IMG/VR virus record: IMGVR_UViG_3300005613_000208
Span: 1 to 36,197 of that record
Length of the DNA: 36,197 nt
Direction: 5' to 3' (one strand)
Source: a virus
The position numbers and the translations under genes were made by a program. Below are positions 1 to 36,197 of this stretch, piece after piece (position 1 is the stretch's first letter; every line of letters begins with the position of its first letter). The notes beneath the pieces were generated by a model. It was given only the letters and a program-made list of their open reading frames with translations, searched no databases and was not told where the DNA came from.

Positions 1-95
1 ATGGCCGGCCGTATCGTATTTTTGTTCGGTATCCCCCTCCCCATTGTGAGTTTATTTTTTATAAAAATAATAACATGAGTACTACCCTATACTAC
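1..95. other. Genome-end region with phased short repeats
   Basis: No gene is seen here. The first ten bases hold the palindrome GGCCGGCC (3-10). An A/T-only hairpin (arms 52-59 and 63-70, 3-base loop) follows. From 81, partly inside the 3' end of the HNH gene, ACTACC occurs at 81 and 91, ACTAC at 100 and CTACC at 116; the first three are about one helical turn apart. If the window ends are joined, this lies between the HNH gene and terS, where cos-type phages keep their packaging signals. That it is a terminase binding or cleavage region is an inference. Confidence 0.35.
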
Positions 96-515
96 CTACA
101 CTACTTGCCACCTATCTACCGGAATTAGCTCGCCTTGTCCGTTGTTCTTGCCTTTGTGTATCTTTCCTGCTTTCTCCTTTCCTCTCTTGATGTTGTGACA
201 TTCTGTACATAACGCCATGAAGTTGCGTCTATCCCATATTGCTCCGTTTTGCCTCATGGGTATGATGTGATCTAAAACCTTAGCTTCACTTGCTGTACCT
301 ATCTTTCTGCACTTCTCGCATATCGGATGCGACTTCATGTATTGTTTACGTTCAAACTTCCATCGCCTTGTCTGATATATGTCACGCCCCTCCTTGTTGT
401 CAAGCCTGTTCTGTTCCAGCTTTTCATTACGGTTATCCATTTCCTGTACCCACTTAGGCGTAACCTTTGTGCGTCCTTTAAGCCAAGGCGGAACGGTGTA
501 GCCTCTACCCTTCAT
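96..515 (-). CDS. HNH endonuclease
   Basis: The 139-residue protein has a complete HNH fold signature: a first zinc pair CEKC near residue 67, then DHI near residue 82, an Asn near 97, and a second pair CTECH followed by N and K. The N-terminal half is basic and probably contacts DNA. HNH proteins encoded next to terminase genes in HK97-type phages help cleave DNA at cos during packaging. Joining the window ends places this gene directly upstream of terS on the same strand, which supports that role. It overlaps the upstream small membrane-protein gene by 11 bases. A free-standing homing endonuclease is the alternative, but the position favours packaging. Confidence 0.85.
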   Translation of the reverse strand: MKGRGYTVPPWLKGRTKVTPKWVQEMDNRNEKLEQNRLDNKEGRDIYQTRRWKFERKQYMKSHPICEKCRKIGTASEAKVLDHIIPMRQNGAIWDRRNFMALCTECHNIKRGKEKAGKIHKGKNNGQGELIPVDRWQVV

Positions 516-693
516 GCTTTAACTGTTCAGATAATGCGAAAACTACCATACCTAATGAGAAAAGCCCTGCTGCTTGATTTACATCATAGTCAGTCACAAA
601 CCATGAATAAATCCATTGAACCATAATAATAATGCAGGATATCAGCAATGCAGCCGACAGGATGAATAGAATGATTTGTGTAAATTTTTTCAT
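505..693 (-). CDS. Small two-helix membrane protein
   Basis: This 62-residue protein starts MKKFTQIILFILSAALL and has two hydrophobic segments, at about residues 5-27 and 42-56. The ATG at 693 is preferred over the TTG at 702 because it overlaps the TGA of the preceding gene (ATGA), the pattern used through this operon. The function is unknown. The Cys near residue 20 sits in a long hydrophobic run, so a lipoprotein is possible but less likely than an integral membrane protein. Confidence 0.6.
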   Translation of the reverse strand: MKKFTQIILFILSAALLISCIIIMVQWIYSWFVTDYDVNQAAGLFSLGMVVFALSEQLKHEG

Positions 694-1025
694 TGTTCCC
701 AAGTTATTTCGTAATTAATATCCAATTCTTCATCGCTCCAGGTGTGTGAATGCTTGTAATGCAGTTCAATGTTGGTCGCGTTGCTATACGTTCGGGGTGC
801 GCCGTAATTGTCAATAGATGCTATCACCATATCCTTAATGCTTTTTTGTTCAGCCTTGCTGGGCTTATGCGTTAGCTGGATGGTTAGTTTAATGTGCGTA
901 GTGGCTTTAGTGTGTGTGGGTTGGTCTATTAATGCAGTTGCGGTAACGATGCGCCATTCAAATCCGTTTAGGTTGGGAATAGTGCATAATGCAGGGTCGT
1001 ATGTCTTTAGTATGTTCTCAAGCAT
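690..1025 (-). CDS. Hypothetical phage protein
   Basis: This 111-residue protein is soluble, with no membrane segment or metal motif seen. It is rich in Thr and His in the middle (residues about 35-60) and ends in an acidic tail with several Trp (WSDEELDINYEITWEQ). I do not recognise the family. It lies in the distal part of the minus-strand early operon between two other unknowns and overlaps the next gene by an ATGA junction. The start at 1025 is an ATG after an A/T-rich spacer. Confidence 0.6.
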   Translation of the reverse strand: MLENILKTYDPALCTIPNLNGFEWRIVTATALIDQPTHTKATTHIKLTIQLTHKPSKAEQKSIKDMVIASIDNYGAPRTYSNATNIELHYKHSHTWSDEELDINYEITWEQ

Positions 1026-1073
1026 ATTCTAAATGCTTTGTTACAACAAATATATATAATATCTATCATATAA

Positions 1074-1307
1074 CTATCTCCGTTTACATATTAGGGATAG
1101 CATACGCTCCAGCTTTTCCGGATCTCGTGTATTAAAAAAATCATTGTATTGGTAACCTTCACCCATTAGTAACTCTTCCTGTTTTATATATATCTGAAAT
1201 CCGTAGTCATTAGTTTCGTAACAACGTAGAGCTAACATATACTTTGTCCCTAAATCAAAGGATTTACGCATTTCATCAATTGTTACTTTAGCTTCGCTTC
1301 GTGTCAT
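1074..1307 (-). CDS. Small hypothetical protein
   Basis: This 77-residue charged, soluble protein begins MTRSEAKVTIDEMRKSF and ends in a basic CKRR tail. The predicted pattern is an N-terminal helix, a short strand region around residues 25-42 and a C-terminal helix (PEKLERMLSLICKR). I do not recognise it. It follows the 43-residue membrane protein gene by two bases, so it belongs to the same transcript. Confidence 0.55.
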   Translation of the reverse strand: MTRSEAKVTIDEMRKSFDLGTKYMLALRCYETNDYGFQIYIKQEELLMGEGYQYNDFFNTRDPEKLERMLSLICKRR

Positions 1308-1309
1308 GT

Positions 1310-1441
1310 TTACCAGTCTTCTTTATTTGTAAAGTCGTTCTTGTGTTTTATCATAAACCATACTATGAGTAGGAATATAATAACTGTAGCAGCACAAGTC
1401 ATTGCGCCAACTGTCAAGAAAAAATAAGCTATGTATTGCAT
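1310..1441 (-). CDS. Tiny single-span membrane protein
   Basis: This 43-residue frame encodes one strong hydrophobic helix (about residues 4-31) followed by a charged tail (KHKNDFTNKEDW). Its ATG overlaps the TAA of the SSB gene by one base (TAATG), and its stop lies two bases before the next start. Such packing supports a real gene. The function is unknown. Confidence 0.55.
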   Translation of the reverse strand: MQYIAYFFLTVGAMTCAATVIIFLLIVWFMIKHKNDFTNKEDW

Positions 1442-1776
1442 TAAAATGGGAATTTTTCATCGTTACCCGAATTGTCTGCAGTCGTATTCGCTTTGCCTAT
1501 CAGTTCAACTTGCCGCGCGTCGATGTAACTATAATACCCGCCGTCTTTCATCTTGTCGGTACGTTGTGCGCCATGAATAGCTACCTGTTGCCCTTTCTTT
1601 AGATACGGTGCTACCTTGTCGCTGCTTGACCAGTATGCGACGTTGTGCCAGTCGGTACGGTCTCCAGCTTTGCGCTTTTCGTTAGTAGCTACAGAAAATG
1701 TGATCTTGTAGCGATCGTCAAATTGTTTCACTTCGGCATCCTTGCCAATGTTTCCTACGATGATGATAGTGTTCAT
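1441..1776 (-). CDS. ssb: Single-stranded DNA-binding protein
   Basis: This 111-residue protein has the SSB OB-fold pattern. It opens MNTIIIVGNIGKDAEVK, continues with FSVATNEKRK and TDWHNVAYW (the W and YW are the usual base-stacking positions), and then the GQQVAIHGAQRT strand. The tail ends DEKFPF, which matches the acidic and hydrophobic tip that SSBs use to bind partner proteins. It is shorter than cellular SSB (about 150-180 residues) because the linker is short, as is common in phages. It probably coats single strands during replication and ERF-driven annealing. TAATG overlaps join it to the genes on both sides. Confidence 0.9.
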   Translation of the reverse strand: MNTIIIVGNIGKDAEVKQFDDRYKITFSVATNEKRKAGDRTDWHNVAYWSSSDKVAPYLKKGQQVAIHGAQRTDKMKDGGYYSYIDARQVELIGKANTTADNSGNDEKFPF

Positions 1777-1955
1777 TATTCTTCTTTTATGCTGGTTAGA
1801 TAATCTTCAAAGTCTGTTGCGTAGCCTTCGGCATCGTCTTTGCGCTTTTGCCTCCGATACTTGGCTTTCATAATGTAGTATGAATGTACTTCTTGCTGTC
1901 CGATGTAGTAACAAGCAAGGCAGCAAATGAATAATAATAGTGCTTGTGCGATCAT
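1776..1955 (-). CDS. Small membrane-anchored protein
   Basis: This 59-residue frame has one N-terminal hydrophobic segment (residues 2-19, starting MIAQALLLFICCLACYY), then a basic patch (KAKYRRQKRK) and an acidic end. The topology suggests an anchor with a cytoplasmic tail. The start ATG overlaps the TGA of the VRR-NUC gene (ATGA) and the stop overlaps the SSB start (TAATG), which argues strongly for translation. The function is unknown. Confidence 0.6.
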   Translation of the reverse strand: MIAQALLLFICCLACYYIGQQEVHSYYIMKAKYRRQKRKDDAEGYATDFEDYLTSIKEE

Positions 1956-2299
1956 TTGTTATAGTTTCTTATTAATTTGATAAAGTCCTTCATGTCGTTT
2001 ATTACGTGGTAATGGCCGTTATGCTTTTCGATAGCGGCCTGCCATACTTTCTGGTTCTTGCTTTGCCTTCCTGCTCCATACTTTAGTTCTATGCCTACAA
2101 ACGTACCGTCCGGTGCTAAGTATACCAGATCGCTAACGCCCGGCACTATGCCCATTTTTTTTAGTTTCGCCATTTCGTAAGCGTATCTGCTTTCATTGTT
2201 TACCATGAACAGGCAGCCGCGTTGCTTCGGAAATTCAAACGTAAACCAGCGAACGCAAGCAATTTGTAGTTTCAGTTCGTTGTGGTTACGTTTCGGCAT
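1952..2299 (-). CDS. VRR-NUC domain nuclease
   Basis: This 115-residue protein is a stand-alone VRR-NUC nuclease of the PD-(D/E)xK superfamily. Visible marks are the N-terminal HNELKLQIACVRWF helix, the GCLFMVNNE segment, GIVPGVSDLVYL with the catalytic Asp, GTFVGIELKYGAGRQSKNQ with the E-x-K pair, and the closing QKVWQAAIEKHNGHYHVI. All key residues appear present. In phages these small nucleases are found beside SNF2-type helicases and are thought to act in recombination or repair. Here the helicase fusion lies two genes beyond the neighbouring methyltransferase. It overlaps the methyltransferase gene by 14 bases. Confidence 0.88.
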   Translation of the reverse strand: MPKRNHNELKLQIACVRWFTFEFPKQRGCLFMVNNESRYAYEMAKLKKMGIVPGVSDLVYLAPDGTFVGIELKYGAGRQSKNQKVWQAAIEKHNGHYHVINDMKDFIKLIRNYNK

Positions 2300-2960
2300 T
2301 AGTAAACAATTTTTGTTGCTCGCTATTATTAGCTATATGTATATTCATTGCAGTAGCAAAAATGGTCTTACCTGCTTCGTAATCTACTAAATTGCGCGCT
2401 ATCTTGTCTTTTCGTTGTTTCCCGTTATATCTGTAAAAATCAAACTCATGAAACTTAGATAGCTGCTTTACCTCGTCTTTTAATGCTGATATATTAATAC
2501 GGCGATCTTTCAAGTCACTTGGTAGCTTAAAGTTGCACCAGTACAAGTGCCGCCCCCTCTTTTGCGGGTTCATTAACGGATCGTAATATGGTATCACATT
2601 TTCTACGCAGTATTTGCCATTAAAATGATGTTGTAAGAATATTATCTCCTGATAAAGTTTCATGTCAGGGTAAACCGGATTTTTTCCATTTGCTCCTAAA
2701 CCCCAGAACCGAGCCCGGCTATGCGTTGGACACGGTGGCGATGACCAGATAAAATCATATTCTTGATAGTGATCAATTAAATACTGGTGAGCATCACATA
2801 TTATCACTTGATCATCTGGAAATCTTTCTTGATACAATTCTGCCAAATGCGAATCAAGTTCAACAGCTGTTACTTTAATATTTTCAGACACCTCATTCCA
2901 TTTGTACCTGTTTCCTCCAAGTGATGCGTATAAATTCAGTATTTTATATTCCTTTGCCAT
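2286..2960 (-). CDS. DNA cytosine-C5 methyltransferase, compact phage type
   Basis: This 224-residue protein has C5-methyltransferase motifs in the normal order. They are motif I (ILNLYASLGGNRYKW, near residue 7), the cofactor acidic residue in VTAVELD, the catalytic motif IV (SSPPCPTHS, near residue 75), motif VI (YCVENVIPYY) and a motif VIII-like NPQKRGRHLYW. The catalytic Cys is present. It is much shorter than most C5 enzymes (about 320 or more), with a reduced target-recognition region and a diverged motif X (LVDYEAGKTIFATAMN). It probably methylates phage DNA as protection from restriction. The target sequence cannot be told. It starts directly after the stop of a 53-residue gene. Confidence 0.85.
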   Translation of the reverse strand: MAKEYKILNLYASLGGNRYKWNEVSENIKVTAVELDSHLAELYQERFPDDQVIICDAHQYLIDHYQEYDFIWSSPPCPTHSRARFWGLGANGKNPVYPDMKLYQEIIFLQHHFNGKYCVENVIPYYDPLMNPQKRGRHLYWCNFKLPSDLKDRRINISALKDEVKQLSKFHEFDFYRYNGKQRKDKIARNLVDYEAGKTIFATAMNIHIANNSEQQKLFTNAET

Positions 2961-3105
2961 TTGTTTTCTTTTGCCAATAAACCTTATCGCTGCCCTGCAT
3001 CATCCAAGCTGTTTTATTTTCATCTTCGTAAACCAAGAAGAATATACATAATTTACCGTTCCAGTTTACCAAACGTTTACCGTTTTCTTCGTGTAATACT
3101 GCCAC
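2944..3105 (-). CDS. Small hypothetical protein with GTG start
   Basis: This 53-residue frame reads MAVLHEENGKRLVNWNGKLC and ends KKTNGKGI. The pattern of alternating hydrophobic residues and Trp suggests a small beta protein. The GTG overlaps the TAG of the DnaC-like gene by one base (TAGTG), and the stop overlaps the start region of the methyltransferase. That tight fit is the main support. No family was recognised. Confidence 0.5.
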   Translation of the reverse strand: MAVLHEENGKRLVNWNGKLCIFFLVYEDENKTAWMMQGSDKVYWQKKTNGKGI

Positions 3106-3746
3106 TATCGTTTATCTTCGCCTTCAATGATATACAGATCTGTACTTCCTTTTATTCGGCTGTATGCCCTATCGCCTAACAGATCACGTAATTCTTCCGG
3201 TAATAAGTTGCTTGTGTAATGCGTTAACTTGCCGCTATTGTACCGGCCTTCAATTAGCCGCTGCGATACGTTTATACGGCTGCCGTAGTGCATCGCTTCT
3301 GGCTCTGCCCCTATGTCGTCAATTAATGCATAATGTCGGTAGGCGTTTTCAATCCCAGCCTCGCCTTCCTTCGCGTAATATTGTTGCAGCTTGTTCGTAT
3401 TGTAAACATCGAACGTATTGGACGTTGTGTACCTTAGCAGCCGAGCAATTGTCACCAATACCGTTGTTTTACCTGTTCCGGTATTACCTACCAGCGTTAC
3501 GCCTTTCGTCTCTTCACGGCTGTTAAACCTTAATATAATCTCTTCGTACTGATCAGACCAAATAAATTTCCGGTCGTATATCAAGTAGTACATTTTATCG
3601 AAAGCGTTCAGCCAGTGCTGTGATGCTATCGGTAACTGTATAGCCTCATGGCTGTTACGATATATCGGCTTGACTGGTTCGTATCGCTTCATTTCATCGA
3701 TACGTTCCTTTGCTAATAACTTGCGTAGTTCGTCGCTTATAGCCAT
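3105..3746 (-). CDS. DnaC/IstB-like ATPase, helicase loader
   Basis: This 213-residue AAA+ protein has a Walker A motif (GNTGTGKTT, near residue 87), a Walker B motif (ALIDDIGAE, near residue 146), a sensor-like stretch (KLTHYTSNLLPEEL) and an Arg finger candidate in GDRAYSRIKG. This is the DnaC/IstB pattern. DnaC-type loaders place the replicative helicase on origin DNA. No DnaB is encoded here, so the partner is presumably the host helicase. The ATG at 3746 is chosen over the TTG at 3749 because it overlaps the TGA of the MazG-like gene. Together with the winged-helix protein at 6183-6914 it likely forms the replication start machinery. Confidence 0.85.
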   Translation of the reverse strand: MAISDELRKLLAKERIDEMKRYEPVKPIYRNSHEAIQLPIASQHWLNAFDKMYYLIYDRKFIWSDQYEEIILRFNSREETKGVTLVGNTGTGKTTVLVTIARLLRYTTSNTFDVYNTNKLQQYYAKEGEAGIENAYRHYALIDDIGAEPEAMHYGSRINVSQRLIEGRYNSGKLTHYTSNLLPEELRDLLGDRAYSRIKGSTDLYIIEGEDKR

Positions 3747-4009
3747 CAAAGGTGTTTTATCTTTTCTGTGTGTATTTCAGTTGCCAACCTTATCGACACG
3801 CTTGCTATCTGTATTAACTCATTTACCATTTGATTGCGCAGCGCATCATGATCATAATTCTTTGTCTTGTTGACTTTAACTAAATCCCAGAATTCGTTAA
3901 CTTCTTCAAGTAAAACGCCGTAACCCTCATGGCAGCTGTTAAAGTGCCCGTATTTTTCTTTTCCGTAACGAATCTGATCGTCTATTTGATCTAAAAATAA
4001 GAATGTCAT
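3746..4009 (-). CDS. MazG-like nucleotide pyrophosphohydrolase
   Basis: This 87-residue all-alpha protein shows the MazG-like signature: the EEVNEF helix near residue 33 supplies the first metal-binding acids (EExxE), and NELIQIASVSIRL near residue 63 is the second helix. The second motif reads ExxQ rather than the ExxD common in active enzymes, so activity is uncertain. Related phage proteins hydrolyse (d)NTPs or lower alarmone levels. It is coupled by ATGA overlaps to the helicase-methyltransferase upstream and the loader downstream. Confidence 0.65.
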   Translation of the reverse strand: MTFLFLDQIDDQIRYGKEKYGHFNSCHEGYGVLLEEVNEFWDLVKVNKTKNYDHDALRNQMVNELIQIASVSIRLATEIHTEKIKHL

Positions 4010-6192
4010 ATCAGTGATAATTGATTCATTGAAACAGTTAGAGCGGATAAGTTCTTTTTTGCAGTCTCATAATAACTGTCTTTAAGCTCAATGCCAATAC
4101 CATACCTTTCCATCTTAACGGCTTGATATACTTCTGAACCTATACCCATAAACGGTGTAAATACCTTATCACCTTTGTTAGTATATAGGTGTATCAATCT
4201 TTCAATAGTATCTAATTGAAGCGGACAAATATGCTTTTCATCTCTTTCGTCTCTTGCATCTCTATATCCTTGAAGCGTATTAGAATAATTAATATCCATC
4301 CATACCGGACTAGCATATTTTTGCCAAAGATCAACCGGTATATCTGTATTTTGCACTGGATCTTCCCTTTCTCCATCTTTCCTGAATATCAATACATAAT
4401 CAGGAATGCCAACACGGCTCATGGTACTGTCTTTCTTAATTTGCTTATGCAATAACCCTAAAGCTTTTGTACGCTGCATTTCTATCACTGGATCTTTCCA
4501 AATAGTTATTCTGGAATGATAAACAAATCCGCATTCATTAAATAACTTGATCAGCATTCCGGAAAAGTCACGAAGACCGATATAGCCTTCTTTTCCTTTT
4601 TGGATTGGCAAATCCATGCAATGAACTGCCATATTTCTTCCAGGCTTTAATGTTCTGTAAAGCTGTTTTGCAAGAAAAGAGAATTGCTCAAAGAATTCAT
4701 TGTAATCTTTGCTATTCCCCATATCTTCAGCATAAGATGAGTAGGTATAAAGTTCTGAAAATGGAGGGCTGTAAACATGAAAGCCAATGCTATCATCTTC
4801 TATATTGCTAATAAGTTGAACTGAATCGCCACGCATTAGGCAATATTTATCATTTTGTTCCTGCTCAAATTCACCAACTTGAACAAATGATTGTTTTTCA
4901 TTAATGTGCTTACTTACTGCTTTAGATAGTGCGTCTTGCATTTGCTTAAATTTACGTTCTTTTTGGTTAATGGAATTAATCACATTTTGCATGGTGTCTG
5001 TTGTAATTAAATATATGTTCACTTCATTTTTCTGCCCAAATCTATATGACCTTCTTATGGCTTGATATAATCCCTCAAAGCTGAAATCCAATGACGCAAA
5101 TATTTGATTATTGCAGTTTTGATAGTTCAATCCAAATTGAGCTATTTTTGTCTTAGTGACTAATACTCGAAATTCACCATTGGCAAATCCTATTAATTTG
5201 CGTTCCTTTTCTTCCGGCTTATCAGACCCTCGAACTTCTACTGCATCAGGTATTAAGCTCATGATTAAATCAGCCTCAGTGTTTTGTTTTATCCATACGA
5301 TAAATGGCTCATTGGAATTATTAACTAATTCTGCTGCTTGATCCATTCTTGGTATCTTGGTTAGCCTTAGTTCTTGATTAAAGTCAGTAGCAGAAATTGC
5401 AGTATCGTTAAACAATAAACCGTTATCACGCTTATCTGTTTTTACTTGCTTTTCTATAAAATTCAAAGGCGGCAATGAATACCCATCACCGATAAATCCT
5501 ATATCGCTTGGCTTTGATAGCATAACTGCCCATGTAGATATAAACTCATAAAAAGCATCCACGCTATGCCCTTTAAGACGCCATTTTGATGTATTGCCGC
5601 CATCGTGAACAAAATACATAGCCAGCATTTCGCTCCTGGACATGACATCTAAAAACTCAGAATGATTACCAAGCTCCATAGGATCATTAGGAGAAGGTGT
5701 AGCAGTGCAAGCTAATTTATATTTAGTATCTGCAAACTTTTCTAATATTAACTTCTTAGTCTTGCCTTCATAGTTTTTTAGTATAGAAGATTCATCTAAA
5801 ACAACACCTGCAAATTTATCCATTACATTTTCTAACTGTTCATAGTTTACTATCTGGATATTACAGTCAATATCATCAAAATATTTAGCACATTGAATGC
5901 CAAATTTTTTACCCTCATTAATAGTTTGGCCAGCAACTGCTAATGGAGCAACTATTAATACTTTGCCATTCTCATGTTCGGCTACTTTGCTGGCCCATTC
6001 TAATTGCATCAATGTTTTGCCAAGCCCGCAATCAGCAAATATAGCATACTTGCCATGATGCAAAGCCCGCTTAACAATAAAACCCTGAAAGTCAAATAAA
6101 TACTTGTTAAGCGTTGATTCATCTACTTCAAACCCGCTCTTTTGTGGCTTTAATTTTTTCTTTTCTAAAAATTGTTCGTATGTCAGATCCAT
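4006..6192 (-). CDS. SNF2-like helicase fused to DNA methyltransferase
   Basis: This 728-residue protein has two parts. Residues about 35-420 form a superfamily 2 helicase: Walker A CGLGKT at 55-60, motif II DESS at 133-136, motif III TATPSP near 163, and motif VI RRSYRFGQ near 385. Residues about 445-720 form an amino-methyltransferase, with catalytic motif IV SPPF near 473 and the cofactor motif FTPFMGIGSE near 677. Motif IV before motif I is the class beta order of N4-cytosine or N6-adenine enzymes. It may move along DNA while methylating, or remodel DNA bound by host proteins. Phage P1 DarB is a larger helicase-methyltransferase used against restriction, and this may act alike. It overlaps the replication gene by 10 bases. 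Confidence 0.88.
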   Translation of the reverse strand: MDLTYEQFLEKKKLKPQKSGFEVDESTLNKYLFDFQGFIVKRALHHGKYAIFADCGLGKTLMQLEWASKVAEHENGKVLIVAPLAVAGQTINEGKKFGIQCAKYFDDIDCNIQIVNYEQLENVMDKFAGVVLDESSILKNYEGKTKKLILEKFADTKYKLACTATPSPNDPMELGNHSEFLDVMSRSEMLAMYFVHDGGNTSKWRLKGHSVDAFYEFISTWAVMLSKPSDIGFIGDGYSLPPLNFIEKQVKTDKRDNGLLFNDTAISATDFNQELRLTKIPRMDQAAELVNNSNEPFIVWIKQNTEADLIMSLIPDAVEVRGSDKPEEKERKLIGFANGEFRVLVTKTKIAQFGLNYQNCNNQIFASLDFSFEGLYQAIRRSYRFGQKNEVNIYLITTDTMQNVINSINQKERKFKQMQDALSKAVSKHINEKQSFVQVGEFEQEQNDKYCLMRGDSVQLISNIEDDSIGFHVYSPPFSELYTYSSYAEDMGNSKDYNEFFEQFSFLAKQLYRTLKPGRNMAVHCMDLPIQKGKEGYIGLRDFSGMLIKLFNECGFVYHSRITIWKDPVIEMQRTKALGLLHKQIKKDSTMSRVGIPDYVLIFRKDGEREDPVQNTDIPVDLWQKYASPVWMDINYSNTLQGYRDARDERDEKHICPLQLDTIERLIHLYTNKGDKVFTPFMGIGSEVYQAVKMERYGIGIELKDSYYETAKKNLSALTVSMNQLSLI

Positions 6193-6914
6193 CCGTCTTT
6201 ATATTTTTTAGTTGCTTCTTTCGTGAACTTGTCGTTTACCTTCTTTCCCGCGGCCTTGCCGTTCTGTCTTGCAGCCTCTTTGCGCGGATTGTTTATTATA
6301 GCCAGGTTGTTTTCAAAATTGTCCGGCTTAAACAATGCGTTCGGGAGGATCACATATGTATCAAACTTGCCGGCATCGTATTCTTGTTTCTTCGCGGTAA
6401 TCACCTTCTGAAATTCCCGTTTTGCGAATCCGCGCCCTATTAATTCATCAATGTACCTTCGGTGCTTACCTTGGTTAGGCGTTAAACATAGATTAGGACC
6501 GAATGTATCGACGTACATTTTCATGACGTCGTTGAAAGAAATTTTTTCGCCTTCTCTCTCTATATCTTTATTACTTAATAAGTCTTTATTACTATACCGG
6601 TAATTTTTACCACTGGTAATTTTTACCGGTAGCGAATGCAACGTGTAAGTATATGCAGGACTGCCGTCATTATTGTTTCTTGTAGATGCCGTAATCCATC
6701 CAGTGTTTTTCAATTCATCCAAGTATCCGCGAAGTGTTTTTTCATTGCACCCTATGTCCTTAGCCAATGCGCTGTGATAAAAGTTCCATGTATCCGGCTT
6801 ACTCGCCATGACCAAAAATAACAACCGCGCGCCCCTGCTTATATTGTTGTCCAATAATAAGGTGTTAGGGCATATGGTGTAGTTGCCGGTTATTTCGTTT
6901 TTAATGTTGTTCAT
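6183..6914 (-). CDS. Winged-helix replication initiation protein
   Basis: This 243-residue protein has an N-terminal winged helix (residues about 20-85, with SALAKDIGCNEKTLRGYLDE as recognition region, like HTH_36). A low-complexity linker carries SNKDLLSNKD near residue 110. A C-terminal helical domain with FNDVMKMYVDTFGP near 127 and a basic Lys-rich tail follows, which resembles phage DnaD/O-type replication proteins. Such proteins bind origin repeats and recruit the helicase loader. The DNA coding for the linker contains a repeat cluster (6565-6630), as in lambda gene O. Position directly upstream of the helicase and DnaC-like genes fits. The exact family is not certain. Confidence 0.7.
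   Translation of the reverse strand: MNNIKNEITGNYTICPNTLLLDNNISRGARLLFLVMASKPDTWNFYHSALAKDIGCNEKTLRGYLDELKNTGWITASTRNNNDGSPAYTYTLHSLPVKITSGKNYRYSNKDLLSNKDIEREGEKISFNDVMKMYVDTFGPNLCLTPNQGKHRRYIDELIGRGFAKREFQKVITAKKQEYDAGKFDTYVILPNALFKPDNFENNLAIINNPRKEAARQNGKAAGKKVNDKFTKEATKKYKDGWI
6565..6630. repeat. Repeat cluster inside replication gene, candidate origin
   Basis: The sequence TCTTTATTACT occurs at 6565-6575 and again at 6583-6593 (18 bases apart). It is followed by two copies of GGTAATTTTTACC at 6599-6611 and 6615-6627 (16 bases apart), each itself a dyad (GGTAA/TTACC), and both flanked by ACCGGT (6596-6601, 6625-6630). The block is A/T-rich and codes for the linker of the winged-helix protein. 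Iterons inside the gene of their own binding protein are the known layout of lambdoid origins. Use as an origin here is an inference. Confidence 0.55.
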
Positions 6915-6915
6915 G

Positions 6916-7572
6916 CTATACGTTAATCATGAATGTATCTATCCAATTCTCAATTACCTGAATGTGTTCTTTCATGTCTTTTATATCGCGCTCATCCATG
7001 CCACCTATAATGTATAGTGGGTCATACTTTTCCATTTGCTGTGTAAGTTCTTTAAATGCACCTTTAAGATGTATAGCTTTTGCAAATCCTTCAGGTTTTG
7101 GACTACTTAATATTGATCGCTTACCTTGTTCAGCAAGTGCAGTAATCGTTGGCGGATTTTTGCTTTCTACTTGTGCATCAAACTTATCTTCAGGTACGTT
7201 GGCCAGACGAACGGCGGTTAATTGTTGTCGCTCCGATAATCCGGCATCTTCAGCTACTTGGCGTTGTGATAACCTGCCATCGTTAGCGTCGGTAGGTTGA
7301 ATATCAGTTCTCTTGCCACTTGCATCGAACTGTTTAAGCAATTCACCGGCGCGTCTGTATGCCCTGGCCTGTATTCGCTTCGCCAGCTTATACATTGTTT
7401 CGTCGTTAGCTTGCTTCCAGTAAGAAGCAAGGGCAGCCATTTTATCTGACCACTCCTTGCATTCATCAACGTTATTGCATTGCTGTAAAGCTGTTATTGC
7501 ATTGCTGTATATTTGCGGCAATGCGGCTTTATTCGTTTCAATACGTTGTAATATCAATGAACTTTCTTTCAT
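6916..7572 (-). CDS. ParB/KorB-like helix-turn-helix protein
   Basis: This 218-residue protein has an N-terminal helical region (residues 1-75), a basic AYRRAGELLKQ segment near 72, and a clear helix-turn-helix (LSQRQVAEDAGLSERQQL, near residues 100-117). An ALAEQGKR segment and a helical C-terminus follow. The middle resembles the DNA-binding part of ParB/KorB-like and related phage proteins. The full ParB CTPase motif is not seen, so partitioning is not implied. It lies at the head of the early operon just before the replication protein, so a role in replication control or gene regulation is likely. It is joined to its upstream neighbour by an ATGA overlap. Confidence 0.6.
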   Translation of the reverse strand: MKESSLILQRIETNKAALPQIYSNAITALQQCNNVDECKEWSDKMAALASYWKQANDETMYKLAKRIQARAYRRAGELLKQFDASGKRTDIQPTDANDGRLSQRQVAEDAGLSERQQLTAVRLANVPEDKFDAQVESKNPPTITALAEQGKRSILSSPKPEGFAKAIHLKGAFKELTQQMEKYDPLYIIGGMDERDIKDMKEHIQVIENWIDTFMINV

Positions 7573-8018
7573 ACTGTAAATAGTGTTGTAACCATTGCAT
7601 CAAATGCTTCCATCTCTTCTCCATGCTTTATCATCCCTCTGCCCTTACTTTTAAGCCTTAGCGCAATTTGTTGACGTTCTTTTGATGTTGTTTCGTAAAT
7701 GTAAACACATTTCCTTTCCCCATCGCGATCTACAAAATAATGCGACTGAAGATATTCCCAACCTTTAATCACTTGCTGATTTGGGTCACCTTGCTTCTCT
7801 GGATTATCGTAATTTTTGGTAAGAAAACGTATTACATTTTCTTTTATGTATCCGTATGTGCAAAACCTATGCAACAAAGCATCTTTATTTACTTCGTGGT
7901 CGTAGTCGTCACAAATGTCTTGAGCAATCACGTCGGCAACAAGTGATTGCTTTTTATCAACATAGTAATTTACCTTTGATGATATTAAATCTGTAAGTAT
8001 TTTCTTTTCATTTTTCAT
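7569..8018 (-). CDS. Hypothetical protein, first large gene of early operon
   Basis: This 149-residue protein starts MKNEKKILTDLISSKVNYYV. The ATG at 8018 is preferred to a TTG two codons earlier. The N-terminal half is helical and acidic, with a GYIKENVIRFLTKNY segment near 58. The C-terminal half (YLQSHYFVDRDGERKCVYIY, near residue 90) looks like a small beta unit, followed by a KERQQIALRLKSKGRGM helix. I do not recognise the family. It is coupled to the ParB-like gene and could be a partner or regulator of it. Confidence 0.6.
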   Translation of the reverse strand: MKNEKKILTDLISSKVNYYVDKKQSLVADVIAQDICDDYDHEVNKDALLHRFCTYGYIKENVIRFLTKNYDNPEKQGDPNQQVIKGWEYLQSHYFVDRDGERKCVYIYETTSKERQQIALRLKSKGRGMIKHGEEMEAFDAMVTTLFTV

Positions 8019-8071
8019 ATACAAGTATTTATAATTAATCTTTAATTCTTATTATCAACAAACTTCCTTAA

Positions 8072-8173
8072 TTAGTATAGCCATTCCTCTTTACGGATAA
8101 GATTGCATAATTCTTCGCACTGATCCATCAGATGTTCACTTTCAAAATGCTCGCTTAATTCGTCAATATTCAT
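8072..8173 (-). CDS. Possible 33-residue acidic peptide
   Basis: A short frame reads MNIDELSEHFESEHLMDQCE and ends RKEEWLY. It starts only 16 bases after the stem of a terminator-like hairpin, so it would need either read-through or its own promoter. A TAATTTTG box lies just upstream, too close to the start to be a normal -7 element. Coding is possible but weakly supported. Confidence 0.3.
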   Translation of the reverse strand: MNIDELSEHFESEHLMDQCEELCNLIRKEEWLY

Positions 8174-8179
8174 AGCACA

Positions 8180-8224
8180 AAATTAAAAAGGGCGGTCATC
8201 CAGTAGCACAGAGATCGACCGCCC
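8180..8224 (-). terminator. Rho-independent terminator after HTH gene
   Basis: On the minus strand an 8-bp perfect GC-rich stem (8217-8224 with 8190-8197, GGGCGGTC/GACCGCCC) is followed by TTTTTAATTT. The loop is 19 bases, longer than usual. It lies 89 bases past the stop of the gene at 8313-8510 and separates that gene from the early operon. Confidence 0.7.
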
Positions 8225-8273
8225 GTATAAAAAATCAAAAAGATGAATCCAAGTATTGAAACCGTGCTACTGG
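8190..8273 (-). other. Terminator with loop complementary to upstream RNA
   Basis: The loop of the hairpin holds CCAGTAGCAC (8200-8209), and its perfect 10-base complement GTGCTACTGG lies at 8264-8273, upstream in the minus-strand RNA. The two pairings are compatible only as an H-type pseudoknot, or else they compete. This could modulate termination. Short motifs GAATCCAA (8245-8252) and TATTGAA (8254-8260) lie between and recur in the element at 8598-8700. The function is inferred from pairing only. Confidence 0.4.
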
Positions 8274-8312
8274 TATGCTGCAATATATGGAAACTACTTG
8301 ATATATGCAATG

Positions 8313-8510
8313 TCATTGCAAAATATATTTAGCTACCCTCTTTCCGGTATGCGTTTCTATAATTTCGGTTTTTATCTTTAATCCCTGATCGCGTAGGTTT
8401 GCGATCCTGGCAGATAAGCGGAAGCAGTCATAACGCGACAATGCCTCTAACGCGGTTATACTTCTGCCTTTTTCAAGATGCTCCTTAATTAATTGATTTT
8501 GTGATTTCAT
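8313..8510 (-). CDS. Winged helix-turn-helix protein, HTH_39-like
   Basis: This 65-residue protein is a single small winged helix. It has NQLIKEHLEKGRSITALEAL, then DCFRLSARIANLRDQG as recognition helix, and a beta wing ending RVAKYIL. This is the pattern of the HTH_39 family often found in phages and prophages. It stands alone between two terminator-like hairpins in the control region, so it is probably a regulator or a DNA-binding accessory. A 7-base perfect inverted repeat (8306-8312 with 8314-8320) overlaps its stop codon. Confidence 0.75.
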   Translation of the reverse strand: MKSQNQLIKEHLEKGRSITALEALSRYDCFRLSARIANLRDQGLKIKTEIIETHTGKRVAKYILQ

Positions 8511-8521
8511 CTATTTGTTCG

Positions 8522-8560
8522 TTTTAAAAAAGCCGGCTACTTGCGTATGCGTTCACCGGC
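8522..8560 (-). terminator. Rho-independent terminator
   Basis: On the minus strand GCCGG pairs with CCGGC (8556-8560 with 8532-8536), with one extra G-T pair inside. TTTTTTAAAA follows directly. The loop of about 17 bases is long. It sits just before the start of the HTH gene at 8510 and would end transcripts from the ribbon-helix-helix gene. Confidence 0.5.
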
Positions 8561-8597
8561 ACCCTAGAAATATGAGAAAGGTGTATGTGCTAAAAAA

Positions 8598-8700
8598 GAC
8601 GGGACCACAACCAAAACCAGAATCCAAACAATCACTAAAAGTTAATAAAAATATTGAAGTATAGAAGAAAATTACCGGCCCCGTCCGCCACTACTTTTAG
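8598..8700 (-). other. Structured 3' region after RHH gene
   Basis: GACGGGACC (8598-8606) pairs with GGCCCCGTC (8677-8685), 8 of 9 bases, around a 70-base loop; on the minus strand six T follow the stem. CTAAAAGT (8635-8642), inside the loop, is perfectly complementary to ACTTTTAG (8693-8700) outside it. This repeats the pseudoknot layout of 8190-8273. GAATCCAA (8620-8627) and TATTGAA (8652-8658) are shared with that element. A 30-codon plus-strand frame here (8572-8664) has no supporting signal. Confidence 0.35.
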
Positions 8701-8720
8701 CGGCTACTCATGAACAAAAA

Positions 8721-8894
8721 TTATTCACTCTTTGCTTGTTTATTGTAACGTTCCTGAATAAGTTCTACTATCAATTCAGTGCGGGTTACTTTGCGTTGTC
8801 TTTCCTCTGATAGTTTTTTAACCAAAGTGTCTATCTGGTTGTGAATCCGCTTATCTACCAAAAAGCCTATGTGTTTTTGTTTCATTTTTATCAT
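8721..8894 (-). CDS. Ribbon-helix-helix DNA-binding protein
   Basis: This 57-residue frame (54 if the ATG at 8885 is used) reads KQKHIGFLVDKRIHNQIDTL at the start and RKVTRTELIVELIQERY at the end. A short strand, then a helix, turn and helix starting at the Thr-Arg-Thr-Glu turn, is the Arc/MetJ/CopG fold. Such proteins bind DNA as dimers and are usually repressors. It is divergent from the ERF operon, with 103 bases between the two starts, so control of the shared promoter region is likely. It is followed by two terminator-like hairpins. Confidence 0.75.
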   Translation of the reverse strand: MIKMKQKHIGFLVDKRIHNQIDTLVKKLSEERQRKVTRTELIVELIQERYNKQAKSE

Positions 8895-8904
8895 GTTTGC
8901 GACT

Positions 8905-8980
8905 GCAATATACGGCTATTTATATTATTTGCAAATTCTTGATTAATATTTTTGTAATTAAATTATTTAACGTACATTGC
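8905..8980. promoter_or_regulatory. Divergent promoter region between RHH and ERF genes
   Basis: On the minus strand TTTG (8932-8935), 19 bases, then TATATTGC (8905-8912) approximates the Bacteroidota pattern TTTG-N19-TAnnTTTG, 10 bases before the RHH start. On the plus strand TATTTTTG (8947-8954) is a perfect TAnnTTTG, but its only upstream TTTG is 15 bases away. TACATTGC (8973-8980), 17 bases before the ERF start, is a second candidate, with TTG 18 bases upstream. The region is A/T-rich. The choice between boxes is uncertain. Confidence 0.4.
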
Positions 8981-8997
8981 AATCAAATTAGTAAACA

Positions 8998-9579
8998 ATG
9001 TCAGATAATATTTACACTAAACTTTTAGCAGTTCAGACCGAACTTAAAGCACCGAAGAATCAATACAATTCCTTTGGTAAGTACAAATACCGATCATGCG
9101 AGGATATTTTAGAAGCAGTGAAGCCATTATTGAAAAAATATGGCATTTCTATGCGAATATGCAATAATATAGAAACGCATGGGAATCGGATATATGTGCG
9201 AAGCGATGTTGTTTTGCGCAACATTGATGTCAGTGATGACCAAGTAATTGACCAACACAATATTATAAGCACCAATGCCTATGCTCGCGAGCCGGAAAGC
9301 CGCAAAGGCATGGACGATTCGCAAATAACAGGCAGTTGTATTAGTTACGCAAATAAATACGCGCTAAGCAATTTGTTTCTACTGGACGATACTAAAGACG
9401 CGGATCACGATAAAATTTCGCAAAACGCAGTGAATGACGAAATAAACGAATTGATCATAGAAATGCGCGGTTGCACATCTATAAAAGAACTGGAAGCGCA
9501 CTACAAAGCTAATGAATCATTCGTGAAGGAACACGGACTGATTGACTATTACGCAAAGAAAAGAAAAATGTTATCATGA
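8998..9579 (+). CDS. erf: ERF-family single-strand annealing protein
   Basis: This 193-residue protein matches the ERF family. It has YNSFGKYKYRSCEDILEAV near residue 22, the PLLKKYGISM segment near 42, and the diagnostic KGMDDSQITGSCISYANKYA at about 102-121, followed by LFLLDDTKDAD. ERF proteins form rings on single-stranded DNA and anneal complementary strands, supporting recombination-dependent replication and circularisation. The C-terminal third is helical and family-specific. It heads the plus-strand operon and overlaps the next gene by ATGA. No Shine-Dalgarno is seen before the ATG. Confidence 0.9.
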   Translation: MSDNIYTKLLAVQTELKAPKNQYNSFGKYKYRSCEDILEAVKPLLKKYGISMRICNNIETHGNRIYVRSDVVLRNIDVSDDQVIDQHNIISTNAYAREPESRKGMDDSQITGSCISYANKYALSNLFLLDDTKDADHDKISQNAVNDEINELIIEMRGCTSIKELEAHYKANESFVKEHGLIDYYAKKRKMLS

Positions 9580-10139
9580 CAACCTTCAGCCAATTACTGA
9601 TAAAATTAAATGCTTGTGATGAGTCTATTGTATGGGCGGGGGATAGAACCATCGAGGAAGTAGTCAATGACTGTCATCGTGGTGACTGGCTGCTGTGGCT
9701 GGCTAAATATATAGAGATTGACCACCGCAAACTGACACTTGCAAAAGCACATTGCGCTAATACAGTTCGGGGTCTAATGAAAGATCAACGCAGCATAAAG
9801 GCCGTAGATACAGCTATTGCATACGGGGAAGGGAAGGCAACTGAAAAAAAATTAAGAAATGCTGCTGATGTTTCTGCTGCTGCTGCTTATGCTTCTGCTG
9901 CTGCTGCTGATGCTGCTTATGCTTCTGCTGCTTATGCTGCTGCTTATGCTGCTGCTTATGCTTCTGCTGCTAATGTTTCTGCTGCTGCTGCTGCTTATGC
10001 TGCTGCTTATTCTGCTGCTGCTTATTCTGCTTATGCTTATGCTGGTGCAAAAAAAGAAAATAGACAGCAAACTGCTGATATATGTCGCAAGTACATTGGG
10101 CAAGATATTATTGATAAGGTAAATGAATTATTAAAATGA
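9576..10139 (+). CDS. Ala/Tyr-repeat protein, Imm5-like family candidate
   Basis: This 187-residue protein has an N-terminal part (residues 1-95) with ACDESIVWAGDRTIEEVVND, then GDWLLWLAKYIEI, then a helix with AHCANTVRG. A 62-residue stretch (96-157) made almost only of Ala, Tyr and Ser follows, and the protein ends in a basic helical tail (QQTADICRKYIGQDIIDKVN). This arrangement of a cysteine/tryptophan start, a GDWLLWL helix and an AAAY-rich helical repeat matches what I recall of the Imm5-like putative immunity proteins of phages and bacteria, whose function is not known. The repeat probably forms a long helix or helical stack. It is coupled to ERF by ATGA. Confidence 0.6.
   Translation: MTTFSQLLIKLNACDESIVWAGDRTIEEVVNDCHRGDWLLWLAKYIEIDHRKLTLAKAHCANTVRGLMKDQRSIKAVDTAIAYGEGKATEKKLRNAADVSAAAAYASAAAADAAYASAAYAAAYAAAYASAANVSAAAAAYAAAYSAAAYSAYAYAGAKKENRQQTADICRKYIGQDIIDKVNELLK
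9861..10046 (+). repeat. Low-complexity repeat, all codons NNT
   Basis: Sixty-two codons in a row end in T: GCT for Ala, TAT for Tyr, TCT for Ser, with a few GAT, AAT, GTT and GGT. The main unit is GCTGCTTATGCT with variants. The rest of the gene uses mixed third bases, so the stretch appears to have grown by slippage. Long open frames on the other strand and in the second plus-strand frame are side effects of the repeat. Confidence 0.9.
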
Positions 10140-10516
10140 AAGGTAAAGATTATATAGTATACATTCCGGACAACATTATGAATGACCTGGAACGCTGGCA
10201 CAATGAACGCGGAGGAGATTCCGGATGGACAAAACCACAAATTATACTTAGCTCATTAGGTTTATACTGGTATCAAAATCGAAAGGATGAAATATGGGCA
10301 AAATATTACGGCCCTGGGGGATCTGAAAATTATCCGGAATATACGCGTGCTATTGAATTACTACGCCGTAAAGAGACAAAGCTAAACGACCCAATGATAG
10401 ATGAACTTGAAAGGTTGTGGAAGTTAAAAGAAAATAATGCGAGGAATACAGATTGGGAAAATGGGCCAGACGATCATAGGCTATATCCAGAAAACAATAA
10501 AGATTTAAAAATATGA
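10136..10516 (+). CDS. Hypothetical phage protein
   Basis: This 126-residue protein starts MKGKDYIVYIPDNIMNDLER. It then has a GWTKPQIILSSLGLYWYQNR segment near residue 31, a helical middle (AIELLRRKETK) and a hydrophilic tail. The first 45 residues could be a ribbon-helix-helix-like unit, a strand followed by helices, but this is weak. It is linked by ATGA junctions to both neighbours in the recombination operon. No family was recognised. Confidence 0.6.
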   Translation: MKGKDYIVYIPDNIMNDLERWHNERGGDSGWTKPQIILSSLGLYWYQNRKDEIWAKYYGPGGSENYPEYTRAIELLRRKETKLNDPMIDELERLWKLKENNARNTDWENGPDDHRLYPENNKDLKI

Positions 10517-11103
10517 GTAGAAGAACTTACAACGACATAAGCCGAGTGTTTACCTTTATTCGAAATGTTACAGATCATAAACGCGAACAGCTTGACTTAA
10601 AAGTCGCTGATGTATATAAGCTAAATCCAGGTGCTTATATAAAAAACTTCATGAGCGGCGAAAATAACGGCAAAGATTCTGCGAACGCGCTGATGAAGTG
10701 GACAGATACCAAAATTGAAATGCAATACAATGACCGTGAAACCCAAGTTAATAGCATTGACGACATTGTAGATTATTGTCGTGATTTTATAAACGAAAAA
10801 ATAAGCACGTCAAAGCTAAGTAAAGTAAAGGCAGCTGATGATTTAAAAATTGCGCGATCCTTATTTATTCGATTTACTAATTACAAGAGCGAATCGGTTA
10901 ACGTATCCACTAAAATAATGAAGAGGTATGGTCTAAAATTAGTTTGCGAAAGTCCATGGAATAACGAAATAGGTGCGGATATTCGGCATAAACGTATGAT
11001 GCGATATCGGAAAAAGAAGCAGACCGAAGCAAAGTTAAAAGAACAATATGTATCTGAATACAAAAAAGAGATTAAAGAACGTCTAAAAAAACTTTGGCCA
11101 TGA
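10513..11103 (+). CDS. Hypothetical basic protein
   Basis: This 196-residue, strongly basic, mainly helical protein starts MSRRTYNDISRVFTFIRNV. The C-terminal 45 residues (from RHKRMMRYRKKKQTEAK) are a highly charged helix that could bind nucleic acid or form a coiled coil. No enzyme motif was seen. Overlaps of four bases at each side place it in the ERF operon, so it may serve replication or recombination, but that is only context. Confidence 0.6.
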   Translation: MSRRTYNDISRVFTFIRNVTDHKREQLDLKVADVYKLNPGAYIKNFMSGENNGKDSANALMKWTDTKIEMQYNDRETQVNSIDDIVDYCRDFINEKISTSKLSKVKAADDLKIARSLFIRFTNYKSESVNVSTKIMKRYGLKLVCESPWNNEIGADIRHKRMMRYRKKKQTEAKLKEQYVSEYKKEIKERLKKLWP

Positions 11104-11357
11104 GTAAACAACACCAAACTATTATGCGCAGACTTAACGCGCTAATTGCATACGCTAGGACACATAATATAAATCTGGCAATCATTACGGAAAACGATAA
11201 CGGCTCTATGCACACCGAATGGACTGGAGATGATGAATGGGCTATTGATGGTGGCGAATACCTTACTGCTGTAGCCGATGACGCATTTCACGACAAATTA
11301 TATTATGTTGACGATTTATTAGATACAATATTTGATAACGAAAATAAAGAATTATGA
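11100..11357 (+). CDS. Small acidic hypothetical protein
   Basis: This 85-residue protein starts at the ATG at 11100, which overlaps the preceding TGA; a TTG two codons earlier is less likely. The start is basic and helical (MSKQHQTIMRRLNALIAYAR). The remainder is acidic, with WTGDDEWAIDGGEYLTAVAD and an acidic tail. It is not recognised. The strongly negative surface is of the kind seen in some DNA-mimic proteins, but nothing else supports that. Confidence 0.55.
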   Translation: MSKQHQTIMRRLNALIAYARTHNINLAIITENDNGSMHTEWTGDDEWAIDGGEYLTAVADDAFHDKLYYVDDLLDTIFDNENKEL

Positions 11358-11524
11358 TACAAGCACAAATATTTACCAAATGTGTGCATGAATTGCCGCA
11401 TTATGATGGTCTCTTTTGGGTACGCTTAAAAGACGGTTGCAAAACTATAGCGAGCTACAACACACATTCCAAATCTTTTGACGTGCGCGGTGTCACATCT
11501 TGGGCAGAAATAGAAAACGATTAA
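11354..11524 (+). CDS. Small hypothetical protein
   Basis: This 56-residue frame reads MIQAQIFTKCVHELPHYDGL onward and ends VTSWAEIEND. The beta-rich pattern with a final (V/I)T-W motif distantly recalls the DUF551 proteins near the right end, but the match is too short to assign. The ATG overlaps the TGA of the gene before it, and the next gene starts two bases after its stop, which supports translation. Confidence 0.5.
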   Translation: MIQAQIFTKCVHELPHYDGLFWVRLKDGCKTIASYNTHSKSFDVRGVTSWAEIEND

Positions 11525-11525
11525 T

Positions 11526-11957
11526 ATGCGCTTGTATTACCACGGCAAAGTACAGGACGGCAAGATCATTCTTCCCCGTAACCGGATGCAAAAAGAATTG
11601 CCGCAAGTCTTCGAAGGTAAGCCGATACGCATTACAGTAGAGCAGAACAAGGTAAAGCGCAGCGACCAGCAGAATAGGTACTACTGGGGAGTGGTGCTGC
11701 CGTTCGTCCGTGACGGGTTTATAGATCTTGGCAACAATTTACAGCGCAATGGAGAAAGCATTATACTTATCCATAAGCTGATGAAAAATAAGTTCCTTGA
11801 CAATGGTATCGCAATAGCTGACGTAAACGGAGAAGTACACGCAACGGAACCAACTACAAGCACACTGAACAAAGAGGATTTTAGCGCATACGTTGAGCAG
11901 ATTAAACAATGGGCGCACGAATATTTAAACATATACATACCTGACGCAAATGAATAA
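11526..11957 (+). CDS. NinB-like recombination protein
   Basis: This 143-residue protein carries an N-terminal beta region with KVQDGKIILPRNR, then KPIRITVEQNKVKRSDQQNR near residue 41, followed by YYWGVVLPFVRDG. The last 25 residues form a helix with QIKQWAHEYLNIYIP. RS-x-Q-QN-x-YYWG followed by a long helix is seen in phage proteins related to NinB/Orf, which bind single-stranded DNA and help recombination. The position in the ERF operon agrees. Assignment rests on this motif, so it is moderate. Confidence 0.5.
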   Translation: MRLYYHGKVQDGKIILPRNRMQKELPQVFEGKPIRITVEQNKVKRSDQQNRYYWGVVLPFVRDGFIDLGNNLQRNGESIILIHKLMKNKFLDNGIAIADVNGEVHATEPTTSTLNKEDFSAYVEQIKQWAHEYLNIYIPDANE

Positions 11958-12153
11958 AACATACGACAAAGAAGGTACGATAGATATAACATTCGGTATC
12001 TCAAATAGCTTTTTTGGCGAATCTAGATTTATTGACATTGAAAGCCGATCAGCGAATAGTCTAGAATTAAGCAATCAAGATCTTATATATGTGCTTAAAA
12101 TGGCTGTACTTAAATTAGAGAAATCACAAAACATACGAAATGAAACCACTTAG
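11950..12153 (+). CDS. Small hypothetical protein
   Basis: This 67-residue protein starts MNKTYDKEGTIDITFGISNS. An N-terminal beta-rich half is followed by a helix near residue 45 (SNQDLIYVLKMAVLKLEKS). It overlaps the NinB-like gene by 8 bases and the acyltransferase gene by 14 bases. The family was not recognised. Confidence 0.5.
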   Translation: MNKTYDKEGTIDITFGISNSFFGESRFIDIESRSANSLELSNQDLIYVLKMAVLKLEKSQNIRNETT

Positions 12154-12664
12154 CAGAAGCGAAATAAAGCGGCTTTACCCTGGCAATGAAATAGACCGCA
12201 CGGCAATTATATATCCCGGCGTAACTATTGGCAAAAATAACTATATAGGGCCGCAGTGTATCATAGGAGGCTCGGCAGAAAAGATAGGATTCTTCGACAA
12301 AGTAGGACGCGTTTACATTGGCGATAATAACCGCTTCACCAAGCAAGTAACAATTGATAGCGGCACCACACTTATAACAAAGATAGGTAGCGACTGCATA
12401 ATGCTAAAGAATGCACACATAGGACACGACGCGTCGATACAGGACAACTGTATACTATCCTGCAACGTTATTATAGGTGGTTGGTGCACGGTTGAAGAAA
12501 ATGTAGGTTTTGGAATAGGTGCAATGACTCAAGATAGAACAACTGTACGACATCGTTGTTATATCGGCATGGGGTGCGTATATTTAAAAAGCACAGAAGC
12601 CGCGCCAGGTATGACATACGTTGGCAATCCGGCTGTCATATTAGGTAAGAATAAGAAGTATTAA
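12140..12664 (+). CDS. Left-handed beta-helix acyltransferase (LpxA-like)
   Basis: This 174-residue protein consists of hexapeptide repeats: TAIIYPGVTIGKNNYIGPQC near residue 19, then VYIGDNNRF, TKIGSDCIMLKNAHIGHDA, IQDNCILSCNVIIGGWCTVEE and CYIGMGCVYLK. It ends with a TYVGNPAVILGK close, as in UDP-sugar acyltransferases. AHIGHD contains the His expected at the active site of LpxA-type enzymes. The length is shorter than LpxA (about 260) because the C-terminal helical part is missing. The acceptor is unknown. Lipid A precursors, surface sugars or phage nucleotides are possible. It is unusual inside a recombination operon. Confidence 0.75.
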   Translation: MKPLSRSEIKRLYPGNEIDRTAIIYPGVTIGKNNYIGPQCIIGGSAEKIGFFDKVGRVYIGDNNRFTKQVTIDSGTTLITKIGSDCIMLKNAHIGHDASIQDNCILSCNVIIGGWCTVEENVGFGIGAMTQDRTTVRHRCYIGMGCVYLKSTEAAPGMTYVGNPAVILGKNKKY

Positions 12665-12666
12665 TA

Positions 12667-12930
12667 ATGAATGAAATAAAAAAAGCAGGTGTTCATGTTA
12701 CGTCTTTTGAAGTGAAAGTAACAGAAGGCCATCAGGACAAAATAGTAGTCAATAGCGACCCTTTAAACTATGAAGTAATAGACGGGCCTAAAGAACCTTA
12801 TGTAGTTAATATTTTTATTAATGGTATTTATACCGAACGGGATTATGGGCCGCAAGTAGAGAAAAAGATAAAAGATAAATTATCAAAATACCTTGCTAAA
12901 AAACTAATGGACTACGACGTAGGCTCGTAG
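12667..12930 (+). CDS. Small hypothetical protein
   Basis: This 87-residue protein is the last gene of the plus-strand operon, with a beta-rich start (AGVHVTSFEVKVTEGHQD) and a Lys-rich C-terminal helix (EKKIKDKLSKYLAKKLMDYD). It is not recognised. Its 3' end overlaps the 3' end of the convergent metallophosphoesterase gene by 19 bases, so no terminator lies between the two operons. Confidence 0.5.
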   Translation: MNEIKKAGVHVTSFEVKVTEGHQDKIVVNSDPLNYEVIDGPKEPYVVNIFINGIYTERDYGPQVEKKIKDKLSKYLAKKLMDYDVGS

Positions 12931-13763
12931 CTAATTTCTATGTATGCTTTTCCGTTACTTCTTTTTGTGTTTAGTGAAATCCACCATCCAGCCATAGACT
13001 TTGGAAGCACTAACCTTTCAACAGCCCAACCTCCTTCTTGAACAAATTCTTCTTTTAATGTTCCTACTTTTAAGTGAATTTGATCTTCGAGCTTTACTTC
13101 TCCGGTGTTTTTACTAATTCGGTAACGCGGCTGCTTGACAGACCAGTTGTCGTGCGTATGCCCTGTCACGATAATATCTGCATCTGGAGTTACTGCGCCG
13201 TGACGCATTACGCCAAGCACGCCTTTAGTTACTTGCCCGCCAAAAGCGCCATGATGCCAAAAAAGTGTTTTAGTACGTACATTCTGACCTTTATCATTCT
13301 GAAACTTTAGCAAGCAAAAACCATGATAACCCATGCGCTGTATTTTTGCTTCGCTCATAAAGTTAAGACGCTCTACAAGTCTTTCTAATACGTCAGTTTC
13401 TACCCACTTACGAACACTTGTTTCGTGATTCCCGTAACCCATAAACAGTATGTTTTTAGCATACGGTGCAAGCTTATCCGCAGCGTCGTTGATTACTAAA
13501 TCAATGTAATTGCCTTGATTGTACTCAGGCCGGATACCATCTTTACTTCTACGCTTATCGCCTGTTCCATTCATTAAACAAAAAAAGTCGCCTATAAATA
13601 TTACATATGCGTTATCCTCTTTTGCCTGATCCATCAACTTAAAAAATAAGTCCCGATTGCATTTCGGATTATCGAAGTGTACGTCTGGCATTACTAATAG
13701 CTTATGATTGCCATGCAATAGACGCGCTTCTAAACTCATGGGTGTTAGCTTTTTTATCTTCAT
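12912..13763 (-). CDS. Calcineurin-like metallophosphoesterase
   Basis: This 283-residue protein has every metal-binding motif of the family in order: DVHFDN near residue 27, GDFF near 58, GNHE near 110, HHGAF near 169 and TGHTHD near 200. The active site therefore looks complete. Family members act on DNA, cyclic nucleotides, dinucleotides or phosphoproteins. The substrate is not visible, and the C-terminal part (WAVERLVLPKSMAGWW) is phage-specific. It is the last gene of a three-gene minus-strand set with the spanin-like and DUF5675 genes. Possible roles are degradation of nucleotide second messengers or DNA end processing. Confidence 0.85.
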   Translation of the reverse strand: MKIKKLTPMSLEARLLHGNHKLLVMPDVHFDNPKCNRDLFFKLMDQAKEDNAYVIFIGDFFCLMNGTGDKRRSKDGIRPEYNQGNYIDLVINDAADKLAPYAKNILFMGYGNHETSVRKWVETDVLERLVERLNFMSEAKIQRMGYHGFCLLKFQNDKGQNVRTKTLFWHHGAFGGQVTKGVLGVMRHGAVTPDADIIVTGHTHDNWSVKQPRYRISKNTGEVKLEDQIHLKVGTLKEEFVQEGGWAVERLVLPKSMAGWWISLNTKRSNGKAYIEISYEPTS

Positions 13764-13764
13764 A

Positions 13765-14343
13765 TTAAAATAGCCTTAAGCCCGTTTTTATTTTGTGAAA
13801 GTTGTTTAGGAAGTCGTATTCGTATCCAAATATTTTACCGCGCTTTGTCATCAGTGATATACCTATATCTGCAGTCGCATTATCTGCAAAGTTGTAGCCT
13901 ATGCCACTTGTTAAATACAAGCCTGTTTTATAATTTTTTTCAGTTATAATACGGTCACGATATTCTATTACAGTTTTTACCTTTCCATCATATTCAGCGT
14001 CTAATGCTAATAACAGCCCTGTAGTAGCTGCGTGCCATCTTATCTTTCCGTACTCGGTATAAATGCTGTCAACGTAGTAATTAGCTGTATATTGACTGCT
14101 ATCAACGTATACCACACTATCACGGTAAATAGTATCGTATCGCGTAAGTATTTTAGTAACTGGCTTGGGGATAGGCGCACTTACGTATATGATCGAATCT
14201 TTGTAAATGGTATCATGTAATGTCACTGGTTGACTGTCAGGCACATTAACTTTTATACATGGTCGTATCAGCAACAAAATAACAATAGCCGCTGCGAGCA
14301 GTATATGAATGATGTAATGACCGTAAATTTTAAGGTTGTCCAT
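13765..14343 (-). CDS. Membrane-anchored spanin-like protein
   Basis: This 192-residue protein has one N-terminal transmembrane helix (residues 8-27, with IIHILLAAAIVILLLI). A periplasmic-looking stretch with repeated (Y/H)DTIY-(K/R)DS-V/I-YV units follows at about 44, 70 and 77. The C-terminus is rich in beta segments of alternating aromatic and Gly residues (LTSGIGYNFADNATADIGIS), ending in Phe like outer-membrane strands. Similar anchored proteins lie near lysis genes in Bacteroidota phages. A role in joining inner and outer membranes at lysis is plausible but unproven. Confidence 0.5.
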   Translation of the reverse strand: MDNLKIYGHYIIHILLAAAIVILLLIRPCIKVNVPDSQPVTLHDTIYKDSIIYVSAPIPKPVTKILTRYDTIYRDSVVYVDSSQYTANYYVDSIYTEYGKIRWHAATTGLLLALDAEYDGKVKTVIEYRDRIITEKNYKTGLYLTSGIGYNFADNATADIGISLMTKRGKIFGYEYDFLNNFHKIKTGLRLF

Positions 14344-14767
14344 AAATGCTAATTGTGGTTTCGTCTAATCCTTGTAGTTCTTCGTGAATAGCGTGTAGTG
14401 CCTTGCGGCTTTGCGTAATGTCTATCGGCCCGCTGTGGTCCAATTGCTTATACGACAATCCAGGACTTAAGCAGCCGTTTAACTGGAAAACAAAATTTGC
14501 GGTATGGATCTTGCATTCACTGCGGACAGGTACGTCTTTTAGCTCCCATAGATGCCGCTTGAATCGTGGCGAATACTCATAGACAATTCGGTAAGTACCG
14601 GTTGGTACACATGATACGTTACGCATATTATTTCGCCACGGCAGCTCCAACGTGTAACATCTGTATAGTAGATCATGACCGTCTAGCACTAAAAGCAGTC
14701 CGTGCGTTTGATCTAATGTATATTCTGTTCGAAGTAATACCAGGCGTTTCATGATTATTTGTAACAT
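14330..14767 (-). CDS. DUF5675 family protein
   Basis: This 145-residue protein starts at the ATG at 14767; the ATG at 14752 (MKRLVLLRTEYTLDQTHG) may be the true start, as the family normally opens there. Core motifs are YTLELPWRNNMRNVSCVPTG, YRIVYEYSPRF, and a C-terminal GCLSPG followed by an SRKAL helix. DUF5675 proteins are common near holins in phages of Bacteroidota and Proteobacteria, and their activity is not established. Here it is the only candidate near the holin that could help lysis. It overlaps the spanin-like gene by 14 bases. Confidence 0.7.
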   Translation of the reverse strand: MLQIIMKRLVLLRTEYTLDQTHGLLLVLDGHDLLYRCYTLELPWRNNMRNVSCVPTGTYRIVYEYSPRFKRHLWELKDVPVRSECKIHTANFVFQLNGCLSPGLSYKQLDHSGPIDITQSRKALHAIHEELQGLDETTISIYGQP

Positions 14768-15057
14768 TATAACGGTAAAAAGAAATGCACTCTGTAAGAT
14801 TATAAGGGCAATTATTATGTATGATTATGTGTGCATAATCGAACAAAAACCGAGTTAATGTATGAATTATTACACATTATACCCTATCGGATATTAAATG
14901 CGGTTAAAAGTATTATCTTTTTTATAAAGTATGTCAGGTTAAAGCTGACCTTGTTACTATAAAACATAACATATTTGCGAATGTTACACTTTATATACCA
15001 AGCCGTTAATAGTATTGTCATTTACTGCAAATAATGCGGCGATTATCATCGCACGGT
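14768..15057. other. Intergenic region with dyads
   Basis: About 290 bases without a convincing gene on either strand. It is A/T-rich and holds a perfect 7-base inverted repeat GATTATG/CATAATC (14823-14829 with 14834-14840, TGTG loop), with ATTATGTATGATTATGT just before it as a partial direct repeat. TAATGT and ACATTA form a looser dyad some 30 bases further on. A promoter for the minus-strand lysis genes is expected here, but no clear TAnnTTTG box was found. Confidence 0.4.
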
Positions 15058-15088
15058 TATAAAATAGGGAGCGACCGAAGCCGCCCCC
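15058..15088 (-). terminator. Terminator of the late operon
   Basis: On the minus strand a 9-bp stem (15080-15088 with 15067-15075, two G-T pairs, the rest Watson-Crick) closes on a TTCG tetraloop and is followed by TATTTTAT. It lies 12 bases after the stop of the holin gene and would end the long head-tail-holin transcript. Confidence 0.8.
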
Positions 15089-15099
15089 ATCACACTAAA

Positions 15100-15351
15100 C
15101 TAACCACCCTGAGAATTACCTTTGTCAACAAATGTGTAGGTTCGAGATCCTACCAATATCATTAAAGCATAGCCAACGTATTTTAGCACAACGGCTATCC
15201 AGTCATCGGATGGCAGTATATTACTGGCATCGAGTTCAACCAACGCACCTTGTAATACAACCAGTGCGAATTGAACGATTAGGAATATCTTCGGATTTTT
15301 TGCCTTAAATTTATCAAGGACTTGCGCGAGTAGTTTTGTCAGTAAATCCAT
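15100..15351 (-). CDS. Holin-like membrane protein
   Basis: This 83-residue protein has two hydrophobic segments, about residues 21-38 (PKIFLIVQFALVVLQGALV) and 50-67 (DWIAVVLKYVGYALMILVG), with a basic N-terminal helix. Size, topology and position at the end of the late operon match phage holins, which permeabilise the inner membrane at lysis. No family-specific motif was identified. The neighbouring gene with one helix and a coiled coil may be its partner. Confidence 0.65.
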   Translation of the reverse strand: MDLLTKLLAQVLDKFKAKNPKIFLIVQFALVVLQGALVELDASNILPSDDWIAVVLKYVGYALMILVGSRTYTFVDKGNSQGG

Positions 15352-15355
15352 AATG

Positions 15356-15664
15356 CTATTTGTTATTTGATTCTAAAAATTCTCGTAATCGCTTGTCTAT
15401 ATCTTCGACAAGCTTAAACAACCGTTCCATATTTTCGTCCCTATTGTTACTTCGTTCCTCAAGCTTCGTTAACCTGACTTCCATTTCAGTCATTTTCTTG
15501 TACGTCTCCTTATCTGTTATTACCAGTTCATCTATTTTTTTTACAATATTGTCCTGATAATCCCTTATCCTTTCGTTGGCATTTTTAAAGAAATAACCCC
15601 CTAACATTACCACTAATCCGTTCGCTGCGGTTATTACTGCCAGTACTAACTCTAAATTTGTCAT
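15356..15664 (-). CDS. Membrane-anchored coiled-coil protein, XhlA-like
   Basis: This 102-residue protein has an N-terminal hydrophobic helix (residues 5-26, with VITAANGLVVMLGGYFF). A long charged heptad region (about 30-98, with MTEMEVRLTKLEERSNNRD) follows and looks like a coiled coil. This architecture is shared with XhlA-type and other holin-associated phage proteins. It lies five bases upstream of the holin gene, so a role in lysis is probable. A structural tail role cannot be excluded. Confidence 0.5.
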   Translation of the reverse strand: MTNLELVLAVITAANGLVVMLGGYFFKNANERIRDYQDNIVKKIDELVITDKETYKKMTEMEVRLTKLEERSNNRDENMERLFKLVEDIDKRLREFLESNNK

Positions 15665-15674
15665 GTTATGCGTT

Positions 15675-17105
15675 TCAATAGTTTATTCGCTCGACGGTAA
15701 ATTGACCACCATTTACAGCTGAACAAAAATATATTTCTGAGGTTGTAGCATCACCGCCGCCACGAGCCGAATAAACTGACACGCTGCTACTGGATGAAAG
15801 TTCCAGAACCTGAGAAAAGCTTATATGGTCATAATAGGTATTTTCTACTGACGCCTGACACGGTACACCCACCGGCGAACCGTTTACGTATACCCAAAAC
15901 TGTAAACCACGTACGCCAGTCTCAGTATTATTTAAGCAGATGTTTACCGTAATCCTATATTTTCCCGCGCTGGTTATATCCCATTCATCGTTCGTAGAAT
16001 CCCAGTTAATACCGCTACCTGTAAATTCTGCGCTTGTTGCCCAGCCGGTTACACGTGTTAAACTGCTAACGTGTAAATCTTGGGCTACAGAGTTGTTTTC
16101 TACGGTCCCGGCATCGCTCAAGTTAGCATCCGACAAGTCCACGCCTGCGCCGATTGTGGTGCCATCTAAAGCGATATAAAGGTAACGACCGGTAATGCTG
16201 TTAGATATTGTTTTCCAACGGCTTTCTGTCCCAGTGCTGGTCAATAGTTCATAATTGGCACCATCGCTGTTTACGCCATCAAATAGTCCAGTAGTTACTT
16301 CTAAATCTTCTACGGTAAGTTGGTTCGTTACATCGTTATACGTGAACGTCGACTCCCCTCCAAAGCTCCCCCCGTTGTTATATTGTACATAAGAATCTGA
16401 ACCTCCGGGACTTCCACCGCTCGGGGGGTCTATCCAGTCCACACCGCCCGAAGCATGAACTGACAAGATTTGGCCGCTTGATCCGGATGACCCGTTACGG
16501 TCGTAAATATCCGAGTTTAACTCTAAAGACAACGCAACCGAAGACCCTAGCTGAAATTTCGGGGGCGTTGTGTTTGAATTGAACAAAATAGAATCGCCGC
16601 CCGCTAAAATTAGGGCGTTGTCGCTTGTCCCGTAAAACCCGTAATATGTGTCGGTGTCCCCTTCCTGAAAAAACCAAGGCGCCGCGCTGGCTCCATGTTT
16701 ATCAGCGTAGAATGTGTTTGTACTGTAAACGTAACGCAGATCGGTTTCGGCGCCAAAGCTGCCCATTTCATTGTATTGTATATCCCGGTCCGAACCCGCT
16801 GGACTGGTAGTGCCACCGCCTGCCGTGCGGATCGTGTCGCGTCCCACCTCGCTACCAGAATTGTAATATATCAGGATGCTGTCTTGCGTTAGCCGTGTGC
16901 TGTCCACAATCGTAAGACCGAATCCTAATGTGTCCGCCAAGTAACTGTATAGGTCACGGTATTCTAAGCGGTTGTTTGGCGAACGTGTTAGCAGTATTTG
17001 CGTAGTATCCGTTCCCGGTTTCAGGTGCGTTGTAGGATTGAGCTGCGCACAGGCATCGGTTGCATTAATTGCAATTAAAAATAATATGAACAGTATGTGC
17101 TTCAT
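15675..17105 (-). CDS. Tail fibre-like protein with Sec signal peptide
   Basis: This 476-residue protein begins with a signal peptide (MKHILFILFLIAINATDACA, cleavage near residue 20). It contains two related units, near residues 103 (SDRDIQYNEMGSFGAETDL) and 236 (SDSYVQYNNGGSFGGESTF), typical of phage fibre stalks. The C-terminal 130 residues form a beta-rich head starting near AGKYRITVNICLNN, with alternating hydrophobics like a C1q/TNF jelly roll. It overlaps the tail tip gene by TAATG. Receptor binding by the C-terminal head is likely. Why a virion protein should carry an export signal is unclear. Confidence 0.65.
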   Translation of the reverse strand: MKHILFILFLIAINATDACAQLNPTTHLKPGTDTTQILLTRSPNNRLEYRDLYSYLADTLGFGLTIVDSTRLTQDSILIYYNSGSEVGRDTIRTAGGGTTSPAGSDRDIQYNEMGSFGAETDLRYVYSTNTFYADKHGASAAPWFFQEGDTDTYYGFYGTSDNALILAGGDSILFNSNTTPPKFQLGSSVALSLELNSDIYDRNGSSGSSGQILSVHASGGVDWIDPPSGGSPGGSDSYVQYNNGGSFGGESTFTYNDVTNQLTVEDLEVTTGLFDGVNSDGANYELLTSTGTESRWKTISNSITGRYLYIALDGTTIGAGVDLSDANLSDAGTVENNSVAQDLHVSSLTRVTGWATSAEFTGSGINWDSTNDEWDITSAGKYRITVNICLNNTETGVRGLQFWVYVNGSPVGVPCQASVENTYYDHISFSQVLELSSSSSVSVYSARGGGDATTSEIYFCSAVNGGQFTVERINY

Positions 17106-19675
17106 TATATTAGTCTGTTTTCAATTTCTACATCTTCTGCTTCAAGTGACGGATAAAAATATATTCGGCTGTTATCGTCATCCAGTTTGTAACCGTAGTC
17201 CGTGAACGCGCCGGAATAGTCACCGCGATACCGCTGCTTAACACCGTTGCGCCAAACAGTTATCCGCTTGTTTATCTCTGTTGTTGTTAAGGTGTCGCTG
17301 TCTGGTGGGGTTATCGCATCCCCCGATGTCGGCGTAGTTAAATCTACAAATGCTGCTGTGACGTTGTCCCAATTGCCGTATTCGGTAGCGTTTTCGCGCG
17401 GTGTTTTACTAGCTGCCCAATTGGGATCTAAAAATATGCGAGTGTCTACGTTATAATCATTTGAAAGTGTGCCTGTCACGCTAATTGTTGTATCTATGCT
17501 ATCTACGTTGGCAGTTACTTCAAGCGTTTCAGTATTGCCATTAATAAAGTCAACAAGCCGTATAATGTCACCGTCTTTGTATGAGTCGTAACCAGGTGCA
17601 GAAATATCAATAGAAGTAGCTGCGCCCGCTGTTATAGGTCTGGTGACTTTAATACCTTCAAGCCCTGTGTAAAAAGAATGCCCTTCCGTTCCTTTTTGCG
17701 CATAGCTTATATCTATATTGTTTTGCCTTACGACTTCGCTAATTATTTCGCTTAAATCTATATTATTTGTGTCTTGCCGAAGTGCTATAAATTCGCCTTC
17801 TACTTCATCTCTTTCACTGTTGTACTCATACGTTACAGGCATAAAGTCGTCACCCTGATAATTTAATAAACTGTACGGCTTCACATCTGCATTAATAAAG
17901 CCGCCTGTACGAATTTTCAAAGGTAGCTTCTGAAGTGATGCCAACGTGTAAACGAAAAGCTCACCCATTGCATATTGGGTGCCGGCGCCACCTTCTTGCC
18001 AGTTAACACTAATACGCCAACCTGAACCGTCGTTTACTGTCACACGGTCAACGCTCCAAGCCCTTGTATCATCTGCAAAAGGTATTTCATAATAAAGTTC
18101 ACGACTGTTATTAGTGCTATTAGTAGCTATGTGTTCCTGATACTTTTTAATCTTTATTGGATTTAGGCTGTCTTTTAACCAGAATCCGCCGTCGAATAGC
18201 TCCCATGAGATCATGTCGATCGTAAAGTCTGAACCAGGATGCCCTGCCGGCTTTACTAAATCGTACCCGATGTAATCCCATGTTATATCCGTTGTGCCTT
18301 CATTAGGTATACGGTGCGTTATGTTTGCAAAATCAAAATCACCTTCGTCGCCATTCCATGTAAAAGGCCCCGTATTTATTTCATAATCAGACTCAGTTGT
18401 AGTCCAAACGCCTTGTATTCCGTCTTTTGAATGATAAGATAAATTACCGTAAGAACCTGATGAACGGCGCCGCAAGTATTGCGTTCCTATCTGTATCCTA
18501 AACTTAAAGATGATGTGTGCCGGCGCCCAATCATTTGAGTCAGGGCCAGCATTATTATCGTAGAATCTTACGCCCTCAGTTATGCCGTCGTCGTAAACTT
18601 TAACAAATAATGATCCCCCAAATATCAGCTGTAAATCGCCGGAAGTCGTGTCTATATCGCTAATAGTCATTGTGCCGTTACTTTCAGCAGACCCGTACTT
18701 ATAATCCTTTAAAAAATTATAGTGCGATAATTGGAATCTAAGCCGCACACGCTTAATACTTTTAAAGTATGTGAACAGTCCGGCTGCCTTTGGTTTTGCG
18801 TCTGCGCTGGTGTTAGTAGCGTCGTAAATATCTATTGTGGACTCTACCGACCCGCTACTCGTGGAATTAGTTGCATTACGCAAATAGTTATAAACTGTCT
18901 GGCTGCTTGAAGCTGCCAGAACGTGCGGCTGATAAAACCAATATGAATTGTCCCAATAAAATAGACGCGCACCCCAGCGAATACAGCACAATTCTAAAAC
19001 CTCCCAAGCTGTACTAAATTCTGGTTCATCCTCGTACTCGTCACGCTTGTCAAACATAATATGGTCGACCTTGGTCAACTCTAAAGGGTCGCCAGTAATC
19101 ATTTGCGTTTCACGCCAATTAATGCAAGTGCGTAAAAAAAATCCCGTAGAAGGCGGAGCACTGTTATCGTAAAATCCTGCCGTAGGCATAAATCCCAAAG
19201 CGCGCGTTATTATGCGGCTAAATTCTTCGCGCCCTGAAAATGGCACACCATTACTGCTATATTCCGCATCCTTTAACGTGCTGAGTCCGTCTATTGCTTT
19301 TATCTTGTATTTATACGGAAACGGTGTATCTTCTATTTCAACAGTGTCGTTAACGATCATACCAACAAAAACGCGCGTACTGTTTTTGTAAATGAAGGCG
19401 TAATATCTTTGCGGCCCTGAATCAGCAAAAGCCAAGACAGTATCTTCTAAGTCCTGGCTGTTTATCATTAGTTCAAATTCTGCCGTAGTCGGATGAATCC
19501 AGTCGTATAGTTCGTTACGGCCTTCCATTTTAATAGAAATGCCGCTAGCTGATAAGTATGTTTCGCGTGTATTTGTGCCAGCTGCTGAACTGTCATGAAT
19601 ATCCACGCGCCAATCGTCACCGCCGTAACTGGTGTGTTCTGCTCGTAATATTCTATAACTGGGAGTTACTGCCAT
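17105..19675 (-). CDS. Large tail tip / baseplate protein
   Basis: This 856-residue protein follows the tape measure gene, the place of Dit/Tal-type tail tip proteins. The first 240 residues (AVTPSYRILRAEHTSYGGDD, then YKYKIKAIDGLSTLKDAEYS) resemble the hub part of phage tail proteins. The middle is beta-rich, with a carbohydrate-binding look (aromatic-rich TWEVL and SYWFYQP segments). The C-terminal part includes a GDIIRLVDFINGNTETLEV unit and ends in a short collagen-free stalk region. It probably forms the tail tip and anchors the fibre encoded next. No enzyme motif was seen. Confidence 0.7.
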   Translation of the reverse strand: MAVTPSYRILRAEHTSYGGDDWRVDIHDSSAAGTNTRETYLSASGISIKMEGRNELYDWIHPTTAEFELMINSQDLEDTVLAFADSGPQRYYAFIYKNSTRVFVGMIVNDTVEIEDTPFPYKYKIKAIDGLSTLKDAEYSSNGVPFSGREEFSRIITRALGFMPTAGFYDNSAPPSTGFFLRTCINWRETQMITGDPLELTKVDHIMFDKRDEYEDEPEFSTAWEVLELCCIRWGARLFYWDNSYWFYQPHVLAASSSQTVYNYLRNATNSTSSGSVESTIDIYDATNTSADAKPKAAGLFTYFKSIKRVRLRFQLSHYNFLKDYKYGSAESNGTMTISDIDTTSGDLQLIFGGSLFVKVYDDGITEGVRFYDNNAGPDSNDWAPAHIIFKFRIQIGTQYLRRRSSGSYGNLSYHSKDGIQGVWTTTESDYEINTGPFTWNGDEGDFDFANITHRIPNEGTTDITWDYIGYDLVKPAGHPGSDFTIDMISWELFDGGFWLKDSLNPIKIKKYQEHIATNSTNNSRELYYEIPFADDTRAWSVDRVTVNDGSGWRISVNWQEGGAGTQYAMGELFVYTLASLQKLPLKIRTGGFINADVKPYSLLNYQGDDFMPVTYEYNSERDEVEGEFIALRQDTNNIDLSEIISEVVRQNNIDISYAQKGTEGHSFYTGLEGIKVTRPITAGAATSIDISAPGYDSYKDGDIIRLVDFINGNTETLEVTANVDSIDTTISVTGTLSNDYNVDTRIFLDPNWAASKTPRENATEYGNWDNVTAAFVDLTTPTSGDAITPPDSDTLTTTEINKRITVWRNGVKQRYRGDYSGAFTDYGYKLDDDNSRIYFYPSLEAEDVEIENRLI

Positions 19676-19681
19676 TTAGTT

Positions 19682-22210
19682 TTATTCATTTAATCCGTAG
19701 CCGCGTTCACTTACCACTTGTCTGTTTGTCCTTTCTAATACTACAACTAAGTCAGTTCCTCTTATCCTAAATTGTCCGGTAACATTTACACTATTGCCGC
19801 CCATCATACTTTTAAGTTTATCAAGCGGTGCAATAACTTCCGGATTAACACGCGCACCGGAATTATCACCAACCATAGCCATAGTAGGACCGAAAGCTAC
19901 GCCTCCTTGTGCAAGTGCTGGTACTTTTTTCCCTGATATATTTGCCACGGCAGCATCAAACAAACCTCCAACGACTGCACCAGCGCCAGCCGCTAACACA
20001 GTACCCCAAATACCAAAATTTTGTAAAGCTGAAGATATGTAATCAACAACCGCCTGTATGAGTTTTGCTCTAACAATTTTACCAGCAGATTCAATTGCCG
20101 CTTGCGCTAACTTTCTAAATGACAATTGACCTGTTATAGCCAGCTGCACAATCTGTTCGCCTAACTTTTGGCCAGCTTCAGCGGCAACAAGCTGCATATC
20201 TGCCATATTTTTTAATAATTCATTGTGTTCCCTTAATTGTTTATTTCTGTTTTCAAGGAACTCGTCTATATCAATATCTGTTCCGAATAATGTAACGCCT
20301 TCTAAAGGATCTCTTTCACGCCTTGGTAGAGTCGGCAATTTGGCGACACGATCTCGAGCTTCCTCTGGAATAGCACCGCCACCGCCACCGCCTCCGCCAC
20401 CGCCAGAAAATAAACCTACAAACTTGTCATACTGATCTTTCAAGCTCCCAAACATATTCTTTCCCCTGTCTATAAATTTGTCAACATCTTCCTCAGTTAT
20501 ATATTCAATTTTCCCGTTTTCAATGTCTTTTTTAGCATCATTAAAATTATCCTTTAATTCTTTTAAATAGTCCTCACCTGCATTTCCTATATTACTTATA
20601 GCATCAGTTATTGACTGTTTGATTTTATCAGTATCGAGTGTAACTATACCTTCAACGATACCAAATAAGCCAGAGCCAATATTTTTTACAAGGTTCCATA
20701 AATATTTAAACGTAGATATTAAATTTTTACCAACCATCTCAATACCCTCGAATGCAATTCTAACAAGTTTAGTATTATTATATAAGTCAATTACGTAGTT
20801 AACACCCTTGACAATAAGCGTTTTTACTTTATCCCAATTTTTTATAATAGCTGCTGTTAGGACAATCATTCCGGCAATGATTGCGCCTTGTGGCGTAAAT
20901 ATCTTTGTAATATTTTTTAAACCTGCGCCTACATTTTTTAACTTTGAAACTACACCTGTAAATACTTTCACAAGCCCTAACATACGCGCCGCTCTACTTA
21001 GATTTGCAAGACCAGTAATTATGCGGCCAATTACAGACATAGAGCCTGACAGAATAGTAGTCCACTTTAGCGTATTTATAATCGATTGCTTAGTTCCGGA
21101 ATCTAAATTCATATAAGCTGAAATTAGATTTTGGAAAACGCCTATAGCCTTTGTTACTATTGGAATAAGATACCTGCCTAAGTCAATTGCAGCCGCATTA
21201 AGTTTAGCCAATGCAACTTTAAACTTAAACTCAGTGGTTTCAGCCGCCGCCTTAAAAGCCTTATTCGTATCCCCCGCGTTTGAGTTCATGCGTTCAAATA
21301 TATCGGCAGTCCCTGCGGCATTTTTACCCATTAAGTCAAGAACCCCCGTCAACGCTCGAACATTGCCAAATACTTGAGCAGTAGCTGCTGTATTGCCTTT
21401 AAACTTTTCGGATAACGTGGTAAGCACTGAAAGTAAACCTTCTTTCTGTAATTGTTTTTGCAGACCCTCCGAACTTAATCCCATCGCATTTAGAGCCTTT
21501 TCCGATTCTTTAGCGGGTTTGGCAATAGTGGTAAGTATTGCTTTTAGCTGCGTTGCGGCTTCATCAGCATTTGTACCTGTACGCGACATTGCAGCAAATG
21601 CTGCTCCTACTTCATTAAACTGAACGCCCATAGCGGACGCAATTGGTAAAACTCTACCCATAGACCCGGCAAGCGTATCCGCTTCAAGTTTACCTTCTCT
21701 TACAGCAGCTGTTAGTACATCGGTAGCCTGTGCCGCACTTAAAGTATCCGATCCATATGCGTTCATGGCAGAGGTTGCAAGGTCAGCCACTACTTTAGTT
21801 TCACCAAGACCAGCAACGGACGCTTTTAATGATGCTTGGAGCGTTTGTATCGCGTCATTACCTTTCAAGCCTGCCGAAGTAATAAAGAATAATGCCTCAG
21901 CAGCTTCGTTTGCACTTTTACCCATCTGCGGCCCTAAACGTAAAGCGGCAGATTCTAAGTCTTTGAAGTCTTGGCCTGTAATGCCTACAAGACCTTGAAT
22001 CTTGGACATGGAAGATTCAAAGTCCATAGCAGCTTTAACGCCAGCCGCACCGGCAGCAATAAATGGGACACCGATAGACCGAAATACCGTATCGCCTATG
22101 CTTTGCATATTACGCCCGAACTTACGCATACGCCGCTCAGATTGCGCTATTGCTTTATTAAGCTTAGACGCATCCCCTGCGATTACTATATTAAGCCATC
22201 CCTTCGCCAT
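19682..22210 (-). CDS. Tape measure protein
   Basis: This 842-residue protein is a TP901/PhageMin_Tail tape measure. The helical N-terminus contains KLNKAIAQSERRMRKFGR, the core AMDFESSMSKIQGLVGITGQ near residue 65, SANEAAEALFFITSAGL and SRTGTNADEAATQLKAILTT near 210. Hydrophobic segments near residues 380-480 and a C-terminal AALQNFG/GAGAVVGG membrane-like region follow, as usual. A glycine-only run of about ten residues sits near 600 before PEEARDRVAKLP. At about 0.15 nm per residue the tail would be near 125 nm. It overlaps the chaperone ORF by 20 bases. Confidence 0.92.
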   Translation of the reverse strand: MAKGWLNIVIAGDASKLNKAIAQSERRMRKFGRNMQSIGDTVFRSIGVPFIAAGAAGVKAAMDFESSMSKIQGLVGITGQDFKDLESAALRLGPQMGKSANEAAEALFFITSAGLKGNDAIQTLQASLKASVAGLGETKVVADLATSAMNAYGSDTLSAAQATDVLTAAVREGKLEADTLAGSMGRVLPIASAMGVQFNEVGAAFAAMSRTGTNADEAATQLKAILTTIAKPAKESEKALNAMGLSSEGLQKQLQKEGLLSVLTTLSEKFKGNTAATAQVFGNVRALTGVLDLMGKNAAGTADIFERMNSNAGDTNKAFKAAAETTEFKFKVALAKLNAAAIDLGRYLIPIVTKAIGVFQNLISAYMNLDSGTKQSIINTLKWTTILSGSMSVIGRIITGLANLSRAARMLGLVKVFTGVVSKLKNVGAGLKNITKIFTPQGAIIAGMIVLTAAIIKNWDKVKTLIVKGVNYVIDLYNNTKLVRIAFEGIEMVGKNLISTFKYLWNLVKNIGSGLFGIVEGIVTLDTDKIKQSITDAISNIGNAGEDYLKELKDNFNDAKKDIENGKIEYITEEDVDKFIDRGKNMFGSLKDQYDKFVGLFSGGGGGGGGGGAIPEEARDRVAKLPTLPRRERDPLEGVTLFGTDIDIDEFLENRNKQLREHNELLKNMADMQLVAAEAGQKLGEQIVQLAITGQLSFRKLAQAAIESAGKIVRAKLIQAVVDYISSALQNFGIWGTVLAAGAGAVVGGLFDAAVANISGKKVPALAQGGVAFGPTMAMVGDNSGARVNPEVIAPLDKLKSMMGGNSVNVTGQFRIRGTDLVVVLERTNRQVVSERGYGLNE

Positions 22211-22571
22211 GCTTGCTTATTTTCTTTTCTACAAAGTCCAAAAATTTTCGCCTGTTCGGGTCTTGCATCTTCTCTTGATATTCAAGTACCTTCTGACGGT
22301 TGCGTTCTATCTTGCGTTCCTTATCCCACTCAAACGGAATCACATCTTCCATGCCGCCAGCACCTTTTTCCAGGTACGGACTAACTGCCATGTAACTTAT
22401 AAGCCTCGCCCGTTCCCAGTCGTTCCGCTCATTCCGTGCGTGCGCTTCAATCTTGCGGCTAATATCCCGCAGGCACATATCGTAGAACTCCCGGCCGCCG
22501 ATACCGGCCACATAAGCTAATACCTGAAATTCTCGGTACGTTATTTCTTTGCCGCCGGTTTGGCCTTTTGC
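22191..22571 (-). CDS. Tail assembly chaperone, frameshift extension (GT-like)
   Basis: This frame is open from the slippery site to its stop at 22191. The only in-frame start inside is a GTG at 22511 (VAGIGGREFYDMC), with no ATG, so it is best read as the downstream half of a -1 frameshift product. Translation through the slip gives AKGQTGGKEITYREFQVLAY and then a helical, charged domain (ERNRQKVLEYQEKMQDPNRR). The fused product would be 232 residues. In lambda the gpG-gpGT pair binds tape measure and tail tube subunits during tail assembly. Its position just before the tape measure gene agrees. Confidence 0.75.
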   Translation of the reverse strand, partial: AKGQTGGKEITYREFQVLAYVAGIGGREFYDMCLRDISRKIEAHARNERNDWERARLISYMAVSPYLEKGAGGMEDVIPFEWDKERKIERNRQKVLEYQEKMQDPNRRKFLDFVEKKISKHGEGMA

Positions 22572-22888
22572 TTTCCCGGCTGCTTCGCGTTTCCCTGGTC
22601 TAACATTGATTCGTTGAACATTTCGACAATCTCGCCTAATTTATCCGGCTCGGTATCAAACAGGTCACACGTTTCATAATAGTCGTTATTATATTGTTGA
22701 CCGGCTACCCTTGCGCCGTGTTTCAATGCAATATGTGCAATGTTCAACATCGTTTCGAATGTGATCTCCAGCGACTTACCGAAATCGTCACCCGTAAACC
22801 TTAATCCAGCTGCGCTGTAAATTTCTGCCTTTGCAGCCATTCCAAAATTGAGTGGGTAATCCTTACCGTTTAGTGTTATGCTATTCAT
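22541..22888 (-). CDS. Tail assembly chaperone (G-like)
   Basis: This 115-residue protein starts MNSITLNGKDYPLNFGMAAK. It then has a helical core (SLEITFETMLNIAHIALKHG) and an acidic region with YETCDLFDTEPDKLGEIVEM, and ends in a Lys/Ala/Pro-rich tail (KQPGKQKAKPAAKK). This pattern (an opening beta hairpin, helices, then a low-complexity tail holding the slippery sequence) is typical of tail chaperones preceding a tape measure. The 3' end carries two in-frame X-XXY-YYZ heptamers. The main product ends at 22541; a minority should shift into the next frame. Confidence 0.8.
   Translation of the reverse strand: MNSITLNGKDYPLNFGMAAKAEIYSAAGLRFTGDDFGKSLEITFETMLNIAHIALKHGARVAGQQYNNDYYETCDLFDTEPDKLGEIVEMFNESMLDQGNAKQPGKQKAKPAAKK
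22571..22577 (-). other. Programmed -1 frameshift site GGGAAAG
   Basis: On the minus strand the chaperone gene reads CCG GGA AAG, giving the heptamer G-GGA-AAG in the zero frame, identical to the lambda G/GT slippery site. A second in-frame heptamer GGGAAAC lies at 22589-22595. The -1 frame is open from both sites through to 22191. Confidence 0.8.
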
Positions 22889-22939
22889 GTGTAAATTAGT
22901 TTAGTTGTGTTTAATATAAATTTGCTTTTATAGGTGATA

Positions 22940-22963
22940 GGGTACGCACCGAAATGCGTACCC
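22940..22963 (-). terminator. Hairpin after the tail tube gene
   Basis: A perfect 9-bp stem GGGTACGCA/TGCGTACCC (22940-22948 with 22955-22963) with a 6-base loop lies 12 bases past the tail tube stop. The T-run after it is poor (TATCACCT), so it may be a weak attenuator or an RNA end-stabiliser that raises tube protein over the chaperones, rather than a full terminator. Confidence 0.5.
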
Positions 22964-22975
22964 CTCACTTATCAA

Positions 22976-23407
22976 TTATGTATTAGCTACTGCTATAGCA
23001 CCAGTAAATGTAAAGCTAATAGACACTGTTACATTGTCTTCTGCCGCTGGTGAACTTATCTCCACACTTGATAGATATACATCACCTTCAAATGTGATAT
23101 CTGCCGAGTCGCTCGTTTGGTAAATTGCGTGAATCGTAGTTCTATTTGTAATGCACTGCGTATAGAAGTCATGCAAGCTATACGCGGCAGATGCGTCACC
23201 AATAAAGAAAAAGGAAGCAGAACCTGTTGCGCCGCGAATACCTTCAAGAAATTCTTGCCAGCCAGCAGAATCCTTGCTTGTAATCTCCCGCGGTGAATGT
23301 GATATTGATATACTCGCGTCTGTTGTGTGCGCTATTTGCGTTTCACTGCCTGACGCGCCGAGATACAGCGCAAAGTCCGTACTGTTTACTACTGTTTGTG
23401 TACCCAT
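22976..23407 (-). CDS. Major tail tube protein
   Basis: This 143-residue protein belongs to the TP901-1-type tail tube group. It starts with NSTDFALYLGASGSETQIAH, followed by SHSPREITSKDSAGWQEFLE near residue 37 (the REITSKDS-GW motif is typical of the group). Beta strands end in VTVSISFTFTGAIAV. Tube proteins polymerise around the tape measure. The hairpin just after the gene may allow higher expression. The length is in the usual range of 130-200. Confidence 0.88.
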   Translation of the reverse strand: MGTQTVVNSTDFALYLGASGSETQIAHTTDASISISHSPREITSKDSAGWQEFLEGIRGATGSASFFFIGDASAAYSLHDFYTQCITNRTTIHAIYQTSDSADITFEGDVYLSSVEISSPAAEDNVTVSISFTFTGAIAVANT

Positions 23408-23454
23408 GATATTTACTATTTATAACCGGTTATCAAATTAAATGTCGTCGTCTT

Positions 23455-23733
23455 TTATTCTTCTTCGTTATTTGCCGTTGGGTTTACCGTTTCAGGTTTG
23501 TCCTTTTTCCATAGTGAGCGTTTCCGCTTTGGCTTTTCCTCCTCTTTTGCTTGTTTTAGCTTGTCGCCTAACATAGCAGCCCAAATTTCCGCGTTCGTAT
23601 CTTCCAGATATATCGCATTACCTTCTTTTACCAACCGTTCCGCGTACCTGCTTGATACGTTCAATTCTGTACCTTTTTGCCAAGTTTTATTCCCGCTGCC
23701 TTTCGGCGTTTCTTTTATGATGCGTATTTTCAT
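23455..23733 (-). CDS. Small SH3-like structural accessory protein
   Basis: This 92-residue protein has a small beta unit at the start (MKIRIIKETPKGSGNKTWQK, then SSRYAERLVKEGNAIYL) and a Lys/Glu-rich tail (KEEEKPKRKRSLWKKDKPET). The sequence pattern, G-(T/D)-x-(L/V)-x(3-4)-A-x-R-L-(V/I)-x-x-G-x-A, is shared with the protein at 27918-28145 downstream of the capsid, so the two may be paralogues. In phages such proteins sit by the capsid and tail genes. The role is unknown. It is linked by ATGA to the gene upstream. Confidence 0.55.
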   Translation of the reverse strand: MKIRIIKETPKGSGNKTWQKGTELNVSSRYAERLVKEGNAIYLEDTNAEIWAAMLGDKLKQAKEEEKPKRKRSLWKKDKPETVNPTANNEEE

Positions 23734-23978
23734 AACTGTATAATTTCTGCCTGATTGTCAGTTTGTGGATTCCAATCCTCACTCAACTCCTCTACATATT
23801 CCATATCTGATGGATATGAAGGGTGTGTGAGAATAGCGTATTTGTCTTGCGTAGGGTGCTTTACAGGTTCTGCATATTTCGCGGTCACATCACCTGGGTT
23901 TCTTCCATATCCTTCCCTAATTACGACCTGTCTATCGTATTCTTCGCATTGTTGTAAAGTTCCTATGTAATATGCCAT
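23730..23978 (-). CDS. Small protein of tail module
   Basis: This 82-residue protein starts MAYYIGTLQQCEEYDRQVVI. It has a segment with ATLHPS-like strands (QDKYAILTHPSYPSDMEYVE) and an acidic end. I do not recognise a family. It lies between the large LamG-like protein and the tail tube gene. Small proteins at this place in Bacteroidota phages often accompany the LamG-like gene. Confidence 0.5.
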   Translation of the reverse strand: MAYYIGTLQQCEEYDRQVVIREGYGRNPGDVTAKYAEPVKHPTQDKYAILTHPSYPSDMEYVEELSEDWNPQTDNQAEIIQL

Positions 23979-23995
23979 GGTGTATAGTTTTTAAA

Positions 23996-25756
23996 TTAAT
24001 ATCCGTCTGGTACTGTTACCGTCCATCCTTTTCCACGTAAATTGTCTATTGCTGTTTGCGCTGTTGCTGTCGTTGCATTACCCCCACCTGTTATATCAAG
24101 TGTGCCATTAGACTGTCCAGCCGTGTCAATGGATACTACTATATTCTCAATTGATTGTGATGTTAGGTTGGTATTAATAAAAGCATTTGTAAAATTTGTT
24201 GCTGCGCAGCTATCAAACATATTTTTTGGTATGATGGTAAGTGATAAGCAGTCACGCCATGCCTCACTAAAATTCGTACCGCTACTGGTATCTATCAACG
24301 GGAAACTGGTAAATTCCGACCTATCACGCCAATAACGCTCAAATGATGTAATATCCGAAAAGTCCCAATCTGTATAATTCACTATTGATTCAATAGCTGT
24401 TTTTTCCGAAGCACTCAAAGTCCTATTCCATATAATCCGAATAGTTTCATTTAATGGATGGTCTGTAAAGTTTGCATCTGCAAGTAAATTGTATGCTCCG
24501 TTTATATCAACTTCGTAAAATGCTGAACCATCAGCACCAGCCATTAACATAGTGCCAGTAGCTGTAAGGCTTGAAATCCCTAAATTATCGTTAGTGCCAT
24601 CGTACTGAATTACGTTATATCCGTTGGAAGTGATTAATGAGCCACCACTGACTATTTTAGCTTGATGAGATGCCGTTGATTGTGTAGCATCATTAGTATT
24701 AGCTGATTGGTCGTACCAAGTCACGACAAAACCGTCAGCGTTGTAAATGTCGTAATACTGATTTATATTACCCTCAATGGTAGTACGGTTGGAGGATTGG
24801 TCGGAGTTATACAGAACAATCTCCTGCAGTGTGCCATCAAATATTTGAGTGTTTGCGCCATTGGCATTAGCACCTATGTATAAAGGGTTGCCACTATCAA
24901 ACGAACCTATTGAACCTGTAAGACTATCTTCAAGTAACGAATTAGTATATTCATCTACCTGTGTTTGAGAAAATAAAACCGATACAAGATTTTGCCCTGT
25001 TCTTATTATGTTGGATAATTGTATAGATGCAGTGCCATCGTCAATTGCTGTAACATCTGCTGCATTGGTATATTTATGATGCCACCCTTGAACAGTACCT
25101 GCATCGCCTGTACCCCTTGTGTCAATCACTCTTTGATTTGTTGCTGTTGATGAAGCAATGTAAAAATGTGATGCACTTGTGCCTGTTGGATAACCAGAAG
25201 ATGTCGCCAAATAATCATCGCTGCCATCAAAATCTATCGCAGATTGTCCATTCTCCAAAATCACACTCCCAGCACTAACAATTTTAGGCTGATTAGCTGC
25301 TGTACTTTGGGTTGCATGAAGTGAGTTACCGCTTTGATCGTACCACGTTGTTACAAAGCCGTCATTAGCACCCGTCCATGTGGTCAGCGTGCCGTCATTA
25401 ATTTCAGTAGGATTGAAGTCTGCTTCTGCGTTATCGCTTGACCTCCGCACCCTGACAACGTCACCCGTATAAGCTGTCCGAACATATCGCAAAGAATAGG
25501 CAGCCGCAGCCGATGCAGTGTCTAATGGCAAAGTGTCTGAATAGCCATTCACCCAATCAGTCATAGTACCGTCACTAACTTCTGCAGCTGTGAAGTCACT
25601 TTCTGCATTATCCGATGAACGCCTTAACCGTACTATGTTAGTCGTGTCTAAACTTAAATCGTATAATGAATAAGCAGCAACCGCACCCGAAAACTGTTCA
25701 AGTAGTTTAAGCAATATGCCGCCAGCATCAATGCCAAGTCCTAAACCTAATCGCAT
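23996..25756 (-). CDS. LamG/arabinofuranosidase-like and BspA-like structural protein
   Basis: This 586-residue protein starts with a duplicated unit, near residues 40 (VRLRRSSDNAESDFTAAEVS) and 100 (VRVRRSSDNAEADFNPTEIN). A LamG/concanavalin-like domain follows (WYDQSGNSLHATQSTAANQP, then AIDFDGSDDYLAT), with a second WYDQS-x-N copy near 345. The C-terminal part (from FERYWRDRSEFTSFPLIDTS) has the short leucine-rich repeats of BspA/DUF285 type (LTIIPKNMFDSCAATNFTNA). All are sugar- or protein-binding folds. It is probably a head or tail decoration that binds the host or mucus. It lies between connector genes and the tail tube. Confidence 0.65.
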   Translation of the reverse strand: MRLGLGLGIDAGGILLKLLEQFSGAVAAYSLYDLSLDTTNIVRLRRSSDNAESDFTAAEVSDGTMTDWVNGYSDTLPLDTASAAAAYSLRYVRTAYTGDVVRVRRSSDNAEADFNPTEINDGTLTTWTGANDGFVTTWYDQSGNSLHATQSTAANQPKIVSAGSVILENGQSAIDFDGSDDYLATSSGYPTGTSASHFYIASSTATNQRVIDTRGTGDAGTVQGWHHKYTNAADVTAIDDGTASIQLSNIIRTGQNLVSVLFSQTQVDEYTNSLLEDSLTGSIGSFDSGNPLYIGANANGANTQIFDGTLQEIVLYNSDQSSNRTTIEGNINQYYDIYNADGFVVTWYDQSANTNDATQSTASHQAKIVSGGSLITSNGYNVIQYDGTNDNLGISSLTATGTMLMAGADGSAFYEVDINGAYNLLADANFTDHPLNETIRIIWNRTLSASEKTAIESIVNYTDWDFSDITSFERYWRDRSEFTSFPLIDTSSGTNFSEAWRDCLSLTIIPKNMFDSCAATNFTNAFINTNLTSQSIENIVVSIDTAGQSNGTLDITGGGNATTATAQTAIDNLRGKGWTVTVPDGY

Positions 25757-26049
25757 TAGTCAACAATTCCGTTAAAGTCTCCAGCGTAAATGATAACCGC
25801 ACCGCTGTCAACGGTAATATCAGTTAACTCGCCGTAAATAATAAAACCTGTAGGAATGCTTTTATTCGTGTACGTATTCCCACTTTTAGCATCCGTGTAA
25901 TCTACCTGAGAAGTTTCAACTGCTATAATAGCATAATACACTACACCAGCAGTCGTAGCACCGTCAGCATTTACCCGCCAGTAATGGCCCTTTTGTCCAA
26001 ATTGCGCTTGCGCTTGCTGTATATGTACCCCATGATCAAAATCAGCCAT
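25756..26049 (-). CDS. Small structural protein, head-tail module
   Basis: This 97-residue beta-rich protein has HIQQAQAQFGQKGHYWRVNA at the start and ends AVIIYAGDFNGIVD. No membrane segment or catalytic motif was seen. It is coupled by TAATG to the LamG-like gene and follows the tail completion gene by 12 bases, so it is likely a virion component or assembly factor. The family was not recognised. Confidence 0.55.
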   Translation of the reverse strand: MADFDHGVHIQQAQAQFGQKGHYWRVNADGATTAGVVYYAIIAVETSQVDYTDAKSGNTYTNKSIPTGFIIYGELTDITVDSGAVIIYAGDFNGIVD

Positions 26050-26060
26050 GATATTGTTTT

Positions 26061-26471
26061 TTATCTGTTTACCCTTATTTTATAATTCATTGTCACAACG
26101 TATACATCGGACTGCTTATCAAAGCCCTGATCGCCGTCTAAAAATTGTATGCCGTCAATAGCAATCGTGTTATATGTTCCAGGTGTTACGCGGTCTAATG
26201 CCGTACGCACCTTTTTAGCTAAATCAGTAATAACACTGTATCCTGATGCCGTGCCATCGTCAACGTCGAAACAATCCACATCGACAAAATAATGGTCTAC
26301 TGTACTCGCACCACTTTTGGTATCGTGCGGCGTAGTACCTTCAACGCGCATAGTGATAAAAGGGAACGTAGTGTTTTCCGGCCCGATAACCGGATAGATA
26401 GCGGTAGTGATCGCGGAAACGTCCGCGTCATTTACCAAAATGTTGTATACCGCTTTCAATACTGGTTCCAT
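26061..26471 (-). CDS. Tail completion protein, DUF3168-like
   Basis: This 136-residue protein opens EPVLKAVYNILVNDADVSAI, followed by YPVIGPENTTFPFITMRVEG near residue 28. It has a middle GYSVITDLAKKVRTALDRVT helix and an ending YVVTMNYKIRV. This is the typical DUF3168/gpU-like tail terminator plan: an N-terminal helix, a (P/T)FP(F/Y)ITM strand, and a helix followed by strands. Such proteins cap the tail at the head side. It follows the HK97 gp10-like gene with a one-base overlap. Confidence 0.8.
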   Translation of the reverse strand: MEPVLKAVYNILVNDADVSAITTAIYPVIGPENTTFPFITMRVEGTTPHDTKSGASTVDHYFVDVDCFDVDDGTASGYSVITDLAKKVRTALDRVTPGTYNTIAIDGIQFLDGDQGFDKQSDVYVVTMNYKIRVNR

Positions 26472-26995
26472 TATACGCTTGCTACAAATTTGTTCATGTC
26501 ACGGTTCGCTAATTCCGTTTGTTTCTTTAGATCGTTTAGTATCTTCTGCACCACTATACCGCGTTTGTTTTGGTACGCTTTCATAATGAAGTCAGTACCT
26601 TTTATGCCTTTTACCGTTCCGTAGGCATTGAAATAGCCGTAAAATCCATCGGCTCTTCTATCTCCATGTTTTGCACCTTTTCGACGCGGCCCGATATATA
26701 CTACGGTGCTGTCTTTGTCACGCGCCGGGAATACCGTAATTGATCGCTTTAGGTTTCCAGGCTGTAACTTCTTACGGTTCTTGTTCCCAGCGTACTTGAT
26801 GTAGTGCGCCTTCTTACTCATTGGCGCAAGGTGTACCATTTCCATTTGGAATATCTCGGCATTCTCTTCGTGTACCTTCCGCACCGCTTCGCCGCTTAGA
26901 TACCTTCCTGTTACGCGGCGTAGTTCTTTTATTGTCTCCTGAATACTTCTATTCAGTTCACCGTGGTCAACGTATGCGTATCCCGTACTGCTCAT
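26471..26995 (-). CDS. HK97 gp10-like tail/head-tail protein
   Basis: This 174-residue basic protein has the HK97 gp10 pattern: an N-terminal helix, then HLAPMSKKAHYIKYAGNKN (the (A/P)-(V/P)-x-x-G-x-L region, here PGNLKRSITVFPARDKDST), VVYIGPRRKGAKHGDRRADG, and a C-terminal PF-x-x(A/K) type helix (GTDFIMKAYQNKRGIVVQKI). These proteins join head completion to tail assembly. It sits directly between the head closure and tail completion genes, the usual place. Confidence 0.85.
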   Translation of the reverse strand: MSSTGYAYVDHGELNRSIQETIKELRRVTGRYLSGEAVRKVHEENAEIFQMEMVHLAPMSKKAHYIKYAGNKNRKKLQPGNLKRSITVFPARDKDSTVVYIGPRRKGAKHGDRRADGFYGYFNAYGTVKGIKGTDFIMKAYQNKRGIVVQKILNDLKKQTELANRDMNKFVASV

Positions 26996-27354
26996 TAAAC
27001 ACGCTTTTCCGTTAGTATTAAATGAAAGCCCTGCCGCCCTATTTCTTCAATGTGAATAATGTCGTATGTCTGCGATTCGTATTCTATCCAATACTTGTTC
27101 GTTAGTCCTGAATAATACCGTATCAAAAATTCTATGCGGCTATTCATTTCTTGCCTTCCAGCTTCCGCTTCTTCGTCACCGAACTTGTATATAATCTTTG
27201 CCCATACTGTATCGTCAGTAACCACGTTTGGCACTTGCTGACCGCTATCGCCTGTCGTATAGCTGCTGGACTTTAGGCTAATTTGCCTATCCATATCGCC
27301 AATGCTTATTTTTTCGGCTCCCTTTAAAATCGCCATAGTCGATACGGTTGACAT
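26995..27354 (-). CDS. Head-tail joining / head closure protein
   Basis: This 119-residue protein has IGDMDRQISLKSSSYTTGDS near residue 17 (the G-x-(L/M)-R/D-x-x-(I/V)-x-(I/L) opening of head-tail adaptors) and NVVTDDTVWAKIIYKFGDEE near 40. It ends IIHIEEIGRQGFHLILTEKR. This is the Phage_H_T_join family. It is inserted between the connector and gp10-like genes and overlaps the connector gene by 31 bases. It caps the portal vertex before the tail attaches. Confidence 0.82.
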   Translation of the reverse strand: MSTVSTMAILKGAEKISIGDMDRQISLKSSSYTTGDSGQQVPNVVTDDTVWAKIIYKFGDEEAEAGRQEMNSRIEFLIRYYSGLTNKYWIEYESQTYDIIHIEEIGRQGFHLILTEKRV

Positions 27355-27914
27355 AAATAACTAACCGCTTGAGGTAATGCAGCGGTCTTAAATGGTGAAC
27401 GTCCTATCCTGTCTTCCCTATTCTGGTACAGGTAGCCTATAAGCATACGCACCGCTTGAATTAAAGGCTCAGGTACATCAGTAGCCGCGTCACCGTACCC
27501 AGCAACAAAGCGTATGGTTACAGCATTACGCCTTACGTCTAGGTTAGGCCAGGTTTCGTCATCGTCTAAATACACACGCGGGAAAATAGCTGCATCGTCT
27601 AAATTATACTTTGCACTATTAAAGGTGCTTTCCGTATCATTTAGAAAATACTTAAACGATGTGATACTTTGGACTGGTCCTTTATGCAATTCAACGTAAT
27701 CCTGATATTGTGGCAAGTCATCGAAATACTGCTCCCAGGTTTGCGTAATCAGTGCGCGCCCCGTATATTCCTCGACCATTTTAGTAGCTACTTCCACTAA
27801 ACTATCAATGTAGGTATCTTCGGAAGATCCGGATACTTTCAGATGCAGCTTCGCGTTAGTCGTTGTGATTAACTCGCTCGCCGGCGCTGTTATTAGTTTA
27901 GTAGAAGATTGCAT
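27324..27914 (-). CDS. Head-tail connector (gp6-like)
   Basis: This 196-residue protein has TTNAKLHLKVSGSSEDTYID near residue 18 and a helical segment EVATKMVEEYTGRALITQTW near 41. The strands in GPVQSITSFKYFLNDTESTF are followed by a closing PEPLIQAVRMLIGYLYQNRE helix. This is the HK97 gp6-like adaptor plan, with the K-x-H-L-K/R-(I/V) start and the EEYTGR-x-LI-x-Q-TW signature. It binds the portal ring after packaging. The order capsid - connector - closure - gp10 - completion is complete here. Confidence 0.87.
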   Translation of the reverse strand: MQSSTKLITAPASELITTTNAKLHLKVSGSSEDTYIDSLVEVATKMVEEYTGRALITQTWEQYFDDLPQYQDYVELHKGPVQSITSFKYFLNDTESTFNSAKYNLDDAAIFPRVYLDDDETWPNLDVRRNAVTIRFVAGYGDAATDVPEPLIQAVRMLIGYLYQNREDRIGRSPFKTAALPQAVSYLCQPYRLWRF

Positions 27915-27917
27915 TTA

Positions 27918-28145
27918 CTACGCTTTTTTTCTTCTGCGTCTGCGTGGTTTAGTTTCTGCCGTCTCATTTACGGCCTGTTCTGTTACCGGCTTTGCCGTTG
28001 CTCTCTGTGCTTTTTGCTCACGAACGGGAACGGCTATTCCAGCTTGTATTAGTCTTTTTGCTTCGTCATTGCCTATATCGGCAACGTCACCGGCTCTACG
28101 TCCGGCAACGTTACTGATAAGGCTTTTTATGAATTGTACTTTCAT
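27918..28145 (-). CDS. Small capsid-proximal protein
   Basis: This 75-residue protein starts MKVQFIKSLISNVAGRRAGD and contains VADIGNDEAKRLIQAGIAVP, then an Ala/Thr-rich stretch and a very basic end (KPRRRRRKKA). Similar proteins are often found directly after the major capsid gene in HK97-type phages, with an unknown role. It shares a short pattern with the protein at 23455-23733. The basic tail may bind DNA or RNA inside the head. Confidence 0.6.
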   Translation of the reverse strand: MKVQFIKSLISNVAGRRAGDVADIGNDEAKRLIQAGIAVPVREQKAQRATAKPVTEQAVNETAETKPRRRRRKKA

Positions 28146-28147
28146 GC

Positions 28148-29377
28148 TTATGAAGCTGCAAGTGCAAGGTGCTTCAGACTTAAATCGTCGATTAGCTCCC
28201 CATCTGCCCTTAAAAATCCAAAAAATCCGACCACTCGCTCATCCGCAAAGCGCTCAACAAGTCTGCGAAGCTCGAAGTCCTGTACCATTCTGATATAATA
28301 CTTCGACCAGTCACCGAAGTACATTACTTTTGAACCTGCGCCATCAGTCAACTCAGCTACATCATTGTTCACAACAATGTTATAGCCTTCAATTCTGCCC
28401 AAGGTACCGTTTTGTAAATCAGGAACATAAATAGCTCGATCGTCACTTGAACCTACTGTCAGCTTCTTAATTGCGGCAAGCGTACTATCGTGCATCATGA
28501 GCGCAACGTTAGGCCCAAATCTATATGCGCGGTCTACGCTATGGATCAAATCAAGGATTTCATCTCTTGTAATTGCATTTGTAGCTGATGCAGTTTTACC
28601 AGCACTTGTAGCCGTTGCAATTCCGTTAGGCTGTGTAGAACCTGTGCCGGTTGTCAATTCTGTATTCAGTATTCTACCGATACGTTCTGCAAGTAATTGC
28701 TGAATGAATGCATCTAAGTTGTAAGCTGAATCGTTTAGCAGTTCGTAGGAAACTTTAACCACTTTGGAAGTGTAAGTGTAAGCATCAAGCTGCTTGTTAG
28801 CAAATGTTATGTCAGAAATAGTATCTGCAACACCTTCCCCAATTCTTGCTCCAGTAACAGCAGTTTCATTCACATACGGGAAATTCAGTGTACCACCGTT
28901 GGCCGTTCTGATAATATTACCCGCTTCCATCATGCCGCTATATTGCGCCATGTATTTAACGATTTCATCAAACCAAAATTCAGGAACAGTATATCCACCG
29001 AGCCCATCGTTAGTCGTTATTTGGTCGTTTGTTCCCCTCTTTTCTACGCCTGCGGCTTTGCGCTCTTCTGCGTCTAAAGAATCGTATCCAAAGCGCAGCA
29101 GTTTACGGAAAGCTAACTTAGGATCAACTTCCTTGCGTTCAGCTTTAACCGCTTCTGTCTGGTCAATAATTCTTGACTTTTCAGCTTGTAGTCTTTCTTC
29201 ACGCTGGATAGCTTCGCCAAGTTCGCGGTACTTTGCTTCCAGTTCATCGTACTTTTGATTTTCTTCTGAAGTTGGTAGCCTGTTTTCAGACCTCGCACCG
29301 GATAGCACCTCTTCTTGTGCTTTCAGAATGCGTCCGCGTTCGTTACGCCATTCTTGAAGATCATATGAATTAGCCAT
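28148..29377 (-). CDS. Major capsid protein, HK97 fold
   Basis: This 409-residue protein has an N-terminal coiled-coil delta domain (residues 1-105, with KYDELEAKYRELGEAIQREE), presumably removed by the protease. The mature HK97 core then begins near GGYTVPEFWFDEIVKYMAQY at about 127. Other marks are AGNIIRTANGGTLNFPYVNE, KVVKVSYELLNDSAYNLDAF, a VALMMHDSTLAAIKKL segment and VMYFGDWSKYYIRMVQDFEL. It forms the icosahedral shell. It follows the protease gene by 18 bases and has an A/T-rich leader without a Shine-Dalgarno sequence. Confidence 0.95.
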   Translation of the reverse strand: MANSYDLQEWRNERGRILKAQEEVLSGARSENRLPTSEENQKYDELEAKYRELGEAIQREERLQAEKSRIIDQTEAVKAERKEVDPKLAFRKLLRFGYDSLDAEERKAAGVEKRGTNDQITTNDGLGGYTVPEFWFDEIVKYMAQYSGMMEAGNIIRTANGGTLNFPYVNETAVTGARIGEGVADTISDITFANKQLDAYTYTSKVVKVSYELLNDSAYNLDAFIQQLLAERIGRILNTELTTGTGSTQPNGIATATSAGKTASATNAITRDEILDLIHSVDRAYRFGPNVALMMHDSTLAAIKKLTVGSSDDRAIYVPDLQNGTLGRIEGYNIVVNNDVAELTDGAGSKVMYFGDWSKYYIRMVQDFELRRLVERFADERVVGFFGFLRADGELIDDLSLKHLALAAS

Positions 29378-29395
29378 GTTATGCTTATTTATTGT

Positions 29396-30034
29396 TTAAA
29401 AAAATTCTTTCATTCGTTCACGGGTTGTTTCGAGTTTATCGTAGTATGCCCGCAATTCTTCTTCGTTATATTTACTGTCGGCTTTCCCGTTTGTTTTTTC
29501 TTCTTTTACCTGTTTTGCCCATATATCGAATGACCGCTTTGCCACTGATGTATCGGAATAGGCAGGATACACCACTGGCGAGACGTCATAGATGCGGTCG
29601 AACTTGGTGATAGTACGCACCGTCTTACCGTCAAGCTCCTCCCACTTATCGCCACCGGCGGCAATAGTGAACGCAAATGATGACTTCGATACATCGCCGC
29701 GCTTGATAGCTTCGTACACATCCTCGCGGCTTTTTGGCAGTTCCGGTATTCGATAGCGCAAGCCTGTATCGTCTTCATTTACTTCAAGCGTTCCGGCAGA
29801 CCTTCGGCCCAATACCATATTTTCATCATGATTGTATAATGCTACTATATCAGGACTACGCTCTAATGCGTCACGAAATGCGCCTGGTTCGATCACTTCC
29901 GTAAACCAACCCAGCGTATTTGATTCGCTGTTATATACCGCCGCGTAACCTTCCACGCTGCGCGTGTCATCGTCTGCCGCGCGTAATTCTACGGCAAAGG
30001 TTCTGCGTTCAATGTTATTGCTCATTTGTTCCAT
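29396..30034 (-). CDS. Prohead maturation protease, S78 family
   Basis: This 212-residue protein has the U35/S78 herpesvirus-protease-like core: EGYAAVYNSES near residue 28, EVIEPGAFRDALERSPDIVA near 46, the catalytic His in LYNHDENMVLGR near 69, and the catalytic Ser in DVSKSSFAFTI near 118. It cleaves the capsid delta domain during maturation. The start could also be the ATG at 30025 (MSNNIERRTFA), which is more usual for the family. It overlaps the portal gene by 20 bases. The C-terminal tail is Glu/Lys-rich and helical. Confidence 0.92.
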   Translation of the reverse strand: MEQMSNNIERRTFAVELRAADDDTRSVEGYAAVYNSESNTLGWFTEVIEPGAFRDALERSPDIVALYNHDENMVLGRRSAGTLEVNEDDTGLRYRIPELPKSREDVYEAIKRGDVSKSSFAFTIAAGGDKWEELDGKTVRTITKFDRIYDVSPVVYPAYSDTSVAKRSFDIWAKQVKEEKTNGKADSKYNEEELRAYYDKLETTRERMKEFF

Positions 30035-31247
30035 TGTTTACTGGTTCGTCAATTGGTTGGAAATTTAGCGGTCGGTAATATTCGTCACCATCTGTAATAG
30101 GGTTCATGTTTTCCAAGCGGCGTATATCGTTAGGCGATAGCGCACCCACCTGGAATAGTTTGTTGTAATATTCTGCCCGCGCCTCAGTGTCACCGCGTAG
30201 CAGACTATCGAGATTGAATCTTATAAAATATTGATCACGCTCAGACGGCATGAATAGTTTCCTGTTTAGTTCTTGTTCCCAGCGTTTGAGATATGGTCGT
30301 ATAGTAAAGCGGACAAAGTTGATCGAAAGACTTTCAACGTTGTTTAGTGTAGCATCTTCAAGGCTGCCGATCATTGACGGCGGCACATTATACACCCTTG
30401 CGACTTCTTGCGTGTAGTACTTGCGTAGTTCCAATAGGTTAGCATCTTGTGCCGTGCCGCTTATCGGTGTGTATTTCATCCCATATTCTAATAATGCAGT
30501 GCGCCCGCTATTCGCTGAACCTTCGTAATTCTTGCGCCAGGATGACTTCAGTTTATCGCGTACTTCGTTAGGTAGTTCACCATCGTATTGAATGATCCCG
30601 GAAAGCATTGCACCGTTACCAAGATAGTTCGCGCCGAACTCTGATGCGGCTAATGATTCAGCAAGTATCTCGCGCGCTACGTTCAGCATATCAGATCCGG
30701 CAACGCCATTGAATGACATAACCGGGATAGCTATCATTTCGGTAAGCGTGTACGTCTTATTTTCATCTTTAATGCGGTAGTACGGTTCATTTTCACCTTT
30801 AGGAACAATGACCTCTACACTTCCGCTTGGTACGAATCTTAGCTCTGTAATTTCCCCGAACCCATTGCGTAATATTTTGGCGTAGGCTGTACCATGCGCC
30901 AAAGCGTGAAGTTGCATCGTTTCGCGCCATGTAAAAGATGTATATAAAGGTGATGGTTCTTTGCCTAATAGATATGTCAACGGGTGATCCGTAGCCTTGA
31001 CAACGTTATCGCCGTCACGCCGCATGACTTCAAGCGATAAGCTGCCAACCGTTTCGGATATGATACGCCAGCAAGCCCACATAGCACCGACCGTCATAGC
31101 CGTTTCCAGCGTTACCATCTGACCGTTACGGCCCTTATTACCGAACATATTGGAAAGCCATTGTGCAGGGTTGCGCAATGACGTAGACGGGTTCTCTAAG
31201 GAACCACTTCGCTTAAATATAGAAGTTAAAGGTGTGAACCAGCCCAT
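30015..31247 (-). CDS. Portal protein, HK97 type
   Basis: This 410-residue protein has the standard portal marks: GAMWACWRIISETVGSLSLE near residue 50, the DHPLTYLLGKEPSPLYTSF region near 82, SFTWRETMQLHALAHGTAYA, SEFGANYLGNGAMLSGIIQY near 192, and RVYNVPPSMIGSLEDATLNN near 285. It forms the dodecameric DNA channel. The ATG at 31247 (MGWFTPLTSIFKR) is chosen over an upstream TTG at 31295. It is separated from terL by a 1.4-kb block of small genes on both strands, unlike the usual direct terL-portal junction. Confidence 0.94.
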   Translation of the reverse strand: MGWFTPLTSIFKRSGSLENPSTSLRNPAQWLSNMFGNKGRNGQMVTLETAMTVGAMWACWRIISETVGSLSLEVMRRDGDNVVKATDHPLTYLLGKEPSPLYTSFTWRETMQLHALAHGTAYAKILRNGFGEITELRFVPSGSVEVIVPKGENEPYYRIKDENKTYTLTEMIAIPVMSFNGVAGSDMLNVAREILAESLAASEFGANYLGNGAMLSGIIQYDGELPNEVRDKLKSSWRKNYEGSANSGRTALLEYGMKYTPISGTAQDANLLELRKYYTQEVARVYNVPPSMIGSLEDATLNNVESLSINFVRFTIRPYLKRWEQELNRKLFMPSERDQYFIRFNLDSLLRGDTEARAEYYNKLFQVGALSPNDIRRLENMNPITDGDEYYRPLNFQPIDEPVNNGTNEQ

Positions 31248-31360
31248 ACAACGCGCGTATACGCGCAATGTATGATAAATGCAACGCGGTTGCAATTATT
31301 AAGGTGAAATGAAAGGTGAAAACATATTACATAAATAAAAATGTAAAAATATTTTTAAAA

Positions 31361-31400
31361 ATACTTGCACATTATACTATGTTGTAGTATATTTAAGTAT
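31361..31400 (+). promoter_or_regulatory. Promoter with overlapping operator dyad
   Basis: TTG (31365-31367), 20 bases, then TATATTTA (31388-31395) fits the Bacteroidota promoter TTG-N19-21-TAnnTTTG with one mismatch, 28 bases before the ATG at 31424. Inside the promoter lies a perfect 7-base inverted repeat TATACTA/TAGTATA (31373-31379 with 31385-31391), nested in an outer pair ATACTT/AAGTAT (31361-31366 with 31395-31400). A repressor bound here would block transcription. The XRE protein of the same operon is the obvious candidate. Confidence 0.65.
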
Positions 31401-31423
31401 TGAAAGAAACAAAAACAATCACA

Positions 31424-31663
31424 ATGAAAGTCTTAAGAAATAATAAAGAAGGTTGGAAAGATCAACTAAAAGACTACTACGAGTCTAACATTGAAAAAAC
31501 AATGCTTTGTTATGAAGTGTATTATCACGACAAAGATGAAAATAAAGAAAAAGTCACAACAGTTAGAGCGCACAGTATTCAAAGTGCAGAAGGTGTAGCA
31601 AGATTAGAGCTTAAAATAGCTAGTGTTAATTTCAATAAGTACGACTTAACCGTAATGGCATAA
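31424..31663 (+). CDS. Small hypothetical protein, plus-strand cassette
   Basis: This 79-residue protein starts at the ATG at 31424 (MKVLRNNKEGWKDQLKDYYE). An upstream in-frame TTG at 31400 lies within the operator and is unlikely. The middle has a strand pattern (TMLCYEVYYHDKDENKEKVT) and the end KIASVNFNKYDLTVMA. It is not recognised. It is the first gene of a plus-strand cassette, A/T-richer than the surrounding late genes, that opposes the late operon. Confidence 0.55.
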   Translation: MKVLRNNKEGWKDQLKDYYESNIEKTMLCYEVYYHDKDENKEKVTTVRAHSIQSAEGVARLELKIASVNFNKYDLTVMA

Positions 31664-31698
31664 TGAAAAACCTATCCTAAACAATAAAAACAGCAATC

Positions 31699-31887
31699 AT
31701 GATAACTTATCAAATCACAAACATCGACAAATTTACAGATGTGGACGTTTATGGGCTTAGTTTTTATAATGGCTCATTTCACGGCACAATTTCAATTGGA
31801 ACAAATGACGGCTGGAAAGACATAACTGGAGAGCATGGCTCATCGGATTACGACGATGAGTATGGATTTGTAATTATTTTAGAATGA
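31699..31887 (+). CDS. Small acidic hypothetical protein
   Basis: This 62-residue protein starts MITYQITNIDKFTDVDVYGL and is acidic, with GWKDITGEHGSSDYDDEYGF near its end. It resembles a small beta sandwich by pattern only. It is coupled to the XRE gene by an ATGA overlap. Such acidic partners before an XRE gene can be antitoxin- or Ocr-like, but no real evidence is seen. Confidence 0.5.
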   Translation: MITYQITNIDKFTDVDVYGLSFYNGSFHGTISIGTNDGWKDITGEHGSSDYDDEYGFVIILE

Positions 31888-32075
31888 GGGATGCAATTAA
31901 AACCGCCAGACTTCACCGAGGATTGACTCAGGTGCAGCTTGCGCGCTTAATGAATGTCGGTCAATCCCGCGTATCTGAGTGGGAAAACGGAACGCATATA
32001 CCTACAAGCGAAACGATACAGCGTATGGAAGATGTGCTTAACGTTTCTTTTGTTGTTTCGTTTGTTGAGTTGTAA
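31884..32075 (+). CDS. XRE-family helix-turn-helix regulator
   Basis: This 63-residue protein is a bare Cro/C1-type HTH: AIKTARLHRGLTQVQLARLM (helices 1-2), NVGQSRVSEWENGTHIPTSE (recognition helix and loop) and IQRMEDVLNVSFV (helices 4-5). It lacks the dimerisation or peptidase domain of large C1 repressors, so it is Cro-like. It likely represses its own promoter at 31361-31400. Its last 38 bases overlap, antisense, the end of the convergent 58-residue gene. Confidence 0.85.
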   Translation: MRDAIKTARLHRGLTQVQLARLMNVGQSRVSEWENGTHIPTSETIQRMEDVLNVSFVVSFVEL

Positions 32076-32214
32076 AGCTATTGTAATTACTATACGCCCT
32101 GCGCCCGTTCCGCTTCTTATACGCCTTTTCGGCTATCTCGTAGCTTTCACGACACGAACGGCCAGTTCGGCGGACCAGTAAGTAAAGGCGGTAAAAGTCG
32201 CTAAAGCGGCTCAT
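32038..32214 (-). CDS. Small basic hypothetical protein
   Basis: This 58-residue frame reads MSRFSDFYRLYLLVRRTGRS then CRESYEIAEKAYKKRNGRR. It is helical and very basic. Its ATG overlaps the TGA of the gene at 32211-32417 (ATGA), which supports translation. The 3' end overlaps the XRE gene on the other strand by 38 bases. It could bind nucleic acid. The family is unknown. Confidence 0.55.
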   Translation of the reverse strand: MSRFSDFYRLYLLVRRTGRSCRESYEIAEKAYKKRNGRRAYSNYNSFTTQQTKQQKKR

Positions 32215-32417
32215 ATAGTTTCAGATAGCATTTTTTCTATATTATACCTTCTGTCTTGCAGGCTTATGAGAAGTTGTTCTGCTTGCTTTTTTGGACGGGC
32301 ATATCCATACACTTCCGCTAAATCTTCATCTATCCAATACCTGTTTATGCAAATATTAAGGCTGCTTAACTCTTTTTTCAACTCACGCCTATCTTTTCCT
32401 GATATTTTATATCTCAT
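32211..32417 (-). CDS. Small hypothetical protein
   Basis: This 68-residue charged helical protein starts MRYKISGKDRRELKKELSSL and has KKQAEQLLISLQDRRYNIEK near its end. Two helices may form a hairpin. It lies in a run of three small genes between terL and the cassette, one base after the preceding stop. It is not recognised. Confidence 0.5.
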   Translation of the reverse strand: MRYKISGKDRRELKKELSSLNICINRYWIDEDLAEVYGYARPKKQAEQLLISLQDRRYNIEKMLSETI

Positions 32418-32418
32418 G

Positions 32419-32652
32419 TCATAAAAATTTATCGCTTCTGTTTAAGGCTCTGATAAATTGCTGTAGGTTTATTTCATTTTCTGGAAGTGTAGCATATATT
32501 GAGACCCAAGCTTCGCCCATTGAAGTTATGCTATACCTGTATTCAACATGGAATTTAGCAACTCCATTTAAATCGGTTAACAGTTTTAAACGATAATTAT
32601 TTTTATCGTTAATTTGATTGCTGTAATAATTAAACTTTTCTATTACTTCCAT
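32419..32652 (-). CDS. Small hypothetical protein
   Basis: This 77-residue protein starts MEVIEKFNYYSNQINDKNNY. A beta-rich middle (FHVEYRYSITSMGEAWVSIY) is followed by a short C-terminal helix (QQFIRALNRSDKFL). Its start lies one base after the terL stop. The role is unknown. Confidence 0.5.
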   Translation of the reverse strand: MEVIEKFNYYSNQINDKNNYRLKLLTDLNGVAKFHVEYRYSITSMGEAWVSIYATLPENEINLQQFIRALNRSDKFL

Positions 32653-32653
32653 A

Positions 32654-34234
32654 TCATAAAAATATTATATCCCTGTCCTCGTATGGTTTCGGTTTCACCT
32701 CGCTATTGGCTTCGTCGTACATCCAAGCGCACATACCATTTAATGCCGCTACAATGCCGTCAATCTTGCCAGTGCTTTTCTGCTTGTGCACCCATTTATT
32801 ATTTTCGCGATCTTCGTACAATTGCACGTTACCGACTTGCCATCGCAATACTGGATTTCCTGCATGGTTTAACGTCTTGTTCATGACCATCTTTTGCAGG
32901 CGTTCAATAACTACGTTGAATGTCACCGGCCCTTGGCGGAATGCCCAGCACGTTACGCCCTTGCTTTCTAAATTGCGTATAGCTTCATCAGATCGGTACT
33001 TATCATATCCAAGCCCGTAGAAATTATGGCCTTCAATCAGCTCCAATATATCATCAGAAAGTTCTAATAGGTCGATAGCGTCGTACATCTGCGTAAATAC
33101 TATATCGTCCTCAGTCCATTGCAAGAATTGCGTATGCTCACGCTTTGCCCGGTCGATGACGGTCTTTTCAGGTATCCAGAAGTACGGCACGATATGCAAC
33201 AGCGGATCTTCATCGGTTGGCGGGAATACCATGACAAAAGCGTTCATGTCATCGTTATACGCTAAGTCCAGGCCGCCGAAGCAGGGCCGACCTTTCAGTT
33301 CGTCTATGTCAATCGGCTTTATGTCGCAGTCATCCCATATATCTGCAACGTGCCAGGATTGTGTCGTGCTTGTCCAGATATTGAGGTGAAGCCGCTTAAA
33401 CGTGTTTACCTTGCTTGGATCATTCTTAATTTCCTGTATTTCATTTTCAAAGTATTGCACGGGTAACGCGGTGCCAAGTGAGGGGTTTGCCTTATACCAT
33501 GTATCGGAGTCGTATATGTCATCTTTTTCGTCTGCGCCGTATATCTTAACATACCAACGTTCGTCCTGGATTACGCCGTTCATTACGTCCTTAGCGTACT
33601 TGTGCAATTCATGCCCAAATGTTTCCACCACTTGCGCTGTAGTAATCATCCACAACATAGGCTGCTGACGTGCTGCGATACCTTTACGCAACGTGTCGTA
33701 TAAATCTGCATTTTTCTGTACGGCTATTTCATCAAATGCGATAGCGTGTAAGTTAGGGCCGTGTTTGGTGTATGCTTCTGCCGAAACAACTTTGTACCAA
33801 GATCCTGATGCCGGATGTGTTATGCTGTATTTGTAGACGTCCAGTTCTGAGGATAGCTCTGGTGACATCTGCACCATTTCAGAAGCGTTTTCAAATACTA
33901 TGCGAGCTTGTTCACGGTCGGCAGCGGCTCCGTATATTTCCGCGCCAGGTTCGTCATCCCATCCAAGTAGGTATAGCGATATAGGCGCAAGCATTGTAGA
34001 CTTGCCGTTTTTCTTAGGCACTTCAACGTAAACATATTGATACCTGCGAAAGCCGGTAGCAGTGTACTTCCATCCGAAAGTTTGGCTTATAATATCCTTT
34101 TGCCATTCTTCCAGCTTGATTAGTTCACCCCGCAGCGGCCCCTTCACATGACGGCAGTATCTTTCGATGAACTTTACGACACGTTCGCCAGCGTCTGGAT
34201 CAAAGTAGTATTTATCGTTTTTCGCTTTGCTCAT
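32654..34234 (-). CDS. terL: Terminase large subunit
   Basis: This 526-residue protein is a Terminase_1-type packaging motor. The ATPase part has the adenine-binding EEWQKDIISQTFGWKY near residue 42, Walker A VPKKNGKST near 72, and Walker B HAIAFDEIAVQ near 162 followed by the coupling ITTAQ. The nuclease part has GGLDLAYNDDMNAF near 310 (first catalytic Asp), the GYDKYRSDEAIRNLESKG segment near 399, and KIDGIVAALNGMCAWM near 487 (last Asp). It cuts and pumps DNA into the prohead with TerS. All expected motifs are present. Confidence 0.95.
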   Translation of the reverse strand: MSKAKNDKYYFDPDAGERVVKFIERYCRHVKGPLRGELIKLEEWQKDIISQTFGWKYTATGFRRYQYVYVEVPKKNGKSTMLAPISLYLLGWDDEPGAEIYGAAADREQARIVFENASEMVQMSPELSSELDVYKYSITHPASGSWYKVVSAEAYTKHGPNLHAIAFDEIAVQKNADLYDTLRKGIAARQQPMLWMITTAQVVETFGHELHKYAKDVMNGVIQDERWYVKIYGADEKDDIYDSDTWYKANPSLGTALPVQYFENEIQEIKNDPSKVNTFKRLHLNIWTSTTQSWHVADIWDDCDIKPIDIDELKGRPCFGGLDLAYNDDMNAFVMVFPPTDEDPLLHIVPYFWIPEKTVIDRAKREHTQFLQWTEDDIVFTQMYDAIDLLELSDDILELIEGHNFYGLGYDKYRSDEAIRNLESKGVTCWAFRQGPVTFNVVIERLQKMVMNKTLNHAGNPVLRWQVGNVQLYEDRENNKWVHKQKSTGKIDGIVAALNGMCAWMYDEANSEVKPKPYEDRDIIFL

Positions 34235-34352
34235 ATTTTTCGTAGTAGCAGTCCATACAAACCATTTTGCGCTTACGGCTGTATTCGATTACCAGCCAGC
34301 GGTGACCGGATAGCCAACACTTCACGCGTTTATACATTCGGGTTAGTGTCAT
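34212..34352 (-). CDS. Tiny zinc-motif protein before terL
   Basis: This 46-residue frame reads MTLTRMYKRVKCWLSGHRWL and continues with RKRKMVCMDCYYEKYEQSEK. The arrangement C-x4-H-x-W ... C-x2-C resembles small phage zinc proteins such as DUF1660. It overlaps the terL start by 23 bases and the preceding tiny gene by 23 bases. The ATG at 34337 is a possible later start. Coding is supported by the metal motif and the tight packing. Confidence 0.5.
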   Translation of the reverse strand: MTLTRMYKRVKCWLSGHRWLVIEYSRKRKMVCMDCYYEKYEQSEKR

Positions 34353-34419
34353 TGCTCAGGATGTTGAGGCATGCCAGCAACGGCAGCAGGCAGATAATTA
34401 AAACGGATAATGTTTGCAT
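34330..34419 (-). CDS. Possible 29-residue membrane peptide
   Basis: A short frame encodes MQTLSVLIICLLPLLACLNI plus a polar end. Nearly all of it is one hydrophobic segment, and LLAC could be a lipobox. It lies three bases after the DUF551 stop and overlaps the next tiny gene. Support is limited to length and packing. Confidence 0.3.
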   Translation of the reverse strand: MQTLSVLIICLLPLLACLNILSNDTNPNV

Positions 34420-34422
34420 TTA

Positions 34423-34644
34423 TTATTCCTTTGGTGGTTTAGGTAATGGCATCCAGTGGGTAACTTCTAATATTTCACATTCGTAGGTATCTAAAAATTT
34501 ATTGCGGCTGTAATTGTAATAACCTAATGAAATTTTATCGTATACATTTAACAATAGTACATCTTCGGAAAAAAATGAAGTTGGAAGCATCTTAGTCGTA
34601 TTTGATATTTCAGGCAGCCGATCCTTTACGCTTATCCATTTCAT
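34423..34644 (-). CDS. DUF551 protein, copy 2
   Basis: This 73-residue protein opens MKWISVKDRLPE and ends VTHWMPLPKPPKE, the two signature ends of DUF551, a family widespread in phages with unknown function. The middle has VLLLNVYDKISLGYYNYSRN. It follows a second DUF551 gene by three bases, and the two are probably a tandem duplication that has diverged in the middle. Confidence 0.85.
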   Translation of the reverse strand: MKWISVKDRLPEISNTTKMLPTSFFSEDVLLLNVYDKISLGYYNYSRNKFLDTYECEILEVTHWMPLPKPPKE

Positions 34645-34647
34645 AAG

Positions 34648-34839
34648 TTATTCTTTAGGCGGTTCAGGTAACGGCATCCAGTGGCTTATATCTGTAAACT
34701 TATACACATATTCGCGCGCCATTACAAATTCTGAATTTATTCTATCAGTTCGGCACACTAAATAATACCCTTCATAATTGACACAGAGAACGCTTTGTCC
34801 GTGTATTGGTTTCGATTTTTCTACACTTATCCATTTCAT
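34648..34839 (-). CDS. DUF551 protein, copy 1
   Basis: This 63-residue protein opens MKWISVEKSKPIHGQSVLCV and ends ISHWMPLPEPPKE, the DUF551 signature. It is shorter than its neighbour by ten residues in the middle. Its ATG overlaps the TGA of the glycosyltransferase-like gene. The function is unknown. Confidence 0.85.
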   Translation of the reverse strand: MKWISVEKSKPIHGQSVLCVNYEGYYLVCRTDRINSEFVMAREYVYKFTDISHWMPLPEPPKE

Positions 34840-35651
34840 AAACCAAATTTTTGTCTTACATCGTCCGCGGCCTTGCCGTCCAGGATTACGCCGGGTAACT
34901 TGTCGAACTTATTGATATTGTCCTCAGTCTTAATATCAAGGCAAAATAAATCGTCTTGGTCAATTGCCACCTGTACCCAGGTCATGGAAGGCCCATACCC
35001 TTTCATGATCCGCATAAATGATGCCGCGTCCATAGCGTTATTTTTTTCCGGTGGCCATAGTTCAATAATTGTGTCAATCATTTCGTAGTTGACTTCTTTA
35101 AATTGCCATCGCGGAATAGTCTTAATCTGCCCGCGTCGATCGCCTGCCGTGTTTGTAAACTTGCATTTAACAGTATAACGATATGCGCCGGCCTCAACGT
35201 ATTTGCGAAGTAGCAAACGACCTGCGCCGTAAACCATGGGAGTAGGCCCAACTAACTTAACGCGGCCCGTATTTAGGTCGTAGCATAATAAACGCTGCAT
35301 ACCTATAATCATTTTGCGTTCCTTGATGTGTGGAATAACTTTATCCCAATATTCCGGCAAAATAATGTCATCAGCACCGAAGCCCATAAAGTAATCCCAA
35401 TCCTTTGACATAGCCAACGGTAAGCCAGCATTTAACTTGCGCCCTAATGGCAGGTTCTCGCTATACACATACGGCGCGTTAGGTAGATACTTTTCAGCGG
35501 TTGCGCGGTCATCGGATTCGCTGTAAATGAATAGCGGTTCGCATTCCACACCAAGCTTCCCGGCATATTGCATGAAGCGAACTAAGGCCGGATAGTAAAT
35601 GTCGGATATTTCCTGGCGTTTATGTAGTGCAATGTAAATTAGTACTTTCAA
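34836..35651 (-). CDS. Glycosyltransferase-like protein (GT-A fold)
   Basis: This 271-residue protein has a GT-A look. It opens MKVLIYIALHKRQEISDIYY, continues with LGRKLNAGLPLAMSKDWDYF near residue 68, and then has FMGFGADDIILPEYWDKVIP near 88, where GADD takes the place of the metal-binding DxD. A later KNNAMDAASFMR segment is consistent with acceptor binding. It starts with TTG overlapping the TGA of terS; no ATG lies near. It may add sugar to phage DNA, virion or host surface. Its insertion between terS and terL is unusual. Confidence 0.6.
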   Translation of the reverse strand: MKVLIYIALHKRQEISDIYYPALVRFMQYAGKLGVECEPLFIYSESDDRATAEKYLPNAPYVYSENLPLGRKLNAGLPLAMSKDWDYFMGFGADDIILPEYWDKVIPHIKERKMIIGMQRLLCYDLNTGRVKLVGPTPMVYGAGRLLLRKYVEAGAYRYTVKCKFTNTAGDRRGQIKTIPRWQFKEVNYEMIDTIIELWPPEKNNAMDAASFMRIMKGYGPSMTWVQVAIDQDDLFCLDIKTEDNINKFDKLPGVILDGKAADDVRQKFGL

Positions 35652-36115
35652 TCTAAATCTACTTTTGGTTTAATAGTGCCGCCTTCTTTTTCCAGTTCTT
35701 TAGTGTTCAACGCAAGGCGTAAACGGTGAACAGGGCCCATGCCTAACTTATGCTGTATACTTCCCATTTCTGACATCGCAGCTTTGATAATATTCCAACG
35801 TGGATTTATAACCATAGAGCCAGTGCTACCTTCAATTAGGTATCCTTCTTTGTTTAGTTCTTTATCATTGTCATCAATGGTCTGCATTAGGTAAGCCATA
35901 TTCGCAATATAGTATAAATCTTCAGGTGCTAATTTCTTTTCTTCGCGTAAGTCGCTGCATATGCTGTAAAAATTGCTTTTGCCTTTGTCGCGAAGTTTTA
36001 TGTACGGTTCAATGTGTTCGACCTCGCGACTAATGTCGGGCAAGTCGTGACGGTCGGCACGGTAGGTGCCGTCGGCTATGTGTTGTTCAATTGGCTTTTT
36101 CTTTCCTCTTGGCAT
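35648..36115 (-). CDS. terS: Terminase small subunit, P27-like
   Basis: This 155-residue protein starts with a basic MPRGKKKPIEQHIADGTYRA, as P27-type TerS proteins do (RGRKP-x-P... opening). Helices follow: YIKLRDKGKSNFYSICSDLR, LAPEDLYYIANMAYLMQTID, and a C-terminal NPRWNIIKAAMSEMGSIQHK near residue 104 (the N-P-x(4)-K/R-x-A... helix typical of the group). TerS binds the packaging site and regulates TerL. It is the first gene of the late run and lies next to the HNH gene if the ends are joined. Confidence 0.8.
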   Translation of the reverse strand: MPRGKKKPIEQHIADGTYRADRHDLPDISREVEHIEPYIKLRDKGKSNFYSICSDLREEKKLAPEDLYYIANMAYLMQTIDDNDKELNKEGYLIEGSTGSMVINPRWNIIKAAMSEMGSIQHKLGMGPVHRLRLALNTKELEKEGGTIKPKVDLD

Positions 36116-36122
36116 AATTAAC

Positions 36123-36138
36123 TACGAAGATCTTCGTA
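36123..36138. promoter_or_regulatory. Perfect 16-base palindrome before terS
   Basis: TACGAAGATCTTCGTA reads the same on both strands and begins 8 bases upstream of the terS ATG. It could be an operator for the late genes or a terminase-binding or cleavage site. One perfect 16-base palindrome in a genome of this size is not rare by chance, so its position is the main support. Confidence 0.4.
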
Positions 36139-36197
36139 AATGGTTAGGTTGAGAAGTTGACAAAAAACACACGGGTTGTCGCTCTGAAGATTTATAC

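Follow-up and report, generated by a model that had tools for sequence, protein, structure and literature searches.

The window, by which we mean the whole stretch of DNA analysed, is a 36,197-base virus record whose late genes run leftward in the order terS, terL, small genes, portal, protease and capsid. By sequence, the identities of terL (window 32654-34234, minus strand; PF20441/PF03354) and of the portal gene (30015-31247, minus strand; PF04860, E 1e-100) are certain, and between them lies a run of three plus-strand ORFs (79, 62 and 63 aa) opposed to the late genes. We call these orfA (31424-31663), orfB (31699-31887) and xre (31884-32075). The product of xre is a single-domain HTH_3 protein (PF01381, E 3e-17; 62.8 bits against a curated cut-off of 23) that matches the transcriptional regulators in PHROGs and is a putative autorepressor, in agreement with the preliminary description of three plus-strand genes with an XRE regulator running against late transcription. 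The orfB stop codon overlaps the xre start (ATGA), and the 3′ end of xre overlaps, tail to tail and by 38 nt, a late-strand gene for a basic protein of 58 aa (32038-32214, minus strand). The cassette had been assigned to 31361-32214, and while it does lie there, we place its end at 32075, since 32214 is the start of the 58-aa gene. No terminator could be identified downstream of xre in the window. The portal gene forms the left border of the slot in which the cassette sits and the 58-aa gene its right border. The terL-portal interval holds three small late-strand genes besides the cassette, namely the 58-aa gene and two that encode 68 and 77 aa (32211-32652, minus strand). GC content is 32% in orfA and 36% in orfB against 46% in portal/terL; xre, however, reaches 45%, and AT-richness is shared by other small late genes.

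Coding potential was scored from codon usage in 14 securely identified genes of the same phage, with 53 non-coding open stretches serving as the null. Against a null maximum of 0.118, orfA scores 0.30 and orfB 0.34, and the strands opposite the two are not coding by this score. The xre gene scores 0.10 and is, judged by its HTH_3 domain, certain to be genuine. Adenines stand at -3, -6 and -12 relative to the orfA start (compare PMC6847099). Two other ORFs were rejected: a longer orfA with a TTG start at 31400, which coincides with the predicted transcription start, and a 75-aa plus-strand ORF (31954-32181) with a negative codon score. The orfA protein (pI 6.7) has no match in PHROGs, Pfam, PADLOC, NCBIfam, phages, plasmids or viral contigs. 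The orfB protein is strongly acidic (pI 4.05, charge -9.3) and has no meaningful family E-value in PHROGs, Pfam, PADLOC or NCBIfam, the best match being to PHROG 9025 at a chance-level E of 0.26; it has no relatives of value in phage records, and none in viral contigs when XRE was used as a joint query. AlphaFold gave poor models for both proteins, with mean pLDDT values of 50 (orfA) and 62 (orfB). The two genes had been listed as unknown from the start, and we regard them as new orphan genes whose function we can only infer.

A candidate core promoter upstream of orfA (31365-31395, plus strand) consists of TTG (31365-31367), a 20-nt spacer and TATATTTA (31388-31395). The same promoter appears at the same place in two close relatives, L003 and L004, which supports the earlier proposal that the cassette is driven by a promoter of its own. 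It resembles the Bacteroidota -33/-7 type, with its TTTG/TAnnTTTG consensus (PMC6847099), better than a sigma-70 promoter. The final G usual in the -7 box is missing from TATATTTA, and a scan for sigma-70 promoters returned no more matches than chance. From the published spacing, transcription is predicted to start near 31400, giving a leader of 24 nt. The fit of this promoter to a Bacteroidota sigma factor, together with a helicase-methyltransferase protein that shares 54% identity with a protein of Flavobacterium columnare phages, leads us to infer that the host is a member of the Bacteroidota.

Filling the promoter spacer and overlapping the -7 box is a perfect 7-bp dyad, TATACTA-TGTTG-TAGTATA (31373-31391), which is the putative XRE operator and corresponds to the operator dyad that had been reported to overlap the spacer. 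Allowing up to two mismatches, no second site of this kind occurs in the window. Dyads with 7-bp arms turned up in 92 of 5000 trials (about 2%) with a 31-nt piece of like composition and, anywhere in the 176-nt intergenic region, in 405 of 2000 shuffles (20%). Since such dyads are not rare over 176 nt, what counts is the place of this one inside the promoter. Upstream of the core promoter is a conserved A/T-rich stretch, ACATATTACA..AATAAAAATGT.. (31320-31364, plus strand), identical to L003 at 34 of 45 positions and to L004 at 35 of 45, which may serve as a UP-like element or as a second regulatory one. Two copies of a direct repeat, AAGGTGAAA, stand 12 nt apart between the cassette promoter and the portal start (31301-31321). 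L003 and L004 have a different repeat, GTTnACA, with the same 12-nt period at the aligned place; a regulator of the portal promoter may bind at the AAGGTGAAA repeat.

The portals of L003 and L004 are each 75% identical to that of the window, and between themselves they share 91% identity at the DNA level and 99% at the protein level (408 of 411 columns, with the stop counted). Despite these 99% identical portals, the slot genes of L003 and L004 are unrelated to each other. The junction is present whole in L004, where it reads terL, unrelated genes of 90 and 96 aa, the 58-aa gene, an antisense 61-aa gene and portal. The 61-aa gene has the orientation of the window cassette, XRE is absent, and the gene ends in a strong hairpin terminator of its own (CCCGGC..GCCGGG followed by a T-run). 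In L003, which is cut off, the initial 33 codons of a gene different from those of both other copies are present. The promoter, the upstream A/T tract, an A/C-rich leader and the orientation are kept in all three copies, and across them the upstream tract is identical at 34-39 of 45 positions. The 20-nt spacer differs, with 5, 11 and 8 of 20 positions identical in the three comparisons, and the L003 and L004 core promoters offer no dyad better than one with 4-bp arms. The window is the sole copy of the three with a dyad longer than 4 bp and the sole copy known to carry XRE, the L003 gene being cut off. From these three copies, with the L003 gene partial, the dyad seems to go with the repressor. 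This pairing of a core-promoter dyad with the only copy known to carry XRE lends indirect support to the autoregulation proposed for the cassette, and XRE probably does autorepress the cassette promoter.

Exchange extends to the late strand, where the 90- and 96-aa genes of L004 (L004:827-1374) replace the 68- and 77-aa genes of the window (32211-32652), and by sequence the whole terL-portal interval is variable on both strands. The 58-aa protein (pI 10.6, without a known family) is the sole conserved small gene product of this interval, being 66% identical to L004:1371-1547, and an alignment scan with it gave L004 as the one match. A genome scan with the portal alignment returned one distant alphaproteobacterial locus only. 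A wide scan with the capsid alignment gave 80 loci, mostly distant, and the several long terL-portal gaps among them were left uncounted as artefacts, arising where the terL alignment is partial and breaks off near residue 355-377.

Because the relatives keep the promoter but carry other, unrelated genes behind it, the cassette is very probably a moron, and the place where it sits, between the terL and portal genes of an HK97-type phage of Bacteroidota, an exchange slot. The preliminary description had suggested a moron and had looked to relatives for presence or absence of the cassette; L004 has a different single gene with its own terminator and L003 a different first gene, and the case it named as refuting, in which all relatives carry the cassette and lack the operator, is not seen in either. 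Its further statement that the cassette interrupts a normally direct terL-portal junction stands as to location. That the junction is normally direct stands only in part, since in several other phages, as in this lineage, the interval is an accessory region of variable content. Eight annotated phages matched in terL or portal were compared, a non-random set chosen from top hits: the junction is direct in two, holds same-strand genes in three, and has antisense genes just upstream of portal in the remaining three. These last, HK97-type gut phages unrelated to that of the window, are NatCom_18656, with an Abi_2 gene antisense between terL and portal (L098:5169-6104), NatCom_28274, with an antisense 70-aa protein just upstream of portal, and IMGVR 15666929, with two antisense uncharacterised proteins at that place. 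They share with the window cassette the junction and the orientation relative to the head genes, but differ in that the proteins are unrelated, no XRE gene is seen, and the core proteins are about 37-40% identical. By position, slot and orientation recur independently in the Abi_2 gene of NatCom_18656.

Morons of this kind have precedents. In SPP1, three moron genes bracketed by transcription signals lie inside the packaging/head module (PMC6316719). Like SPP1 ORFs 8-10 and the lambdoid morons, the window cassette is a self-contained unit in the packaging/head module that is absent or different in relatives. The window slot differs from both in that the genes change behind a constant promoter and leader, and in that the unit brings its own repressor.

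By architecture, the best fit is to acr-aca operons, which the cassette resembles in layout and to which it is not homologous. Acas are 60-65 aa long, and the inverted repeat of acr-aca operons is always within the core promoter (PMC9410906), as it is here. AcaFinder looks for genes on the same strand with gaps below 250 bp, all proteins below 200 aa and one HTH gene (PMC9765179), and the cassette is a short-gene operon of exactly this form. A further parallel is the acrIF1-aca1 pair, found among the head genes of Pseudomonas phage JBD30; in both, small orphan genes are followed by a last-placed small HTH gene, genes overlap, the promoter contains an inverted repeat, and the operon is located with the head genes. 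The differences are that the cassette is on the opposite strand to the late genes, has a Bacteroidota promoter and is without a known Acr; an anti-CRISPR activity would be hypothetical. XRE gave no alignment to Aca1, and a search of the PDB returned no Aca chain at E <= 1, though the PDB includes Aca1. Without homology to an Aca, the cassette is not classed as acr-aca.

From the gene order, the promoter and operator positions, the conservation of the promoter and the gene exchange in relatives, a model can be drawn for XRE binding, timing, shut-off and function. In the published acr-aca model, the promoter fires on entry and the HTH protein then shuts it off (PMC9410906). Here, host RNA polymerase would read the unrepressed cassette promoter upon DNA entry, antisense to the late genes, and orfA, orfB and XRE would be made in one burst. 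XRE would then dimerise on the spacer dyad, occupying the spacer and the -7 box and turning the unit off. The shut-off is predicted to precede the late phase, which would avoid strong antisense transcription into the 58-aa gene and terL region. As the window has no dyad-like sites elsewhere, the circuit would be self-contained. The orfA and orfB proteins themselves might be early-acting anti-defence or host-takeover factors, an assignment that we hold tentatively and at somewhat less than even odds. For the reading as a whole, an autorepressed early-pulse unit that most likely delivers such proteins, we estimate a probability of roughly 55%.

The functions offered for the cassette before this analysis were anti-defence, toxin-antitoxin and exclusion, and the first of these is now favoured by architecture. 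The main rival is a type II toxin-antitoxin system in which orfB or orfA is the toxin and XRE the autoregulating antitoxin, and which would be maintained for stability, abortive infection or host takeover. Antitoxins of the XRE type control their own operon by way of a dyad in its promoter, and many are encoded by the second gene; the cassette resembles HigBA, PezAT and HipBA in having an XRE autoregulator within the operon it would control and a dyad in the promoter. In NCBIfam, XRE matches HipB/Y4mF-type and related families best, all below their cut-offs; its best PDB matches include PezA and HipB among others, and the ATGA coupling of orfB to xre suits a fixed stoichiometry. However, no toxin family was found in Pfam, NCBIfam, PADLOC or PHROGs, and the candidate partner orfB, very acidic and without arginine, is unlike most RNase toxins. 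The 63-aa XRE is a bare HTH domain, with nothing beyond it to neutralise a toxin, which together with the acidic partner and the lack of toxin homology sets the cassette apart from HigBA, PezAT and HipBA. There are also three genes and not two, and we regard a toxin-antitoxin system as unlikely.

Exclusion is the least likely of the functions offered. As a superinfection immunity or exclusion unit, the cassette would be expressed from a prophage and active in lysogens. Lysogenic conversion morons typically have a promoter that runs against the late genes, and the Abi_2 gene in the same slot of NatCom_18656 points in the same direction. Against this, no tyrosine integrase was found in the record, which may be incomplete, nor among the larger non-structural genes scanned, and orfA and orfB have no hydrophobic segment that could form a transmembrane stretch (best 19-aa mean about 0.5), making this role very unlikely. 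Less probable still is a phage-wide switch, with XRE acting on the late or portal promoter and the small genes as bystanders. In its favour, the cassette promoter and the portal start point away from each other across a shared 176-nt intergenic region. Against it, relatives keep this region and the core genes with other genes in the slot, the genome has a single dyad, and other regulator-like genes lie elsewhere (HTH_39, 8313-8510).

Returning to the early-pulse reading, what is new here is the orphan genes and the persistence of promoter and leader while spacer and genes exchange; otherwise the cassette is of a known kind. A bolder extension, which we consider speculative and on balance doubtful, is that the terL-portal interval is a standing expression socket, in which anti-defence genes are exchanged behind a fixed promoter, tract and leader and the spacer is swapped along with them, each repressor bringing its own operator. 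The orfA and orfB products would then represent new anti-defence families of Bacteroidota phages and XRE a new Aca-like repressor. To our knowledge, few anti-defence genes are known from Bacteroidota phages. If the extension is true, the genes behind the conserved antisense promoter would offer a positional handle on the anti-defence genes of these phages, and the swap of spacer and operator would show, in a simple case, how a repressor can move with its operator into an existing promoter.

Three other places in the window are worth recording. A 218-aa protein (6916-7572) has a weak match to the AbiEi antitoxin C-terminal domain (E 0.002, below the cut-off). Between terS and terL, a 271-aa protein (34836-35651) has a weak match to glycosyltransferase family 2. 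Between this glycosyltransferase-like gene and terL, two adjacent genes (34423-34839) encode small paralogous proteins that share the pattern MKWISV...HWMPLP.PP.E and are PHROG 924-like.
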